NCBI RefSeq assembly: GCF_016862935.1
Contig: NZ_BONX01000012.1
Span: 1-64,000, forward strand
DNA: 64,000 nt
Origin: Plantactinospora mayteni
Lineage (GTDB): Bacteria > Actinomycetota > Actinomycetes > Mycobacteriales > Micromonosporaceae
Direction of reading: 5' to 3'
Each line of letters opens with the position of its first letter. Position 1 is the stretch's first letter. Under the pieces are notes generated by a model that saw only the letters and a program-made list of their open reading frames with translations, made no database searches and was not told the DNA's origin. Of the stretch, positions 1-64,000 are shown one piece after another. Position numbers and translations under genes: made by a program.

Positions 1-16
1 CGCGGACAGCTCCGGA

Positions 17-146
17 CCGCACGACAGCCAAGCCGCACGACAGCCAAGCCGCGCGACAGCCGGACCCCACGACAGCCGGACCCCACGACAGCCGGGCCGC
101 ATGACGGGCCAGGCCGCACGACAGCCGGGCCGCACGACAGCCGAGC
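17..146. repeat. 16-bp tandem repeat tract
   Basis: About eight head-to-tail, slightly diverged copies of a 16-bp unit resembling CCGCACGACAGCCGGG lie beyond the 3' end of the flavoprotein gene; one copy carries an extra base. The unit length is not a multiple of three and no good gene covers it, so I read it as non-coding minisatellite DNA. Confidence 0.75.
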
Positions 147-153
147 CGGAGGA

Positions 154-178
154 GCCCGGGAGCGGATGGCTCCCGGGC
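154..178 (-). terminator. stem-loop terminator after flavoprotein gene
   Basis: A perfect 10-bp inverted repeat (GCCCGGGAGC / GCTCCCGGGC) with a 5-nt loop sits 14 bp beyond the stop codon of the leftward flavoprotein gene. There is no U-run, which is common for actinobacterial terminators. Confidence 0.6.
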
Positions 179-192
179 CCGCCGTGCCGGGG

Positions 193-777
193 TCAGCCGA
201 GCTGGCCGCTGACCGAGAGTCTGGCCCGCAGCGCGGTCACCGTCATCTCCCAGGGAAACCTCTCCAGATACCGTTCCCCGGTGCCCGGCTGGTGCAGTGG
301 CATGACGTGGTCGCCGAAGAGCACCGTGACGTCCCAGTCCCGCAGCCGGGCGATGCTGGTCAGGAAGGCCGGGTGGGCCGCCATCGCGGCGTTGGTGAAC
401 GGCATCGCCACGATCGGCAGCCCCTTGCCGAGTCCTTCGACCAGCAGACCGAGGGCGAGGGTGTCGGCTATCCCGGCGGCCCACTTGTTGATCGTGTTCA
501 CCGTCGCCGGAGCGACGATCATCGCGCCCGCGTCGGGCAGCACGTCCGGATCACCGGGGTGCTTGTATGCCGACCGCACCGGATGCCCCGTCTGCCTGCT
601 CAGCGCCGGTACGTCGACGAACTTCGTACCGTCCGGAGTCAGCACCACGCACACGTCCCAGCCGTCCCGCTGCGCACAGGTCACCAGCCGACCGACGTGC
701 CGAGCCGGCGGCGAGCCGCAGGCGAGCACGTACAGCACCCGTGACCCGGTCGACTCCGTCACCGGACGATCCCGCAC
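193..777 (-). CDS. flavoprotein (phosphopantothenoylcysteine decarboxylase-like)
   Basis: A 194-residue protein of the HFCD flavoprotein family (relatives of CoaC, EpiD and Dfp). Family features: an N-terminal strand LYVLACGSPPARH that would bind FMN phosphate, a central APATVNTINKWAAGIADTL stretch equivalent to the APASANT region, and MPFTNAAMAAHP in the place of the PMNxxMW motif. It is a stand-alone domain without the CoaB ligase, so it is probably an accessory flavoprotein and not the essential CoA enzyme. It starts 10 bp after the upstream XRE regulator and is almost certainly co-transcribed with it. The GTG at 777 is used; GTG at 762 is an alternative because neither has a clear ribosome site. 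The substrate is unknown. Confidence 0.8.
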   Translation of the reverse strand: MRDRPVTESTGSRVLYVLACGSPPARHVGRLVTCAQRDGWDVCVVLTPDGTKFVDVPALSRQTGHPVRSAYKHPGDPDVLPDAGAMIVAPATVNTINKWAAGIADTLALGLLVEGLGKGLPIVAMPFTNAAMAAHPAFLTSIARLRDWDVTVLFGDHVMPLHQPGTGERYLERFPWEMTVTALRARLSVSGQLG

Positions 778-787
778 AGCACGGCCA

Positions 788-2020
788 TCAGATTCCTACT
801 CCCATGTGTTCAGCCAACTCCGCAATCGGCGCCGGCGGCGCACCCCGTGTGCGACGCAGCACGTTCGACATCACCTCGTGCGCGATCGGCCGGCACCGGA
901 TCTCGGACGGGGCCAGCCGGTCGCCGTCGACCAGCGCCTCGCCCGCCCGGTCCAGGTCGCCGATCTGGGCGAACCCGCGGGCCAGGTCCAGCATGTGGTG
1001 CGCCCGCCGCTCCGGCAGCAGCGCGTCGAACCCGTCCCGGCGCATGATCCGCCGCTCGTGGGTGTGCACCGCGTTACCGCCCTCGCCCAGTTCGACCGCT
1101 GCCGCCGCGCGGTGCAGTTCCAGGTTGGTCGGGCCGAAGCTGGTCCAGTAGAGGTTCTGGTCGCCACCCAGCCGGTCGGCCGCCCCCTCGGCCTCGTTGA
1201 CCAGGTCCTTGACCGTGTTGTTGTCGCCCATCCGGGCCGCCGCCATCGCCCCCTGCAACAGCAGCATCCCGTAGACGGAGAGCCGGTCCGGCCCGGCGTC
1301 ATTGCCGCCGCCCGGCGCGAGCCGGTTGGCGACGCTCACGTTCACCTCCAGCGCCGGCCGGGCCCGGCCGAGCGCCAGCAGGGCATTGCCGACCCGGTAG
1401 GTGGCCACCCCGGCCAGCAGCGGGTCGTCGGCCCGCTGGGAGACCGCCATCGACCGGTCGGCGGCGAGCCAGGCCAGCTCGTACTCGCCGAGTTTGCGCA
1501 GTGCCGACGAGGCGATCTGGTAGACCTGCCCGAGCAGGTGGGCGGCCTTGCCGTCGTCGTCACCGCCGGCCACGCTGTCCAGCGCCTGGGCGTCCCGGAG
1601 CAGCTTCGGCAGCGCCCGGGTCAGCACGCCGTACCGGGCGTACTGGTATGTCAGCCAGGCGTGGTTCACCGACTTGGTCATCTCGGCCAGCGAGGGCGGC
1701 TGAGGGGTGGCGGCGAAGAACGAGCTCATCGAGTCGTACCGCTCCAGGGCGGAGCGGATCTCGTCGACCTCCACCTCGTCGATGCAGGTGAGCCCGTCGG
1801 CACGGCGTTCCGGCGCCTTGCCGAGCAATAGCTGGGCGTCGAGTTGGAGTACGTCGGCGATCTCGTACAGCACCGAGAACTTGTCCAGTCGGCGTACGCC
1901 TCGTTCGACCTTGTCCACCCAGCTCTTCGACTTTCCGAGCCGATCGGCGAAGACTTGCTGCGACATTTTGCGGCGACCGCGCCAGTAGGCGACGCGACGC
2001 CCGATCGGCAGTTCGTCCAC
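788..2020 (-). CDS. XRE-family transcriptional regulator with TPR-like C-terminal region
   Basis: A 410-residue cytoplasmic regulator. Residues about 7-60 form a Cro/C1-type helix-turn-helix (MSQQVFADRLGKSKSWVDKVERG). The rest is helical and alanine/leucine-rich with repeated degenerate TPR-like units. This architecture is common in Streptomyces and Micromonosporaceae regulators that sit beside the gene they control. The GTG start has AGGAGG seven bases upstream, which fixes the start. The flavoprotein gene follows within 10 bp in the same direction, so the pair is probably one operon, possibly self-regulated from the 240-bp divergent spacer shared with the prim-pol-like gene. The ligand and target are unknown. 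Confidence 0.82.
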   Translation of the reverse strand: MDELPIGRRVAYWRGRRKMSQQVFADRLGKSKSWVDKVERGVRRLDKFSVLYEIADVLQLDAQLLLGKAPERRADGLTCIDEVEVDEIRSALERYDSMSSFFAATPQPPSLAEMTKSVNHAWLTYQYARYGVLTRALPKLLRDAQALDSVAGGDDDGKAAHLLGQVYQIASSALRKLGEYELAWLAADRSMAVSQRADDPLLAGVATYRVGNALLALGRARPALEVNVSVANRLAPGGGNDAGPDRLSVYGMLLLQGAMAAARMGDNNTVKDLVNEAEGAADRLGGDQNLYWTSFGPTNLELHRAAAAVELGEGGNAVHTHERRIMRRDGFDALLPERRAHHMLDLARGFAQIGDLDRAGEALVDGDRLAPSEIRCRPIAHEVMSNVLRRTRGAPPAPIAELAEHMGVGI

Positions 2021-2259
2021 GTCCGGCCCTCCTTTCTGCGTCGGCGGTCCGGTCAGGGGGCCCGCGCCGGTGCGAAAACGGGGTGCGACTCACGTCTGTG
2101 CTGGTCGCACAGCATGTACGTCACTCCGGAGACGGCCGCTCGTAACTTTCGATGCAACTTGCGGCTGTCTGCCCGGACAAACGACCGCGTCAGACGCCAG
2201 TGACGGGCTTCGACCTGCATTACTGGCCGAGATCGACAAAAGTAGGGGGTTCGCAGAAA

Positions 2260-2940
2260 ATGTGGGAGAAAGTCCGTCCACGTTCGGTCCGTTTCGCCCA
2301 GCTCGACCGGGTTCGACTGCGCCGGATCGCGGTCCGCTACGCCGGGCACGGTTGGCAGGTCACCCCTGGGGCGTGCCTGGCCCGGCACCGCTTCGTCTGT
2401 GGCCGGGCCGGCTGCCCGACCACCGGCTGCCATCCGGCGCTGGAGCAGTGGGAGCAGTGCGCCACCGCCGACCCGGCCCGGGTCGCCACCTGGTGGCGGC
2501 TCCGCCCGCACTCGATCCTGCTGGCCACCGGCCGCGCCTTCGACGTCCTGGAGGTACCCGCCTACCTGGGCCGGTTCGCGCTGGAGCAGGCCCGGCCCCG
2601 GCTGTTCGGCACCGTCGCCGGCCAGGTCCGCGGGCCGGTCGCCGCCACACCGGGCGGCCGGTGGATGTTCCTGGTACGCCCCGGCGAGCCACTCCGGCCC
2701 GAACTGGAGCACAGCCTCTACGTGGTCCGGCACGGCTCCGGCTCGTGGATTCCGGCCCCACCGACCCGGTTGCCGGAGGGTACGGTGCGCTGGGTGGTGT
2801 CCCCGGAGGAGACCCGCTGGCGCCTGGCCGACCCGTACGGCATCCAGGAGTTGCTGGTCGAGGCGTTGGAGGCGGTCGCGCCGGCCCTGCCCGAGCCGCT
2901 CTTCCCGGCACACCTGCCCGCCCCACGTCGAGGCTACTGA
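2260..2940 (+). CDS. prim-pol N-terminal-like protein
   Basis: A 226-residue protein resembling the N-terminal domain of bifunctional DNA primase/polymerases (D5/prim-pol superfamily). The typical features are AVRYAGHGWQVTPG near the start, a Cys-rich segment (CGRAGCPTTGCHPAL), and LLATGRAFDVLEVP where active enzymes carry their acidic metal-binding pair. Here that motif reads DVLE, so catalytic competence is doubtful. Actinomycetes carry many small stand-alone members of this family whose job is not known. The start chosen is ATG 2260, preceded by AGTAGGGGG; an upstream ATG at 2152 has no ribosome site. It is divergent from the XRE gene. Confidence 0.65.
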   Translation: MWEKVRPRSVRFAQLDRVRLRRIAVRYAGHGWQVTPGACLARHRFVCGRAGCPTTGCHPALEQWEQCATADPARVATWWRLRPHSILLATGRAFDVLEVPAYLGRFALEQARPRLFGTVAGQVRGPVAATPGGRWMFLVRPGEPLRPELEHSLYVVRHGSGSWIPAPPTRLPEGTVRWVVSPEETRWRLADPYGIQELLVEALEAVAPALPEPLFPAHLPAPRRGY

Positions 2941-3389
2941 GGTCAGGAGTCCGTCGGGTGAGGCCAGGAGCCCGTCGGGCCTGGCCGACGACGAGTCCGG
3001 GCCGCCGGGGCCCGCCGCTGCTGAGTCCGGGGCGACGGGTCCCGCCGCCTGCCGCGTCCGGGGCGTCTGGGCCCGCCGCCTGCTGGGTCCGGGGCGTCGG
3101 GTCCCGGCCCGACCGACCCGTTCGCGGGTTTCGCGGGCAGTCGTCGCCGGCCGGTCCCTGATCGACCGGATTCGCCCGCCGGGGCGTCTTCCGCCCCGTC
3201 CGGGTCCGCCGGCTCCGGTCCGGGCGGTTCGGTCGGGGCCAGCCCGGGCAGGCCCCGCACCGGCGGGCCGTGGCGACACGCGGCGGCCGGGTGCAGGGCC
3301 GGTAGCAGGGGCACCAGCAGCGTGAGAGCCGCCTCGGACCGGGTATTCCGGCGCCGGACTGGTTGACGCCTGAGGAAAGGGCCCACGCC
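2941..3389. repeat. non-coding spacer with 30-31-bp degenerate repeats
   Basis: This 449-bp spacer separates the prim-pol-like gene and the DUF3040 gene. From about 2993 to 3110 it holds almost four diverged copies of a 30-31-bp unit beginning GAGTCCGGG. A shorter duplicated phrase (AGGAGTCCGTCGGGTGAGG and a near copy) directly follows the stop codon. I see no gene with acceptable start signals. GAGGAAAGG at 3372-3380 is the ribosome site of the next gene. Confidence 0.6.
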
Positions 3390-3644
3390 ATGCTCAGCAA
3401 AGAGGATCAGCGCCGATTTGACGAGATCACGCACCAGCTCCGTTTGACCGACCCCGAATTCGTCGCCCGGCTGGGCGACCGGGGCAAACTGCGCCGCGCT
3501 CGGCTGATACTCGTGTTGACCTTCGTACTCTGGGCCACCGTGCCGGCCCTGGTCGTACTCGGCGGCTGGCTGGCCGTCGCGATCGCCCCGGCGGTCCTGG
3601 TCGCGGCCACGCTGTTGATGTGGCAGGCCCGGCGGAACCGGTGA
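3390..3644 (+). CDS. DUF3040 family membrane protein
   Basis: An 84-residue protein of the actinobacterial DUF3040 family. The hallmark N-terminus MLSKEDQRRFDEITHQL is followed by a conserved acidic/polar stretch (TDPEFVARLGD) and two predicted membrane helices between roughly residues 40 and 80. It is expected in the cytoplasmic membrane with the N-terminus inside; its function is not established. ATG 3390 is chosen because GAGGAAAGG lies about ten bases upstream and because family members start with MLS; the in-frame start at 3363 lacks support. A 6-bp GC stem (3645-3660) immediately follows the stop and may end transcription. Confidence 0.8.
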   Translation: MLSKEDQRRFDEITHQLRLTDPEFVARLGDRGKLRRARLILVLTFVLWATVPALVVLGGWLAVAIAPAVLVAATLLMWQARRNR

Positions 3645-3865
3645 CCCCGCCACAGCGGGGCGCCGCCGGCCGGGGTGAGCGCTGGGTCGCGTGATCAGGC
3701 CAGCCTTGCCCGGAGTCGTTCCGGCTTGCCCGGAGCCAGACGGGTCTGCCCGGAGTCGGGCCAGCCTTGCCCGGAGTCGGGACGGCTTGCCCAGAGTCGG
3801 GTCAACCTTGCGCCCGGAGTCGGGACGGCTTGCCCGGAGTCGGGTCGGTGCGGTGTGCGGGTCGG
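3645..3865. repeat. about 20-bp degenerate repeats between convergent genes
   Basis: Between the DUF3040 gene and the leftward SWIM gene lie seven or more imperfect copies of a unit like GCCCGGAGTCGGGACGGCTT, spaced about 17-25 bp, from roughly 3705 to 3850. They are direct repeats. The weak stem CCCCGC-CACA-GCGGGG at 3645-3660 could act as a terminator for the upstream gene. Confidence 0.55.
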
Positions 3866-4834
3866 TCAGTCCGGGTCGCGGTCGCCGAACCGGGTGTAGG
3901 CGCGGCGGAGCCGCTCGGCCAGGCCGGGCCCGCCGATCGCCGCACCAGGTGGACCGAGCTGGCGCAGTACCAGCTCCGGTTCGGTCGCCAGGGTGGGCGC
4001 GCGGGCCGGCAGCGGCACCGGGGCGACCCAGAACCGGTCGAGCATCCCGGCCAGCGGCTCGGCGGCCAGGTCGGCGAGGGCCAGCCCGGCACCGACCGGC
4101 GGCGGGTCGACCGCGCCCGGACGGACCGGCGTCGGCAGCTCGGCGTCATCGGCGTCGGACGCACCGGTACGCGCCCGACGCCGGCCGCCCGACCGACGGG
4201 TACGCCCCGGACGGGTGTCCCGCTCGGCCTCCCCGCCGCCGGGGTCGGCACCGCGCAGCGCCCGCAGCCGGGCCAGTAACCGGTCGCGGTCCCGCCCCCG
4301 CCAGTGCAGCAGTTGGAACGGATCCGCGTCGAACGCCTCGGCGAGCAGATAGAAGGTCGCGGCGAGGTGCTTGCACGGCACGGCGAAGTCGGGGCAGTCG
4401 CAGCGCTGCCTGAGCTGGTCGACGCCGGCCGGGAAGAGCGGCGCGCCCGCCTCGGCGAAGACCGCCTCCAACTCCGGCGGTACGTCGCCGGCCAGCAGCC
4501 GCGCACTGAACAGTGCCTGCGCGGCGAGCAGCGTCTCCAGCCGGGTCCAGACCCGCTCGGCCAACGGCCGGAACCGGATCGACACCTGGTACGGCTCCGG
4601 CCGGGAACCCTGGACCACGGCGGTCACCTCGCCCGGTGCCACGTCGAGCGAGACCACCTGCCCGGCCCGGGCGTACGAGCGGCCACGGGTGAGCCGGGTG
4701 CCGAGCGCGAACGACTCGAGTACGTCGAGGAAGCGGCGGGACCACCAGGATCGCCCGATCGCCCCCCGGGCGGTACGCGCCCGCAGTCCACCGTCGACCT
4801 TGCGCGGCCGGCCGTACTCGGCGAAGTCGGTCAC
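3866..4834 (-). CDS. SWIM zinc-finger protein
   Basis: A 322-residue protein with a SWIM zinc finger. CDCPDFAVPCKHLAATFYLL, around residues 140-160, supplies the CxC...CxH ligands. The N-terminus (TDFAEYGRPRKVDGG, RSWWSRRFLDVLE) is typical of the SWIM partner of actinobacterial SNF2 helicases. The C-terminal part is rich in Arg/Gly/Asp linkers. GTG 4834 overlaps the TGA of the SNF2 gene in a GTGA, so the two are translationally coupled; the longer in-frame ORF (to 5077) lies inside the helicase gene and is rejected. It probably acts with the helicase in DNA binding or remodelling, but no substrate is known for the pair. Confidence 0.85.
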   Translation of the reverse strand: MTDFAEYGRPRKVDGGLRARTARGAIGRSWWSRRFLDVLESFALGTRLTRGRSYARAGQVVSLDVAPGEVTAVVQGSRPEPYQVSIRFRPLAERVWTRLETLLAAQALFSARLLAGDVPPELEAVFAEAGAPLFPAGVDQLRQRCDCPDFAVPCKHLAATFYLLAEAFDADPFQLLHWRGRDRDRLLARLRALRGADPGGGEAERDTRPGRTRRSGGRRRARTGASDADDAELPTPVRPGAVDPPPVGAGLALADLAAEPLAGMLDRFWVAPVPLPARAPTLATEPELVLRQLGPPGAAIGGPGLAERLRRAYTRFGDRDPD

Positions 4835-7800
4835 TCGACCACCGCCCCGCTCTCCAGGGCGAAGAGTTGGCGCAGTTCCGAGGTGGACAGCTCGGTGAGC
4901 CACTGCTCGCCGCTGCCGACGATCCGCGCGGCCAGTCCCCGCTTCTCGGCGATCATCGCGGCCACCTTCTCCTCCACGGTGCCGGCGCAGACGAACTTGC
5001 GTACCTGCACGGCGCGGCGTTGACCGATCCGAAACGCCCGGTCGGTGGCCTGGTCCTCGACCGCCGGATTCCACCACCGGTCGACGTGGACGACGTGGTT
5101 GGCGGCGGTCAGGGTCAGCCCGGTCCCGCCGGCCTTCAGGGAGAGGACGAAGAGCGCCGGGCCGGCCGAGCCGTCCCCGGCGGAGCCCTGGAACCGGGCC
5201 ACCATCTCGTCCCGCTCCGCCTTGCCGACGCCGCCGTGCAGGTAGAGCACCTCGCGGCCGAACCGGGCGGCGAGGTGGGCCCGGAGCATCCCGCCGAACT
5301 CGGCGTACTGGCTGAAGATCAGCGCCTTCTCGCCGGCCGCCAGTACCTCGTCGAGGATCTCCTCCAGCCGGGCCAGCTTGCCGGAGCGGCCGGGCAGCGC
5401 GGAGCCGTCCCGGAGTACCTGGGCGGGGTGGTTGCAGACCTGTTTGAGCCGGGTCATGGTGGCCAGCACCAGCCCGCGCCGCTCGATGCCGTCGCTGGAC
5501 TCGATCCTGGCCATCATGTCGTCGACCACCGCCTGGTAGAGGGACGCCTGCTCCCGGGTGAGGTTGCAGAGCACCTCCATCTCCAGCTTCTCCGGCAGGT
5601 CGGTGATGATCGACCGGTCGGTCTTCACCCGGCGCAGCACGAACGGGCCGGTGATCCGGCGCAACCGGGCCGCCGCCTCGTCGTCGCCGTGCCGCTCGAC
5701 CGGCTCGGCGTACCGCTTCTTGAAGGCGGTCGCGGTGCCGAGCAGGCCGGGATTGGCGAACTCCATGATCGACCAGAGGTCGGCGAGGCGGTTCTCCACC
5801 GGCGTACCGGTGACCGCCACCCGGTGCCGGGCGGGCAGCGACCGGACCGCGGCGGCCTGCCGGGTCGCGGCGTTCTTGATCGACTGTGCCTCGTCCACCA
5901 CGATCCGGTGCCAGTCCACCTCGGCCAGCGCGGCGGCGTCCCGGGCCGCCAGCGAATAGGTGGTGAGCACCAGGTCCGCGTCCCGGACCGCCGCGGCGAA
6001 CTTCGCCCCGCGCGGCCGTTCCGCACCATGGTGTACGTGTACCCGCAGCTCGGGCGCGAACCGGGCCGCCTCGCGCTGCCAGTTGCCGACCAGCGACATC
6101 GGGCAGACCAGCAGGGTCGGACCGGCCTCCGGCGGGTCACCGGCGAGCAGTGCGAGCATCATGATGGTCTTGCCCAGCCCCATGTCGTCGGCGAGGATGC
6201 CGCCGAGACCGAGCGACTGGAGAAACGCCAGCCAGGCCAGCCCGCGCTGCTGGTACGGCCGCAGCGTGCCCCGGAACGACTCCGGCGCCTCCCGGGGCGT
6301 GAGGTGCCGCTCGGCCTGGCCGGCGAGCAGGTCCCCGAGCGGGCCGTCGGCGCTCACCCCGAGCACCGGCAGCGCCTCCGGATCGTCCTGTGCGGCCAGT
6401 CCCAGCCGGAGCAGGTCGCCCACGGTCAGCTCGCCACCCGCCCGGAGCAGCTTGAGCCCGGCGGCGAGCCGCTTCGCGTCCAGCTCCACCCACTGACCGC
6501 GGAGCCGGACCAGCGGTGTCTTCAGCTTGGCCAGCGCCCGCAGCTCGGCGGCGGAGAGCGGCTGGTCGCCGAGCGCCAGCTCCCACTCGTAGTCGACCAG
6601 CGCATCCATTCCCAGCGCGCTGCGCGAGGCCACCGCCCCCGGCGCGGTACGCGTCTTGGCCTGCAACCGGGCCCCGAGCCGGGCACCCGGCCGCTGCCAC
6701 CACGAGGGGAGCAGCACGCCGAACCCGGCGGCGTGCAGTACCGGCGCACCGTCCCGGAGGAACCGGTGTGCTCCCTCGGTGTCCAGCTCCAACGCCTCCG
6801 GCGCGGCTGTCCGAAGCGCGTCGTCCAGCTCCGGCCAGAGCCGGCTCGCCCGGCCCAGCTCGGTCAGCAGGGTCTCCTGCGGGGCGGCCAGGTGCCGGGC
6901 CAGCGCCCGCAGGTCACCCCGGGCCGCCCAGATCCGGTCCGCCCCGACCACCAGGCTCGGCTCGTCGGCCGCCTGGAGCGCGAACTCCACCCGCCAGCGC
7001 TGCTCCACCCCGGCCAGCCCGTCCACCTCAACCAGCCCCGCCGCCTCGCCCGTCGTCATGTCGTTCTCGACCGGCGTCACGTCGATCTCGGGCGGCGTCA
7101 TGTCGATCTCGAGCGGTGCGGGTGGCTCGACGAGCCGGAAGCAGGCGCGTACCGGGCTGCCGGCGGCATCCCGCTGCCAGGCGCGCAGTTCGCGGTCCAG
7201 TCCGGCCAGTGCCTCCGGTGCCGCGGTGAAGTCCCGCTGCCGCCCGGTCAGCGCCCGCAGCCAGCCCCGTACGGCGGCGTCGGCGGCGCCGGCCCGACCC
7301 GCCCCGATCAGCCGTACGCCCTCCAGAGCCGTCCGGGCGGCGGCGTCGGTGAGCGCGTCCAGGGCATCCGCGACGGTGGCCGCCGCCGAGCCGTTCACTC
7401 CGGAAGCGTCACCCGGGCGGACCGCTCCCACTCCGGCGACGCCGTCCGGTCGAATGGTGGCGGTCGGTCGGGTGGTGACCGAACCGCCGGTTTCGGTCGG
7501 CCGGGTGGTGACCGAACCACTGGTGTCGCTCGGCCGAGTGGTGGCCGAGCCGCCGGTTTGGGCCAATGCGGCGGCCCCGGCTGCGGGCGGGTCGAGCGCG
7601 GCGCGGGCCGCTGGCGGCAGCGCCATGGTCAACGCGCGGGCCCAGCCGGCATCGGACCCGGTGAGCAGCGGGCGCCACACCGCGCGGGCCGAGCCGCCCG
7701 GGCCAGTCGAGCCGGCGGAGAAGGCCGTCGCCGACGGGCTGGCCGAGACGGACCCGGCCGGCCGGCGGGCGGAGCCGCGTGGGCTGCGGGAGCCGGCCGG

Positions 7801-8574
7801 AACGCTGGAACCGGCCGGAGCCGTGGGGCCGGCCGGAGCGGTGGGGCCGGCCGGAGCGGTGGGGCCGGCCGGAGCGGTGGGGCCGGCCGAGGTGTCACCG
7901 GAGCCGGTGGCGGCATCGCCGTGGGTGGTCGGTGCGGAGAGGCCGGGCAGGGTCCTACCCCGGCGGACCAGTTCCACCGCGAACTCGGCCAGCCCGGCGA
8001 GGTGCCGCAGCGCCGCACCCCGGACCGGCGGGCCCGATCCGTCGGGGTCCCGCTCGGCGGGCGGCTCCGGGTCGGCAGGCCGCTGCCGGTCGGTGCCCCG
8101 GCCGGCGGGTGACCTTCGCCGGGCGGGTCGCTCCCGACCGCCGAGCTGCTCGCCCTCGCCGAAGGCGAGCAGCACTGGGAGCGCGTGGTCGGCGTCGTAC
8201 TCCAGAACCGGCACCCGCCACGACGCGAGGCCGACCGGGTCGCGGTCCGGCTCGACCTGCTCGACCGGGTCGCGGTCCCGCTCGACCAAGTCGGCCGGCT
8301 CGACCTGCTGGAGCGGCTCGGTCCGGACCAGCTCCGCCGAGTCGACCGGTGCGCCGGCCCGGGTGGGCAGGGCGAGCAGCGCGCTGCCGGTGGTCGCCTT
8401 CGCGGCGAGTTCGCCGAGCGCACCCGCCAGCACGGAGTGTCCCGCCGCGAACGGGTGCGGCCGGTGCCGGGGCGGACGGCCGGGCCGGCGCGGCGGCCGG
8501 GCGGGCAGCGTGGAATCCTCCCCCCACAGGGCGAGCCGTCCACCGGCCAGCCACACAGCGTGGAGGACCAGCAC
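4831..8574 (-). CDS. SNF2-family DEAD/DEAH-box helicase
   Basis: A 1247-residue Swi2/Snf2-type ATPase. A long family-specific N-terminal region precedes the SNF2_N domain. Walker A (ADDMGLGKT) falls near residue 795 and the DEAQ box near 890. The C-terminal helicase domain (FSQYAEFGGMLRAHL, SLKAGGTGLTLTAANHV, DRAFRIGQRRAV) ends with a normal tail. Residues about 210-420 are low-complexity Pro/Ala/Gly/Thr with hexapeptide repeats. GTG 8574 is chosen because AAGGGAG lies six bases upstream and the protein then begins LVLHAVWLAGGRLALWGED as in relatives. The stop overlaps the SWIM start by 4 bp. A role in DNA repair, RNA polymerase recycling or defence is possible but not shown. Confidence 0.9.
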   Translation of the reverse strand: MLVLHAVWLAGGRLALWGEDSTLPARPPRRPGRPPRHRPHPFAAGHSVLAGALGELAAKATTGSALLALPTRAGAPVDSAELVRTEPLQQVEPADLVERDRDPVEQVEPDRDPVGLASWRVPVLEYDADHALPVLLAFGEGEQLGGRERPARRRSPAGRGTDRQRPADPEPPAERDPDGSGPPVRGAALRHLAGLAEFAVELVRRGRTLPGLSAPTTHGDAATGSGDTSAGPTAPAGPTAPAGPTAPAGPTAPAGSSVPAGSRSPRGSARRPAGSVSASPSATAFSAGSTGPGGSARAVWRPLLTGSDAGWARALTMALPPAARAALDPPAAGAAALAQTGGSATTRPSDTSGSVTTRPTETGGSVTTRPTATIRPDGVAGVGAVRPGDASGVNGSAAATVADALDALTDAAARTALEGVRLIGAGRAGAADAAVRGWLRALTGRQRDFTAAPEALAGLDRELRAWQRDAAGSPVRACFRLVEPPAPLEIDMTPPEIDVTPVENDMTTGEAAGLVEVDGLAGVEQRWRVEFALQAADEPSLVVGADRIWAARGDLRALARHLAAPQETLLTELGRASRLWPELDDALRTAAPEALELDTEGAHRFLRDGAPVLHAAGFGVLLPSWWQRPGARLGARLQAKTRTAPGAVASRSALGMDALVDYEWELALGDQPLSAAELRALAKLKTPLVRLRGQWVELDAKRLAAGLKLLRAGGELTVGDLLRLGLAAQDDPEALPVLGVSADGPLGDLLAGQAERHLTPREAPESFRGTLRPYQQRGLAWLAFLQSLGLGGILADDMGLGKTIMMLALLAGDPPEAGPTLLVCPMSLVGNWQREAARFAPELRVHVHHGAERPRGAKFAAAVRDADLVLTTYSLAARDAAALAEVDWHRIVVDEAQSIKNAATRQAAAVRSLPARHRVAVTGTPVENRLADLWSIMEFANPGLLGTATAFKKRYAEPVERHGDDEAAARLRRITGPFVLRRVKTDRSIITDLPEKLEMEVLCNLTREQASLYQAVVDDMMARIESSDGIERRGLVLATMTRLKQVCNHPAQVLRDGSALPGRSGKLARLEEILDEVLAAGEKALIFSQYAEFGGMLRAHLAARFGREVLYLHGGVGKAERDEMVARFQGSAGDGSAGPALFVLSLKAGGTGLTLTAANHVVHVDRWWNPAVEDQATDRAFRIGQRRAVQVRKFVCAGTVEEKVAAMIAEKRGLAARIVGSGEQWLTELSTSELRQLFALESGAVVE
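7805..7893. repeat. 18-bp tandem repeat inside SNF2 gene
   Basis: Four to five near-perfect copies of an 18-bp unit like GGCCGGCCGGAGCGGTGG encode, on the minus strand, an APAGPT hexapeptide repeat in the disordered N-terminal linker of the helicase. The unit keeps the frame, so copy number could vary without harm. Confidence 0.8.
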
Positions 8575-8900
8575 GCACAGCTCCCTTCTCGGCCGTGGGT
8601 CGACGGGCGGCTCCCTTTCTAGCACCCCGCCCGGCACCGCCGCCCGACCCTCGCCTGTGTCCGGCTACCGCTCGATGCCGTACCGCAGGGTCATGGCCGC
8701 ACCGCACCGCACCGCACCGCACCGCACCGCACCGCACCGGGAGTTTCCGCTCGGCCGCCCCGGCGGAGCGAATATCCGTGACGGCCCGGACGGGGGCCAC
8801 CTGTCCCCCCGGCCCGGGTCCGCAGGCTCCTGGCGATTTTCGGCCTTACCCCAGTCACGAATCGAACAGTTCTGCCCCGACAGCCGTACTAACGGACAGG
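8575..8900. repeat. divergent spacer with ACCGC microsatellite
   Basis: A 326-bp spacer between the divergent SNF2 and zinc-ribbon genes. At 8701-8735 it holds seven perfect head-to-tail copies of the pentamer ACCGC, flanked by partial copies (about 8697-8740). The pentamer would shift frame if coding, and the ORFs crossing it lack start signals. The AT-richer part at 8870-8900 is the likely promoter zone for the rightward gene. Confidence 0.75.
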
Positions 8901-9272
8901 ATGACGATAGGCATGGATGCGTCGGCATCACGAAGCGAGGCGGTGACCGTGGACTTCCCTATCGTGAAGCGGGCGACGCCAGGGCGCTACCTGCTGCGCG
9001 GGCTGCTCCGCTGCGGGCCCTGCGACGAACTGCTGATCCCGTCCTTCTCGTCGAGCGGGCGCCGCTACTACGGGTGCCCCCGGCGGCAGTGCCCCCGCCC
9101 CTGGATACCGGCCGAGCAGGCCGAGCAGGCCGTCTGGGCGCACGTCACGGCGGCGTACGGGGCGGTGGCCCGGGACGTGCCGCCCGACCAGCGGCAGGCA
9201 CTGCTGACCGCCGTACTGGCCCGGGTCAGCGTCGGGGTGCGGGTGGTCGATCTGCACTACCAGTGGCGGTGA
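8901..9272 (+). CDS. orphan recombinase-type zinc beta-ribbon protein
   Basis: A 123-residue protein. Residues about 28-100 match the zinc beta-ribbon segment of large serine recombinases: LLRGLLRCGPCDELLIPS, then RRYYGCPRRQC, then a helix resembling the post-ribbon region (PAEQAEQAVWAHV). Two CxxC-like pairs could bind zinc. The resolvase catalytic domain and its active serine are absent, so it cannot be a recombinase by itself; it is either a remnant or a domesticated DNA-binding module. Two in-frame ATGs (8901, 8913) are possible. It stands alone, divergent from the SNF2 gene. Confidence 0.55.
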   Translation: MTIGMDASASRSEAVTVDFPIVKRATPGRYLLRGLLRCGPCDELLIPSFSSSGRRYYGCPRRQCPRPWIPAEQAEQAVWAHVTAAYGAVARDVPPDQRQALLTAVLARVSVGVRVVDLHYQWR

Positions 9273-9329
9273 CCGGCCGGGTACGCCGATCCGCTGCGCC
9301 GGGGCGGCTCCGGCGGCGAGGATGACCAC

Positions 9330-9539
9330 ATGGAGGTCACCACGGAAATCCCGCTGGTCGGTGGCGCGGGTGACGGCGGCGCCGTGATCGTCGACCTCGA
9401 CGTGCACGGCCGTCCACCGCTCACCCACCACCACCTGATCGACGACGGACTCGCCCGGGCCGAGATCTACGAACTGGAGGCGGTACTCGGGGAGGGGCCG
9501 CCCTGGCTGTACCGGTGGCGCGGGCCGGCCCCGTCCTGA
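9330..9539 (+). CDS. small hypothetical protein
   Basis: A 69-residue acidic protein with no family that I recognise. It follows the zinc-ribbon gene by 57 bp in the same direction. The start is supported by GAGG about ten bases upstream of the ATG. The sequence is coding-like (GC-rich third positions, no long simple repeat) and contains a His-rich turn (PLTHHHLID) and an acidic/hydrophobic end (AEIYELEAVLGEGPPWLYRW). No signal peptide or membrane helix is visible. A cytoplasmic protein of unknown role. Confidence 0.5.
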   Translation: MEVTTEIPLVGGAGDGGAVIVDLDVHGRPPLTHHHLIDDGLARAEIYELEAVLGEGPPWLYRWRGPAPS

Positions 9540-9650
9540 GACCGCCCGGCCGTTTCCGGCCCCGTCCCGAGCAGCAGCCCCTCCTGAGTAGCGGGCTCCT
9601 GCCAAGCAGCGGCCCCTGCTGAGCAGCAGCCCTTCCTGGGCAGCAGCCGG

Positions 9651-10379
9651 CTACTTGCCCCGGAACACCCGGACCGTGGCGATGCCGCCCAGCGCCAGCG
9701 CACCGAGCAGTACAGCCCAGATGATCGTGGTGTTCAGGCCGGTGCCGAACTCCGCGTTCGCCTTGGCGTTGGCGGCCAGCGACTGGTCCTGTGGGGCGGG
9801 CACCACCACCGGGGGCAGTTCGGCGTACCGGACCAGGCCGGTGCTCTCCAACAGGGTCATGTGGGTCTGCACGAAGCCGTTCGCCTGCTCGGCGAGCGTG
9901 CGTACGGTCTCGTTCCGGGTGCCGGCCCGGACCGCCCCGATGACCGGGAAGATCGCGCCGTGCGCCGCCCGAAGCCGGTCCACGAAGATCCGGTCGAAGC
10001 GCGCACCGGACGCGTTCGTCATCTCGGTGACCCAGCCCTTCTGCTGGGCGGTCGCCTCGGCCGGCAACTGGACACCGAGCTTGTTCGCCGCCTCGACGGT
10101 GAGCTGGTCCAGCTCCACGTGCTGCTTGGCGATCTCGGCGCCGATCTCCCGGACCCGCTGGCTGGCCCCCTTCTCGGCCGCCATCTGCCCGGCCGGCATC
10201 TCCCAGAGCCCCGCCAGCCGTACGCCGCTGAGCAGGGCCATGTCGGCGGCGCCGAGCTGGGTCGGCCCGGCCGGTGCGGCGATCGCCGCCACGGGCAGCA
10301 CGAGCAGCCCGACTACCAGGCCAGCCAGCAGAGCAGCCGTCCGGCGCATTGCCTTTACCGCAGATCGGGCCGTGGCCAC
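9651..10379 (-). CDS. DUF4142 family exported protein
   Basis: A 242-residue protein with an N-terminal signal sequence (residues about 12-36, ending AIAAPAG), a helical DUF4142 domain (residues about 45-190, with typical ISxxHVELDQLTVEAANKLGVQLP-like helices) and a C-terminal membrane helix (IIWAVLLGALALGGIA) followed by a short basic tail. It is therefore expected outside the cell, anchored at the C-terminus. DUF4142 belongs to the ferritin-like/helical-bundle group and its role is unknown. The GTG at 10379 is supported by GGGAGG eight bases upstream. A good promoter lies about 50 bp upstream. It appears monocistronic. Confidence 0.8.
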   Translation of the reverse strand: MATARSAVKAMRRTAALLAGLVVGLLVLPVAAIAAPAGPTQLGAADMALLSGVRLAGLWEMPAGQMAAEKGASQRVREIGAEIAKQHVELDQLTVEAANKLGVQLPAEATAQQKGWVTEMTNASGARFDRIFVDRLRAAHGAIFPVIGAVRAGTRNETVRTLAEQANGFVQTHMTLLESTGLVRYAELPPVVVPAPQDQSLAANAKANAEFGTGLNTTIIWAVLLGALALGGIATVRVFRGK

Positions 10380-10433
10380 GTACTCAACCTCCCAGAAAGC
10401 GGCGCCAGAGTGGCAATGGAGTTATCGGCCAGG

Positions 10434-10463
10434 ACGCTATTGCCGGACGCGCTTATGAGTCAA
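10434..10463 (-). promoter_or_regulatory. vegetative-type promoter of the DUF4142 gene
   Basis: On the minus strand TTGACT (-35, 10463-10458) is separated by 18 bp from TAGCGT (-10, 10439-10434). This fits the actinobacterial housekeeping sigma pattern and would start transcription about 50 bp before the GTG. Found by eye, untested. Confidence 0.45.
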
Positions 10464-10804
10464 TCTCAGATGCCCGAGGAGAGCGAAGCTTAGGCCACAT
10501 TTAAAGGAAACCTATATCGGCGGGTAGCGGCGGCCCCGGTGGCCAGTGCCACGCACAGGGGGAGGACCTGCGGTTTCCTGGCTCGACCGGTTCGACCCCG
10601 GCAGGTTCGGTTCGAGCCGGTGGGGTTTGGTTCGAGCCACGGGTTCACCTCGGGCTGGCGCTTCGGTTCGGGCCGGCGGGTTCGGTTCGGGCCGGCGGCC
10701 GGCGGCTCACCGGAATCCGAGCGGGAATCCGAGTCGGGGCCGACCACGATCCGCAGCCGGGCATCGACAGCCGGTGACACCTCTGGTGAGGTGGACGAGG
10801 ATTG
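10464..10804. other. gene-free spacer with G-rich degenerate repeats
   Basis: About 340 bp between the DUF4142 promoter and the tRNA 3' end. The part at 10495-10520 is unusually AT-rich for this genome (CACATTTAAAGGAAACC). From about 10590 to 10710 there are degenerate repeats of a GGTTCGGGCCGGCGG-like unit. ORFs here overlap the tRNA or are repeat-driven and are not accepted. Confidence 0.5.
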
Positions 10805-10876
10805 TGGGCGCGGCAGGTTTCGAACCTGCGACCCCTCGCTTGTAAGGCGAGTGCTCTCCCACTGAGCTACGCGCCC
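10805..10876 (-). tRNA. tRNA-Val (anticodon TAC)
   Basis: A complete 72-nt cloverleaf on the minus strand. The acceptor stem GGGCGCG pairs with CGCGCCC, the D-loop region is TAGCTCAGTGGGAGAGCA, the anticodon stem CTCGC/GCGAG frames loop CTTACAA with anticodon TAC (reads GUA valine codons), and the T arm contains GGTTCGAAACC. The discriminator base is A, and the 3' CCA is not encoded (CAA follows). Confidence 0.97.
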
Positions 10877-10995
10877 GGAGCGCCTGACGGCCTACCGGCG
10901 GCGGCAAGCTTACCCTGCCGCCCCGGTACCCGCTCCACCCAGTTCGCCGATCCGGGGTCCGGCGGGGCGGCGACCCCGTCGGCTCCCGTACCGGC

Positions 10996-11460
10996 TCAGG
11001 CCAGTGCCGCGGCCAGGGCCTTGCGCCAGCCGGCCTGGTCGCGCGGCTCACCGGGCCCGTTGCACTCGGCGAAGCGCACCGTACCGGCCTTGTCGATCAC
11101 GAAGGTGCCCCGGTCGGCGAACCCCGCGGTGTCGTTGAAGACGCCGTACGCCCGGGCCACCGCGCCGTGCGGCCAGAAGTCGGCCAGCAGCGGGAACTCG
11201 TAACCCTCCCGGTCGGCCCAGACCTTGTGCGCGTACGCCGAGTCGACGCTGACCGTCAGCACCTGCACGTCGTCGTTCTGGTATTCGTGCAGGTTGTCCC
11301 GCAGTTCGGCCAGCTCACCCTGACAGGTGCCGGTGAACGCGAGCGGATAGAAGACGAGCAGCACGGCCCGCCGACCCCGCAGGTCGGCGAGGCTCACATG
11401 TTGGTTGTTCTGATCCTTCAGTACGAAGTCCGGCGCCTGGGCACCGACGTCGATCGGCAT
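10996..11460 (-). CDS. ahpE: peroxiredoxin, AhpE type
   Basis: A 154-residue thioredoxin-fold peroxiredoxin. AFTGTCQGELAELRD carries the peroxidatic Cys at about residue 46 and closely matches the AhpE motif of mycobacteria; FYPLAFTGTC gives the usual P/T/C triad. It reduces peroxides and peroxynitrite in the cytosol using an external thiol. ATG 11460 has AGGGAGG five bases upstream. It lies 180 bp downstream of the DUF3052 gene in the same direction, the order seen around ahpE in M. tuberculosis. An upstream fused E1 dehydrogenase gene completes a leftward run of three. Confidence 0.88.
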   Translation of the reverse strand: MPIDVGAQAPDFVLKDQNNQHVSLADLRGRRAVLLVFYPLAFTGTCQGELAELRDNLHEYQNDDVQVLTVSVDSAYAHKVWADREGYEFPLLADFWPHGAVARAYGVFNDTAGFADRGTFVIDKAGTVRFAECNGPGEPRDQAGWRKALAAALA

Positions 11461-11640
11461 GCGGTCCTCCCTGGTCGTGGTGCACCGACCGGCTGACCAC
11501 GCAGGATCGGCCGGTACGTTCCGGTACGGGTGCCCACCGGGAGCACCGTCGCGGTGCTGCCGGGTCGGGCCGCCGGTCCGGGGGCGGGTCTCGCCACGAG
11601 CACCGTCCGGGGCGGGACGGCACCCGTGTCGCGGTCCGGG

Positions 11641-12078
11641 CTACTTCTTCGCCTTGGCACCTCGGCGGAGGACGAGTCGCGCGCCGCTCCAGTCCTTGCC
11701 GGCGTTGACGGTCGAGGTCTGCTGGAGGCCGGCGGTGACCGCCGTCTCACTGATCTCGCTCGGCTCGACGTGGCCCTCCCGCCCGGCCTTGGGCGTCAAG
11801 AGCCACACCACGCCGTTGTCAGCCAGCGGGCTGAGCGTCTCGACGAGCATCTCGAACAGGTCACCGTCGCCGTCCCGGTACCAGAGCAGCACCGAGTCCA
11901 CGACCTCGTCGGTGTCCTCGTCTACCAGCTCTCCGCAGCGATCGGTCAGGGCGTCCCGGAGATCCTGGTCGACGTCGTCGTCGTAGCCCATCTCCATGAC
12001 GACCATCCCCGGCTCGATGCCGAACCGGTCCGCCAGACTCCGTACGCCGTCGGCGGCCTGACCAGCGGTCGCGCTCAC
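11641..12078 (-). CDS. DUF3052 family protein
   Basis: A 145-residue cytoplasmic protein of the actinobacterial DUF3052 family (Rv2239c-like). The typical N-terminus TAGQAADGVRSLADRFGIEPGM is followed by an acidic segment (YDDDVDQDLRD) and a Rossmann-like ending, WLLTPKAGREGHVEPSEI. The internal GTG 12078 is chosen because AGGAGG sits nine bases upstream and family members begin SATAGQ; GTG 12084 is only three bases from that site and the longer ORF to 12174 is unsupported. The function is unknown. The gene neighbours ahpE here and in mycobacteria, a long-conserved linkage. Confidence 0.85.
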   Translation of the reverse strand: MSATAGQAADGVRSLADRFGIEPGMVVMEMGYDDDVDQDLRDALTDRCGELVDEDTDEVVDSVLLWYRDGDGDLFEMLVETLSPLADNGVVWLLTPKAGREGHVEPSEISETAVTAGLQQTSTVNAGKDWSGARLVLRRGAKAKK

Positions 12079-12189
12079 TGTCACGTGCCTCCTCATCTCC
12101 ACTGCCAGCGGCATCCGTGCGACGCCGATGACGCAAAGTCCACACAGTTGTCCCGTCGCGCGCAAGTGGCGCACCGAGTCGAAGGGAAT

Positions 12190-14667
12190 TTACCGTGCCA
12201 GCAGCGTTCGGGCACCCTGGGTAATGGCCTCTTCGGAGACCAGTACGTGACGGGCGGCCGGACCCAACGGGACAAAGGTATCGATAGAAGCTACCCTACG
12301 GGCAGAACCGACAAAACCGGCATCGACCAGCGCCGCCACCACACCCTCGCCGACCCCGCCCGACCGGCGTGTCTCGTCCACGACCAGCACCCGGCCGGTC
12401 GCCTGGGCCTCCCGGATGATGTCCGCCACCGGCAGCGGGGCCAGCCAGCGCAGGTCCAGCACCCGGACGCCGACATCCTCCTCGGCCAGCTTCGCGGCGG
12501 CTCGCAGCGACATGCGAACACCATTACCGAACGTGATGATCGTGACGTCCTCCGCCGAGCCGACGCCGTACACCCGGCCGCGGCCGATCGGCACGTGGCT
12601 GGCCGTCCAGCCGCCCGGGCCGAGGTAGGGGGCGAGCCACTCCCCGTCGCCCTCGGCGTGCAGGTCGCGGGTGTGGTAGAGCGCGATCGGCTCCAGGAAG
12701 ACGCAGACGCTGCCGTCGACCGCCGCGCTGGCCAGGCACGAGCGCAGCATCGGGGCGGCGTCGTCGGCCCGGGCCGGCACCGCGAGCACCAGCCCCGGAA
12801 CATCCCGGAGTACGGCCAGCGAGTTGTCGTTGTGGAAGTGCCCGCCGAACCCGTCCTGGTACGCCAGCCCGGCGATCCGGGCCACCATCGGATTGCGGTA
12901 CGCGCCCCGGGAGAAGTACTGCATCGTGGCCGCCTCGCCCCGGATCTGGTCCTCGGCGTTGTGCAGGTACGCCAGGTACTGGATCTCGGGCACCGGCAGC
13001 ATCCCGCTGAGCCCGGCGCCGAGGCCGAGCCCGAGGATCGAGGTCTCGTCCAGCAGCGTGTCGAAGACCCGGGGAGCGCCGAACCGCTCCCGCAGGCCCT
13101 TGGTGACCCCGTACACCCCGCCCTTGGCCGCCACGTCCTCACCGAAGACGGTCATGCTCGGATAGTCGAGCAGCCCGTCGGCGAGCGCGGCGTTGATGGT
13201 CTGGGCCAGGGTGAGCGGGCCGGCCTGCTCCGGCAACCTGCCGTCGAAGGCGGTGCTGCGGGCGGCGGCGGCCGGCCCGGCGGCCCGGCCGGCGGCGTCG
13301 GTGACCGCCCGGGCGACCCGGACCGGGCGCCTCGGCGCCAGCGGCGCCACGATGTCCGCCGCGCTCTCCAGCTTGCGCTCGCCGAGCACCTCCTCGGCGA
13401 CCTTGCGTACCTGCCAGCCGACCTCGTCGTAGCGGGCGATCAGCTCCTCCGGCGTGGCCAGACCGGCCTCGGCGAGCAGCCGGGCGGTGGCCACCACCGG
13501 GTCCCGGGCCACGTCCCGGGCGATCTCGGCGGCGCTCCGGTAGCCGATCTCGGCGTCCGCACCGGCGTGCCCCATCAGCCGTACCGTCGACAGGTGCAGT
13601 ACGGCGGGTCGGCGGTGCCGGCGTACCCAGGCCGCCGCCTCGACCGCCACGTCGTACGTCTCGGCCAGGTCGCAGCCGTCCGCCGAGAAGTACCGGATCC
13701 CCGGCTTGGCCCGCAGCGTCTGCGCCACCCAGCCGTCCGGCGACTTCACGCTGATGCCGAGCCCGTTGTCCTCGCAGACGAAGAGCACCGGGATGCGCAG
13801 TCCGGTGTGGTCGCACCAGCCGGCGGTGTTGAACGCGGCGACCGCGGTGGCGTGGTTCACCGAGGCGTCGCCGAACGAGCAGACCACGATCGCGTCGCTC
13901 GGCCAGGCGGAGTCGGCCTCGCCGCGCTGCCGGGCCGCACCGCCGGCCGCCCGTCGACCGGTCGGCCGGCCCCGACCGTCACCGAGCCGGCGCAGCCGTT
14001 CGATGGCGAAGCCGATCCCGACCGCCCGGGGCAGGTGCGAGGCGATGGTGGAGGTGGTCGGTACGACGGCGACGGCCGCGTTGCCGAAGACCTTGTGCCG
14101 GCCACCGGCGATCGGCTCGTCGGCGGAGGCCACCACCCCGCGCAGTACGTCCCGGGCGGCGTCGAGGACCGCCTCCGGCGCGGCGGCCTCGTCGTCGGCG
14201 TCGCCGTCCCGGTGGTCGCCGGAGGTCCCGTTGCCGTCCGGACCGCGCATCGCCTCGGCCACCCGTTCGGCGACCCCGACCCGGTGCGCCGCGCCGTCGG
14301 CCTGCTCGGCGGAGCCCTCGGCCTCGGACTGGGCGACCCGGGCACAGTAGAACGCGCCGGACCGGTAGTGCAGCAGCGCCGGGTCGGTCGGCCGGACCGC
14401 GAGCGCCACCGCCGCGTTGCCCTCGTGCCCCGAGGAGCCGATGGTGTAGAACCCCTCGCCGAAGCTGCGCAGCCAGCGGGCCGCGAGATCCAGATGCCGG
14501 CTGACCAGTTGGGCGTCGAACAACTCCAGGGCCGTCCGGCCGTCGAGCGCGCCGCCGTCCCGGACCGGCTCGGAGGCGGTGCGCCCGGACGCCGACACCT
14601 CGATGGCGCCGACCGCCTCCCGGAACCGTTCGTCGAGATCTTGGGGGGTGGTCACGTCCGACAGCAT
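12190..14667 (-). CDS. fused alpha/beta E1 of a 2-oxoacid dehydrogenase (TPP-dependent)
   Basis: An 825-residue protein joining both E1 chains in one polypeptide. The alpha part (about residues 60-480) holds the thiamine-diphosphate motif SFGDASVNHATAVAAFN and the entry region YTIGSSGHEGNAAVALA. The beta part (about 515-825) starts LAQTINAALADGLLDYPSM and has VFGEDVAAKGGVYGVTKGL. It should decarboxylate a branched-chain or similar 2-oxo acid and pass the acyl group to an E2 lipoyl protein, but no E2 or E3 gene is in the window. An Ala/Gly/Asp linker joins the halves. ATG 14667 is used. A homodimeric AceE lies 5 kb away, so the substrate probably differs from pyruvate. Confidence 0.82.
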   Translation of the reverse strand: MLSDVTTPQDLDERFREAVGAIEVSASGRTASEPVRDGGALDGRTALELFDAQLVSRHLDLAARWLRSFGEGFYTIGSSGHEGNAAVALAVRPTDPALLHYRSGAFYCARVAQSEAEGSAEQADGAAHRVGVAERVAEAMRGPDGNGTSGDHRDGDADDEAAAPEAVLDAARDVLRGVVASADEPIAGGRHKVFGNAAVAVVPTTSTIASHLPRAVGIGFAIERLRRLGDGRGRPTGRRAAGGAARQRGEADSAWPSDAIVVCSFGDASVNHATAVAAFNTAGWCDHTGLRIPVLFVCEDNGLGISVKSPDGWVAQTLRAKPGIRYFSADGCDLAETYDVAVEAAAWVRRHRRPAVLHLSTVRLMGHAGADAEIGYRSAAEIARDVARDPVVATARLLAEAGLATPEELIARYDEVGWQVRKVAEEVLGERKLESAADIVAPLAPRRPVRVARAVTDAAGRAAGPAAAARSTAFDGRLPEQAGPLTLAQTINAALADGLLDYPSMTVFGEDVAAKGGVYGVTKGLRERFGAPRVFDTLLDETSILGLGLGAGLSGMLPVPEIQYLAYLHNAEDQIRGEAATMQYFSRGAYRNPMVARIAGLAYQDGFGGHFHNDNSLAVLRDVPGLVLAVPARADDAAPMLRSCLASAAVDGSVCVFLEPIALYHTRDLHAEGDGEWLAPYLGPGGWTASHVPIGRGRVYGVGSAEDVTIITFGNGVRMSLRAAAKLAEEDVGVRVLDLRWLAPLPVADIIREAQATGRVLVVDETRRSGGVGEGVVAALVDAGFVGSARRVASIDTFVPLGPAARHVLVSEEAITQGARTLLAR

Positions 14668-14910
14668 TACCGACGCCGGCCACCCCTGACCACTCAGACA
14701 CGTCACAACCGCCCGTGGTCTCCGCGCCGACCCGCAGGTGCGCCGGCAGGCGGACGCCGGAATCCAACCCGCCGATCGTCGTCTGAACCGGGGCAAGCCG
14801 CCCCTTCCCTTCACTTCTTGTTCGACGGGTCGTTATCGGGACTATCGACCCGATGAACCGGTGCTCGCGAGGCTGCTCACAGCCTGTCCACCGGATCTTG
14901 GGAGATCTCG

Positions 14911-16563
14911 ATGGCTCTGTCCCGCCGTACCCTCCTGCTCACCGGCGCCGCGGTCGGGGCCGCCGGCGCGGTGACCGGTCTGCCCAGCGCGGCCGCCGCC
15001 GCCCGGCCGCTGGCCGCCGACCCGTTCACCCTCGGTGTCGCCTCCGGCGACCCGGACCCCGACGGCTTCGTGCTCTGGACCCGGCTCGCGCCGACCCCGC
15101 TGGCCGAGGACGGCCTGGGCGGCATGCCGAACCGGACCGTACCGGTCCGCTGGGAACTCGCCGCCGACGAGCGGTTCCGGCACGTGGTACGCCAAGGCAC
15201 GGCGGTGGCCCGCCCGCAGTCCGGGCACACCGTGCACGTCGAACTGAACGGGCTCCAGCCGGGACGCGAGTACTTCTACCGGTTCCACGCCGAGCGGCAC
15301 ACCTCGGCGGTCGGCCGGACCCGTACCGCCCCGGCGGCCTGGGCCAGCGGCGGGAAGCTGCTGATGGCCTTCGCCTCCTGCTCGCAGTTCGAGCACGGCT
15401 ACTTCACCGCCTACCGCCGGCTCGCCGAGGAGCACCCGGACCTGATCCTGCACCTCGGCGACTACCAGTACGAATACACGAAGGGCTCGTACAACATCCC
15501 GGGCGGCAACCCGCGCGACCACGAGGGGCCGGAGACCGTCACGCTGGCGAACTACCGGCAGCGGCACGCGCAGTACAAGTCCGATCCGGACCTCCAGGCC
15601 GCGCACCACGTCGCGCCCTGGGTGGTGGTCTGGGACGACCACGAACTGGACAACAACTGGGCCGACGAGGTCTACGAGCGGCCCGACATCCCGCAGCCGG
15701 ACTTCCTGGCCCGGCGGGCGGCGGCGTTCCAGGCGTACTACGAGAACATGCCGCTGCGCCGCACCTCGATCCCGAACGGCATCGACATGCAGCTCTACCG
15801 CCGGCTCCGCTGGGGGCGGCTGGCCACCTTCCACATGCTCGACACCCGGCAGTACCGGGACGACCAGGCCTGCGGCGACGGTACGAAGGACTGCCCGGCC
15901 GCACTCGACCCGGCCCGCTCGATCACCGGTGCCGAGCAGGAGCGCTGGCTGATCGACGGGTTCCGCCGCTCCGACGCCCGCTGGGACGTCCTCGGCCAGC
16001 AGGTCTTCTTCGGCCAGCGGGACACCGACGCCGGCCCCGCCAGGTTCACCTCGATGGACAGCTGGGACGGGTACGTCGGCTCCCGGGACCGGATCACCCG
16101 GGGCTGGGTGGAGGCGAAGGTCCGCAACACCGTCGTACTCACCGGTGACGTGCACGCGCACTGGGCCACCGACCTCAAGCTCGACTACGACGACCCGACC
16201 TCGCGGACGGTCGGCAGCGAGCTGGTCTGCTCGTCGATCACCTCGGGCGGCAACGGCGCCGACTCGGTGACCGGCAGCCACCCGTACTTCCCGCACAACC
16301 CGCACCTGAAGTTCCACAACAACCAGCGCGGTTACGTGCTGACCCGGTTCACCGAGCGGGAGCTGCGGGCCGATTTCAAGGTGCTGCCGCACGTGACCAC
16401 GGCGGGCGCCCCGGCGTACACCCGGGCGTCGTTCGTGGTGGAGGACCGGGTGCCGGGGCTCCACCAGACGTACGACCGGCCGGTCGACCCGGCCACCGCC
16501 ACCGCCCGGTCCCTGGTCGACCAGGCGGCGGAGACCGCGGCCCGGGAGAACCTGCGGCCCTGA
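14911..16563 (+). CDS. phoD: alkaline phosphatase D (PhoD-type phosphodiesterase)
   Basis: A 550-residue secreted metallophosphoesterase. The N-terminus LSRRTLLLTGAAVGAAG is a twin-arginine signal with an AxA-type cleavage region near residue 30. The PhoD N-terminal domain follows (FTLGVASGDPDPDGFVLWTRL), then metal-binding motifs LHLGDYQYEY, VWDDHELDNNW and LTGDVHAHW. It releases phosphate from phosphodiesters and phosphate esters outside the cell, using Fe/Ca in the Bacillus enzyme. The ATG is preceded by GGGAG. It is divergent from the E1 gene and ends at a strong bidirectional terminator. PHO-box control is expected from the family but was not located. Confidence 0.9.
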   Translation: MALSRRTLLLTGAAVGAAGAVTGLPSAAAAARPLAADPFTLGVASGDPDPDGFVLWTRLAPTPLAEDGLGGMPNRTVPVRWELAADERFRHVVRQGTAVARPQSGHTVHVELNGLQPGREYFYRFHAERHTSAVGRTRTAPAAWASGGKLLMAFASCSQFEHGYFTAYRRLAEEHPDLILHLGDYQYEYTKGSYNIPGGNPRDHEGPETVTLANYRQRHAQYKSDPDLQAAHHVAPWVVVWDDHELDNNWADEVYERPDIPQPDFLARRAAAFQAYYENMPLRRTSIPNGIDMQLYRRLRWGRLATFHMLDTRQYRDDQACGDGTKDCPAALDPARSITGAEQERWLIDGFRRSDARWDVLGQQVFFGQRDTDAGPARFTSMDSWDGYVGSRDRITRGWVEAKVRNTVVLTGDVHAHWATDLKLDYDDPTSRTVGSELVCSSITSGGNGADSVTGSHPYFPHNPHLKFHNNQRGYVLTRFTERELRADFKVLPHVTTAGAPAYTRASFVVEDRVPGLHQTYDRPVDPATATARSLVDQAAETAARENLRP

Positions 16564-16609
16564 GACCGCGCACCGCATCGACCCGATGGTCCCACCGGGT
16601 CGACCGGTT

Positions 16610-16644
16610 CCTGGCCGGCCCGGTTCGGGTCCGGGCCGGCCAGG
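16610..16644. terminator. bidirectional terminator between phoD and muiA-like gene
   Basis: A perfect 14-bp inverted repeat (CCTGGCCGGCCCGG and its complement) with a 7-nt loop lies midway between two convergent genes, so it can end transcription from both sides. Confidence 0.85.
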
Positions 16645-16658
16645 ACCGCCTGTCACTC

Positions 16659-18374
16659 CTACTCGCGCCAGCCGAGCAGTTCGACCCCCTTGGCCAGCTC
16701 CACCCGGAGCCCGGTGACGATCTCCCGGGAGCCGCCCGGCGGCAGCTCCACCCGCCAGATCAGCTCGCCGAGCGCGGCCCGCTCGTCCGGCGGCGGGTCG
16801 AGCCGCAGCTCCCGGACCGTGATCCCGTCGCTCTGCGAGACCGGCAACTGGTCGCGCACCGTCAACCGGGCCGGCCTGGGCGTGTGGTTGGCCAGGGTGA
16901 TCCGGTACTCGACCTCCCGGCGCCGGGTCGAGCCCAGGGTGGTCTTCGTGTCGCTGCGTCGTACCAGCTCCCGCTTCACCCGGATCCGGTCGTCGAGCCC
17001 GAGCGCCACCTCGACCTCCTCGCCCGGCGCCCAGGTCGGCAGCGTCGTACCGCCGACGAAGTCGCCGCCGTGGAACACCGACGCCGGACCGGGCAGCAGG
17101 GTGTGTTCGGAGCCGTTGACGGCGGTGGCCCGCAACTGCACCCCGGGGGTACGCACCGGCGCGGTCACGTGGTCGAGTCGCGCCGCCAGCTCCAGTACGG
17201 CGACGATGGCCCGGTGCGCGCCCCCGTCCGCCGGTACGGCCACCGGGCGGGCCGGCTCGTAGGTGGCGGCCTGCGCCCCCTGGGTCAGGGTGGCGGTGGG
17301 CTGCGCCACCGGCGCGGGCGGGCGGGGAGCCGCGCCGAACGACTGCGCCCTGCCGGCGGCGCCCGGTGCCGACACCGCCCCCGGGGACAGCGGACCACCG
17401 GCCGCCCTCGCCCGGACCGGCCCGCCGCCCCGGCTGCCCTCCTGCTCCATCCAGCTCACCGGCTCCGCCTGGCGCAGATACCACGGTTCCAACTCCGGCA
17501 GCTCGGTACCGGTCGCCGGGCGGGCGGTGGAGAGCAGCAGCTCACACTCCGGCCAGTCCTCCCCGGTCCGCTGGCTGACCAGCCCGAACCAGGTGAGCGT
17601 CAGGGTCTCGTCGACCAGCCGCAGGTCGTACGAGGAGGTCCAGCCCGCGCCCTCCACCACGTACGACAGTTCCAGTTGGACCTCGGCGGACGGCTCCGGT
17701 TCGGACGACTCGGCCTGCCCCTCCGGCTCGCGCTGCCCCTCGGGTTCGGCCTGCCCCTCCGACTCGGCCTGCCCCTCGGGCTCGGTCGGCTCGATCCGCA
17801 GGGTCACCTCGGCGGCGAGCCGGTCCGGCGACCGTCGGCCGGAGAGCGCCGCGATCTCCCGCTCGACCGCGGCCAGCCGTTCCCGGGCCTCCTCCTGGCG
17901 ACGGGCCAGTTCCCGCCGCCGGGCCTGGCTCGCGGCGGTCTGCTCGGCGACCGAGTCGATGAAGCCGACGACGTCACCCGGGGTGGCGTCCCCGGCGGCC
18001 AGCGCCCGGGCGTAGCTGGCACCGGCCCGCTGGGTGAGCAGCGCCAGGAAGTCGGCGCGCTGCCCCTCGACCGCTTCGGCGTCGGCCAGCTCGGCCAGTT
18101 CGGCGGTGATGCCACGCCGCCGCTCGGCCAGCTCGGCGGCGGTCCCCTCGGTGGCCCGGGGCAGCACCTCGGTCGACACGTCCACCCCGAGTACGGTCGC
18201 CGGGCCGCGCCCGCCGACCCGCAGCGAGTCGCGGAGCAGGCCGAGCGGCAGTGGTCCGATCCGGACCCGGTGCTCACCGGGCGGTAGCCGGAGATCCGTC
18301 CGGCGGGTCACCCGGGCCCGGTCCGGATAGACCGTCACGGCGACGATCGGCGCGTCGATTCGGGATGGCGTCAT
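16659..18374 (-). CDS. MuiA-like protein (DUF4139 / mucoidy inhibitor A family)
   Basis: A 571-residue protein. The N-terminal domain (DUF4140-like) begins APIVAVTVYPDRARVTRRTDLRL. A long coiled-coil region rich in Ala/Glu/Arg spans residues about 85-190, and the C-terminal DUF4139 domain ends with IVTGLRVELAKGVELLGW. An acidic tandem-repeat linker (EPEGQAESEGQ) sits before DUF4139 near residue 205-230. The name comes from an enterobacterial protein linked to capsule regulation; in actinobacteria its role is unknown. No signal peptide is seen. ATG 18374 is favoured over the longer start (18404) because the family N-terminus begins just after it. Confidence 0.75.
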   Translation of the reverse strand: MTPSRIDAPIVAVTVYPDRARVTRRTDLRLPPGEHRVRIGPLPLGLLRDSLRVGGRGPATVLGVDVSTEVLPRATEGTAAELAERRRGITAELAELADAEAVEGQRADFLALLTQRAGASYARALAAGDATPGDVVGFIDSVAEQTAASQARRRELARRQEEARERLAAVEREIAALSGRRSPDRLAAEVTLRIEPTEPEGQAESEGQAEPEGQREPEGQAESSEPEPSAEVQLELSYVVEGAGWTSSYDLRLVDETLTLTWFGLVSQRTGEDWPECELLLSTARPATGTELPELEPWYLRQAEPVSWMEQEGSRGGGPVRARAAGGPLSPGAVSAPGAAGRAQSFGAAPRPPAPVAQPTATLTQGAQAATYEPARPVAVPADGGAHRAIVAVLELAARLDHVTAPVRTPGVQLRATAVNGSEHTLLPGPASVFHGGDFVGGTTLPTWAPGEEVEVALGLDDRIRVKRELVRRSDTKTTLGSTRRREVEYRITLANHTPRPARLTVRDQLPVSQSDGITVRELRLDPPPDERAALGELIWRVELPPGGSREIVTGLRVELAKGVELLGWRE

Positions 18375-18446
18375 TCGCGCGAGGCTACCGATCCCCCGCC
18401 ACATCGGGCAGTCCGCAGGTGCCTCCGGGCGCGAGGAAAGCTCTGG

Positions 18447-18851
18447 TCAGCCGGGCAGGAAGGAGAACCGCACCTGGCGGGTGCTGTTGTCGCCGTTCGG
18501 GTCGACCAGGCAGATCGACTGCCAGGTGCCGAGCGCGAGCCGGCCGTCCAGCACCGGCAGCGTCGCGTACGGCGGCAGGAAGGCGGGCAGGACGTGGTCC
18601 CGCCCGTGGCCCGGTGAACCGTGCCGGTGCCGCCAGCGGTCGTCGGTGGGGAGCAGGTCGTCCAGCGCGGTCAGCAGGTCGTCGTCGGAACCGGCTCCGG
18701 TCTCGATGATCGCCAGCCCGGCGGTGGCGTGCGGCACGAAGACGTGCAGCAGGCCGTCACCCCTGCCGACGAGAAACCGCTCGGCCTCCTGGGTGATGTC
18801 CCGGACCACCGGCCGGGACCCCGTCCGGATGGTGATCACCTCACTCTCCAT
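18447..18851 (-). CDS. YjbQ family protein (UPF0047)
   Basis: A 134-residue single-domain protein of the YjbQ/UPF0047 family. Conserved parts include the start VITIRTGSRPVVRDIT, HATAGLAIIETG with the metal-site His, and LGTWQSICLVDPNGDNSTRQV near the C-terminus. The E. coli relative has weak thiamin-phosphate synthase activity, but the natural role of the family is uncertain. ATG 18851 is chosen because homologues begin close to it; the ORF extends to 19007 without a family match. It sits 72 bp upstream of the MuiA-like gene in the same direction and may be co-transcribed with it. Confidence 0.85.
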   Translation of the reverse strand: MESEVITIRTGSRPVVRDITQEAERFLVGRGDGLLHVFVPHATAGLAIIETGAGSDDDLLTALDDLLPTDDRWRHRHGSPGHGRDHVLPAFLPPYATLPVLDGRLALGTWQSICLVDPNGDNSTRQVRFSFLPG

Positions 18852-19067
18852 CCGCCCAGTCTGCCGGATCCGCTCCGCCCGCCGTGGCCGCCCCGCCCTG
18901 AACCAGCCACCGGTGGGGGACCGCGGGCGGTGGCACGCACCCCGTCCGATTCCGGGCGTGGTGACGAATGTCCGGTCAATGGCCTGGAACTGTCCAGTGG
19001 AAACCAAGCAGGGTCAGATAACGGACCTTCCACCCGGCAGGTACCCGTCCCTCGGTCAGGAGAATGT

Positions 19068-19499
19068 GTGCAACCTCGTCGGACCCTCGTCGCCCTCTCC
19101 ATGGCTCTCGGCATGGCGTTCGCGTTCGCCGCACCCGCCGCCGCCGCGCCAGCCCCATCCGCCGAACGCCTGGACCAATTGGCGTCCAGCGACGTCTTCG
19201 TCTGCTCCACGAACTACTTCGTCAGGACCGTCGACGGCGGCGCGACCGCCTGCTTCAACCCCACCGGCGAAATCCTGACCACCTGCGACGGAAAGGCTGA
19301 CGGGCACCACCCGGCCGTGTGGTACCAGATCAACGGCGGTTCGTGGGAGAACAAGCACTACGATCTCGGCAACGGCAACTGCGCGAGCCTCAACCTGTCC
19401 ATCGCCGAGACCGGCTACATCCGGTTCTACGCGGTCAACTACGAGGGCCAGACCCCGCTGAGCTACAGCGACATCATGGTGGCGGGTGCCAACGGGTGA
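19068..19499 (+). CDS. small secreted protein with two predicted disulfides
   Basis: A 143-residue protein with a Sec signal peptide (residues 1 to about 27: basic QPRRT start, hydrophobic LVALSMALGMAFAFA core, AAAAPAP cleavage zone). The mature part of about 115 residues has four cysteines (VFVCST, TACFNP, TTCDGK, GNCASL), enough for two disulfides, and many aromatic/Asn residues typical of an all-beta extracellular protein. No enzyme motif is visible. GTG 19068 is preceded by CAGGAG five bases upstream. It is monocistronic and followed by a terminator. Confidence 0.7.
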   Translation: MQPRRTLVALSMALGMAFAFAAPAAAAPAPSAERLDQLASSDVFVCSTNYFVRTVDGGATACFNPTGEILTTCDGKADGHHPAVWYQINGGSWENKHYDLGNGNCASLNLSIAETGYIRFYAVNYEGQTPLSYSDIMVAGANG

Positions 19500-19506
19500 C
19501 GTCGGG

Positions 19507-19536
19507 GGTGTGGGGCCGGTGAGTCGTCCCCACACC
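19507..19536 (+). terminator. terminator after secreted-protein gene
   Basis: A perfect 9-bp inverted repeat GGTGTGGGG / CCCCACACC with a 12-nt loop begins 8 bp after the stop codon. Confidence 0.75.
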
Positions 19537-19682
19537 AGCTTCATTCATCGACAGAACCGGACGAGTAGCCCGGTAGCGCCCTCGGCGATCAACAAGCCGC
19601 CCGGCGCCACCAGCGAGGTCTTCCGAACGCCGTGTTGCCGGAAAGTTACCGACTGGTACCTGTGTCGAGCATCGCCTCTCCG

Positions 19683-19694
19683 ACGTCTAGACGT
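19683..19694. promoter_or_regulatory. 12-bp palindrome upstream of aceE
   Basis: ACGTCTAGACGT is a perfect palindrome about 70 bp before the aceE start, just upstream of a strong AGGAGG site. A dimeric regulator could bind here. No regulator is identified. Confidence 0.35.
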
Positions 19695-19763
19695 GACGGG
19701 CATAGGCATCAGGAGGCAGGATGGCGCTAGAGACCTATCCCACACACAACCTAGGGAACGCCT

Positions 19764-22520
19764 GTGGCCACGGAACGCAAGCGCCCGGTGATCAGCGACG
19801 GCCTGCCGAGCCAGCTTCCGGACATCGACCCCGAAGAAACCAGCGAATGGGTCGAGTCACTCGACGGTGTCATTGACGAGCGCGGTGCCAAACGCGCCCG
19901 CTACGTCATGCTGCGCCTGCTGGAGCGGGCCAGGGAGCGCCAGGTCGGGGTGCCGCCCCTGACCACCACCGACTACATCAACACCATTCCGCCGGAGCAG
20001 GAACCCTGGTTCCCGGGGGACGAGCACATCGAGCGGCGGATCCGGGCGTACATCCGGTGGAACGCCGCGATGCTGGTGCACCGGGCGCAGCGGCCGGAGA
20101 TCGGCGTTGGTGGGCACATCTCCACCTACGCCAGCTCGGCGTCGCTCTACGAGGTCGGGTTCAACCACTTCTTCCGGGGCAAGAACCACCCGGGCGGCGG
20201 CGACCAGATCTTCTACCAGGGCCACGGCTCCCCCGGGATGTACGCGCGGGCGTTCATGGAGGGGCGGCTGACCGAGGACCAGCTCGACGGGTTCCGGCAG
20301 GAGCTGTCGCACCCGGGCGGCGGGCTGCCGTCGTATCCGCACCCGCGGCTGATGCCGGACTTCTGGGAGTTCCCGACCGTCTCGATGGGGCTCGGCGGGA
20401 TCAACGCGATCTACCAGGCCCGGTTCAACCGCTACCTGCACCACCGGGGCATCAAGGACACCTCCGACCAGCACGTATGGGCGTTCCTCGGCGACGGCGA
20501 GATGGACGAGGTGGAGTCGCTCGGCGCGATCGGCGCGGCTGCCCGCGAGGAGCTGGACAACCTCACCTTCGTGATCAACTGCAACCTGCAACGGCTGGAC
20601 GGGCCGGTGCGGGGCAACGGCAAGGTGATCCAGGAACTGGAGGCGTTCTTCCGGGGCGCCGGCTGGAACGTGATCAAGGTGGTCTGGGGCCGGGAGTGGG
20701 ACCCGCTGCTCGCCGCGGACACCGACGGCGCGCTGGTCAACCTGATGAACACCACGCCGGACGGCGACTACCAGACCTACAAGGCGGAGTCCGGGGCGTA
20801 CGTCCGGGAGCACTTCTTCGGCCGCGACCCGCGCACCCGCAAGATGGTCGAGGGGCTCTCCGACGACGAGATCTGGAACCTCAAGCGGGGCGGGCACGAC
20901 TACCGCAAGCTCTACGCGGCATACCAGGCCGCGCTGAACCACACCGGTCAGCCGACCGTGATCCTGGCGAAGACGATCAAGGGTTGGACGCTGGGTTCGA
21001 GCTTCGAGGCCCGCAACGCCACACACCAGATGAAGAAGCTCACCCTGGACGACCTGAAGAGCTTCCGCGACCGGCTCTACCTGGACATCCCCGACTCGAC
21101 GCTGGACGCCAACCCCTACCTGCCGCCGTACTACCACCCGGGCGAGAAGTCCGAGGAGGCGGAATACCTGCGGGAGCGGCGGCAGCAGCTCGGCGGCTAC
21201 CTGCCGAGCCGGCGTACCGAGTGGGCGCCGTTGCCGGTGCCGGGCGAGGAGCGGTTCGCCGACGTCAAGAAGGGCTCCGGCAAGCAGAAGATCGCCACCA
21301 CCATGGCGTTCGTCCGGCTGCTGAAGGACGTGATGAAGGACCGGGAGTTCGGCAAGCGGTTCGTGCCGATCATCCCGGACGAGGCGCGCACCTTCGGGAT
21401 GGACTCGCTCTTCCCGACCCAGAAGATCTACTCGCCGCACGGCCAGAAGTACACCTCGGTGGACCGGGAGCTGTTCCTGTCGTACAAGGAGGCGACGACC
21501 GGGCAGATCCTGCACGAGGGGATCAACGAGGCGGGTTCGGTGGCCTCGTTCACCGCCGCCGGTTCGTCGTACGCCACGCACGGCGAGCCGATGATCCCGC
21601 TGTACATCTTCTATTCGATGTTCGGCTTCCAACGCACCGGTGACGCGTTCTGGGCGGCGGCCGACCAGATGGCCCGCGGCTTCGTACTCGGCGCCACCGC
21701 CGGCCGGACCACGCTGAACGGCGAGGGCCTGCAACACGAGGACGGCCACTCGCACCTGATCGCGGCGACCAACCCGGCCGTGGTGGCGTACGACCCGGCG
21801 TTCGCGTTCGAGATCGCGCACATCTTCGAAAACGGTCTGCACCGGATGTACGGCGAGCGGCCGGAGAACGTCTTCTACTACCTGACCGTCTACAACGAGC
21901 CGCTCGTGCAGCCGGCGGAGCCGGAGAACGTGGACGTGGAGGGGCTGCTCAAGGGGATCTACCGGTATTCGCCGGCTCCCCCGGTCGGCGGGCAGGACGG
22001 CGGCGACGCGCCCCGGGCCAACATCCTCGCCTCGGGCACCGGCATGCAGTGGGCGCTGAAGGCCCAGCACCTGCTGGCCCAGGACTGGGGCGTGGCGGCC
22101 GACGTCTGGTCGGTCACCTCCTGGACCGAGCTGCGCCGGGACGCGGTGGAGTGCGAGGAGTACAACCTCCTGCACCCGGGCGACGAGCCTCGGGTGCCGT
22201 ACGTCCAGCGCAAGCTGGCCGACGCCGACGGACCGGTGGTGGCGGTCAGCGACTGGATGCGGGCGGTGCCGGACCTGATCTCGCGGTGGATTCCCGGCGA
22301 CTACACCTCGCTCGGCACCGACGGTTTCGGGCTCTCGGACACCCGGCACGCGCTGCGCCGGCACTTCCACGTGGACGCCGAGTCGGTGACCGTCGCGGCG
22401 CTGCGCCAGTTGGCGCGGCGTGGCGTGGTACCGCCGTCGGTGCCGGCCGAGGCCGCGAAGAAGTACGCGATCGACGACATCGCGGCGGCCCCGGTGGGCG
22501 AGACCGGCGGGGACTCCTGA
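19764..22520 (+). CDS. aceE: pyruvate dehydrogenase E1 component, homodimeric type
   Basis: A 918-residue enzyme of the AceE family, close to the usual length of about 900-930. It decarboxylates pyruvate with thiamine diphosphate and acetylates the E2 lipoyl domain, feeding acetyl-CoA to the fatty-acid cluster 10 kb downstream. Clear motifs are [22 protein letters not shown] near residue 120, the TPP motif [12 protein letters not shown] near 245, and the C-terminal transketolase-like half ([12 protein letters not shown]). It starts at GTG 19764 with AGGGAA upstream. A short upstream ORF with a stronger AGGAGG overlaps its start. It ends at a large bidirectional terminator. Confidence 0.96.
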
Positions 22521-22546
22521 CGGTCCGCCGCTAGATCCGCGACCTG

Positions 22547-22585
22547 GAGGGGCGGGACGTCGCAGACCGCGACGGCCCGCCCCTC
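22547..22585. terminator. bidirectional terminator after aceE
   Basis: GAGGGGCGGG and CCCGCCCCTC form a perfect 10-bp stem; inside it GTCGC/GCGAC forms a second 5-bp stem. The element lies between aceE and the convergent SRPBCC gene and touches the latter's stop codon. Confidence 0.85.
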
Positions 22586-23021
22586 AGCCCACCGTGGCCA
22601 GGCCGGTGAGCCGGGCGAGCGAGCCTTCCAGGTCGGCACCGACCCGGCGCATCCCCCAGCGCAGCAGCGCCCCGCTGACCGGGCCGGCGGGCCAGCGGAC
22701 CATGATCAGGCGTACCGAGGTGCCGTCCTCCTCCGGTGCGAGTTCGACGTAGACCTCGGTGCGTGCCTCGGCCCGCGCGCCCGCGCCCTCGGCCCGCTCG
22801 CGCCACGCGATCAGGGTCGGCTCCTGGTACGCGATCACCTCGGCGTCCAGCGCCCGGCCCGCCGCGTGCACCCGCTGACGGCGGCCGATGCCCTCGCCGG
22901 AGAGCACCTCCGCCTGTCGGACCCCGGCCAGCCAGCCCGGCAGGTCTTCAGCCCGCTGTACCAGGTCCCACACCGCCTCGATCGGTGCGGAGACCCGCGT
23001 GCTGCGTTCGATGAGCATCAT
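22584..23021 (-). CDS. SRPBCC (polyketide cyclase/START-like) family protein
   Basis: A 145-residue START-fold protein. It begins [32 protein letters not shown], the typical opening of the polyketide-cyclase/dehydrase-like SRPBCC family, and has the helix-grip pattern of alternating strands and a long C-terminal helix ([21 protein letters not shown]). The ligand is probably a small hydrophobic molecule but is unknown. ATG 23021 is used, with GGAGG nine bases upstream. It is divergent from gltX across a 237-bp spacer and not linked to a polyketide cluster. Confidence 0.8.
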
Positions 23022-23258
23022 CCTCAGTCGCCTCCATTGCGGACAACCCGTGACCATTGGCAGCTTATTCACGATTACGGACGAAAACGGACGATTAGCC
23101 ACCGACACGCCGGAAGAAACTACCGCCGTGGAATTCGTCCGCTCCGGGCATCGTCGTGGGGCCTTCGACGGCGACCGTCTCCGGTCGCCCCGGCCCGGTG
23201 CGGGCGGCTGGGAAACCTGATGGCGGGCCGCCCCGGGGGCGTGCGTAGGCTGGAGGCC

Positions 23259-24668
23259 GTGACGGTACGCGTACGCTTTGCCCCCTCCCCGACTGGTATG
23301 TTCCACGTCGGCGGCGCCCGCTCGGCCCTCCAGAACTGGATCTTCGCGAAGCAGCAGGGCGGCGTCTTCGTACTGCGGATCGAGGACACCGACGCGGCCC
23401 GCAACCGGCCCGAATGGACCGAGGGGATCCTCTCCGCACTGGACTGGATCGGGATCGCCCGGGGCAGCTACGAGGGACCGCACTTCCAGTCCGCGAACGC
23501 GGGCGAGCACCGCAGCGCCGCGACCCGGCTCTACACCACCGGCCGGGCGTACTACTGCGACTGCACCCGGGATGCGATCCAGGCCCGCACCGGCTCGCAG
23601 TACCAGGGCTACGACGGCTTCTGCCGGGACCGTGGCCTGGAGCCGGGGCCGGGCCGCGCCCTGCGGTTCCGTACCCCGGACGAGGGCGAGACCGTGGTGG
23701 TCGACCTGGTACGCGGCGAGCCGACCTTCGAGAACAAGCTGATCGAGGACTTCGTGATCGCCCGGGCCGACGGCTCGGCGGTCTTCCTGCTGGCCAACGT
23801 CGTGGACGACCTCAGCATGGGCATCACGCACGTGATCCGGGCCGAGGAGCACCTGCCGAACACGCCCAAGCAGCAGCTCCTCTGGGACGCGCTCGGAGTC
23901 AAGCCGCCGATCTGGGCCCACGTGCCGGTGGTGGTCAACGAGAAGCGGCAGAAGCTCTCCAAGCGGCGCGACAAGGTGGCCCTGGAGGCGTACCGGGACG
24001 AGGGCTATCTCGCCGACGCGATGCGCAACTACCTGATGCTGCTCGGCTGGGCACCCTCGGGCGACCGGGAGATCGTGCCGTGGTCGGTGATCGAGTCCGA
24101 GTTCCGGCTCGCCGAGGTGAACCCGTCACCGGCGTTCTTCGACGAGAAGAAGCTGCGGGCCTTCAACGGCGAATACATCCGGGCGCTGCCGGTCGACGAG
24201 TTCGTCGCGGCCTGCCAGCCCTGGCTGACCGGTACCGGGACCATCGCCCCGCCGCCCTGGCAGCCGGCCGAGTTCGACCCGGCCGCGTTCGCCGCGGTGG
24301 CGCCGCTGGCCCAGACCCGGATCGCCGTGCTGAGCGAGATCGTGCCGAACGTCGACTTCCTCTTCCTGGCGACGCCGCTGGTCGACGAGGCGGCCTGGGC
24401 GAAGAGCATGAAGGAGGGTTCCGCCGACCTGCTCGACGAGACGATCGCCGCCTTCGAGGCCCTGCCGGAGTGGGCGGCGGAGCCGCTGAAGGCGACCCTG
24501 GAGGAGGTGGGCGCCGGCCGAGGACTGAAGCTCGGCAAGGCGCAGGCGCCGGTCAGGGTGGCCGTGACGGGGCGCAGCATCGGGCTGCCGCTCTTCGAGT
24601 CGCTGGCCGTACTCGGCCGGGAGCGTACCCTCACCCGACTCCGCGCGGCCCGGATCCGGCTGGTCTGA
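23259..24668 (+). CDS. gltX: glutamyl-tRNA synthetase
   Basis: A 469-residue class I aminoacyl-tRNA synthetase charging tRNA-Glu (and tRNA-Gln where GatCAB is used). The HIGH-type motif is [20 protein letters not shown] at residues 8-27 and the KMSKS-type motif is KLSKRRDK near residue 232. Length and order fit the bacterial GluRS family (about 470-490). GTG 23259 is used because homologues start [15 protein letters not shown] 23220 in frame is an alternative and neither has an ideal ribosome site. It appears monocistronic and ends at a hairpin shared with the convergent CopC-like gene. Confidence 0.95.
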
Positions 24669-24770
24669 TCGGCGGCGGCGGCCGCCAGCCACGCCGCTTC
24701 GGCCGTACCTCGGTCGCCGGCCGGGCGGTTCCGAGGGCCGGACGGGGTCGGATTCGCCCGCCGGCCGGTC

Positions 24771-24802
24771 AGTGCCGCCGGGCCATCGGTTCCGGCGGCA
24801 CT
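24771..24802. terminator. bidirectional terminator between gltX and copC-like gene
   Basis: A perfect 11-bp inverted repeat AGTGCCGCCGG / CCGGCGGCACT with a 10-nt loop lies between two convergent genes, 10 bp from the stop of the CopC-like gene. Confidence 0.75.
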
Positions 24803-24812
24803 GGCACAACGG

Positions 24813-25430
24813 TCAGTTCGCGGAACCGGATCGGCTCGACCTCCGGCGGCGGAGCAGCAACCCGACGGCCAGCGCGGCCAGCGCCAGCACGGCACCGAGG
24901 AGCCACGGCCACCACGCCGTCCCGTCCGAGTCGGCGGCCGGGGTCAGTGGCCCGGCCGCCGCACTCGACGGCGGAGCGGCCGGTGCCGAACTGCTGGCCG
25001 GAGCGGTCGGGGTCGGCACGGCTGCCGAGGGCGAGGCGGTCGGGGTGGCCCCCACGGTGAGGGTGAACCGGACCTCCCCCTTGATCGGGTGCCCGTCGCC
25101 GGAGGCGACCTGGTACTGGACGATGTAGAGCCCGGCGGCGCCCGGCCGGACCGGCACGGTGACCCGGGAGCCGGAGAAGGCGGGCTTTCCCGCCGCCGCG
25201 TCGACGTTGTCCGGGCCGGTTACCGTGACCCGCGTGGTGGTGGGGTCGAGCTTGTTCAGAAAGGTCAGCCGCACGCTGGCCGGCGCCTCGTCGAGCCGGG
25301 CACCGGTACGCGGATCGCTGCCGGTCAGCGAGTTGTGCGCGGCGGCGGGACCGGCCGGCAGCAGCACGCTCAACGCCGCCAGCACGACGCTCAGCACCAG
25401 TGTCCCGACACGGGTGACCCGGGCCCCCAT
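24813..25430 (-). CDS. CopC-domain protein, membrane-anchored
   Basis: A 205-residue exported protein. A signal peptide (residues 1 to about 31, ending AGPAAAH) places His at the mature N-terminus (HNSLTGSDPRTGARLDEAP), as in CopC proteins where it is a copper ligand. The CopC immunoglobulin-like domain runs to about residue 130 and includes YQVASGDGHPIKGEVRFTL. A Pro/Ser/Thr/Ala linker, one membrane helix (WLLGAVLALAALAVGLLL) and a basic tail follow. It may bind copper at the outer face of the membrane; no CopD partner is adjacent. ATG 25430 has GGAGG five bases upstream. It is divergent from the next exported protein. Confidence 0.82.
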   Translation of the reverse strand: MGARVTRVGTLVLSVVLAALSVLLPAGPAAAHNSLTGSDPRTGARLDEAPASVRLTFLNKLDPTTTRVTVTGPDNVDAAAGKPAFSGSRVTVPVRPGAAGLYIVQYQVASGDGHPIKGEVRFTLTVGATPTASPSAAVPTPTAPASSSAPAAPPSSAAAGPLTPAADSDGTAWWPWLLGAVLALAALAVGLLLRRRRSSRSGSAN

Positions 25431-25664
25431 GATCGCCTCCATCCCGCTACGATTTCGCCAACTGATCAATGGCTCGTCAGTTAGTCGACCCTAGATCGCA
25501 GATAGTTCCAATAACTGCTCGTTCAGGTGCAACCGAGCGGCGTTCTGCGGAGTCTTTGTAGTGAGTACGGCAGGTCCATCCCGGACAGTGCCGTGCGCTC
25601 CACCGACCAACCAGCGCGTGACCTGCATCATGGCCACCATCGAGACGGGGCGAGGAGGTCGGCG

Positions 25665-26321
25665 ATGGCCGGAGAGGTGAGTCGTCGACTTGTCGGCGTG
25701 GCCACGCTGTTGATCGCGGCGGCCAGTTGGCTCGGGATCGGCGGCGCCGCCCAGGCGAAGCCGGCCAAACCGACGTCGGTGGTGATCACCGGCAAGGACC
25801 TGTCGGCCCCGCTGACGGTCCAGGCCAAGGACAAGCCGGAGGTCTTCGCCGCACTGCTCGACCAGGTGGGCTTCCTGAAGACCGGCGGCGGCAACACCGG
25901 CGGATTGAAGGCCGCCGATCTGGGTCCGAAGTACACCATCGCGGTGCACGTCGGCGACGCCGCCCAGCAGTCGTACGACCTCTACCCGCTGGCCAAGGGC
26001 GGGCCGCGGGTCTATCGACCGGCCCGGCAGCCGGACAAGAGCCGGCCCGGCGCGGCCTGGTTCTTCGGCCGGCTGACCATGGCGGAGACCCTGCTGGCGG
26101 CCGGTGCGCCGCTGCCCACGCAGAACGTCACCAGCCTGAACGGCGGCGGGGTCGGCGGTGGCGAACGGGTGATCCCGGACGACGCGATCGGCAGCAGCAA
26201 GGACGTCGACCGTCTGCTCGGTGAACTGCGACAGTTGATGCTGCTCAACGGCGCCGTGCTGCTCTCCATCACGCTGGGGCTGGCCGGCATCGCGCTGCTG
26301 GTCCGGCGCCGCACCCGCTGA
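25665..26321 (+). CDS. exported membrane-anchored hypothetical protein
   Basis: A 218-residue protein with a signal peptide (residues about 6-31, ending GGAAQAKP), an extracellular region of about 145 residues (TSVVITGKDLSAPLTVQAKD ... KYTIAVHVGDAAQQSYDLYPLAKGGPRVY) and a C-terminal membrane helix (LMLLNGAVLLSITLGLAGIALLV) ending RRRTR. I do not recognise a named domain. ATG 25665 is fixed by AGGAGG six bases upstream; the earlier ATG at 25527 is rejected. It shares a 234-bp divergent promoter region with the CopC-like gene and the same topology, so the two may belong to one cell-envelope function. Confidence 0.7.
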   Translation: MAGEVSRRLVGVATLLIAAASWLGIGGAAQAKPAKPTSVVITGKDLSAPLTVQAKDKPEVFAALLDQVGFLKTGGGNTGGLKAADLGPKYTIAVHVGDAAQQSYDLYPLAKGGPRVYRPARQPDKSRPGAAWFFGRLTMAETLLAAGAPLPTQNVTSLNGGGVGGGERVIPDDAIGSSKDVDRLLGELRQLMLLNGAVLLSITLGLAGIALLVRRRTR

Positions 26322-26480
26322 CCGGACCGGCCAGCCACGGCGGCGCACCCGGGTCGAAGTGGTGATCCGGGACGCCGCGGGCGAGCGCCTCGACGCCGAG
26401 CGGCCGGCGCCCGGCCGGCGAGTACCCGGATCAGCCAGGCCCGGTCCACGGGCTGGGGGCTGCGGCCCGACGGGCGGCGG

Positions 26481-27221
26481 TCAGCACCAGCGACGCGGTG
26501 GGCGGTCACGCCGGACGGAGCGCCGCGACGGGCGTACCGCGCCGTGCCGGTGCGCCCCGGCCCAGCCCGGCAGATCGGTCTGACACCCCGGCGTACGCCG
26601 GCCGGCCGGCTCGGTCGGCCTCTCCGGCGCCCCGTCCGGTCCCCCCGGCGAGGTGCCGGTGCGAGCGAGCTGGGCCTGGTCGTCGCCCTCCGGCCCGCCG
26701 GGCGAGGTGCTGGAGCTAGTGCTGGTGCTGGTGCTGGTGCGTGCGTGCCGGCCCTGGTCGTCGGCGTCCGGCTCGCCCGGGCGGGGCCGGGGTACGAGCC
26801 TCGACCGGTCGACCGGCCGCCCCGGGTCGGTCAGCGCGTGCTCCGGGCCGCTCGGGTCGGAGGCCAGCACGGTGCCCTCCACCGGCTCCCCGGGCCGGGG
26901 CATTCCGGCCTGGTCTTCCATTGCCGCCGATCCGGCTGGACGCGGCCCGGTCCTCGCCGCCGCCGAGCGCGCCGCACCGGACGGGTCGGCCGGATCGGCA
27001 GCCGATCGCGGATCGTCGAGGCCGTCGGCGAGCCCGGCGACCACCGGCTCGGCACCGGGCCGGTCGGACGCCCCGTCGATCGGGCCCGTCGGCAGCCCGG
27101 CGCTGGCGCCACAGACCCAGCGGAACCGGCCGACCGGGCCGAGCGGGGGCAGCGGCCCACGATCGCCAAGCAGCGACTCCTGCTCGTCCTCCGAACAGCC
27201 ACGCTCGGCGTCATGCGCCAT
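26481..27221 (-). CDS. possible disordered hypothetical protein
   Basis: A 246-codon ORF whose start is well supported: GAGGAGG lies six bases before ATG 27221 (MAHDAERGCSEDEQESLLGD). After the first 40 residues the sequence is Pro/Gly/Ala/Asp/Arg-rich with a Thr-Ser run (TSTSTSTSSSTS) and no recognisable domain, so it may be an intrinsically disordered protein, a decayed gene, or a shorter gene with a frameshift. Rightward ORFs across the same DNA have no good start. Confidence is limited for that reason. Confidence 0.4.
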   Translation of the reverse strand: MAHDAERGCSEDEQESLLGDRGPLPPLGPVGRFRWVCGASAGLPTGPIDGASDRPGAEPVVAGLADGLDDPRSAADPADPSGAARSAAARTGPRPAGSAAMEDQAGMPRPGEPVEGTVLASDPSGPEHALTDPGRPVDRSRLVPRPRPGEPDADDQGRHARTSTSTSTSSSTSPGGPEGDDQAQLARTGTSPGGPDGAPERPTEPAGRRTPGCQTDLPGWAGAHRHGAVRPSRRSVRRDRPPRRWC

Positions 27222-27738
27222 CCAGGCCTCCTCACACTCGCCGCCGGGTGGGCGGTTGCCCCGGCGTGCGGGTGGCGCCCCACACGGTTGACGGTGAGCC
27301 ATTGCGGGAAAGCGCATCACCGGGACCATGTCACCGTACTGGTCCGGGACGCCGAGTTCGACGCCGCTGGGACGAGAAACTCCTGCATTCCGCCCTGCGG
27401 AAGTTCCAGGTCACGAACTGGTTAACCTCCGGCCGGCGGCCGGACCGGGCTCGGTTCGGCGTCTGGGACGGGCGGCGCGGTGGCCACTGCCGGGGTTCGG
27501 GTCGACCGAGCGGTCGATGCTGGTGGGGTCCCAGGGCGGGGTTCGGGTCGACCGGGCGGTCGGTGCCGGCGGGGTTCCCGGGCGGGGTTCGGGTCGACCG
27601 GGCGGTCGGTGCCGGCGGGGTTCCAGAGCGGGGTTCGGAACGGGGCGGCCGGTGCCGGCGGGGCTCCAGGAGGGGGTTTCAGCCCGGCGGGTAGTGAGTG
27701 TGCGGCCTACCGCCGTCCGGCGGGTGGACTGCCGACGG
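27222..27738. repeat. spacer with 46-bp minisatellite
   Basis: A 517-bp spacer between two leftward genes. From 27492 to about 27675 four copies of a 46-bp unit start at 27492, 27538, 27584 and 27630, each beginning GGGGTTCGG; the middle two are almost identical and the last is shortened and diverged. Because 46 is not a multiple of three, ORFs through it are not credible. The part near 27222-27330 is the likely promoter region of the 26481-27221 ORF. Confidence 0.85.
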
Positions 27739-28278
27739 TCACTCCTGCGGGGCGGGCTTCGGGAAGACGGTCGCCCAGACCGGGAAGGCGACGAGCCAGA
27801 TCACGATCGCCACGCTCAACCGCACGATCCAGGCCAGCAGTTCGGCGGTACGGTCCGGGTCGCCGACCATCAGGATGCCGAGGCCGAGCAGGCCACAGGC
27901 GATGGCCCAGCCCAGCAGTCCCTTCACCCACTCCCGCCACTCGTACCGGGCGCGGGCCCAGCCGCCGCCGGGTGGCCTGGTCGGCGGCGGCCCGCCCGCG
28001 AACCGGTACGCGAACCGCTGGTCGGCCCAGCGGATCATGCTGTGCCCGAAGGCGACCGAGAAGCCGAGGTACGCCGCCGCCAGCCCGTGCGTGAAGTTGG
28101 CGGTGGCACCGCGACGCAGGTCGAGTACGGTGGCGAGCAGGATCACAAGATCGATCAACGGCGTACCGAGCAGCAGCAGCGCGCCGAGCCGGGGCATCCG
28201 GAGCGGGTAGCGGGCGATCAGGCCGGCACCGAGCAGTACCCAGAACCCGATCTCGCCCGCGGCGATCACCGCCAGCAT
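27739..28278 (-). CDS. actinobacterial integral membrane protein
   Basis: A 179-residue protein with four or five predicted membrane helices: LAVIAAGEIGFWVLLGAGLI, LGALLLLGTPLIDLVILLAT, HGLAAAYLGFSVAFGH and a C-terminal pair after residue 125. A conserved loop with MIRWADQRFAYRF and WARARYEWREWVKGL is typical of an unnamed family that I know from other actinobacteria. ATG 28278 is chosen because the hydrophobic N-terminus starts there and the codons upstream encode a Pro/Gly-rich non-family stretch. It is divergent from the sensor-kinase gene. Function unknown. Confidence 0.75.
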   Translation of the reverse strand: MLAVIAAGEIGFWVLLGAGLIARYPLRMPRLGALLLLGTPLIDLVILLATVLDLRRGATANFTHGLAAAYLGFSVAFGHSMIRWADQRFAYRFAGGPPPTRPPGGGWARARYEWREWVKGLLGWAIACGLLGLGILMVGDPDRTAELLAWIVRLSVAIVIWLVAFPVWATVFPKPAPQE

Positions 28279-28517
28279 CCCGTACCCCCGATCGTCCGCC
28301 CGCCCAGGTCCGTTCCGGCCGGGCGGTACTCCCCCGGAACCCGTCGCCCGGTCACTGCCACCAGTCTCGGCAGGGCGACCGGCCGCGACCTCGGCACCGG
28401 TACCGAGATCCGGGTCCGCCGAAAGAGGTACGCCTACACCCTTCGACGGATCCTGACCGGCGCATCCTCGTCGTCCGGGCCGAGGGGGACGGCCGGCCGG
28501 TGTGATGGGATCGAGGG

Positions 28518-30092
28518 GTGACCGCACGGCTGAGCCTGGAGCGCGGGTCCCTGTCCCGGGACGTCGCGCTGGCGTCCGCGTCCCTGGCGGGCGGGCTGCT
28601 GATGATGGCGCTCGGGGTCTACCACCCGCTCAACCCCGGCCTGCTGGACGCCCCGCCGGGGCTCTCCGTCGCCACCCTCGCCGTCACCTGCCTGGCCGTG
28701 GCGCTGCGTCGGGTGGCGACCCGGCTCGGCCTGGCGCTGGGCACCGTCGCCATCGTCGTCGACCTCGTGTACGGATCGTCGCTGGCCACCAGCCTGGTCT
28801 ACACCCAGGTGCTCTTCGACTCCTGCGTCTACGGGTCGGCCAAGCTCTGGCGCCGGCTGCTCTGGGTCAACCTGGCACTGACCGGGTTCGCCGCGCTGAT
28901 CGGGGTCATTTTCGCGTCCCCGGCCTGGCAGGGCATCGGGCTGGGAATCCCGGTGGTGCTGATCGGCGTACTGCCGGTGGTGAGTGGCATCGGCGTCCGG
29001 CAGTACCGCGACCAGGCCGCCGCCGAGCGCGCCCGGGCCGAGCAGACCGCCCGGCTGGCCGAACTCGACCGGCGCCAGGCGGTGGCGGCGGAGCGGAGTC
29101 GGATGGCCCGGGAACTGCACGACGTGATCGCCAACCACCTGAGCGCGGTCGCCATCCACGCCACGGCGGCGCTCTCGGTCTCCGGGCTGGACCGGGCGCA
29201 GCTCGACCAGGCGCTGCGGGTGATCCGGGAGAACAGCGTGCAGGGGCTCGCCGAGATGCGGCAGATGATCGGCCTGCTCCGCGAACCGGCCGACCCCGGG
29301 TCGGTGCCGCTCACCGAGGCCGTGCCGGTACCGCCGACCGAGGCCGTGGCGGTGCCGCCGGCCGGAGCCGGGAGGGTGCCGCCGGCCGGAGCCGAGCCTG
29401 TTTCGCCCGGGGGTGGCCGGAGCCGGGCCGTCGTTCCGGGCCGGTCGTCGGGCAGCCTGGGTGGGGTCGGCAGGTCCGCTCCGGGTGCGCTCTCCGTCGC
29501 GGGTACGGAGTCGACCGGAGTGCCGGGCCGTGGCACGCTCTCCGCCGCCGGGCCGGCCCGGCTGGGCACGGTCGACGGTCCGGTCCGGGCCCGGCTGGCC
29601 GAGGTGGACCGGCTGGTCGGCCAGGCCCGGGACGCCGGCCTGGCGGTACGGTTCGAGACCACCGGCGAGGTACGCCCGTTGCCGGTCGGCGTGGACCTGG
29701 CCGCGTACCGGATCGTCCAGGAGTCGCTCACCAACGCGCTCAAGCACGGCGCCGGCCCGACCACCCTGACCATCTGCCACCAGCGCCGGTCGGTCAGCCT
29801 CACCATCGAGAACCCGCTCGCCCGCTCCGGCGAGCCTCGGGGCGCCGGGGTCGCGGCCGGGGCCGGGCTGCCCGGGGCGGGCGCCGGACTGATCGGAATG
29901 CGGGAGCGGGCCGCCCTGCTCGGCGGCCGGTTCGAGGCCGGCCCGAGGGGAGGGAGTTGGCGGGTACACGCGGAACTGCCGAACGGCGACCTCCCCGGCC
30001 CGGCGCCCCGGACGCCGCCCGAACCCGCGCCATCGGCCGACTCCGCCGGGGAGGTCGGCCGGCCAGCCGTGGCGCCGACGGTCCGGCCGTGA
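28518..30092 (+). CDS. two-component sensor histidine kinase (NarL/DesK type)
   Basis: A 524-residue membrane kinase. Four to five N-terminal helices (residues about 15-160) precede the HisKA_3 dimerisation domain, with RELHDVIANHLSAVAIH placing the phospho-accepting His at about 201. An unusual Pro/Val/Ala/Gly/Ser linker of about 95 residues (258-352) separates this from the HATPase domain (AYRIVQESLTNALKH; Asn about 406). The G-box is GLIGMRERAALLGGRF. GTG 28518 follows GAGGG. The stop overlaps the response-regulator start in a GTGA, so the two are translationally coupled. No extracellular sensor domain is present, so it may sense a membrane property. Confidence 0.9.
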   Translation: MTARLSLERGSLSRDVALASASLAGGLLMMALGVYHPLNPGLLDAPPGLSVATLAVTCLAVALRRVATRLGLALGTVAIVVDLVYGSSLATSLVYTQVLFDSCVYGSAKLWRRLLWVNLALTGFAALIGVIFASPAWQGIGLGIPVVLIGVLPVVSGIGVRQYRDQAAAERARAEQTARLAELDRRQAVAAERSRMARELHDVIANHLSAVAIHATAALSVSGLDRAQLDQALRVIRENSVQGLAEMRQMIGLLREPADPGSVPLTEAVPVPPTEAVAVPPAGAGRVPPAGAEPVSPGGGRSRAVVPGRSSGSLGGVGRSAPGALSVAGTESTGVPGRGTLSAAGPARLGTVDGPVRARLAEVDRLVGQARDAGLAVRFETTGEVRPLPVGVDLAAYRIVQESLTNALKHGAGPTTLTICHQRRSVSLTIENPLARSGEPRGAGVAAGAGLPGAGAGLIGMRERAALLGGRFEAGPRGGSWRVHAELPNGDLPGPAPRTPPEPAPSADSAGEVGRPAVAPTVRP

Positions 30093-30829
30093 CCGGGCCG
30101 GACGACGACCGAGCCGGGGCCACCGCGATCGACGCGCCGGCCGGCGCGGGGCAGCGTGCCGGAGCCGGGCCGGGACGGGTGATCCGGGTGGTGGTCGCCG
30201 ACGACCAGGACGCGGTCCGGGCCGGTCTGGTGCTGATCCTCGCCGGTACCCCGGGGCTGGAGGTGGTCGGCGAGGCGGTCGACGGCGAGGAGGCGGTGGC
30301 ACTGTGCCGGCGGCTCCGGCCGGACGTGGCGGTACTCGACGTCCGGATGCCCCGGCTCGACGGTGTGTCGGCGACCGCCGAGATCGTCGCCGAGCAGTTG
30401 GCCGACGTACTGGTGCTGACCACGTTCGACCTCGACGAGTACGTCTTCGGCGCGCTCCGGGCCGGCGCGTCCGGGTTCCTGCTCAAGGACACCGACGCCG
30501 ACGGGCTGGTCGACGCGGTGCGTACCGTCGCCCGGGGCGAGGGGATCATCGCGCCGGCGGTGACCCGTCGGTTGATCACCGCCTTCGCCGCCGCCGCGCC
30601 GACCGCCCCGGCGACCGCCCGGGCGGCGGTGGCCGACCTGACCCCCCGGGAGCGCGACGTGCTGGCCTGTCTCGGGCTCGGGCTCTCCAACCAGCAGATC
30701 GCCGATCGGCTGACGATGGCGGAGAGCACCACCAAGACCCACGTGAGCCGGATCCTCGGCAAGCTCGGCCTGCGCAGCCGGGTACAGGCGGCGATCCTCG
30801 CCCAGGAACTGGGCCTGCCACCGCCCTGA
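30089..30829 (+). CDS. LuxR/NarL-family response regulator
   Basis: A 246-residue regulator, partner of the upstream kinase. The receiver domain starts IRVVVADDQDAVRAGL, has the phospho-Asp in VAVLDVRMPRLDG and the switch Lys in GASGFLLKDTDADGL. The LuxR-type DNA-binding domain is LTPRERDVLACLGLGLSNQQIA at residues about 180-240. GTG 30089 overlaps the kinase stop; a second in-frame GTG at 30179 directly before IRVVV is possible and would remove an Ala/Gly-rich leader of 30 residues. Target genes are not evident; the convergent PAP2 gene is a neighbour only. Confidence 0.9.
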   Translation: MTGPDDDRAGATAIDAPAGAGQRAGAGPGRVIRVVVADDQDAVRAGLVLILAGTPGLEVVGEAVDGEEAVALCRRLRPDVAVLDVRMPRLDGVSATAEIVAEQLADVLVLTTFDLDEYVFGALRAGASGFLLKDTDADGLVDAVRTVARGEGIIAPAVTRRLITAFAAAAPTAPATARAAVADLTPRERDVLACLGLGLSNQQIADRLTMAESTTKTHVSRILGKLGLRSRVQAAILAQELGLPPP

Positions 30830-30852
30830 CCGGACCGCCAGGGCCGGGCGGG

Positions 30853-31521
30853 CTACCGGACGGCCCGGTCCGGGTGGTGGGCCGGGAGCCGGGGACTGCC
30901 GGTCGGGCTCCGCACCAGCCGGGCGGTCAGCGGGACGACGGCGAGCGCGAGCAGCCAGCCGCCGAGCACGTCGGTCGGCCAGTGCGCCAGCAGGGCCACC
31001 CGGGTCAGCCCGACGAAGGCCGCGAAGGCCACCGTCAGCGCGACCGTGAGCGCCCGGGCCGGGCCGCCGAGCCGGGACCAGAGCAGGAGTACGGCCACCA
31101 GCGCCGCCGCCGCCGCGTTGCTGGTGTGCCCGCTCGGAAACCCGTTACTGGTGATCACGACGAAACCGTTCTCGGGCCGGGGGTGGAACACCAGCCAGTG
31201 CATCAGCCCCCAGAGCACCGGTATCAGCACCGTCACCGCGGCGCAGAACGTGGCGGCCCGACGCCCGCCCCGGGCGGCCAGCCCCACCGTGACGGCCAGG
31301 CCGGCGACCAGGAACGGCATCGTGGCGGCCACGTCGGTGGCGATCCGCAGCACCTCGACCAGGCGGGGGCGGGCGTCGCCGTACCCCCGGAAGGTGTCGC
31401 TGACGGCGGTGTCGAAACGGTCCAGCGGCGCCCAGCCGGCCACGGTCAGCGCGAGCAGCCCCAGGAAGCCGGCGAGCGCGAGCAGCGGGACGACCAGCGG
31501 CGGGCGGGCGACCATCGGCAC
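30853..31521 (-). CDS. PAP2-family membrane phosphatase
   Basis: A 222-residue membrane protein of the phosphatidic acid phosphatase type 2 family. The three active-site motifs are visible: HWLVFHPRPENGF, then PSGHTSNAAAAAL, then LTRVALLAHWPTDVLGGWLL with Arg, His and Asp. Six membrane helices are predicted. Such enzymes dephosphorylate lipid phosphates (phosphatidate, undecaprenyl pyrophosphate) at the outer leaflet. The start is ATG 31521 or 31515. It is divergent from fasR by 53 bp and convergent with the response regulator, so it shares a promoter zone with the fatty-acid regulator gene, a plausible but unproven functional link. Confidence 0.88.
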   Translation of the reverse strand: MPMVARPPLVVPLLALAGFLGLLALTVAGWAPLDRFDTAVSDTFRGYGDARPRLVEVLRIATDVAATMPFLVAGLAVTVGLAARGGRRAATFCAAVTVLIPVLWGLMHWLVFHPRPENGFVVITSNGFPSGHTSNAAAAALVAVLLLWSRLGGPARALTVALTVAFAAFVGLTRVALLAHWPTDVLGGWLLALAVVPLTARLVRSPTGSPRLPAHHPDRAVR

Positions 31522-31574
31522 ATGATGCCACGGCCGGTGCCGACCCCAGAGGTTCCGCGTGGCACGCTGGGCCG

Positions 31575-32795
31575 ATGGCGAGCGAGGCGGGCGACGGCGA
31601 ACTGGCGGCCACGCTGCGCCGGATCGAGCGGGCGGCGGGCACGCTGGCCAGCGCCAGTGTCACCCGGATGGACGAGACCCTGCCCTGGTTCCGCGACCTG
31701 CCGGCCGAGCAGCGGTCCTGGGTGATGCTGGTCGCCCAGGCCGGCGTCCGGTCCCTGGTCGAGTGGCTGCGGTCCCGGCCGGACGCCGACGACCGGCAGG
31801 GCGCCGACGCGCTGGCCGACAGCCCGGACGAGGTCTTCGCCGCCGCACCCCGGGCGCTGGCCCGGTCGATCAGCCTCCAGCAGACGGTGGCCCTGATCAA
31901 GGTGACCATCGACGTGGTGGAGGAGCAGGTGCCGCACCTGGCGGCGCCGGGCGAGGAGCGGCTGCTGCACGAGGCCGTGTTGAAGTTCTCCCGGGAGATC
32001 GCCTTCGCCGCCGCCCGGGTCTACGCGCGGGCCGCCGAGTCGCGCGGCTCCTGGGACGCCCGGCTCCAGGCCCTGCTGGTGGACGCGCTGCTCCGAGGCG
32101 ACTCCCCCGACGTACTGGCCAGCCGGGCGGCGGCGCTGGGCTGGTCGGACGCCCCACCGGTGGCGGTGGCGGTGGGCCGGTCCCCGGGCGGCGAGGTCGC
32201 CGCCGTGCTGCACACGATCTACCGGGTCACCCGGCGGCTCAACCTGGAGATGATCGGCGGGGTACACGGCGACCGGCTCGTCGTGGTGCTCGGCGGCGCG
32301 ACCGACCCGCTGGCCGCCACCGCCAAGATGCTCGCCGGGTTCGGCGAGGGCCCGGTGGTGGTCGGGCCGGCGGTGCCGAGCCTGGACGCGGCGACCGACT
32401 CGGCCCGGGCGGCCCTGGCCGGTTTCCGGGCCGCGCCCGCCTGGCCGGCCGCGCCCCGCCCAGTGGCCGCCGCCGACCTGCTCCCCGAGCGGGCCCTGGC
32501 CGGTGATCCGGAGGCCCGCCGGACGCTGCGCCAGGACGTCTACGCCGCGCTGGTCCGGGCCGGTGGCGAACTGCTGGAGACCCTGGACGCGTTCTTCGCG
32601 GCCGGCGGGGTGCTGGAGAGTGCCGCCCGGTCCCTGTTCGTGCACCCGAACACGGTCCGCTATCGGCTGCGCCGGATCGCGGATGTGACGGGATTCTCCC
32701 CGCTCACCGCCCGGGACGCCTTCGCGCTGCGGATGGCGCTGACGATCGGACGGCTGGATCCGTCCGCCCCGGTCGGGCCGGGGACGGGACACTAA
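31575..32795 (+). CDS. fasR: PucR-type regulator of fatty-acid synthesis (FasR)
   Basis: A 406-residue regulator with a long N-terminal ligand/dimer region and a C-terminal PucR-type helix-turn-helix (ESAARSLFVHPNTVRYRLRRIADVTGFSPLTARDAFALRMAL). Its position directly before fabD, and its length, match FasR of Streptomyces (SCO2386) and mycobacteria (Rv2242), which activate the fab operon in response to long-chain acyl-CoA. The start is ATG 31575, with a weak ribosome site. The 135-bp gap to fabD contains a TTTTGT...ACAAAG inverted repeat that may be its operator. The identification rests on domain and context. Confidence 0.87.
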   Translation: MASEAGDGELAATLRRIERAAGTLASASVTRMDETLPWFRDLPAEQRSWVMLVAQAGVRSLVEWLRSRPDADDRQGADALADSPDEVFAAAPRALARSISLQQTVALIKVTIDVVEEQVPHLAAPGEERLLHEAVLKFSREIAFAAARVYARAAESRGSWDARLQALLVDALLRGDSPDVLASRAAALGWSDAPPVAVAVGRSPGGEVAAVLHTIYRVTRRLNLEMIGGVHGDRLVVVLGGATDPLAATAKMLAGFGEGPVVVGPAVPSLDAATDSARAALAGFRAAPAWPAAPRPVAAADLLPERALAGDPEARRTLRQDVYAALVRAGGELLETLDAFFAAGGVLESAARSLFVHPNTVRYRLRRIADVTGFSPLTARDAFALRMALTIGRLDPSAPVGPGTGH

Positions 32796-32843
32796 CCCCC
32801 GTTTAGGACAGGTCGGACCGAGAAGTCCGTGATCACCATGGAT

Positions 32844-32864
32844 TTTTGTAGGGTCCCCACAAAG
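32844..32864. promoter_or_regulatory. candidate FasR operator upstream of fabD
   Basis: TTTTGTAGGG and CCCCACAAAG form an imperfect inverted repeat (8 of 10 positions pair) about 70 bp before the fabD start, right after fasR. The TTTTGT/ACAAAA half-sites recall FasR operators described from mycobacteria; the match is from memory and the spacing was not verified. Confidence 0.45.
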
Positions 32865-32930
32865 CTGGTAGTACGGATTGGTGCATCACGGCAACCGCGC
32901 CGGGGCGGATGATCCAGGAGAGTCGTAAGC

Positions 32931-34106
32931 GTGCTCGCCGTACTCTCACCCGGCCAGGGTTCACAGAAGCCCGGCTTCCTGACCCCGTGGCTCGACCTGC
33001 CCGGCACCGAGGCGCGGCTGCGCTGGTGGTCCGCGCTGGCCGGCATCGACCTCGTCCGGCTCGGCACCGAGGGTGACGCCGACGAGATCCGGGACACCGC
33101 GCGTACCCAGCCGCTGCTGGTCGCCGCCGCCCTGCTCGCCGCCGAACAGCTTCCGATGTACGAGGTGACGGTCACCGCCGGGCACAGCGTCGGTGAATTG
33201 GCCGCGGCGGCGCTGGCCGGCGTACTGAGCCCGGAGGCGGCGGTCACCCTGGCCGGCGTACGGGGTCGGGAGATGGCCGCCGCCTGCGCGCTCGAACCGA
33301 CCGGGATGTCGGCGGTGATGGGCGGCGACCCGGACGAGGTGCTGGCCGCCCTCGCCGCGCACGAACTGCACCCGGCCAACTTCAACGGTGCCGGCCAGCT
33401 CGTGGTGGCCGGCGCGCTCGACGGGCTGGCCAAGTTCGCCGCCAACCCGCCCGCCAGCACCAAGGTGATCGGCCTCAAGGTCGCCGGCGCCTTCCACACC
33501 CCCTACATGGCGCCGGCCGAGCGGGCCCTCGCCGGTGTCGCGGCCGGGATCACCCCGACCGACCCGGCCCGGATCCTGCTCTCCAACGCCGACGGTGCCG
33601 CCGTCGACCACGGGCGGGAGATGCTGCAACGCCTGGTCCGGCAGGTGACCGCCCCGGTCCGCTGGGACCTCTGCGTCCGTCGCCTCGCCGACCTCGGCGT
33701 GACCGCGGTGATCGAGCTGCCCCCGGCCGGCACCCTGGCCGGGCTGATCAAGCGGGAGCTCAAGGGCACCGGCCAGGTCCCCGAGATCGTCACCCTGAAC
33801 ACCCCGGCCGACCTGGCCGCGGCCCGCGACCTGATCGCCCGGCACGGCGGCCCGGCCGGGCCGGCGCCGGCCCCGCGGTTCCGGGTGGTGGTGGCCGGCA
33901 CCCCCGGCATCTTCGCGTCGATCGAGGGCCTGGCCGAGGGCGCCGCCGTCGAGTCCGGGCAGGTCATCGGTCACATCACCACCCGACAGGGCGCTGTCGA
34001 GGTCACCGCGCACGGCTCCGGCGTACTCACCGAATGGCTCGCCCAGCACGACGACCCGGTAGCCCCGGGCCAGCCCCTCGCCCGCATCGGAGGAACAGCT
34101 TCATGA
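32931..34106 (+). CDS. fabD: malonyl-CoA:ACP transacylase with C-terminal lipoyl-like domain
   Basis: A 391-residue enzyme that loads malonate onto ACP. The acyltransferase domain covers residues 1 to about 310: SPGQGSQ near 6-12, the nucleophile in TAGHSVGELAAAAL (Ser about 86) and GAFHTPYM. The usual length is about 310; here residues about 316-391 add a region shaped like a biotinyl/lipoyl domain (EGAAVESGQVIGHI ... GSGVLTEWLAQHDDPVAPGQPLARI), where the lysine expected in the MKM position reads Gln (RQG). GTG 32931 has AGGAGAG nine bases upstream. It leads the fab operon; its stop overlaps an ATG of a 16-codon ORF that reaches fabH. Confidence 0.93.
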   Translation: MLAVLSPGQGSQKPGFLTPWLDLPGTEARLRWWSALAGIDLVRLGTEGDADEIRDTARTQPLLVAAALLAAEQLPMYEVTVTAGHSVGELAAAALAGVLSPEAAVTLAGVRGREMAAACALEPTGMSAVMGGDPDEVLAALAAHELHPANFNGAGQLVVAGALDGLAKFAANPPASTKVIGLKVAGAFHTPYMAPAERALAGVAAGITPTDPARILLSNADGAAVDHGREMLQRLVRQVTAPVRWDLCVRRLADLGVTAVIELPPAGTLAGLIKRELKGTGQVPEIVTLNTPADLAAARDLIARHGGPAGPAPAPRFRVVVAGTPGIFASIEGLAEGAAVESGQVIGHITTRQGAVEVTAHGSGVLTEWLAQHDDPVAPGQPLARIGGTAS

Positions 34107-34153
34107 CCGGTCAACGGGAGACCCCGGACCACCGCTCGGCGGTGCTCCGGTGA
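34103..34153 (+). CDS. 16-codon bridging ORF between fabD and fabH
   Basis: An ATG overlaps the fabD stop (ATGA) and opens a 16-residue frame (MTGQRETPDHRSAVLR) whose TGA overlaps the GTG of fabH (GTGA). It is in a different frame from both genes. It could be a coupling cistron that carries ribosomes from fabD to fabH, or the original fabH N-terminus cut off by a small indel. There is no evidence for a functional peptide. Confidence 0.35.
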   Translation: MTGQRETPDHRSAVLR

Positions 34154-35088
34154 GCAGGATGATCGCGCTCGGCCACTACCAGCCGTCGCGGATACTCACC
34201 AACGACGACCTGGCCCAGATCGTCGACACCAACGACACCTGGATCCGCGAGCGGGTCGGCATCGTCACCCGGCGAATCGCCGACACCGAGACCGTCGCCG
34301 ACATGGCCGCCGCCGCGGCCGACAAGGCGCTGGCCAACTCGGGGCTGGCCGCCTCCGACATCGACCTCGTCGTGGTGGCCACCTGCTCGGCCGTGGACCG
34401 CAGCCCGAACACCGCCTGCCGGGTCGCCGCCAAGCTCGGCATCGACGCACCGGGCGCGTTCGACGTCAACACCGCCTGCTCCGGTTTCTCGTACGCCCTC
34501 GGCACCGTCGACCACGCCCTGCGGGCCGGCGCCGCCCGCAACGCGATCGTGATCGGCGCGGAGAAGCTCTCCGACTTCACCGACTGGACCGACCGGTCGA
34601 CCTGCATCCTCTTCGGCGACGCCGCCGGTGCCGCCGTGGTCACCGCCAGCGGGGACGACGAGCCGGCCGGCATCGGGCCGGTGGTCTGGGGCTCGGTCCC
34701 GGAGCGCAGCGACGCGGTCCGGATCGAGGGCTGGCGGCCGTACATCCAGCAGGAGGGGCAGTCGGTCTTCCGCTGGGCCACCACCGCGCTCGCCCCGCTC
34801 GCCCTGAAGGCGTGCGAGCGGGCCGGCGTCGCCCCGTCGGAGATCGCCGCGTTCGTGCCGCACCAGGCCAACCTGCGGATCATCGAGGGCATCGCGAAGC
34901 GGCTCGACATGCCGCAGGCGGTGATCGCCAAGGACATCATCGAGTCCGGCAACACCTCGGCGGCGAGCGTGCCGCTGGCCCTCTCCAAGCTGGTCGAACG
35001 CCGGGAGGTGCCGTCCGGCGCCCCGGTCCTGCTGTTCGGCTTCGGCGGCGGCCTCACCTACGCCGGACAGGTCGTCCGGTGCCCCTGA
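34150..35088 (+). CDS. fabH: 3-oxoacyl-ACP synthase III
   Basis: A 312-residue condensing enzyme that starts fatty-acid chains from acyl-CoA primers and malonyl-ACP. The Cys-His-Asn triad is visible: NTACSGFSYALG (Cys about 110), FVPHQANLRIIEG (His about 238) and IIESGNTSAASVPL (Asn about 268). Actinobacterial FabH often takes branched primers, consistent with the branched-chain-type E1 gene elsewhere in the window, but specificity cannot be read here. GTG 34150 overlaps the bridging ORF stop; no strong ribosome site is present, in keeping with coupling. acpP follows after 132 bp. Confidence 0.94.
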   Translation: MSRMIALGHYQPSRILTNDDLAQIVDTNDTWIRERVGIVTRRIADTETVADMAAAAADKALANSGLAASDIDLVVVATCSAVDRSPNTACRVAAKLGIDAPGAFDVNTACSGFSYALGTVDHALRAGAARNAIVIGAEKLSDFTDWTDRSTCILFGDAAGAAVVTASGDDEPAGIGPVVWGSVPERSDAVRIEGWRPYIQQEGQSVFRWATTALAPLALKACERAGVAPSEIAAFVPHQANLRIIEGIAKRLDMPQAVIAKDIIESGNTSAASVPLALSKLVERREVPSGAPVLLFGFGGGLTYAGQVVRCP

Positions 35089-35220
35089 CCGGGTGTTCCG
35101 GGTCCGGAGCGGCGCACCCGCCGTCCCGGCCCCACCCCCATCCACCGGTCACACGCTGACCAGCGGTGGCGGACGGATCCGCCGCCGCAGATATCCATCC
35201 ATGGAGAGGAAAGAACCGTA

Positions 35221-35460
35221 ATGACCCGTGACGAGATCACCGCCGGCCTCGCCGAGATCCTCGAAGAGGTTGCCGGGGTGAGCCCGGACGACGTCGCCGA
35301 GGAGAAGTCGTTCACCGACGACCTCGACGTCGACTCGCTCTCCATGGTCGAGGTCGTGGTGGCCGCCGAGGAGAAGTTCGGCGTCAAGATCCCGGACAAC
35401 GACGTCCAGAACCTCAAGACCGTCGGCGACGCTGTCGCCTACATCGAGGCACAGTCCTGA
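35221..35460 (+). CDS. acpP: acyl carrier protein
   Basis: A 79-residue acidic ACP. DLDVDSLSMVEVVV places the phosphopantetheine Ser at residue 39. It carries the growing acyl chain for FabD, FabH and FabF around it. The ATG has GGAGAGGAAAG upstream, and the 132-bp gap before it may hold its own promoter, which is common because ACP is needed in excess. fabF starts 2 bp after its stop. Confidence 0.96.
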   Translation: MTRDEITAGLAEILEEVAGVSPDDVAEEKSFTDDLDVDSLSMVEVVVAAEEKFGVKIPDNDVQNLKTVGDAVAYIEAQS

Positions 35461-35462
35461 TC

Positions 35463-36689
35463 ATGAGTCGTCCCGACGTCGTCGTCACCGGGCTCGGCGC
35501 GACGACCCCGCTCGGCGGGGACGTCGCGTCGACCTGGGAAGCCATGCTGGCAGGTCGCTCCGGGGTGGGTCCGCTCACCCAGGAGTGGGCCGGGCAGCTT
35601 CCGGTACGCATCGCCGCCCAGCTCGCGGTCGAACCGACCGAGAAACTGGACCGGGTCAAACTGCGCCGGCTCGACCGGTCGGAGGCGATCGCCCTGATCG
35701 CCGCGCACGAGGCGTGGGCGGACGCCGGCCTCGCCGACTCGCCGCCGGACCCGGAGCGGCTCGCGGTGAGCGTCGGCTCCGGGATCGGCGGCGCGCAGAC
35801 CCTGCTCGCCCAGGACGACATCCTGGAGGCGTCCGGGCCGCGGCGGGTCTCCCCGCACACGGTCCCGATGCTGATGCCGAACGGCCCGGCGGCGTGGGTC
35901 GGGCTGGAGTTGGGTGCGCAGGCGGGGGTCCACTCGGTGGCCAGCGCCTGCGCCACCGGAGCCGAGGCGATCGCGCTCGGTCTCGACATGATCCGCTCCG
36001 GCCGCGCCGACGTGGTGCTGGCCGGCGGTACCGAGGCGGTCGTGCATCCGCTGCCGATCGCCGGGTTCGCCTCGATGCGGGCGATGTCGACCCGCAACGA
36101 CGACCCGGAACGCGCCTCCCGCCCGTGGGACAAGGGCCGGGACGGCTTCGTACTGGGTGAGGGGTCCGGCGCGGTCGTGCTGGAACGGGCCGACCACGCC
36201 GCCGCGCGCGGTGCCCGGGTCTACGCCCGGCTGGCCGGCGCCGCGCTCACCTCCGACGGGTACGACATCGTGCAGCCGCACCCCGAGGGGCGCGGCGTGA
36301 TCCGGGCGATCAACATGGCGATCGCCGACGCCGGCATCGATCGTTCGGACATCGTGCACGTCAACGCGCACGCCACCTCCACCCCGGTCGGCGACATCGC
36401 CGAGATCGTCGCGCTGCGGTCCGCGCTCGGCACCCACCCGGTGCTGACCGCGACCAAGTCGATGACCGGGCACCTGCTGGGTGCGGCCGGCGCGCTGGAG
36501 TCGATCGCCACCATCCTGGCCATCCGGGACGGGGTGATCCCGCCGACGATCAATCTCGACGATCCCGACGACGCCCTCGACCTGGACGTCGTCGCGCACA
36601 AGGCCCGGCACATGGACGTACCCGCGGCGCTCAACAACGGGTTCGGATTCGGTGGCCACAACGCGGTTCTCGTCTTCGCGCGGGTCTGA
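35463..36689 (+). CDS. fabF: 3-oxoacyl-ACP synthase II
   Basis: A 408-residue elongating ketosynthase. The catalytic Cys is in VASACATGAEAI (about 163), with His in NAHATSTPVGD (about 303) and KSMTGHLLGAAG (about 337), as in FabF/KasA enzymes. It starts 2 bp after acpP and ends the fab operon. The length is normal. The stop codon lies inside a 25-bp sequence repeated perfectly 31 bp downstream, so the gene end has been locally duplicated. Confidence 0.95.
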   Translation: MSRPDVVVTGLGATTPLGGDVASTWEAMLAGRSGVGPLTQEWAGQLPVRIAAQLAVEPTEKLDRVKLRRLDRSEAIALIAAHEAWADAGLADSPPDPERLAVSVGSGIGGAQTLLAQDDILEASGPRRVSPHTVPMLMPNGPAAWVGLELGAQAGVHSVASACATGAEAIALGLDMIRSGRADVVLAGGTEAVVHPLPIAGFASMRAMSTRNDDPERASRPWDKGRDGFVLGEGSGAVVLERADHAAARGARVYARLAGAALTSDGYDIVQPHPEGRGVIRAINMAIADAGIDRSDIVHVNAHATSTPVGDIAEIVALRSALGTHPVLTATKSMTGHLLGAAGALESIATILAIRDGVIPPTINLDDPDDALDLDVVAHKARHMDVPAALNNGFGFGGHNAVLVFARV

Positions 36690-36755
36690 CCGGCCCGCTC
36701 GACACCAGGGCCGGGTCTGACCGGCCCGCTCGACACGACGGCCGGGCCTGACCGG
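36681..36755. repeat. 31-bp tandem repeat spanning the fabF stop codon
   Basis: CGGGTCTGACCGGCCCGCTC plus GACAC occurs at 36681-36705 and again, without change, at 36712-36736; a third partial copy starts at 36743. Offsets are 31 bp. The first copy contains the fabF TGA. The remainder of the spacer to 36910 is GC-rich with no gene. Confidence 0.85.
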
Positions 36756-36910
36756 TCCGCCGGTCCGCCGGCCCGGCCCGGTCGGCGACACCCCGGCCCC
36801 GACGGGCAGCCGCGGTGTCCCGATCGCCGGCCGTGCCCCGGTTCCGCCAACCCAGGCTGCGAACGACCGATCGTCTGCGGTAGGGTCCGTCGGACTGCGG
36901 AGGAGTAGGC

Positions 36911-37633
36911 GTGGAAGCGACCGAGATCCACAAACTCGCCGCGCTGGAAGATACCCACTGGTGGTATCGCGAGCGGCGCGCACTGCTGGCCCGGGCGCTG
37001 CGCCGGCTCGCCAGCAGTGGCCGGCCGGCCGGCCGGGCCCTGGACATCGGTGCGGCGGGCGGCGGCAACACCCGAGTGCTCAGAGCGCACGGCTGGCAGC
37101 CGGTGGCCCTGGAATACAGCCAGGACGGCGCCCGGATCGCTGCCGAACGTGGTCTGGCCACCATCCGGGCCGACGCCCGGTACCTCCCGTTCTCCTCCGC
37201 CAGCCTCGACCTCGTGGTCGCGTTCGACATCCTGGAGCACTTCGACGAGGACCACCTCGCGGTGGAGGAGATCCGGCGCGCCCTGCGGCCGGGCGGCACC
37301 GCGCTGATCGCCGTACCGTGTGACATGCGGTTGTGGTCGGCGCACGACGTGGCGGTCGGGCACGTCCGCCGCTACGACCGGCAGTCCCTGGCCGCGGTGT
37401 TCGAGAAGGCCGGGCTGGTGATCGACGAGCTGTGGAGCTGGAACGTCCTGCTGCGGCCGGTTGCCGCGTGGCGGCGGCGCAAGTCCACCGGCAGTGATCT
37501 CGACGACCTGCCCGGGGTGGTCAATCTCGGCCTGCGCGTGGTGATCCGGGCCGAGCGCTACCTGCCGGTGAAGGGGCTGCCCGGCGTCTCGTTGATGCTC
37601 CGCGCACACCGCCCGGAATCGGATCGTCCCTGA
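36911..37633 (+). CDS. class I SAM-dependent methyltransferase
   Basis: A 240-residue methyltransferase. The SAM-binding motif I is ALDIGAAGGGNTRVLRAHG near residues 42-60, motif II region is RYLPFSSASLDLVVAFDILEHF, and ALRPGGTALIAVP is the post-motif strand. The N-terminal EDTHWWYRERRALL is typical of methyltransferases linked to glycan or lipid assembly loci. GTG 36911 has GGAGGAG five bases upstream. A second methyltransferase follows 35 bp later and the run continues to an alditol oxidase, suggesting a small operon for a sugar or polyol-containing product. Substrate unknown. Confidence 0.85.
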   Translation: MEATEIHKLAALEDTHWWYRERRALLARALRRLASSGRPAGRALDIGAAGGGNTRVLRAHGWQPVALEYSQDGARIAAERGLATIRADARYLPFSSASLDLVVAFDILEHFDEDHLAVEEIRRALRPGGTALIAVPCDMRLWSAHDVAVGHVRRYDRQSLAAVFEKAGLVIDELWSWNVLLRPVAAWRRRKSTGSDLDDLPGVVNLGLRVVIRAERYLPVKGLPGVSLMLRAHRPESDRP

Positions 37634-37668
37634 GCCGGTCCCACCCCGGACCGAAGGAGGAGAAGCAG

Positions 37669-38301
37669 ATGCTGGCAGGGGTCAAGGGCCTGCTCGGCCA
37701 CGTTTCGCTGTATGTCGCACTCCAGCGCGGCCTGGGCGCCGACCGGCTGCGCTACCGCTGCCTGGACGAGCTGGCGCTCTCCGACGGCGACACCGTCATC
37801 GACGTCGGCTGTGGCCCGGCCTACTACTTCGAACGGCTCCCCGAGGTCCGATACTTCGGCTTCGACACCGCGCCCCGCTACATCGAGTACGCACAGCGCC
37901 GCTGGGGCAGTGACCGGGCCGAGTTCCACTGCGAGATCTTCGGCGAGCAGCACCTGGCCAAGATCCCGCCGGCCAACGCCGTACTGCTGCTGGGCCTGCT
38001 GCACCATCTCTCGGACGAGGATTCCCGGCACCTGCTGCGGGTGGCCGGCAAGGCGCTGGCGCCGGGCGGCCGGGTGATCGCTGTCGACACCTGCTTCGAG
38101 CCTCGGCAGGGCGCGGTGTCGCGGTGGATGTCGAAGAACGACCGCGGCGAGCACGTCCGCACGCCGGAGGGCTTCGTCACGCTCGCCAAGGAGGCGTTCA
38201 CCGACGTCGACGGCGAGATCATCGACGACGCCACCCGGATCCCGTCCAGTTTCTGGATGATGCGGATGCGGGATCCCGTGCTGGCCGCGCAGCCGAGCTG
38301 A
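37669..38301 (+). CDS. class I SAM-dependent methyltransferase
   Basis: A 210-residue methyltransferase with motif I DTVIDVGCGPAYYFERLP near residues 43-60 and LLLGLLHHLSDEDSRHLL as the motif II/III region; LAPGGRVIAVDTCF follows. It resembles the type that methylates a small or lipid-linked substrate; the exact target is unknown. ATG 37669 is preceded by AAGGAGGAG. It is probably co-transcribed with the methyltransferase upstream (35 bp) and the alditol oxidase downstream (23 bp). Confidence 0.84.
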   Translation: MLAGVKGLLGHVSLYVALQRGLGADRLRYRCLDELALSDGDTVIDVGCGPAYYFERLPEVRYFGFDTAPRYIEYAQRRWGSDRAEFHCEIFGEQHLAKIPPANAVLLLGLLHHLSDEDSRHLLRVAGKALAPGGRVIAVDTCFEPRQGAVSRWMSKNDRGEHVRTPEGFVTLAKEAFTDVDGEIIDDATRIPSSFWMMRMRDPVLAAQPS

Positions 38302-38324
38302 ACGACCCCTGACAGGGGTTGTAG

Positions 38325-39608
<1,284 letters not shown>

Positions 39609-39627
39609 CCTCGGGGCGCTCGACGGC

Positions 39628-41907
39628 TCAGGAGAGCTGGTAGACCGCCATCCGGCCGTTCTCGTAGCGCAGCCGGGCCAGCCGGCCCAACTCCGGGGAC
39701 TCCGTACCCACCGACCGGTCCACCACCAGCCAACGTACGGCGTGCCGGTCCCGCAGCTCCCGCAGCCCGGCCTCGGTCGGCGCGCTGAACGCCTCGTCGT
39801 TGCGCCGCAACAGCTCCTGGTCCCAGAACGGGGTGTACGCCCCCGACGACGCCACCCGGGGCGCGAACCCCCAGCCCTCGACCAGTACCCGGCGTTCGGC
39901 GTACGCGCTGAGCCAGAACGAGCGGGCGTCGCACCAGCCGTTCACCACCGCCAGGCAGTGCACGTTGGTCGCGAGTACGTCGCCGGGTTGGCTGTGGTCC
40001 CGGGCCCACCGGGCGGCGTCGACCCGGCTCTTCGGCAGCGCGATGTTGGCGTACGCGCCGCCGTTCGGGGAGCGTTCCGACTTGCGCATGTCCATCAGCA
40101 GGCCGGGTGCCCCGACCACCAGGACGGCGGTGAGCAGGGCGATCGCGCCCCGCTTGTGCAGCGCGGCGATGCCGAGGCTGGCCGGCAGCCAGATCCCGGC
40201 GGCGATCACCGCCAGCACGGCGAGACCGGCCGACCACCAGAGCAGTGGCCGCAGCCAGTCGAACATGGTCTCCCCGGTGGCCGGCTCGGCGTACCGGAAC
40301 TGGAGCGCGACCAGCACGGCGGCCAGGCCGAGCGCGCCGAGCCCGAGTACCGTGCCGGAGCGCCGGGTCAACCGGGCCCGCTCGGCGACCAGCACATAAC
40401 CCCAGGCGGAGATCACCACTGCGAAGGCGAAGCCGGCCCGGGTGAAGTACTGGTTCCCTCCGCCGGGCTGGCGCAGCAGCAGGTAGAGCGCCGGTCCGGC
40501 CAGCGCGCCGCCGAGCAGGAACCACTGCACCGGTTCGAGCCGGCCCCGGCGCAGCCAGAGCAGCGGCAGCATGCCCACCACCCGGAGCTGCATGTTCACC
40601 ACGAAGGCGGCGAACACGGCGAGCACCGCCAGCACGCTGGGCCAACCGCCCGGCGGCGGCGTCCAGTACGGCTCCAGGCTGCTCGCCCACGGATCGACCG
40701 CCAACCCGTACGACTTGAACCGGTAGAGCACGGCGGTGGCGAAGAGTTGCGCGGCGGCGGTGGCCAGTCCCGCCCCGACCACCGCCCAGGGGATCCGTCG
40801 GGTGGCGATCAGCAGCGCGACCGCGGTGACCGCCAGCGCCAGCCCGACCACCGGCAACGAGCTGGCCTTCGCCCCGCTGGAGGCGAGCATCAGCAGCGGG
40901 GCGAGTACAAACGCGCCCCGGCCGATCGCCGCCACCGGCCGGTCCGGACGCCGGTCCACCACGTCGGCGAGTACGGCGATCAGCGCGATCAGCAGCACCC
41001 AGCTATAGATCATCGACATGCCGTGCCAGATCACGAACGACGCCTGGGTGCCGAACGGCATCGTCACCGGGTCGGTGAAGTTGGTCTCGCCGACCACGAA
41101 GAAGAGCACCGCGGCGATCGCCCCGACCGCCGGGCGCCCGCTGACCCGCCAGCCCAGCACGGCGGTGAGTACGATCGCCGCCGCGCACAGCGCCGGGATG
41201 GTCAGCCGCAGCGCCACCACCGGCAGGTCGATCCCGCCGATCAGGCTGGTCGCGGCCATGTGCACGTAGCCGAACCAGTGGTAGTCGAGCGGTTCGGCGG
41301 CGACCTGGGGCAGGTGGATCGGGAACTGGTGCTTCGCCTCCCCGGCCAGCGAGAGCTGGTAGGCGAGGTCGAGGTATTGGTGGGTCTCCTCGGAGGTGGG
41401 CAGGATCGGGTTGCGTTCCAGGAAGGTGCTGGAGAGATAGGTGGTGAAGAACGCCACCGCGCCGGCCACCGACCACGACCAGCCGACCGGGGTGGGCCGG
41501 TAGTCCCGGACCAGCCAGTGCCGGCGCAGCCGGGGCACCGCCAGGAAGAGCCCGACGATCGCCGCCGGCCAGGTCCAGAGCCAGCCGGCGAGGCCGAGCC
41601 AGGCGTACAGCGCCCAGGCGGGCAGCTCCAGCACCAGCCCGACGGCGGCGCCCATCGCCACGTCCTCGACCAGGGTGTGCGGCCGGCGGCGCAGCGCCCG
41701 GTAGACCAGGGTGCCGGGCAGGATCAGCGCCAGCAGCAGGTAGCCGGCGTACCGGACGATGTCGGCGGGGTCGGTGTCGGCGGCCAGCAGCACCGCGGCG
41801 AAGTAGCCGGCGCCGGCCAGCAGCGGCGCCCAGCGGAGCAGCGCGGGCGCACGCGGCGGCGCGGCCGGAGCGGAGGAGTCCGCCACCGCCGCTTCGGTAG
41901 CGGTCAC
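39628..41907 (-). CDS. polytopic membrane protein, GT-C-like
   Basis: A 759-residue protein with about 13-15 membrane helices and a soluble C-terminal domain of about 130 residues (SRVDAARWARDHSQPGDVLATNVHC ... RWLVVDRSV). This shape fits lipid-linked-sugar glycosyltransferases of the GT-C fold, although I see no exact family signature; the loop after helix 4-5 (TSEETHQYLDLAYQL, LDYHWFGYVHMA) could be the active-site side. It starts at GTG 41907, which overlaps the stop of the upstream GT2 gene (GTGA). A GT2 dolichyl/polyprenyl-phosphate sugar synthase coupled to a GT-C transferase is a known pairing for cell-surface glycosylation. Confidence 0.65.
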   Translation of the reverse strand: MTATEAAVADSSAPAAPPRAPALLRWAPLLAGAGYFAAVLLAADTDPADIVRYAGYLLLALILPGTLVYRALRRRPHTLVEDVAMGAAVGLVLELPAWALYAWLGLAGWLWTWPAAIVGLFLAVPRLRRHWLVRDYRPTPVGWSWSVAGAVAFFTTYLSSTFLERNPILPTSEETHQYLDLAYQLSLAGEAKHQFPIHLPQVAAEPLDYHWFGYVHMAATSLIGGIDLPVVALRLTIPALCAAAIVLTAVLGWRVSGRPAVGAIAAVLFFVVGETNFTDPVTMPFGTQASFVIWHGMSMIYSWVLLIALIAVLADVVDRRPDRPVAAIGRGAFVLAPLLMLASSGAKASSLPVVGLALAVTAVALLIATRRIPWAVVGAGLATAAAQLFATAVLYRFKSYGLAVDPWASSLEPYWTPPPGGWPSVLAVLAVFAAFVVNMQLRVVGMLPLLWLRRGRLEPVQWFLLGGALAGPALYLLLRQPGGGNQYFTRAGFAFAVVISAWGYVLVAERARLTRRSGTVLGLGALGLAAVLVALQFRYAEPATGETMFDWLRPLLWWSAGLAVLAVIAAGIWLPASLGIAALHKRGAIALLTAVLVVGAPGLLMDMRKSERSPNGGAYANIALPKSRVDAARWARDHSQPGDVLATNVHCLAVVNGWCDARSFWLSAYAERRVLVEGWGFAPRVASSGAYTPFWDQELLRRNDEAFSAPTEAGLRELRDRHAVRWLVVDRSVGTESPELGRLARLRYENGRMAVYQLS

Positions 41908-43208
41908 CGGACCACCCGCGCGCCACCGTTACGGCTGGCCGCGTCTCCGGGATCCCGTTCGGCCGGCGTCGCCGAGTGCTGTTCGGCCGGCGTCGCCGCA
42001 TCCCGTTCGGCCGGCGTCGCCGAGTGCTGTTCGACGGCCTCCCGGGCGGCCGGCGCCGTCGGGGTGCGGTCGCCGCTCTCCGGCGCGTCCGGCGCGGCGG
42101 GACGGTGACTGCGGCTCTCCGGGACCTCCGGTGCGGCGGGGCGGTGATCCCGGCTCGCCGGCACGTCCGGGGCGGCGTCGGCCGGGGTACCGGTCGGGTC
42201 GGCCGGTGTACCTGTCAGTGCCTCGGCCACCAGGTCCGGCTCCTCGACCCGCAGGGCCGGCTCCTCGGCCGGGTTGGCGGTGTCGGAGCCGACGAAGTAG
42301 GCCGGTCGGCCCTGCACCGCCGCGTAGATCCGGGCGATGTACTCGCCGAGCAGCCCGAGGCAGAGCAACTGGACGGCGCCGAGGAAGAGCACCGCGACGT
42401 AGAGCGAGGCCCAGCCGGCAACGGTCGAGTCGCGGAGGTACATCACGACCGCGAAGACCACCATGACCAGGCAGAGCAGCATGCCACCGGCACCGAGCCA
42501 GGTCGCCGCCCGCAGTGGCGCCCCGGAGAAGCTGGTGATGCTGTCGGTGGCCAGCCGGAACATCCGGGACAGCGAGTATTTGGTGCTGCCCGCCGCCCGC
42601 GCCTCGCGGATGTAGCTCACCTCGCCGCTGGGGAAGCCCAGCCAGGGCACCACCAGCCGGAGCACCGGGCGACGTTCGGGCAGCCCGCGCAGTGCCTCGA
42701 TGGTGGCCCGGCTGAGCAGCCGGAAGTCACCCGCCTGGGCCGGTACGGCGTTGCCGACGAGCCGGCGCACCAGCCGGTAGTAGAGGCCCGCGGTGGAGCG
42801 CTTGAACCAGGTGTCGGTGGAGCGGTCGCCGCGTACCCCGTAGACGATGTCCAGGCTCTCGGCACGGGCCAGCCGCAGCATCTCGACCAGTATCTCCGGC
42901 GGGTCCTGGAGGTCGGCGTCGATGCTGGCGACGTAGGCGCCCCGGGCCCGGAACAGGCCGGCGATCAGCGCCGCCTGGTGACCGCTGTTCCGGCGCAGCC
43001 GGACGACCCGCAGTTCGGGCCAGCCGCGACGCATCCCGACCAGGATCGCCGGGGTGGCGTCGCTGCTGCCGTCGTCGACCGCGACCACCTCGTACGGCTC
43101 GCCGAGCCCGTCGAGCACCGGCCGCAGCCGTTCGACCAGCAACGGGAGGACACTCTCCTCGTTGTAGATCGGTACGACCACGGACAGGGTCGGCTCCCGG
43201 CTCGTCAC
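41904..43208 (-). CDS. family 2 glycosyltransferase (GtrB/DPM-like) with two membrane helices
   Basis: A 434-residue enzyme. The GT2 domain begins LSVVVPIYNEESVLPLLVERL and has the DxD-type ASIDADLQDPPE. Two helices follow (LGAGGMLLCLVMVVFAVVMYL and ASLYVAVLFLGAVQLLCLGLLG), as in polyprenyl-phosphate sugar synthases. A low-complexity C-terminal tail from about residue 335 has repeated PAAPEVPES and ATPAERD units not found in the core family. It likely makes a polyprenyl-phosphate hexose for the coupled GT-C-like protein. GTG 43208 is chosen; the longer frame to 43307 has no support. Confidence 0.85.
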   Translation of the reverse strand: MTSREPTLSVVVPIYNEESVLPLLVERLRPVLDGLGEPYEVVAVDDGSSDATPAILVGMRRGWPELRVVRLRRNSGHQAALIAGLFRARGAYVASIDADLQDPPEILVEMLRLARAESLDIVYGVRGDRSTDTWFKRSTAGLYYRLVRRLVGNAVPAQAGDFRLLSRATIEALRGLPERRPVLRLVVPWLGFPSGEVSYIREARAAGSTKYSLSRMFRLATDSITSFSGAPLRAATWLGAGGMLLCLVMVVFAVVMYLRDSTVAGWASLYVAVLFLGAVQLLCLGLLGEYIARIYAAVQGRPAYFVGSDTANPAEEPALRVEEPDLVAEALTGTPADPTGTPADAAPDVPASRDHRPAAPEVPESRSHRPAAPDAPESGDRTPTAPAAREAVEQHSATPAERDAATPAEQHSATPAERDPGDAASRNGGARVVR

Positions 43209-43327
43209 CGCCCGTACACCCCCAGTCTCCAGATCACCGGACAGCCGAACGCTACCAGCCAGCCCAGTGACCGATCTCACCAGCGGCCCGGGCTCACCAT
43301 CGACCACGGCCCGGGCTCGGCGGTCGG

Positions 43328-45040
43328 TCAGGAGCAGCTCGTCCGGGGCAGGCCGCCCACCGGCACCGGGGACCGCCCGGTCGGCCGGGCCTTTCCGGCC
43401 AGTACCTCGGCGAGCGCGGTCAACGAGGCCGAGTTCGACGAGTACGTCGCCAGCAGCACCTTGGACTTGGCCCGGCCGAGCAGGTACGGGGTGTCCGTCG
43501 CCACCGTCACGGCCGCGTCGGCGCGCAGGTCGGCGGCGGTGTCGTCGTACCCGACGAGGTGCACCACGGCCCCGCCGGACGGGACGACCTTGACCCCGGC
43601 GGCGCTCAGCGCCTGGCTGAGCCGGTCCCGACTCCGCTCCCGGCCGCTCGCCGCGGTCACCGTCACCGGCCCGGTCACCAGCGGCCCGGCGCAGCTACCG
43701 CGCAGCAGGGTGATCGCCGACGTCGACGCCAGGCGGGCGGCCTCCTGGTGGCCGGCGCTGTTCAGCGTGCCCATCTCCGGCCTCGGGTGCTCGGCCAGCC
43801 GGAACTTCAGCGTCAGCACCCGGGTCACCGCCTCCACCAGCCGGGCCCGGGGCAGCGAGCCGTCCCGCAGCGCGGCCAGCACCCCGTCGTACGCCTCGGT
43901 CACGTTCGGCGGCATCAGCACCAGGTCGTTGCCGGCGTTCAGGGCCCGGACGGCGGTCGTCCCGGGCGGCTGCTTCGCCACCGCCGCCATGTCCATCGCG
44001 TCCGTGACCAGCACGCCGGTGAAGCCGAGCTGCCCGCGGAGCACGTCGGTGAGGAGCTTGCGGGAGAAGGTGGCCGGCACCTCCGGGTCGACCGCCCGCA
44101 CGTCGAGGTGCCCGGCCATCACCAGCCAGGCCCCGGCGGCGATCCCGGCCGAGAACGGTGGCAGGGCGGTGGCCTCCAGCTTCTTCCGGTCGGCGGTCAC
44201 CACCGGCAGCCCCTTGTGCGAGTCGGCGGCGGTCTGCCCGTGCCCGGGGAAGTGCTTGAGGGTGGCCGCGACGCCCGCGCCCTGCAATCCGCGTACGGCG
44301 CCGCCGACCTGCGCCCCGGCCGCCTTCGGATCCGACCCGTACGAGCGGGAGCCGATCACCTTGCTGTTCGCGTCGAGTACGTCGGCGCTGGGCGCGAAGT
44401 CGACGTTGACGCCGAGCGCGGCGAGTTCGGTGCCGGCGGCCCGCCAGGCCGACTCGGTGATCGACGGGTCACCGGCCGCGCCGAAGGCCATCGGGCTGGG
44501 CAGGTTGGTCACCCCGTCGGAGATCCGGGTGACCACGCCGAACTCCTGGTCGATGCCGATCAGCGCCGGGGCGGCACCGGCCGGCAGTTTCCCGGCCGCG
44601 TCCTGTAGTCCGGCGGTCAGCTCGCGTACCTGGGCCGGGTTGTCGACGTTGGTGGTCGGGTTGGTGTCGCTGGTCGGGTCGTCGGCGGAGAAGCCGACCA
44701 GGATCAGCCCGCCCAGCCGGTACTTCGCGATCATCTCGGCCGGGGTCTCCACTCCGGCCAGCTTCCGGTTGCCGGCCGCCGAGCCGCCCGACACCTTCGT
44801 CGCCGAGTTGCCGTAGGCGTACGGCATCAGCACCTGGCCGACCAGGTCCTCGTCGGCGAGGGTGCCGACGAGCTGGGCGGCCCGGGCCGCCGGGTCCGGG
44901 GTCGGCGCCGGGGCGGCGCCGGTCGCCGAGGGCGACCCGGCCCCGGGGGGCGCCGGCTCCCGCGAGCCGGCGCAGCCGGAGACGATCAAGGCGGTGACGA
45001 GGGGAAGCACGACGAGAGCGCGCCGGAGGGGAGTCGACAC
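43328..45040 (-). CDS. GH3 beta-N-acetylhexosaminidase-like lipoprotein
   Basis: A 570-residue lipoprotein. The N-terminus carries a signal with lipobox VSGC near residue 23, then a Pro/Ala/Ser linker. The GH3 domain (about 55-395) contains LKHFPGHGQTAADSHKGLP and VLVTDAMDMAAVAK, the latter supplying the nucleophile Asp, as in NagZ-type enzymes. The family hydrolyses terminal GlcNAc from peptidoglycan fragments or glycans outside the membrane. The C-terminal domain is the GH3 C-like region. GTG 45040 is used. It is 120 bp upstream of the GT2 gene in the same direction. Confidence 0.86.
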   Translation of the reverse strand: MSTPLRRALVVLPLVTALIVSGCAGSREPAPPGAGSPSATGAAPAPTPDPAARAAQLVGTLADEDLVGQVLMPYAYGNSATKVSGGSAAGNRKLAGVETPAEMIAKYRLGGLILVGFSADDPTSDTNPTTNVDNPAQVRELTAGLQDAAGKLPAGAAPALIGIDQEFGVVTRISDGVTNLPSPMAFGAAGDPSITESAWRAAGTELAALGVNVDFAPSADVLDANSKVIGSRSYGSDPKAAGAQVGGAVRGLQGAGVAATLKHFPGHGQTAADSHKGLPVVTADRKKLEATALPPFSAGIAAGAWLVMAGHLDVRAVDPEVPATFSRKLLTDVLRGQLGFTGVLVTDAMDMAAVAKQPPGTTAVRALNAGNDLVLMPPNVTEAYDGVLAALRDGSLPRARLVEAVTRVLTLKFRLAEHPRPEMGTLNSAGHQEAARLASTSAITLLRGSCAGPLVTGPVTVTAASGRERSRDRLSQALSAAGVKVVPSGGAVVHLVGYDDTAADLRADAAVTVATDTPYLLGRAKSKVLLATYSSNSASLTALAEVLAGKARPTGRSPVPVGGLPRTSCS

Positions 45041-45135
45041 GCCCGCTATCCCACCAGCCCGTCACCACCCAGGCAACTTGACCAAGGCCCCCCGGGCCGA
45101 GCGGACGGCCGCCGACCAGCGGACCCGGCGACCGT

Positions 45136-45627
45136 TCAACCGACCTGGGTGAGCAGGGTGACCGGGGCACCGTCCCCGGCGTACCGGTACGGCTCCAGTT
45201 CGGCGTCCCAGGCCGTGCCCATCGCCTTGTCGAGCGCGTGCGCGAGCGCCTCCGGCGCCCGGGCCGACGCCATGATCGACCGCAGCCGATCCTCGCCGAG
45301 CTGGATGTCGCCGGCCGCTCCGGCGGTGGCCCGGAAGAGCCCCCGGCCGGGCACGTACATGAACCGCTCACCGTCGACGCCGGGACTCGGCTCCTCGGTG
45401 ACCTCGAAACGGATCATGGGCCACTGTCTCAGGGCAGCCGCCAGTTCCGCGCCGGTCCCAGGCCGGCCGGACCACCCGCACTCCGCCCGACGGGCGCTCG
45501 GATCGACCGGCTGGGCCGTCCAGTGCAGGGTGACCGGCGCGGTAAGGACGCGCGCGATCGCCCACTCGACGTGCTGGCACACGGCGAGTGGGGTCGAGTG
45601 GACGTAAACGACGCCACGCGTTGGCAC
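45136..45627 (-). CDS. DUF3145 family protein
   Basis: A 163-residue cytoplasmic protein of the actinobacterial DUF3145 family. Family features are the start TRGVVYVHSTPLAVCQHVEWAI, ECGWSGRPGTGAELAAALR and EDRLRSIMASA. No activity is known. GTG 45627 is well placed, with GGGAGG five bases upstream. It is transcribed leftward 95 bp before the GH3 gene. The 294-bp upstream spacer also serves the divergent small conserved protein. Confidence 0.85.
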   Translation of the reverse strand: MPTRGVVYVHSTPLAVCQHVEWAIARVLTAPVTLHWTAQPVDPSARRAECGWSGRPGTGAELAAALRQWPMIRFEVTEEPSPGVDGERFMYVPGRGLFRATAGAAGDIQLGEDRLRSIMASARAPEALAHALDKAMGTAWDAELEPYRYAGDGAPVTLLTQVG

Positions 45628-45838
45628 GGTGACCTCCCGGAGAGCGAGGTGCGTCTTCCCCTACGACCTCGACCTCGGCGGGCTGATCTCCCGTGCGATT
45701 GCTGGAACACATGATGACGCTTGTGACGGATGGTACGCCAGGGATTCACGAAACTGCCCCGGGGGAATACCCGTACCGGTGACGGTAGTTGGACCGCACG
45801 TCAGCGGCGGTAGCCGTCCGGCCATCGCCGGTGTCGTG

Positions 45839-45844
45839 TAAAAT
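45839..45844 (+). promoter_or_regulatory. candidate -10 box for the 45922 gene
   Basis: TAAAAT followed by TTTG forms one of the most AT-rich stretches in this region and is preceded directly by TG. It is about 78 bp before the GTG start, which would give a leader of roughly 70 nt. No clear -35 box was found. Confidence 0.3.
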
Positions 45845-45921
45845 TTGCCCGGCGGCGTCTGCCGCCAAGGCCGTCCCCTCGGACTTTCCAGTCCTCCCGT
45901 ACGTCTTCAAGGAGTACCCCC

Positions 45922-46251
45922 GTGGCGAGCAACACCTCCAAGACCGCGCGCGCATCCGTCCGTGCCGGCCAGGCAGGCCAGGGTGGCGCCCTGAGCGTGC
46001 TCGGTGAGTTCAAGTACCTCATCCCGCTCAACGGCGGCAAGCACGCCTACGTGCGGAACCTGACCAACGGCAAGACCTCGCACCTGCGTACCGACTCCGA
46101 GGCGTTCGTCGAGGAGATCCGGACGCTGGCCGGTGCCGGCCACGCCGTCAAGATCCGGGCCGAGCTGAACAACCTGGCCGCCACCCACCCGGCCGACGGC
46201 TGGGACACCACCGAGAAGCGGCTGGTCGAGGCCGGCGTCTTCGAGGCCTGA
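45922..46251 (+). CDS. small conserved actinobacterial protein
   Basis: A 109-residue protein. After a polar Lys/Ser/Ala start (MASNTSKTARASVRAG) comes a compact domain: LGEFKYLIPLNGGKHAYVRNLTNGKTSHLRTDSEAF, then an alpha-helical end with LAGAGHAVKIRAELNNLAAT. I have seen similar proteins in Streptomyces but know no function for them. GTG 45922 has AAGGAG upstream. It is a single-gene unit with its own promoter zone and a strong terminator, which suggests appreciable expression. Confidence 0.7.
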   Translation: MASNTSKTARASVRAGQAGQGGALSVLGEFKYLIPLNGGKHAYVRNLTNGKTSHLRTDSEAFVEEIRTLAGAGHAVKIRAELNNLAATHPADGWDTTEKRLVEAGVFEA

Positions 46252-46286
46252 GCCCACCCACCGGCACACTCAGCTCCACAACCCGT

Positions 46287-46320
46287 AACGCCCCGACGGA
46301 TCGTCTCGCGTCGGGGCGTT
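46287..46320 (+). terminator. strong terminator after the 45922 gene
   Basis: A perfect 12-bp inverted repeat AACGCCCCGACG / CGTCGGGGCGTT with a 10-nt loop starts 35 bp after the stop codon. The arm ends AA/TT, favourable for termination in both directions. Confidence 0.85.
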
Positions 46321-46535
46321 CACGTCTGCGCGGGACGTTCCGCACCGATCCCCGCCGGCCCGCCCACCCGAGCCGATGATTCGCCGGGACGACGGGCGGG
46401 TATCCCCCGTTCCAGCGACGCGTTCCGGCAGTTCGTGGACGTCGGCGCCGCGCCGGCCCGACCCGTCGGCGCCACCCTGGCCGGAGCGCCCACCATCCGT
46501 GGGTACGGCTACCCCGGCTCGACGCGGAGGTGACC

Positions 46536-47673
46536 ATGCCCGCCCCGGTTCCGGTACGCCTGCCCGACGGCGTACGGCTGTCCGACGGCGTACGGCTGTC
46601 CGACGGCGTACGGCTGTCCGACGGCGTAGGGCTGTCCGACGGCATGCGGCTGCACGTCGACGTCTCGGGTGCGGACAGCGCCCCGCGTACCGTGGTGCTG
46701 CTGCACGGCTGGACCCTGGACGGGCGTACCTGGCACCGGCAGGTGAGCGCGCTGCGGGAGGCGTACGGCGACGGCGTCCGGGTGGTCAGTTACGACGCGC
46801 GGGGGCACGGCCGGTCCGGCCCGACCACGCTGCGCTCGTCCACCCTCGCCCAGCTCGGCGACGACCTGGCCGAGGTACTCGCCCAGGTGGCGCCGACCGG
46901 GCCGGTGGTGCTGGTCGGGCACTCGATGGGCGGGATGACGGTGCTGGAGTACGCCCACCGGCACCCCGCCGACTTCGCCCGCCGGGTCGCCGGAGTCGTC
47001 CTGGTGGCCACCACCGCCGAGGGCCACACGCACACCGGGTACGGCGTACCGGCCCCGCTGGCCCGGCTGATCCGGATCGCCGAGACCACCTGTGCCGGAC
47101 TGCTGGCCCGGTGCGGCGGCTGGCGTACCCCGCCACCCCTGCTGTACGCGCTCCGCCCGACCCTGCGCTGGCTTCTCTTCGGCGACGCCTGCGAGCCGGC
47201 CGACATCCGGCTCACCACCTCGGCGGTGGCCCGGGCCGGGCTCGTCTCGATCGGCGGGTTCCGGCCCTCCATCGGGGCCCAGCGGCGGCTGGAGACGCTC
47301 GCCACCCTCGGCGACCTGCCGGTGGCGGCCCTGGTCGGCGACCGCGACCGGCTCACCCCACCGCCCTGCACCCTGTCGATCAGCGCGGCGCTCCCCTCGG
47401 CCGAGCTGACCGTCTGCCCCGGCGCCGGCCACATTGCTGATGCTGGAGCGCCCCGAGGAGGTCACCGCCGCCCTGCACTCGGTCGTCGACCGGGTCGGAC
47501 CGCTCCGACGGACGGGAGACCGCCCCGGCCCGGCGACGAAGATCACCCGGAAGGCGAAGATCACCCGGAAGGCGGCGGCCACGGCGACGGCCACCGGCCG
47601 GGCGAGGCGGGCCGGGACCCACCTCGAGCAGCCCAGAGGGGTCGGCGCCCGGCGCGGCGCACCATGCCCCTGA
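46536..47673 (+). pseudogene. alpha/beta-hydrolase gene broken by a single-base frameshift
   Basis: The first frame (46536 onward) encodes an alpha/beta hydrolase: HVDVSGADSAPRTVVLLHGW, the nucleophile elbow LVGHSMGGMTVLE (Ser), and Asp in VGDRDRLTPP. At 47433-47436 the sequence CACATTGCTGATG appears to contain one extra T: without it the product reads GAGHMLMLERPEEVTAALHSVVDRVG, the expected C-terminal His segment, which the track continues in another frame to 47673. With the T the frame runs on into an Arg/Pro/Gly-rich tail to 47828. ATG 46536 has GGAGG five bases upstream. It is a real pseudogene or a sequencing error; the enzyme type is unspecific. Confidence 0.75.
46561..46652. repeat. 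18-bp tandem repeat in hydrolase N-terminus
   Basis: Four to five in-frame copies of an 18-bp unit like CGGCTGTCCGACGGCGTA encode SDGVRL hexapeptides at the start of the hydrolase gene, ahead of the canonical MRLHVDVSG start. The copies are almost identical, so the expansion is recent. Confidence 0.85.
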
Positions 47674-47824
47674 GCCGGATCGACCCGCCGCCGCACAGGC
47701 GTGGCCGGGTCGGGGCGGGCGGGCACGGCGTACCCTCGCTTCCTGGAAATTCGGCGCGCGGCCGTCCGGACCTCGGGTGCCAGACGGGGGCGTCGCCGCA
47801 GATCGACCTCCGGGAGCAGACGCG

Positions 47825-49948
47825 TTGACCGACCACACCACTCTGCGGCAGGAGATCGAGGCCGAACAGCGCCACCTGGACCGGGTCTACGCCCGGCTGG
47901 CGCAGTTGCGGCACTCCGCCGTGCTGGCCGAGCGGGAGGGCTACCAACTGGCCCGGGTCGGCAACTTCGGCGCGCTGGTGGAACGGGACGCGATGGTCTT
48001 CCACGCCGCCCGGCGCCGGCACACCCTGGACGCCGAACACGAGGGACTGGTCTTCGGCCGGCTGGACCTGCGTACCGGGCAGGTGCTGCACGTGGGCCGG
48101 CTCGGCGTACGCGGCGAGCACGCCGAGCCGCTGGTGATCGACTGGCGGGCACCGGCCGCCGCCGCGTTCTACCAGGCCACCGCGGCGGAGCCGCAGGGCG
48201 TCGTACGCCGACGGGTGATCAGCTCCAGCGGCGAGCGAGTGACCAGGATCTCGGACGACCTGCTCGACCCGGCGGCGGCGCCGAACGGGATGCGGGTGGT
48301 CGGCGACGGCGCCATGCTCGCCGCCCTGTCCCGGACCACCGGCCGGGAGATGCGCGACATCGTCGCCACCATCCAGCGGGAACAGGACGAGGCGATCCGC
48401 TCCCCCGCCGGCGGGGTGACCGTGGTCTCCGGCGGTCCGGGCACCGGCAAGACGGCGGTGGCCCTGCACCGGGCCGCCTACCTGCTCTATTCCGACCGCA
48501 ACCGGTTCGCCGGCGGCGGGGTACTGGTGGTGGGCCCGTCCGCCGTCTTCGTCGACTACATCGCCTCGGTGCTCCCCTCACTCGGTGAGAACGCCGCCAC
48601 CCTGCACTCGCTCGGCTCGCTCTTCGAGGGAATCGAGGCGACCCGCACCGACCCGCCAGCCGTGGCCGCCGTCAAGGGCTCGCTGCGAATGCGCCGGGTA
48701 CTGGAGCGGGCGGTCCGGGACCAGGTCCCGGACGCCCCCACCGAACTGCGGCTGTTCTACCGGGGCGAACTGCTCCGGCTCTCCGGCGCCGAACTGGAGC
48801 GGATCCGGACCCGGGCGCTGCCGCCGGGTGCCCGCCGCAACGAGGTACGCCGGGCCGGCTTCGACGGCATCTTCGCCGCGCTCTGGGCACAGGCCCAGGA
48901 GCTACGGGTGGGCCGGCTGCCCGACCAGCGGACCTTCGAGGACGACATCGCCGAGCGCCCCGAGTTCCGGGACTTCCTGCGCGCCTGGTGGCCCCGGCTG
49001 CACCCCCGGCACGTACTGCCCTGGCTGGCCGATCCGGAGCGGCTGCGCCGGTACGCCACCGGGATCCTGTCCCGGGCCGAGATCCGGCTGCTCGCCGAGG
49101 CGTACCGGACGCTGGGCGGTGCGGGGCCGAGCGTCGCCGACGTGGCACTGCTCGACGAACTCGACCACCTGCTGGGCCGGCCGCCCCGACCGGCGAAGCG
49201 GCGGCGTGACCCGTACCAGTTGGCCGGCGGGGTCCGCGAGGTGACCACGTACGCGGACCGGCAGCGCTCGGCCCGCACCGGCCGGGACGCCGCCGCCGAG
49301 CGGCCGACCGACTACCGCGAGTACGCCCACGTGGTGGTCGACGAGTCCCAGGACGTCTCCCCGATGCAGTGGCGGATGCTGGGCCGGCGGGGGCGGCTCG
49401 CCTCCTGGACCGTGGTCGGCGACCCGGCCCAGACCGCCTGGACCGGCGACCCGGCGGAGCTGGACCGGGCCCAGGACAAGGCGCTCGGTCGACGTCCCCG
49501 GCACGAGTTCACCCTCACCACCAACTACCGCAACTCGGCGGAGATCTTCGCGGCGGCGGCCCGGGTGATCCGCGAGGTCTCCCCCGACCTGCCGCTGCCG
49601 GTCGCGGTCCGGGCCACCGGGGTACTCCCGGTCGAGCTGGTGGTGCCGGCCGCCGAGCTGTCGGACGCGGTCCGGGAGGCGGCGGCGAAGCTGCTCGCCG
49701 AGGTCGAGGGGACGGTCGGGGTGATCAGCGCGGTCACCCGGCGGGCCGAGGTCGCCGGCTGGCTGGAGTCGGCCCCCGACCCGCGCCTCCAGGTGGTCGA
49801 CACCATGCAGGCCAAGGGCCTGGAGTACGACGGCGTCGTGCTGGTCGGCCCGACCGAGATCCGGGCGGACTCAGCCGCCGGGGTACGCACCCTCTACGTA
49901 GCACTCTCCCGCGCCACCCAGCGACTCACCACCGTCAACCCGCTCTGA
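47825..49948 (+). CDS. helR: UvrD-like helicase of the HelD/HelR RNA-polymerase-recycling type
   Basis: A 707-residue superfamily-1 ATPase. An N-terminal coiled coil (LRQEIEAEQRHLDRVYARLAQLR), as in HelD proteins that enter the RNA polymerase channels, is followed by Walker A (SGGPGTGKTAVALHRAAYLL, near 205), VVVDESQDVSPMQW (near 505) and the C-terminal UvrD motif RTLYVALSRATQRLT. HelR of Streptomyces frees stalled polymerase and gives rifamycin tolerance; that role is inferred for this gene. TTG 47825 has GGGAG eight bases upstream. I found no rifamycin-associated element in the 150 bp before it. Confidence 0.75.
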   Translation: MTDHTTLRQEIEAEQRHLDRVYARLAQLRHSAVLAEREGYQLARVGNFGALVERDAMVFHAARRRHTLDAEHEGLVFGRLDLRTGQVLHVGRLGVRGEHAEPLVIDWRAPAAAAFYQATAAEPQGVVRRRVISSSGERVTRISDDLLDPAAAPNGMRVVGDGAMLAALSRTTGREMRDIVATIQREQDEAIRSPAGGVTVVSGGPGTGKTAVALHRAAYLLYSDRNRFAGGGVLVVGPSAVFVDYIASVLPSLGENAATLHSLGSLFEGIEATRTDPPAVAAVKGSLRMRRVLERAVRDQVPDAPTELRLFYRGELLRLSGAELERIRTRALPPGARRNEVRRAGFDGIFAALWAQAQELRVGRLPDQRTFEDDIAERPEFRDFLRAWWPRLHPRHVLPWLADPERLRRYATGILSRAEIRLLAEAYRTLGGAGPSVADVALLDELDHLLGRPPRPAKRRRDPYQLAGGVREVTTYADRQRSARTGRDAAAERPTDYREYAHVVVDESQDVSPMQWRMLGRRGRLASWTVVGDPAQTAWTGDPAELDRAQDKALGRRPRHEFTLTTNYRNSAEIFAAAARVIREVSPDLPLPVAVRATGVLPVELVVPAAELSDAVREAAAKLLAEVEGTVGVISAVTRRAEVAGWLESAPDPRLQVVDTMQAKGLEYDGVVLVGPTEIRADSAAGVRTLYVALSRATQRLTTVNPL

Positions 49949-50285
49949 CGGCTCTTCGGGGTGGGCCGGTGCGGGTCGGGCGCCGGAGCGGTATCGGTTG
50001 CCGAATCGGGCAGCCGAACTGCCCCCTCGCGGCAGGCCCCAACACGTTCAGAAACCGGCGGTGGATCCGACGCCACCCCCGGACCACCAAGGCGCCGGCA
50101 ACACACCAAGTCTCAAGATTCTTGGAGAGTTATGGTCCGCCACGAACCCTAAGTCGCCGAGAATCTTGAGGGTTGTTCCACATCGTGGGCGCTACGAGGC
50201 GGCCAGGCCCAGTCGGGCCGCCCGGTCTGACGGCTCTTCGGGGTGGGCCGGTGCGGGTCGGATGCCGAAGCGGTGTCGGTTGCCG
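49944..50285. repeat. 60-bp direct repeat, copies 282 bp apart, first spanning helR stop
   Basis: 49944-50003 and 50226-50285 agree at 56 of 60 positions (first 36 identical, beginning TCTGACGGCTCTTCGG). The first copy includes the helR TGA. The whole interval 49949-50431 (483 bp) has no gene; it also holds the inverted repeat described separately. Confidence 0.9.
50112..50170. repeat. 11-bp perfect inverted repeat with 37-nt spacer
   Basis: CTCAAGATTCT (50112-50122) and AGAATCTTGAG (50160-50170) are exact reverse complements, flanking a moderately AT-rich spacer with a second nested pair AACCCT/AGGGTT. It lies between the two 60-bp direct repeats. It could be a hairpin, an operator or the ends of a vestigial element. 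Confidence 0.7.
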
Positions 50286-50431
50286 GGTCAGAGGCCGGGC
50301 CGCCCTCTTGGCGGCGACCTCCGAGATGACGAAGCCCCCGGACCCGGATCTACCTACCCCGGGCCGAGGGCTTTGCGTCGTTCCGGGGCCGGCTGTGGCT
50401 GGCCCCGGTGGCTGGTTCGTCGGTACCTGTG

Positions 50432-50623
50432 TCAGGCGTGCGTCTTCGTCAGGCTGACGAACGCCCGCCAGGCGGCCGGGCCGAAGGTCAGCGTTCCGCC
50501 GTCCCGGTCCTTGGTGTCCCGGACCAGCACTCGGCCGGGAAGGTTGTCGGCAACCTCGACACAGTTTGAATGGCCGCCGGAACGCACGGACTTCCGCCAG
50601 GCCGGGGCGTCACTTGTGTTCAT
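50432..50623 (-). CDS. DUF397 family protein
   Basis: A 63-residue protein with the DUF397 pattern: WRKSVRSGGHSNCVEVA, then VLVRDTKDRDGGTLTFGPAAWRAFV. In actinomycetes these small proteins are almost always next to an XRE/DUF5753 regulator, as here, where its start overlaps the regulator's end by 14 bp. Some pairs behave like toxin-antitoxin or developmental regulator systems. The start is at 50623. Confidence 0.88.
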   Translation of the reverse strand: MNTSDAPAWRKSVRSGGHSNCVEVADNLPGRVLVRDTKDRDGGTLTFGPAAWRAFVSLTKTHA

Positions 50624-51398
50624 TCAGCACCTCCAGAATCAGGTCTCTGCTCAGGTCGGCCGCCATCGCCAAGCCGTTGATCGACTCCCAGGATAGCTCT
50701 AGCTCGCCCACGTCCCCCGCTGAGGTCGCTACCTTGCCCTGCAACTGATCGTCAAGGTATGAGATCCGCTTGCCGTCTCTCAGGGTTGCCAGCGAGATCG
50801 GACCGCCTAGACCAGCGTGCAACCCTCCGGCGGCATCCGGCAGCACACGCACCGTCACGGATGGCTTGTGTCCAATGTCGGCGAGGTATCCGAGCTGATC
50901 TTTCATGACCTCGTGCGGACCTCGCCGAAGCGCGAATTCCGCGATGATGCAGGAAATCGTCGCCGGCGGGTCGCGGTCCAGAACGGCTGCCTGCCGGGCT
51001 GCCCGGTCCGCGACAAGATCCTCCACTCTCCCCACGTTCGCCGGAACTCCCGCGAACATCTCTCGCATGTACGGCTCACGCTGTAGCGGGGACGGGATCA
51101 ATAGCGGTGCCCAGGACCGCAGCAACAGCGCGCGGCGCTCGTGCTCAACCCATGGGCGTAGCCACGGGCGCAGGTCTTCGTGTGCCGTCTTTGCCAGCCC
51201 TTGAATTTCGCTGCCGGTGCCGAACACCTCGTCAAGGCGTTGCGCCGTGCCTTCCTGCGGTATCAGCTTCCCCGACTCGAAGTTCTGCACCGAGGACTTT
51301 GACACGCCGATCGCGGCGGCCAGCCGATCTTGAGACAGTTTGCGCTGGGTGCGCAGCTCTCGGATGCGGGCCGGAAGCGATGCCGGTTGGTCATTCAC
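50610..51398 (-). CDS. XRE regulator with DUF5753 domain
   Basis: A 262-residue regulator. Residues about 7-65 are a Cro/C1 helix-turn-helix (TQRKLSQDRLAAAIGVSKSSVQNFESGK), followed by the DUF5753 ligand-like domain (YMREMFAGV, EFALRRGPHEVMKDQLGYLADI, ISYLDDQLQGKV). With the overlapping DUF397 gene it forms the standard actinomycete pair. GTG 51398 is chosen because GAGG lies about eight bases upstream; the ORF extends three codons further. Targets unknown. It is divergent from the hairpin-bearing small ORF. Confidence 0.86.
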   Translation of the reverse strand: MNDQPASLPARIRELRTQRKLSQDRLAAAIGVSKSSVQNFESGKLIPQEGTAQRLDEVFGTGSEIQGLAKTAHEDLRPWLRPWVEHERRALLLRSWAPLLIPSPLQREPYMREMFAGVPANVGRVEDLVADRAARQAAVLDRDPPATISCIIAEFALRRGPHEVMKDQLGYLADIGHKPSVTVRVLPDAAGGLHAGLGGPISLATLRDGKRISYLDDQLQGKVATSAGDVGELELSWESINGLAMAADLSRDLILEVLNEHK

Positions 51399-51586
51399 GA
51401 TTATCACCTCGGGTGGTCGGCAGGTGTTGTCACCATCATTGGGCGGCCATCGGGTTCATCTTCCGATATCGCAACCTCACGGTCCAGGGTGGAGGGCAGA
51501 CGGAAAGCCATTACAGCGGCCCGCTTCAACATGCCGGGGGCGTGGCCGCAAGATCCGCCCCGATGGTGGGTCATCTTTCCGTCAAC

Positions 51587-51624
51587 GGGGGCGGTCGCTC
51601 GTACGGGACACGAGCACCGCCCCC
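51587..51624 (+). terminator. strong hairpin before the 51661 ORF
   Basis: GGGGGCGGT-C-GCTCGT pairs with ACGAGC-ACCGCCCCC around a 7-nt loop (15 base pairs, one bulge) and is followed by TTTCCC and TTGTTT. It ends 37 nt before the ATG of the rightward small ORF, so it is either the terminator of an upstream transcript or an attenuator/leader structure. Confidence 0.6.
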
Positions 51625-51660
51625 TTTCCCTGTTGTTTACCGGAACGGGAGGGCAAAAGA

Positions 51661-52125
51661 ATGAGACAGGCACGAGGGACCAGACTCGGCCATCGCCGAG
51701 TTTGGTGGCGCCTCTGGCGGTATTGCTGGTGTGGACACCGGTGGATCTGCCCCGACTCGGATCCCGGCGTGTGCTTCTACTACCCCCAGCGGGGTAGTAG
51801 AAGCACACGATCGGCGGGTGCCGACGCCGAGAGTGCGTCCCGGACGGGCGCCGAGTTCCGGCGGGCGGTTCGGGTCGCCACGGTTGACGCCAGGATCGCG
51901 CGGCAGGCACGGGCCGGGCACGAGGACGCGCCACCCCCGCCGCCACCACCCCCGCCCTCGCCGCCGGAGCAGCCGCAGCGTCCGTGGATCGATCTCCCCG
52001 TCTCCCGCAATGCGGGCCGGTATGACGGGTGGAACGGGCCGACCCGGGCGCACCTGGCCCACGGCCGGGCCGGCGGCCTGACTCCGGCCCAGCAGCACCG
52101 AGCCCGGCACGCCGAGCGGGTGTAA
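51661..52125 (+). CDS. small hypothetical protein interrupted by a perfect hairpin
   Basis: A 154-residue ORF. Start ATG 51661 has GGAGGG eight bases upstream. The N-terminus (TRLGHRRVWWRLWRYCWCGHRWICPDS) is Trp/Cys/Arg-rich, a pattern seen in small actinomycete proteins encoded near XRE/DUF397 pairs; a Pro run and SRNAGRYDGWNGPTRAHLAHGRAGGLTPAQQ follow near the end. Between the two parts an 18-bp inverted repeat with a 4-nt loop (51769-51808) is read in frame as FYYPQRGSRST. The C-terminal PTRA...GLTPAQQ tail also recurs in other actinomycete proteins. Function unknown. Confidence 0.5.
   Translation: MRQARGTRLGHRRVWWRLWRYCWCGHRWICPDSDPGVCFYYPQRGSRSTRSAGADAESASRTGAEFRRAVRVATVDARIARQARAGHEDAPPPPPPPPPSPPEQPQRPWIDLPVSRNAGRYDGWNGPTRAHLAHGRAGGLTPAQQHRARHAERV
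51769..51808. repeat. 18-bp perfect inverted repeat with 4-nt loop inside a coding frame
   Basis: GTGTGCTTCTACTACCCC and its exact complement flank CAGC. A stem this long and perfect in a coding region is unlikely by chance and would strongly fold in the transcript. Confidence 0.92.
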
Positions 52126-52246
52126 ACCCGTGATCGGGCCATGGGCGCGATGGGAACGACACATCGCCCGACGACGAGCGCGTGAGCGGCAAACGCCCGG
52201 GCAGCACCTCCCGGCCGGCGGCCCGACGCCGGACAACGCCGCCCGC

Positions 52247-53221
52247 TCACTCCTCCGGTGGCGGGGCGGGCGGGTCGAGGAACAGGGCCAGCCGGTCGAC
52301 ACTGATCGCGCTGGTCAGCAGCCGCTCCTTGCGGTTGCCGAGCAACCGGCGGGTCCAGTCGACGAAGCCGCCGTCGCCGAGTTCGACCCGCTCGCCGTCT
52401 AGTACCGCGCTGATCTTGAAGCACCATCCGGTGTAGTAGCCCCGGCCGCGGGAGCGGTCCGGGTCGTCGCGTACCAGGATCTTCGGGTGGTCGGCCAGGG
52501 CGGCCCGGGCCGCCTCGGCGATCGGTACCGCCGCCGGGTCCAGCACGGTCAGGGCGACCTCGATCGTCGGCACCCCGGCCGACTCCAGCGCCGCGCAGAG
52601 GATCCGCAACTGCTCGCCACAACTGCGCCGCTCAAACGCCAGACTCCCGGTGTCCCGGCCGGCGGTGACCAGGGCGAGGAGGCTGAAGTGGGCGAACCGG
52701 CCCGCCCCGGCGAACCGCTGGGCCCGGATCACCCGTTGCAGGGTCGCCAGTCGCACCGGCGGGGCCGACCGGCCGTTCCGGGCGAGCAGTTCCCGGCGCC
52801 GGACCGCCGCCTCCAGCGCCAGCCCGTTGGTCGGATCGGCCGCCACCTCACTGCCCCGGACCGTGGCGAGCACGTTGTTCTGGTTCACCCCGGCGACCAC
52901 GGAGTGGGTGCCCAGCGGTGCGACCGGGGCGAGGGTAAGCAGTTCGTACCGCTCCGGTACGGCGGAGAGCAGCAGGTCCTCGGCCCGGCGCAGCCGGCGG
53001 AACCCGGCCTGGGCCGGTGCGACGAAACGGTTCTCCGTGTACCGGCGCAGTACGTCGGCCGGGCTCAGGAAGCCCGCCCGGGTCCGGAACGCGGCCAGCA
53101 GCAGCGTGACCAGATCCGAACCGGACAGCCGTACGCCCAGGGTGTTCAGGATTTCGGCGCCGCCGGCCTGGCGCAGCACCCGGGCCAGCGCGGCCCCCTC
53201 GACCGTGTCAGGATCCGCCAT
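52247..53221 (-). CDS. class II aminoacyl-tRNA-synthetase-like (HisRS-like) protein
   Basis: A 324-residue protein. Segments match class II synthetases: APLGTHSVVAGVNQNNVLAT with GSEVAADPTNGLALEAA looks like motif 2, and RGRGYYTGWCFKIS resembles the HisRS RGLDYYTG motif, followed by GDGGFVDW and a final helix SAISVDRLAL like motif 3. It lacks an anticodon-binding domain and is shorter than HisRS (about 420), more like HisZ. The real function is unknown; a charging, regulatory (HisZ-like) or amino-acid-ligase role is possible. It lies 75 bp downstream of the second glucosidase-like gene and could belong to the same operon. Confidence 0.55.
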   Translation of the reverse strand: MADPDTVEGAALARVLRQAGGAEILNTLGVRLSGSDLVTLLLAAFRTRAGFLSPADVLRRYTENRFVAPAQAGFRRLRRAEDLLLSAVPERYELLTLAPVAPLGTHSVVAGVNQNNVLATVRGSEVAADPTNGLALEAAVRRRELLARNGRSAPPVRLATLQRVIRAQRFAGAGRFAHFSLLALVTAGRDTGSLAFERRSCGEQLRILCAALESAGVPTIEVALTVLDPAAVPIAEAARAALADHPKILVRDDPDRSRGRGYYTGWCFKISAVLDGERVELGDGGFVDWTRRLLGNRKERLLTSAISVDRLALFLDPPAPPPEE

Positions 53222-53296
53222 CGCATATCGCTATCACGGCGGATCGCCGTCCACCACCCGGATTTCCATTCGAACCGTGCCGCGCACCGCGACACG

Positions 53297-55336
53297 TCAC
53301 TCGGGTTCCAGGTGCACCCGGCCCCGGCCGAACGCGTCGGTCCGGCCCCACCGCCCCGGAATGCCGACCAACTCGATCCGGCCGAGCCGCTCCGGAATCG
53401 CCGGGTCGATCGTCAGGTGGTCCTGGTGCGGGCGCAGGCCGAGCAGGGTACGGAGCAGCACCAGCGTGGTCCCCGCCGACGAGCAGTGTGGACTGCACGC
53501 CCGGGGGTACTGCACCGGATACTTGGTACGCCGTCGGTCGTAACCGGCGAACGCCTCCGGCATCCGGCCGCCGAAATACCCGGACGCCTCGACCATCGCC
53601 ACCGCCAGCCGGGCCGCCTGCTCGGCGAAGCCGTACCGGCGCAGTCCCAGCGCGATGAGCGAGTTGTCCGACGGCCAGATCGCGCCGGTGTGGTAGCCGA
53701 CTGGGTTGTAAAATGCCTGGTCACGGGCGAGCGTCCGGATTCCCCAGCCGGAGAAGAGATGCCGGTCGAGCAGCACCTCGGCCACCTGCTCCGCACGGGA
53801 GTCGTCCACGATCCCGCTCCAGAGCAGGTGGCCCATGTTCGAGGCGAGGGCGTCGACCTGGCCGCCCTCGGCGTCGAGCGCGAGCGCGTAGTAGCCCTGG
53901 TCGGCGATCCAGAAGTCCCGGTTGAACCGGTCGCGCAGGTCGGCCGCCTCCTGCTCCAGCCGGTCCGCGTACGCCGGGTCGTTCCAGAAGGTACGGGCCA
54001 GCCGCGCGCCCCGGACCTTCGCGTCGTACGCGTAGCCCTGTAGTTCGCAGGTGGCCCGGGGGTTGCCCGGCAGCCGACCGTCGGCGTACGTGACGGAGTT
54101 CCAGGAGTCCTTCCAGCCCTGGTTCTCCAACCCGCTGGGACTGCGGCGCTCGTACCAGACGTAGCCGTCGTCCATCAGATTGCCGTACGTGTCGATCCAG
54201 GCGAGCGCCGACCGGGCCTCGTACTCCAGCAGCCGCACCGTCTCGGCGTCCCCGGTCCACCGCTCGTACTCATCGAGCAGCACCACGAAGAGCGGCGTGC
54301 AGTCCGCCGCGCCGTAGTACGTGGTGTACGGGCTGTCCCCGAAGCCGCCCGGCTCGCCGTACCGGATCTCGTGCATGATCTTGCCCGGCTCCTCGTCCCG
54401 GAAGTCGTCGACCCGGCCACCCTGGAGCAGGGCGAGCACCCACAGCGCGCTGCGGGCGATCTGCGGTATGAACGGCAGGGTCTGGAAGCCGGTGACCAGG
54501 CTGTGCCGGCCGAACAGGGTCATATACCAGGGCAGCCCGGTCGCCATCAGCTTCACCTGGCTGGTCAGCCCGATGTACTGCAAGGCGGCGAGGTCGACCA
54601 GGCTCCGCTGGTACGCGTCGTCCAGCGTCTCGGAGTCACAGGTGAGCTTCGGGGCCTGGTCCAGCCATTCGCGCAGCTCGCGCCGTTTCTCCGGCCAGGC
54701 CTCCTGGTAGCCGCGCAGGTTCTCCCGGACGTCCCGGCCGCCCGCACCCTGGATCGTGCCGATCGCCCGGAGGGTCGTGGACCACCTCCCGTGCGCGCCG
54801 AGTTCGATCCGGAAGGTGAGGCCGTCGGCGTCGATCTCGGCCGGCTCGCTGCTGGTCACGATCGTCTCGGCGACGTGCCGGTGCCGCTCGTGGCACAGCC
54901 GCAACCGGCCCGGTTCGACGAGCTTCGCCGTCCGCCCCGGCAGCGACCGGGATTCCCGGGCGTCGAACACGTCCGCGAAATCGGAGTCGATCTCCATCCG
55001 CAGGGTCAGCACCACCGGCTCGTCCCGGTGGTTGAGCACGGTCAACTCTTCCTCGAACGCCCCGGCGAGCGACCGCTGCCGGATCACCGAGGTCTTCGCG
55101 TCGACGTAGTGGGTCGGCTCGCCCGGCACCAGGAAGAACCGGCACTCGAAGTACTGGAGGTCGTCGATGGAGAGTTCGTGCAGCCGCTCGCCGTTGATGG
55201 TGAGCACCCACCGGGAGAGGAAGCGGGTGTCCCAGGCGAAGAGCCCGGACGGATAGTTCGGCGACGGCTCGACGTCGCCGGTGGAGTCGCTGAGCATGAA
55301 CGTGTTGCCGTCCAGGATGCTGACCAGGTCATTCAC
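53297..55336 (-). CDS. amylo-alpha-1,6-glucosidase / glycogen-debranching-like enzyme (copy B)
   Basis: A 679-residue protein. The N-terminal part (residues about 1-200) is the GDE_N-type beta domain, starting LVSILDGNTFMLSDSTGDV and including GLFAWDTRFLSRW and FFLVPGEPTHYVDAK. The C-terminal (alpha/alpha)6 barrel (about 245-640) has YMTLFGRHSL, ENQGWKDSWNSV, QGYAYDAK and TGAIWPSDNSLI, which hold the likely acidic catalytic residues (GH63/GH133-like). It should cleave alpha-1,6 or similar glucosidic bonds in the cytosol. Its GTG overlaps the SCP2 gene stop (GTGA). A close paralogue lies 530 bp upstream with the same partner. Confidence 0.83.
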   Translation of the reverse strand: MNDLVSILDGNTFMLSDSTGDVEPSPNYPSGLFAWDTRFLSRWVLTINGERLHELSIDDLQYFECRFFLVPGEPTHYVDAKTSVIRQRSLAGAFEEELTVLNHRDEPVVLTLRMEIDSDFADVFDARESRSLPGRTAKLVEPGRLRLCHERHRHVAETIVTSSEPAEIDADGLTFRIELGAHGRWSTTLRAIGTIQGAGGRDVRENLRGYQEAWPEKRRELREWLDQAPKLTCDSETLDDAYQRSLVDLAALQYIGLTSQVKLMATGLPWYMTLFGRHSLVTGFQTLPFIPQIARSALWVLALLQGGRVDDFRDEEPGKIMHEIRYGEPGGFGDSPYTTYYGAADCTPLFVVLLDEYERWTGDAETVRLLEYEARSALAWIDTYGNLMDDGYVWYERRSPSGLENQGWKDSWNSVTYADGRLPGNPRATCELQGYAYDAKVRGARLARTFWNDPAYADRLEQEAADLRDRFNRDFWIADQGYYALALDAEGGQVDALASNMGHLLWSGIVDDSRAEQVAEVLLDRHLFSGWGIRTLARDQAFYNPVGYHTGAIWPSDNSLIALGLRRYGFAEQAARLAVAMVEASGYFGGRMPEAFAGYDRRRTKYPVQYPRACSPHCSSAGTTLVLLRTLLGLRPHQDHLTIDPAIPERLGRIELVGIPGRWGRTDAFGRGRVHLEPE

Positions 55337-55740
55337 GGCCGACGCTCCCGTTCCCCGGCGACCCGGCGGCCGGCGAACCGCTCCCGGATCCGCTCCCGGG
55401 GGTCCCGGGTGCCCGGCGGCGAGGGAAAGGCGCGGCGGAAGACCAGCAGCAGCGGCAGGTTGCCGCGCACGGTCAGATCGTTCCGGTTGTACGCGGCGAG
55501 CACCTGCGCCTCACCGGTGGCGAGCTTGTCGAACAACTCCTTCTCGGTGGCGACCACGCAGTCCGCCTCCCGCTTCTCACGCGACACCAGCACGTTGCCC
55601 TGGTTGACCGCGACGAACCAGTGTTCGACCTCGCCGTCCCGGTCGAGGTCGAACCGCAGCCTTCCCCTGGCCTTGGCCGGCAGCAGGTCCGGCCCGTGCT
55701 CCTCGATCCGGCTGAAGAACTCGGCGGTCGGATCCGCCAT
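55333..55740 (-). CDS. SCP2 sterol-binding-domain protein (copy B)
   Basis: A 135-residue protein with an SCP2-like lipid-binding fold: DPTAEFFSRIEEHGPDLLPAKARGRLRFDLDRDGEVEHWFVAVNQGNV, then ADCVVATEKELFDKLATGEAQVLAAYNRNDLTVRGNLPLLL. Such domains hold hydrophobic ligands. The C-terminal tail is Arg/Pro-rich. It is translationally coupled to the glucosidase-like gene downstream by a GTGA overlap. Why a lipid-binding protein pairs with a debranching enzyme is unknown. A second SCP2 gene of the same kind lies upstream in the other module. Confidence 0.8.
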   Translation of the reverse strand: MADPTAEFFSRIEEHGPDLLPAKARGRLRFDLDRDGEVEHWFVAVNQGNVLVSREKREADCVVATEKELFDKLATGEAQVLAAYNRNDLTVRGNLPLLLVFRRAFPSPPGTRDPRERIRERFAGRRVAGERERRP

Positions 55741-55867
55741 CGGGTGACGCCTCCCTTCCCGACTCGTCCGGCGTCCCGCACACCCACTGGTGCTGCCTGC
55801 GGGTACCCGTAACCGACGTTCTGCCCGAGCCGTCGCGGTCTTCGACCTCGACCGGGCCGACGAACCG

Positions 55868-57934
55868 TCACTCCATCAGGCCCGGCGGCGTCCGGCTGTG
55901 CTCCGCCCGGCCCCGGCCGAACGCGTCGATCAGGCCCCATCGGCCCGGGATGTCCAGCAGTTCCATCCGGCCCATCCCCACCGGCAGGGCCGGGTCGACC
56001 ACCAGGTGCTCGCCGTGCGGATCCAGGCCCAGCAGGGTCCGGATCAGCAGCATCGGCGTACCGGTCGACCAGGCCTGCGGGCTACAGGCCGTCGGGTACT
56101 GCACCGGATACTTCGTCAGTGCCCGGTCGTAACCGGCGAACGCCTCCGGGAGCCGGCCGCCGAAGTACCGCCCCGCGGCGATCATCGCCTCGGCGATCTG
56201 GCCCGCCTCGTGCCGGAAGCCGTACCGGCGCAGGCCCCAGGCGATCAGCGAGTTGTCGAACGGCCAGACCGTGCCGACGTGGTAGCCGATCGGGTTGTAC
56301 CGGCCCTCCCCCTCGGCCAGGGTCCGCACCCCCCAGCCGGAGAAGAGCCGGGGCCCGAGCAGGTGCTCGGCCACCTTCCCGGCCCGGTCGTCGTCGACGA
56401 TCCCGCTCCACAACAGGTGCCCGATGTTCGAGGACAGCGCGTCCACCTGGCCGCCCTCGGTGTCCAGGGCCAGCGCGTAGTATTCCCCGTCCTCCACCCA
56501 GAAATCCCGGTTGAACCGCCGCTTCAGCTCCGCCGCCTCCCGCTCCAACCGCTCGGCGTAGACCGGGTCCTGCCAGAAGAGCCGGGCGAGCCGGGCGCCG
56601 CGCATCTTGGCGTCGTAGGCGTAGCCCTGTAGCTCGCAGGTGGCCCGGGGAAACGCCGGCAGCCGGCCGTCGGAGTACGAGATGCCGTCCCAGGAGTCCT
56701 TCCAGCACTGGTTCTCCAGGCCGTTGCGCAGGTTCCGCCGCTCGAACCAGACGTAGCCGTTGCCCATCAGGTCGCCGTACCGGTCGATCCAGTTCAGCGC
56801 GGCCCGGGCCTCGTGCTCCAGCGCCTTCACCAGCTCGGTGTCCCCGGTCCACCGCTCGTACTCGTCCAGCAGGATCACGAAGAGCGGGGTGGAGTCGGCG
56901 GAGCCGTAGTAGGGCGAGTGCGGCTGCTCCTCGAACGCCGTCGACTCGCCGTACCGGACCTCGTGCAGGATCTTCCCGGGCTCGCGTTCCCGGAAGTCGT
57001 CCAGGGTGACCCCCTGGGCCAGCGCCAGAAAGCGCAGCGTCGGCCCGGCGAGTTCCGGGGTGAACGGCAGGGACTGGAGGCAGGTGATCAGGCTGTCCCG
57101 GCCGAACATCGTCATGAACCAGGGCAGGCCGGCGGCCGGCAACGGCGGACCGGCGGTCAGTGGTGCGTACCGCAGCGCGGCCAGGTCGATCAGACTCCGC
57201 TGGTACGTCTCGGTCAGCGGCTCGCTGTCGCTGCTGAGCTTCGGCGCGCGGGCCAGCCAGGCGTCCAGGTCCTCGCGCAGTTCCTCCGGGGAACGGCTCT
57301 GGTGCCGCTGGATGCTGAGCCGGATGTCCCGACCACCGGCCCCCTCCACCAGGGTCTCCACCCGGAGCCGGGTCTGCCACTGCTGGTGCGCCCCGATCCG
57401 CAGCGCGAAGGTCACCCCGTGCCGGTCGAACTCGGCGGGCGCGGTCGAGGTGACGATCGCCTCGCGCCGGAAGGTCTCCCGCTGGTAGTAGAGCCGCAGC
57501 CGGTCCTCCTCCACCACCACCGTGGTGCCGCCGACCTTCTCCCGCACGTCCTTGATCTCGAACAGGTCGGCGAAGTCGCTCTCCACGTTCAACCGGACCG
57601 TCACCTCGACCGGCTGGTCCTCGTGGTTGAGCACGGTCAGTTCCTCGACGAAGCTGCCGCCGACCGTCCGGTGCCGGATGATCGACAGCTTGGCGTCCAC
57701 GTAGTGCGTCGGCTCGCCGGGGACCAGGAAGAACTGGGATTCGAAGTACTGGAGGTCGTCGACGGAGAGCACGTTCAGCCGGTTTCCGTCGACCGTCAGT
57801 TCCCACTTCGACAGGAACCGGGTGTCGAACGAGAAGAGCCCGGTCGGAAAGGTCGGCGACGGGTCGATGTCGCCCCGGTTGTCGCTGACCACGAAGGTGT
57901 TTCCGTCGAGGATGCTGACCAGTGGTTTCGTCAC
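55868..57934 (-). CDS. amylo-alpha-1,6-glucosidase / glycogen-debranching-like enzyme (copy A)
   Basis: A 688-residue paralogue of the 53297-55336 gene with the same two-domain layout. Shared landmarks include LVSILDGNTF, GLFSFDTRFLSKWELTVDG, FLVPGEPTHYVDAKLSI, WFMTMFGRDSLITCLQSLPF, ENQCWKDSWDGISY, GHLLWSGIVDDDRA and TVWPFDNSLI. Clear differences across the whole length mean an old duplication, so the copies may have different substrates. Its GTG start overlaps the SCP2 gene stop (GTGA). It is followed after 126 bp by the second module. Confidence 0.83.
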   Translation of the reverse strand: MTKPLVSILDGNTFVVSDNRGDIDPSPTFPTGLFSFDTRFLSKWELTVDGNRLNVLSVDDLQYFESQFFLVPGEPTHYVDAKLSIIRHRTVGGSFVEELTVLNHEDQPVEVTVRLNVESDFADLFEIKDVREKVGGTTVVVEEDRLRLYYQRETFRREAIVTSTAPAEFDRHGVTFALRIGAHQQWQTRLRVETLVEGAGGRDIRLSIQRHQSRSPEELREDLDAWLARAPKLSSDSEPLTETYQRSLIDLAALRYAPLTAGPPLPAAGLPWFMTMFGRDSLITCLQSLPFTPELAGPTLRFLALAQGVTLDDFREREPGKILHEVRYGESTAFEEQPHSPYYGSADSTPLFVILLDEYERWTGDTELVKALEHEARAALNWIDRYGDLMGNGYVWFERRNLRNGLENQCWKDSWDGISYSDGRLPAFPRATCELQGYAYDAKMRGARLARLFWQDPVYAERLEREAAELKRRFNRDFWVEDGEYYALALDTEGGQVDALSSNIGHLLWSGIVDDDRAGKVAEHLLGPRLFSGWGVRTLAEGEGRYNPIGYHVGTVWPFDNSLIAWGLRRYGFRHEAGQIAEAMIAAGRYFGGRLPEAFAGYDRALTKYPVQYPTACSPQAWSTGTPMLLIRTLLGLDPHGEHLVVDPALPVGMGRMELLDIPGRWGLIDAFGRGRAEHSRTPPGLME

Positions 57935-58302
57935 CGCTGCCCCCTCCCCCGTACCCAGTCCCGAGGTTCGTGCGCGCCGGGCGTCCCCGGCACCAGGCGG
58001 TTCAGGTAGCTGAACAGAAACAGCTTCCCCTCCACCGTGAGCCGGTTGCGCAGCAGTGCCGCGAACGGGTTCGCCTCGCCGGCGGCGATCCGGTTGAAGT
58101 ACTCGCGGTCGGTCCGGACGGTGCAGTCCGCCGCCCGGTCCGTCTGGGTGGCGCTCACGCTGCCAGCACTGAACACCAGCAGCCAGGTGTCGATGTCCGT
58201 ACCCGACTCGAGTTCGAAGCGGACCGTCCCCCGGATCTTGCCCAGCAGCGGGTCCGGGGCCCGGTGGTTGAGCGCTTCGAAGAACTCCGTGGTCGGATCC
58301 AT
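57931..58302 (-). CDS. SCP2 sterol-binding-domain protein (copy A)
   Basis: A 123-residue SCP2-like protein: DPTTEFFEALNHRAPDPLLGKIRGTVRFELESG, then DCTVRTDREYFNRIAAGEANPFAALLRNRLTVEGKLFLF. It parallels the SCP2 gene at 55333-55740 in size, order and in its GTGA overlap with a following glucosidase-like gene. It is probably the first gene of the whole leftward run, which would continue to 52247. No function is known beyond a likely lipid-binding pocket. Confidence 0.8.
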   Translation of the reverse strand: MDPTTEFFEALNHRAPDPLLGKIRGTVRFELESGTDIDTWLLVFSAGSVSATQTDRAADCTVRTDREYFNRIAAGEANPFAALLRNRLTVEGKLFLFSYLNRLVPGTPGAHEPRDWVRGRGQR

Positions 58303-58388
58303 CGCCGTGCCTCCCTCGCCTGCTCGTCCGACACCCTCCGGCCCGGCCGCGCCCGTCGCCGCCCTCCGGGTCCGTCCCTCACCATCAG

Positions 58389-58493
58389 GTGCCCGCGGAT
58401 CACCTACGCGCCGAGGTCGAGGCCGAGGCGGGAGTGCTGGCCGCCGCCCGGGACGCCGACGACATCCGGGTACGGTTCGACGGCGCGGAGTAG
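58389..58493 (+). pseudogene. possible gene remnant
   Basis: A 34-codon stretch (VPADHLRAEVEAEAGVLAAA... ending VRFDGAE and TAG) has codon use like real genes but no ribosome site and nothing upstream in frame that I recognise. It may be the tail of a decayed gene. Confidence 0.2.
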
Positions 58494-58542
58494 CCCGACG
58501 GGCTCGGGGACGCCGTTGTCGCCCGGGCCCGTCGGGCCAGTC

Positions 58543-58959
58543 TCAGTTGTTCGGTTCATCGGCGCTGATGTCGGCGAGCACGGACTGCGGCTCCCGCTCG
58601 ACCGCGAGGTCGCCGAGGGAGACCAACCCGATCAGTCGGCCCTCCTCGACCACCGGCAACCGCCGTACCCCGTACGTCCGCATCAGGTCGGCGGCGGCGA
58701 CCGCGTCGTCGTACTGCGTCACGGTGATGACGTCCTGGGTGAGGATCTCGCTCAGCGTGGCACTCGACGGGTTCAACTGTTCGGCCACCCCGCGTACCGT
58801 GATGTCGCGGTCGGTGACGATACCTATCACGTCGTCCCCGTTGGTCACGATCACGTCGCCGATGGCGCTGTCCCGCATCTCCTGGGCGGCAGCGGTGAGC
58901 GTGTCGCCGCCGTCCATGGTCACCAAGCGGGTCGTCATGAACTCTCCGACGGTCGTCAT
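58543..58959 (-). CDS. CBS-domain pair protein
   Basis: A 138-residue protein with two CBS domains: MTTVGEFMTTRLVTMDGGDTLT...GIVTDRDITVRG, and LTQDVITVTQYDDAVAAADLMRTYGVRRLPVVEEG...GLVSLGDLA. CBS pairs bind adenosine nucleotides and act as energy or ligand sensors. Many actinobacteria carry stand-alone pairs induced in hypoxia or stress. ATG 58959 is used. It is the last gene upstream of the SCP2 module in the same direction but is 240 bp away, so probably separate. Confidence 0.88.
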   Translation of the reverse strand: MTTVGEFMTTRLVTMDGGDTLTAAAQEMRDSAIGDVIVTNGDDVIGIVTDRDITVRGVAEQLNPSSATLSEILTQDVITVTQYDDAVAAADLMRTYGVRRLPVVEEGRLIGLVSLGDLAVEREPQSVLADISADEPNN

Positions 58960-59384
58960 CCTGCTCCCCTCTCAATGTCAGCCGACCCGGTCTACCCGGG
59001 CAGACCTCGACGTAACGCCCGCCTTCCCCGACCTGCGGTCGATCGTTCAGAGTCGGGCCCGGACAGGTTCGCTCGGCACCCGCCGACCCAGTCGGACCCG
59101 CCGGCGCACCGCCACCACCGCTCCGGCAGGTAGCACCGAAGCGCATGATCAGGGCGTTGTCCACAGGTACCGCAGTTGTCCACAATCCGGCGCCAGTTCG
59201 TTCTATGAAGTGCGCAGGTGTGCGATTCTCGGCCGAGAGGAAGGGAGGACGTGATGATCGACCGGTTCACCAGCACGTACTCGACCACCGCGTGGGGTTC
59301 TTGGTGGTACACGAGCACGGACCACCGCGGCGCAGGCGCTGACCGCTCGCAGGCCGTGGGTCGGGCCGAGGCGGTCAGCGGCGC
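58960..59384. other. gene-free region with paired DnaA-box-like sites
   Basis: A 425-bp region between the CBS gene and the epimerase gene. TTGTCCACA occurs at 59157-59165 and 59176-59184 in the same orientation, 19 bp apart; it equals the preferred DnaA box of Streptomyces. An ORF starting at 59254 behind GGAAGGGAGG runs into the epimerase gene on the opposite strand and is not accepted. Confidence 0.5.
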
Positions 59385-60230
59385 TCAGGCGCGGTCGGCG
59401 TCGACGTGGTCGCGCCAGGAGTGCTGCGGCGCGAAGCCGAGCAGGTCCCGGGCCCCGTCGATGGCGAGCAGGGTCTCGAACTCGCCGACCTCCCGGCGCA
59501 GCGGCACCCCCGGGAAGACCTCGGCGAGCAGGTCGACCGAGGGCCGGTCCATGATGGTGTCGGCCGCCGCGATGATCACGTTCCGGGCTCCACTGACCGG
59601 CGCTTCGAGCCCGAGCCGGCACGCCTCGGCCACGTCACGTACGTCGATGTAGCCCCAGAGGTTCCACTTCCGGCTGTGCGGGTCGGCCCAGAACGACGGC
59701 ACCCGCTGGTAGTCCTCGGGCAGGAAGATGTTGGAGAGCCGCAGCCCGACGAACGGGATGCCGGACCAGCCTGCGATGTGCTCGGCGAGGCTCTCGCTGA
59801 CCACCTTGGACAGCGCGTACGTCGTGGTCGGCACCGGAAAGTGCGCCTCGTCCACGGGCGCGTACCGGGGCGGGGTGTCGAACGGCAGCCCGAGCGTGGT
59901 CTCGCTGGACGCCCAGACCACCCGGGCGAGGCCGAGCTGCGCCGCGCCGAGGAAGACGTTGGAGTTCATCGTGCTGTTGGCGCTCAGCGTCAGCGCCGGA
60001 GTCCGCAGCCCGGGGGCGGGGATGTTCGCCAGGTGCACCACCGCCTCGGTGCCGTGCAGCACCTCGACCGCCTGCCCGTAGTCGGTCAGGTCGGCCCGGA
60101 GCAGTGGCACCCCGAGGTCGACCGGCGCCGGCTCGACGTCGGTGGCGACCACCTCGTGGCCGTACGCCAGCAGGTGCGCCACGGCGGCCCGACCGGCCTT
60201 GCCACTGGCTCCGGTGACGCAGATCCTCAT
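59385..60230 (-). CDS. NAD-dependent epimerase/dehydratase family protein
   Basis: A 281-residue extended short-chain dehydrogenase. The Rossmann motif is RICVTGASGKAGRAAVAHLL, and the Tyr-Lys pair is YALSKVVSE. VVHLANIPAP and LWGYIDVRDVAEAC are usual family landmarks, as in sugar epimerases or uronate dehydrogenases. The substrate cannot be named. ATG 60230 is the first residue of the Rossmann motif and is preferred. It is followed downstream by nothing close in the same direction; the next gene upstream (PPOX) is 103 bp away. Confidence 0.85.
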   Translation of the reverse strand: MRICVTGASGKAGRAAVAHLLAYGHEVVATDVEPAPVDLGVPLLRADLTDYGQAVEVLHGTEAVVHLANIPAPGLRTPALTLSANSTMNSNVFLGAAQLGLARVVWASSETTLGLPFDTPPRYAPVDEAHFPVPTTTYALSKVVSESLAEHIAGWSGIPFVGLRLSNIFLPEDYQRVPSFWADPHSRKWNLWGYIDVRDVAEACRLGLEAPVSGARNVIIAAADTIMDRPSVDLLAEVFPGVPLRREVGEFETLLAIDGARDLLGFAPQHSWRDHVDADRA

Positions 60231-60333
60231 CGAAACTCCCCCTCGACGTGCCGGGCCCGAGCCTCGGCGTGTGATCGGCGACGATGCCGCCCCCGGCGAC
60301 CCGGGCCGGGTGCCGGTGCCGGACAGACCCGGC

Positions 60334-60804
<471 letters not shown>

Positions 60805-60852
60805 CTACCCACAGACCCGCCCAGCGCCACTCCGGCGGGGCGGGCACCGGAG

Positions 60853-61887
<1,035 letters not shown>

Positions 61888-62005
61888 CTACCCAGCCGCT
61901 CGGCCGGCCCGGCAAGCCGATTACCACACCGCCCACCATCCGGTCAGCTCCCGGCGGTCCGACCGGCCGGGGCCGCCCCGACCCCGGCGCAGCCCGGCCA
62001 GCCCG

Positions 62006-62045
62006 GCGCAGATGGCGATGCCCGGCGCAGATGGCGATGCCTGGA
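62006..62045. repeat. 19-bp tandem duplication upstream of asd
   Basis: GGCGCAGATGGCGATGCC occurs twice head-to-tail in the spacer between asd and the M16 gene. Two copies only, so it may be recent and unstable. Confidence 0.7.
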
Positions 62046-62119
62046 CCTGTGACCACCGCCGGCCTGCCGGGGGCTCCACGGAGCAGCCGCCCGGCACACC
62101 CGGCCCGGCGCGGGGGCCG

Positions 62120-63481
62120 TCAGCCGGCGGCGTCGACCACCTCGCCGAGCCCGCTGGCGACCAACTCGTCCCGGATCACCGCCGCGTCGCCCTCGATCAC
62201 CAGGGTCAGCCCCTGCGGGTGCAGGTGCGTCGCTGCCGCCGCCGACACCGCCGGCTCGGCGGTCGACAGCAACTGCTCGCGCAGGGTCGCGTGGTAGTCG
62301 TCCGGCAGGTCGTGCACGACCAGCGTGGCGAGCGCGCTGGCGATGGCCCGGGGCGTCTGCAACTCCACCGAGAGCTGCCCGGCCCGCCAGGCCCGGGCGA
62401 CCGCCAACTCCGGCTCGGTCACCCCGGCGTCCCGGGTACGGGTGATCTCGCCCACCGCGTCCACCAGGGCCGGCGCGGTCACCGCGGTCTGCACCCCGGA
62501 GCTGACCACGAACCGCCCGAACCGCCGCGAGTGGCCGAACTCGGCCCTGATCCCGTACGTGTAGCCGCGTACCTCCCGGATCAGGTGGTTGAGTCGGGAG
62601 GTGAAGGCACCGCCGAGCACCGTGGCGGCCAGCGCCATCGGCACGTAGTCGGGGTGCGCCCGGTGCGGTGCGGGGTGCCCGAGCCGCAGCGTGGACTGGA
62701 CCGAGCCGGGCCGGTCGACCAGGATGATCCGTCGCTCGTCCCGGGTCCGCACGCCGAGCGGCGGACCGGCCGGCTCCGCCGCGCCGTCCGCACCGGCGAA
62801 CGCGGTGGTGCCGAGTTCGTCGAGGTCGATCCGGTCCAGGTCGCCGACGACCAGCAGGGTGCCGAACCGGGTCAGCCAGGCGGCGTGGAACGACGTGACG
62901 TCGTCGACGGTGACGGCGGCCACCGAGTCGGGATCGCCGTCCATCGGGCGGCCGGGCCGCTGGTCGGCCCCGAACAGGTCGGCCCGGAGCGCGGCATCGG
63001 CCCGGGGCCCCGGGTTCGCCCAGTACATCCGCAGCGCGGTGACCTCGTCGTCGCGTACCCGGGTGATGTCCGCCGGGTCGAGGCGTGGGGTCCGGACGGC
63101 CTCGGCCAGCAGCTCCACCGCGGCCGGTAGCCGCTCCACCGGGACCTGCACGCTGACCTGGAACGCGTCCCAGTCGGTGGCGATGGTCAGCTCGGTGCCG
63201 AGCCCCTCCAGCGCCAGCGCGTACGCCGTGGAGTCGCGCCGGGTCGTCCCCTCCTCCAGCGCCTTCGCGAGTACCCCGGAAAGCCCCTCCCGGCCGAGCG
63301 GCTCACGCCCGGCGCCGCCGTCGAGCATCAGCACCGCGACGGCGAGGTGGTGCCCCGGCAGGTGGGCGGCGACGACCTTGCCACCGGCCACCGCCTTCCG
63401 GACCACCCGGGGAAAGGTGTACGGCCGGGCGGCCCCGGTCGGCGGCCGTTCCGTGCTCAGGATGGGGCCGGGCTCGGTCAT
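62120..63481 (-). CDS. M16-family peptidase-like protein without HxxEH
   Basis: A 453-residue protein with the two M16 half-domains: the N-terminal half ends near residue 220, and the C-terminal half includes APHRAHPDYVPMALAATVLGGAFTSRLNHLIREVRGYTYGI, the R/Y substrate-binding region. The zinc motif HxxEH expected near residue 60 is replaced by GLSGVLAKALEEGT, so it should be inactive and act as the partner of the next gene, as in paired M16 proteins. ATG 63481 overlaps the TGA of the upstream M16 gene (TGATG). It is probably cytoplasmic. Confidence 0.85.
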   Translation of the reverse strand: MTEPGPILSTERPPTGAARPYTFPRVVRKAVAGGKVVAAHLPGHHLAVAVLMLDGGAGREPLGREGLSGVLAKALEEGTTRRDSTAYALALEGLGTELTIATDWDAFQVSVQVPVERLPAAVELLAEAVRTPRLDPADITRVRDDEVTALRMYWANPGPRADAALRADLFGADQRPGRPMDGDPDSVAAVTVDDVTSFHAAWLTRFGTLLVVGDLDRIDLDELGTTAFAGADGAAEPAGPPLGVRTRDERRIILVDRPGSVQSTLRLGHPAPHRAHPDYVPMALAATVLGGAFTSRLNHLIREVRGYTYGIRAEFGHSRRFGRFVVSSGVQTAVTAPALVDAVGEITRTRDAGVTEPELAVARAWRAGQLSVELQTPRAIASALATLVVHDLPDDYHATLREQLLSTAEPAVSAAAATHLHPQGLTLVIEGDAAVIRDELVASGLGEVVDAAG

Positions 63482-64000
63482 CAAGACGCCTCTTCCTGGG
63501 TCTCCGGCAGGTAGGTCAGGGTCGCCCGGTCCTCGGGCCGGAGCAGCTCGGCGGCGAGCCCGCTCACCTGCTCCGCGGTGACCGAGAGCCAGCCCGGCAG
63601 CCGGTCGGCCGCCCGGGCCGGATCGCCGAGCTGGGTGGCGTGCCGGCCGAGGATGTCGGCCCGGCCGTCCACGCTGGCGAGCTGCCGCCACCAGCCAGTG
63701 GTGAGCAGCGCCTTGGCCCGGTCGAGTTCGGCCCCGGTCACCCCGTCGGCCAGCCCGTCCAGCACCTCGACGAGCCCCGCCTCCAGCTCGTCGGCGGTCA
63801 CCCCGTCCCGGGCGGTGGCGGTGACGATCATCGGAGCCGGCGCGTACGCCAGGTCCACGCCGAACGCGCCCACACTGTCCGGCTGGGCGAGCCGGGCCCC
63901 GTCGGCGAGCCGCTGGTAGAGCCGGCTGCCCCGGCCGCTGCCGAGCAGCGTGGCCAGCACGGTAACCGTGTCGTAGCCGGGCCCGCCGAACGGGTGGGTC
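63481..64000 (-). CDS. M16-family peptidase, 5' end beyond window
   Basis: The C-terminal 172 residues of an M16 peptidase; the gene continues past the window end. Visible parts are VTVLATLLGSGRGSRLYQRLADGARLAQ, the substrate-binding Arg/Tyr-type region, and the end LLRPEDRATLTYLPETQEEAS. The catalytic HxxEH would be outside. It is coupled to the following M16-like gene by a TGATG overlap, so the two likely form an active/inactive pair. Confidence 0.85.
   Translation of the reverse strand, partial: THPFGGPGYDTVTVLATLLGSGRGSRLYQRLADGARLAQPDSVGAFGVDLAYAPAPMIVTATARDGVTADELEAGLVEVLDGLADGVTGAELDRAKALLTTGWWRQLASVDGRADILGRHATQLGDPARAADRLPGWLSVTAEQVSGLAAELLRPEDRATLTYLPETQEEAS

Follow-up and report, generated by a model that had tools for sequence, protein, structure and literature searches.

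The closest described enzyme to those considered here is the amylo-alpha-1,6-glucosidase of Thermococcus gammatolerans STB12, an archaeal-type debranching enzyme (GDE) whose solved structure (7vma) is a 620-residue chain without an SCP2 part. This chain was the best PDB sequence match (E 1.5e-107) of GDEa, the first of two enzyme-like proteins at the locus, with the match covering the N-terminal part and the (alpha/alpha)6 domain and the motifs GRD, WKDS and LPE held in common, whereas WPHD in 7vma reads WPFD in GDEa and WPSD in the second protein, GDEb, and GRD reads GRH in GDEb. The eukaryotic glucosidase domain (GH133; CgGDE) has the same three functional residues, D1078, D1241 and E1492, matched by motif rather than by alignment to D280, D413 and E597 here, and mutants at these CgGDE residues are reported to lose glucosidase activity (PMC4837477). 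CgGDE differs in its GH13 glucanotransferase domain, there being none in the enzymes of the locus and no GH13 family (the GlgX/TreX alpha-amylase barrel) among the Pfam matches of GDEa or GDEb at E<=0.1. Other (alpha/alpha)6 enzymes (GH63 YgjK of E. coli, GH94 and GH116) are of the same fold class as a modelled fused relative, L104 (Foldseek), at identities of about 10-14% over the aligned columns listed.

For the SCP2 proteins of the locus, the best solved structures were non-specific lipid-transfer proteins (1c44, 2c0l and 4jgx), to which the SCP2 domain found here, itself above its Pfam cut-off, aligned along most of its length, with the SCP2 profile (A2) matching mammalian SCP2 at a best E of 1.5e-10; unlike these, the SCP2 proteins here have a conserved Pro/Arg-rich C-terminal tail. 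Lipid binding is not universal among SCP2-type domains; in the SCP2 half, hydrophobic positions are conserved in sequence. The alkylsulfatases are a precedent for coupling an SCP2-like domain to a hydrolase of lipid-like substrates, although they are of another enzyme class than GDE, and their C-terminal SCP2-like domain (PF14864) was matched by SCP2a and SCP2b below threshold (18.1 and 19.9 bits, cut-off 27). No description of an SCP2 and GDE pairing was found in the open-licence literature, where absence does not equal absence in print and where one paper retrieved, on newborn screening, seemed unrelated. With that scope, the results agree with the suggestion of an undescribed system in a preliminary description made from the sequence alone.

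Organization of the locus in Plantactinospora

The window, i.e. the whole 64,000-nucleotide stretch of Plantactinospora mayteni DNA that was analysed, contains the following features:

58543..58959, minus strand: CBS-domain protein, 138 aa (Pfam CBS, 86.2 bits), heading the conserved block
57931..58302, minus strand: SCP2a, SCP2-domain protein, 123 aa (PF02036, 49.6 bits)
57931..57934, minus strand: stop of SCP2a overlapping the start of GDEa (GTGA, coding strand)
55868..57934, minus strand: GDEa, GDE_N_bis and (alpha/alpha)6 glucosidase-like protein, 688 aa (Pfam, 7vma match)
55333..55740, minus strand: SCP2b, second SCP2-domain protein, 135 aa (PF02036, 39.6 bits)
55333..55336, minus strand: stop of SCP2b overlapping the start of GDEb (GTGA, coding strand)
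53297..55336, minus strand: GDEb, second enzyme-like protein, 679 aa (Pfam)
52247..53221, minus strand: orphan, 324 aa, its C-terminal third weakly HisRS-like (PF13393, 14.8 bits, sub-threshold)

The preliminary description had reported two modules of SCP2 and enzyme genes, each with a GTGA overlap, followed after 75 bp by an orphan. Both overlaps were seen, the gap between GDEb and the orphan was measured as 75 bp, and both modules are real, but the block is not limited to them, as the CBS gene also belongs to it. The order CBS, SCP2a, GDEa, SCP2b, GDEb, orphan is present in the window and in the three other Plantactinospora genomes sampled, and P. alkalitolerans has the same block from SCP2a onward, where its contig ends.

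SCP2a and SCP2b both exceed the PF02036 cut-off (21.3 bits) and are thus members of the SCP2 family. GDEa and GDEb carry GDE_N_bis (PF14742; 172.7 and 159.6 bits, cut-off 22.1) and the (alpha/alpha)6 glucosidase domain that together place them in the archaeal-type GDE class, the fold itself having been modelled for the relative L104. MGH1-like_GH (PF22422) was matched at 50.3 and 48.9 bits (cut-off 27) and GDE_C (PF06202) at 29.6 bits in GDEa and at 20.5 bits, slightly below the cut-off of 21, in GDEb. With 63% identity and shared Pfam domains, the two enzymes have a common layout yet clearly differ, as had been noticed earlier. NCBIfam provided no family at E<=0.1 for SCP2a, SCP2b, GDEa or the orphan, and inspection by eye showed no evident secretion signal in the proteins of the window.

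Codon-position G+C is typical of genes, and dN/dS between Plantactinospora genomes was 0.17-0.52 across the five genes from SCP2a to the orphan (SCP2a 0.17-0.35, SCP2b 0.30-0.52, GDEb 0.21-0.42), leading to rejection of the possibility that the SCP2 genes are non-coding. Together with an SCP2 gene directly upstream in 80/80 nearest-relative loci, these values confirm that both pairs are real genes and not products of chance.

Pairing of SCP2 and GDE across genomes

Across 81 genomes of Micromonosporaceae, an SCP2 domain was directly upstream of the GDE in 90 of 95 copies (88, plus two with a weaker SCP2), including nine fused copies; this is the search for co-occurrence that the preliminary description had proposed. 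It had also named absence from other genera as a refutation, and the pair was found in Micromonospora, Plantactinospora, Verrucosispora, Geodermatophilus and a Blastococcus MAG. This recurrence rules out a local or chance adjacency, and the arrangement is far more general than the window alone could reveal. Taking the nearest possible start, stop and start overlapped in 84/84 unfused pairs of 80 loci. The nine N-terminal SCP2-GDE fusions of the family set correspond to five changes on the tree, with one more N-terminal fusion in Micromonospora globispora and a C-terminal SCP2 fusion in another bacterial family. The overlaps and the several fusions support the earlier proposal that SCP2 and GDE are produced together. 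Pair distances of SCP2 and GDE were correlated (r 0.64, 0/999 permutations), a correlation largely attributable to shared descent. Three GDE copies of one genus were without SCP2, all three with E597Q.

In a tree of 141 GDEs, all 92 SCP2-linked copies were on one side of a single branch with support 98. The window modules had been called tandem duplicated, which is inexact if a recent event is meant: GDEa is nearer to another genus's copy than to GDEb, and on this and the tree a recent tandem duplication in Plantactinospora was rejected. Recent duplication does fit in genome G524, as its two tandem copies are sisters (support 100).

The fold model of L104, a fused relative, had 7vma as its best fold match (TM 0.85 on target, Foldseek). 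Much of its enzyme half was good, with some loops at pLDDT <50, whereas residues 1-138, the SCP2 half, were mostly at pLDDT <50, the likely cause being that alignment A3 seems to place SCP2-only rows against the enzyme part (conserved columns from F150 on). The SCP2 half is therefore effectively unmodelled and no interface between SCP2 and enzyme is supported by this model.

Active-site residues and position 559

GDEa retains D280, D413 and E597, whereas GDEb retains D413 and E597, so that the presumed general acid Asp and general base Glu would be in place in both. D280, the Asp of the GRD motif, which binds the leaving glucosyl group, is His in GDEb, the change being present in 5/5 copies of Plantactinospora examined; with both presumed catalytic residues, GDEb may simply have a different specificity. 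The His of WPHD is replaced in both window enzymes, position 559 being Phe in GDEa and Ser in GDEb. Across the wider set, this position is His in 49/49 unlinked relatives and F, Y, S, A, W or C in 95/95 family copies, and it was first in a ranking of 56 columns, with 413, 280 and 597 being 5th, 6th and 8th and positions 491, 267 and 324 more variable than any of these three; this is the fair version of the ranking, since one on copies chosen by the three residues is circular.

These residues bear on whether GDEa carries out ordinary alpha-glucan debranching, removing single alpha-1,6-linked glucosyl stubs from glycogen or oligosaccharides, with SCP2 only as a stabilising or regulatory subunit and no lipid involved. 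The nearest solved structure, being an amylo-alpha-1,6-glucosidase, and the presumed catalytic residues retained by GDEa would agree with such a role, which we nevertheless consider rather unlikely given that the clade has replaced a His invariant among unlinked relatives, that the same genome encodes another three full-size GDE_N_bis proteins, unaccompanied by SCP2, which could do ordinary debranching, and that no glycogen gene was recognised among the neighbours read.

A new observation here is that at least one of D280, D413 and E597 was lost in 30/95 family copies versus 0/49 unlinked relatives, in several separate events on the tree. The pooled contrast (Fisher p 6.6e-7) is descriptive only, because it disregards relatedness among copies and because one set spans the phylum and the other a single family. 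Loss of a key active-site residue in about a third of copies points to an undescribed job for the pair, which may involve lipid-linked sugars. It could also indicate that the family is mainly concerned with sensing, i.e. is drifting towards glycan-binding pseudoenzymes that report alpha-glucoside and lipid together, possibly via the CBS protein, whose gene is upstream in one locus type. Three fused copies lacking the acid have a dN/dS of 0.10-0.20, in keeping with this possibility. However, 65/95 copies are intact, as is the single copy in 10/10 single-copy genomes, so the basic function appears to be catalysis and a mainly sensing role is doubtful. Altered copies were confined to multi-copy genomes, with an intact copy retained in 35/36 genomes.

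Neighbouring genes

The orphan comes after GDEb in the four genomes of this genus in the sample and also in P. alkalitolerans, and its relatives outside this genus stand without an SCP2-GDE pair. HisRS-type motifs are RG..YYTG and an ERL-like end. A profile of the orphan matched HisRS structures at E 0.045, the aligned region resembling HisRS, and of four proteins scanned (the orphan and relatives) only that of the window matched PF13393 at E<=1. In this genus the orphan belongs to the block; its likeness to HisRS, named in the preliminary description, is below the Pfam cut-off (14.8 versus 25 bits).

A relative of the CBS gene was present in 24/85 context loci, as well as in each of the other three Plantactinospora genomes. 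A PlsC-like acyltransferase was the next called gene after the GDE in 15 loci, beside only one of two Micromonospora locus types, the other having housekeeping-like neighbours. With regard to the candidate substrates of the preliminary description (a glycolipid, a maltosyl/trehalosyl compound or a storage glycan), no trehalose or glycogen gene was recognised on reading the clustered neighbours, and the neighbour genes point to no pathway. In two loci a GT4-like gene is located between the paired genes or next to them, which, with copy numbers of one to six per genome and diverging copies as in accessory metabolism, could suggest an enzyme tailoring or detoxifying glycosylated specialised metabolites of these actinomycetes; this is very unlikely, as across Micromonospora species two locus types keep a constant set of neighbours, which read as housekeeping-like. 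A shared operon with no functional link between SCP2 and GDE is extremely improbable: adjacency alone is common in bacteria, and two phylum genomes have an SCP2 matching profile A2 (72 and 65 bits, stop inside) with no GDE in the 13-14 kb of sequence covered there, but pairing within the family is near-exclusive in both directions, with overlap in 84/84 unfused pairs and repeated fusions.

A proposed SCP2-GDE unit and its possible role

The reading that we tentatively prefer, with a probability of roughly 0.4, is that SCP2 and GDE, made together, would form a cytosolic two-part unit acting on a lipid-linked or hydrophobic glucoside. The GDE half would be an inverting exo-alpha-glucosidase-type (alpha/alpha)6 protein, kin to the archaeal-type amylo-alpha-1,6-glucosidases, and the SCP2 half would bind a hydrophobic ligand, or the substrate by its hydrophobic end, and present it to the enzyme. 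Rather than plain glycogen, the likely substrate would be a lipid-linked glucan or a glucoside whose aglycone is a lipid or another hydrophobic group. Duplication was followed in some pairs by loss of catalytic or substrate-binding residues, yet these altered pairs stay under purifying selection, which suggests that they probably still bind this ligand and serve as sensors, carriers or non-catalytic partners, and GDEb may be one of them. Evidence counted for this unit comprises the 90/95 coupling, the overlaps and fusions, the single clade, the correlated distances, the 7vma match and key residues, the SCP2 structure matches, position 559, PlsC and the lack of an evident secretion signal, while the SCP2-less copies with E597Q, the A2-type SCP2 without GDE, PlsC beside one locus type only and the catalytic residues retained by GDEb weigh against it. 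An extension of this unit, which we regard as improbable, is a dedicated actinobacterial system in which the SCP2 subunit would deliver a lipid-linked alpha-glucoside to the glucosidase, a growing set of catalytically dead SCP2-GDE paralogues would measure the same molecule, and its state would be read out by the CBS protein, joined in Plantactinospora by the HisRS-like orphan.

These results join a fold of the lipid-carrier type and an enzyme of the glucosidase type in one unit. Under Pfam these proteins would be labelled debranching enzymes, perhaps wrongly for the SCP2-linked clade. Within one enzyme family they form a natural series of active-site losses, useful for understanding how glycosidases become sensors. 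If true, the proposed role predicts lipid-linked glucosides, or lipid control of glucan trimming, in the Micromonosporaceae.

Gene content of the window and its genome

The five genes reported in the preliminary description, namely two modules of an SCP2-domain protein and a glycogen-debranching-like enzyme (SCP2a/GDEa and SCP2b/GDEb) and a weakly HisRS-like orphan, are all present on the minus strand where it had placed them, with a GTGA overlap in both pairs and the orphan starting 75 bp after GDEb. Pfam matches of the window proteins to SCP2 and GDE_N_bis were well above cut-offs, and a protein of Plantactinospora alkalitolerans shares 87% identity with GDEa. A further gene belongs to the same block:

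58543-58959, minus strand, CBS-domain gene

Reading of the sequence also revealed an inverted repeat (51770-51807, 17 bp with a 4-bp spacer) in the stretch separating the orphan from a DUF5753 helix-turn-helix gene. Relatives of the orphan occur in two other genera (L084 8092-9063 and L085 15793-16824), with no GDE or SCP2 of the profile type (A2) in the 17-18 kb fetched at these loci.

Across the 9.84 Mb Plantactinospora mayteni genome, GDE_N_bis matched at seven places (a 49-position fragment included) and SCP2 at five, and contig C66 carries a third SCP2-GDE pair. No SCP2 was found within the 19 kb fetched round each of the three full-size solitary GDE_N_bis proteins, and two SCP2 matches (C30, C75) lie on contigs without a GDE_N_bis match. 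A short GDE_N_bis match at G000:C65:32618-32761 (L012), in a 93-aa open frame, is perhaps a gene remnant.

Conservation of the SCP2-GDE pair

Conserved co-occurrence of the two genes, proposed earlier as a check, was borne out in both sets of relatives. A scan of public genomes, with seven aligned GDEs as the query, gave at least 578 confirmed relatives, and among the best 80 kept, a set biased toward close kin, SCP2 lay directly upstream in 80/80. Taking by script the start codon nearest to the stop, the 85 pairs at these loci comprised 33 GTGA, 23 ATGA and 25 TGATG junctions, three longer overlaps and one fusion; at L111 the GDE is split into two pieces. In an evener sample of 81 Micromonosporaceae genomes, clade-type GDE (E<=1e-290) was found in 36 (95 matches) and clade-type SCP2 (E<=1e-15) in 35 (98 matches), with a listed SCP2 directly upstream of 88 of the 95 GDEs. 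Among the seven remaining, two (L239, L242) have a weaker SCP2 upstream, one (L241) is separated from its SCP2 by a GT4-like gene, one (L240) has 140 bp between its start and the end of the contig, and the last three (L238, L243, L308), all from a single genus, have no adjoining SCP2. Ten SCP2 genes were not counted as paired: two (L244, L245) precede a frameshifted GDE, one (L246) precedes a GDE remnant, six (L322-L326) have partners cut by contig ends, and the tenth is the GT4 case. The GT4-like glycosyltransferases, named by reading sequence, lie between SCP2 and GDE at L241 (2413-3606, minus strand) and beside the pair at L239 (4616-5797, plus strand).

The unit is rare beyond Micromonosporaceae. 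Clade-type SCP2 at E<=1e-14 occurred in 4/394 genomes of the class, three of them Micromonosporaceae, and 296 genomes of the phylum added two from other families with an adjacent pair, one having its GDE in two frames. Two genomes of the phylum set (G398, G339) carried A2-type SCP2 at 72 and 65 bits, with an internal stop and no GDE within 13-14 kb. The named genera with the unit outside the family were Geodermatophilus and a Blastococcus MAG.

Evolution of the linked clade

In a tree of 141 GDEs, drawn from the loci at hand after removal of matches under 400 bits or 1800 bases and of duplicate loci, one branch (support 98) separated 92 copies with SCP2 from 49 without, the latter for many meaning none within ~1.5 kb on the side seen; the tree was built by a quick method with SH-aLRT support and midpoint rooting, and contains some long branches. 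First to branch among the 92 was a C-terminal GDE-SCP2 fusion (G119, 803 aa). SCP2-GDE fusions in one open frame made up 9 of 100 family copies examined, and the fused label needed five changes on the tree, implying either repeated origins of the fusion or reversals; Micromonospora globispora has a further such fusion (831 aa counted from the SCP2 start).

GDEa branches with its own genus and L271 of another genus (support 96), and next joins three further intact copies (81). GDEb branches with the GDEb of its own genus (100), and both enzymes fall within a wider fork of 24 rows (81). The first tree paired GDEb with a fused, triple-altered copy, L087 (98); this pairing is unsure because L087 is a long branch and was placed elsewhere in the second tree.

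SCP2 has diverged faster than GDE (median identity 34% vs 61%), and their pair distances correlate (r 0.64, 105 pairs), much of this reflecting shared descent. Among solved structures, SCP2 was best matched by SCP2/non-specific lipid-transfer proteins of mammals (E down to 1.5e-10), followed by the fatty acid-binding SCP2 4jgx; conserved positions follow an SCP2 pattern, with an additional Pro/Arg-rich tail. An AlphaFold model of a relative, the L104 fusion (mean pLDDT 71, pTM 0.76, SCP2 half unreliable), had as its best PDB match 7vma, an archaeal-type amylo-alpha-1,6-glucosidase of Thermococcus gammatolerans STB12, at 30% identity and a TM score of 0.85 normalised to the target; GH63 YgjK and GH94/GH116 enzymes followed.

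Active-site changes

Candida glabrata GDE mutants D1241A, E1492A and D1078N are reported to lose glucosidase activity (PMC4837477). The GDEa active site was assigned by motif and by alignment to 7vma. We take D1241, E1492 and D1078 to be GDEa D413, E597 (presumed general acid/base) and D280 (GRD motif), the link to the Candida enzyme itself being by motif.

All three residues are kept in 49/49 unlinked relatives and in 65 of 95 full-length family copies (five contig-cut copies being left out), at least one being lost in the other 30. Altered copies comprised 7/9 fused, 3/5 without adjacent SCP2 and 20/81 upstream-paired, with D413 replaced by E, N, G, C or S (16 copies), D280 by Q, H or E (12) and E597 by Q, G, A or S (10). 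The first set of 92 linked copies, which are closer kin, had fewer losses (four, five and one at 280, 413 and 597). On a 107-row tree the losses needed three, seven and five changes at 280, 413 and 597; two, four and two of these, respectively, are required by well-supported branches. The sole copy was intact in 10/10 single-copy genomes, 16/26 multi-copy genomes held an altered copy, and 35/36 genomes kept an intact one (exception G508). D280H was present in 5/5 Plantactinospora GDEb copies examined. The altered copies examined are under purifying selection, with Nei-Gojobori dN/dS of 0.21-0.42 for GDEb and 0.10-0.20 for three fused acid-less copies.

The presumed base Glu is Gln in all three SCP2-less copies of one genus (L238, L243, L308). 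Four Micromonospora loci (L094, L103, L113, L151) each hold two head-to-head SCP2-GDE pairs, one partner in each having D413 changed to Glu.

Among 56 columns invariant across the 49 unlinked relatives, position 559 (His of WPHD) stood out as replaced in 95/95 family copies, by Phe in 77; in the first set His559 was absent from 91/92 linked copies, the exception being the C-terminal fusion. Columns 491, 267, 324, 413, 280, 490, 597 and 325 also varied frequently. An altered pocket is thus probable for the linked clade as a whole.

Neighbouring genes and possible function

In Micromonospora, two locus types recur, with neighbours named by reading sequences. In the first, the pair is preceded by an aspartate-semialdehyde-dehydrogenase-like gene, often with PNPOx-like and CBS genes, and followed by a PlsC-like acyltransferase; the second has nitrobindin-like, YgfZ-like and DsrE-like neighbours. 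PlsC-like genes occurred in 29/85 loci (e.g. L086 10888-11637), mostly of one Micromonospora type, and in 15 were the next called gene after GDE on the same strand (gaps 24 to 1167 bp). The window locus belongs to the first type; downstream come the second module and the orphan, and none of the genes called in this stretch is PlsC-like.

SCP2 and GDE form a real, conserved unit assembled from known domains, and the earlier suggestion of an undescribed system still holds in that no description was found as far as the literature search reached. Given the near-exclusive pairing in the family, the overlaps and the repeated fusion, the two proteins very likely share a joint function. That function may be lipid-linked, as suggested by the fold of SCP2, the replacement of His by an aromatic residue and the neighbouring PlsC-like gene, and the altered copies, from their selection and their occurrence in multi-copy genomes, may act as partners or sensors.
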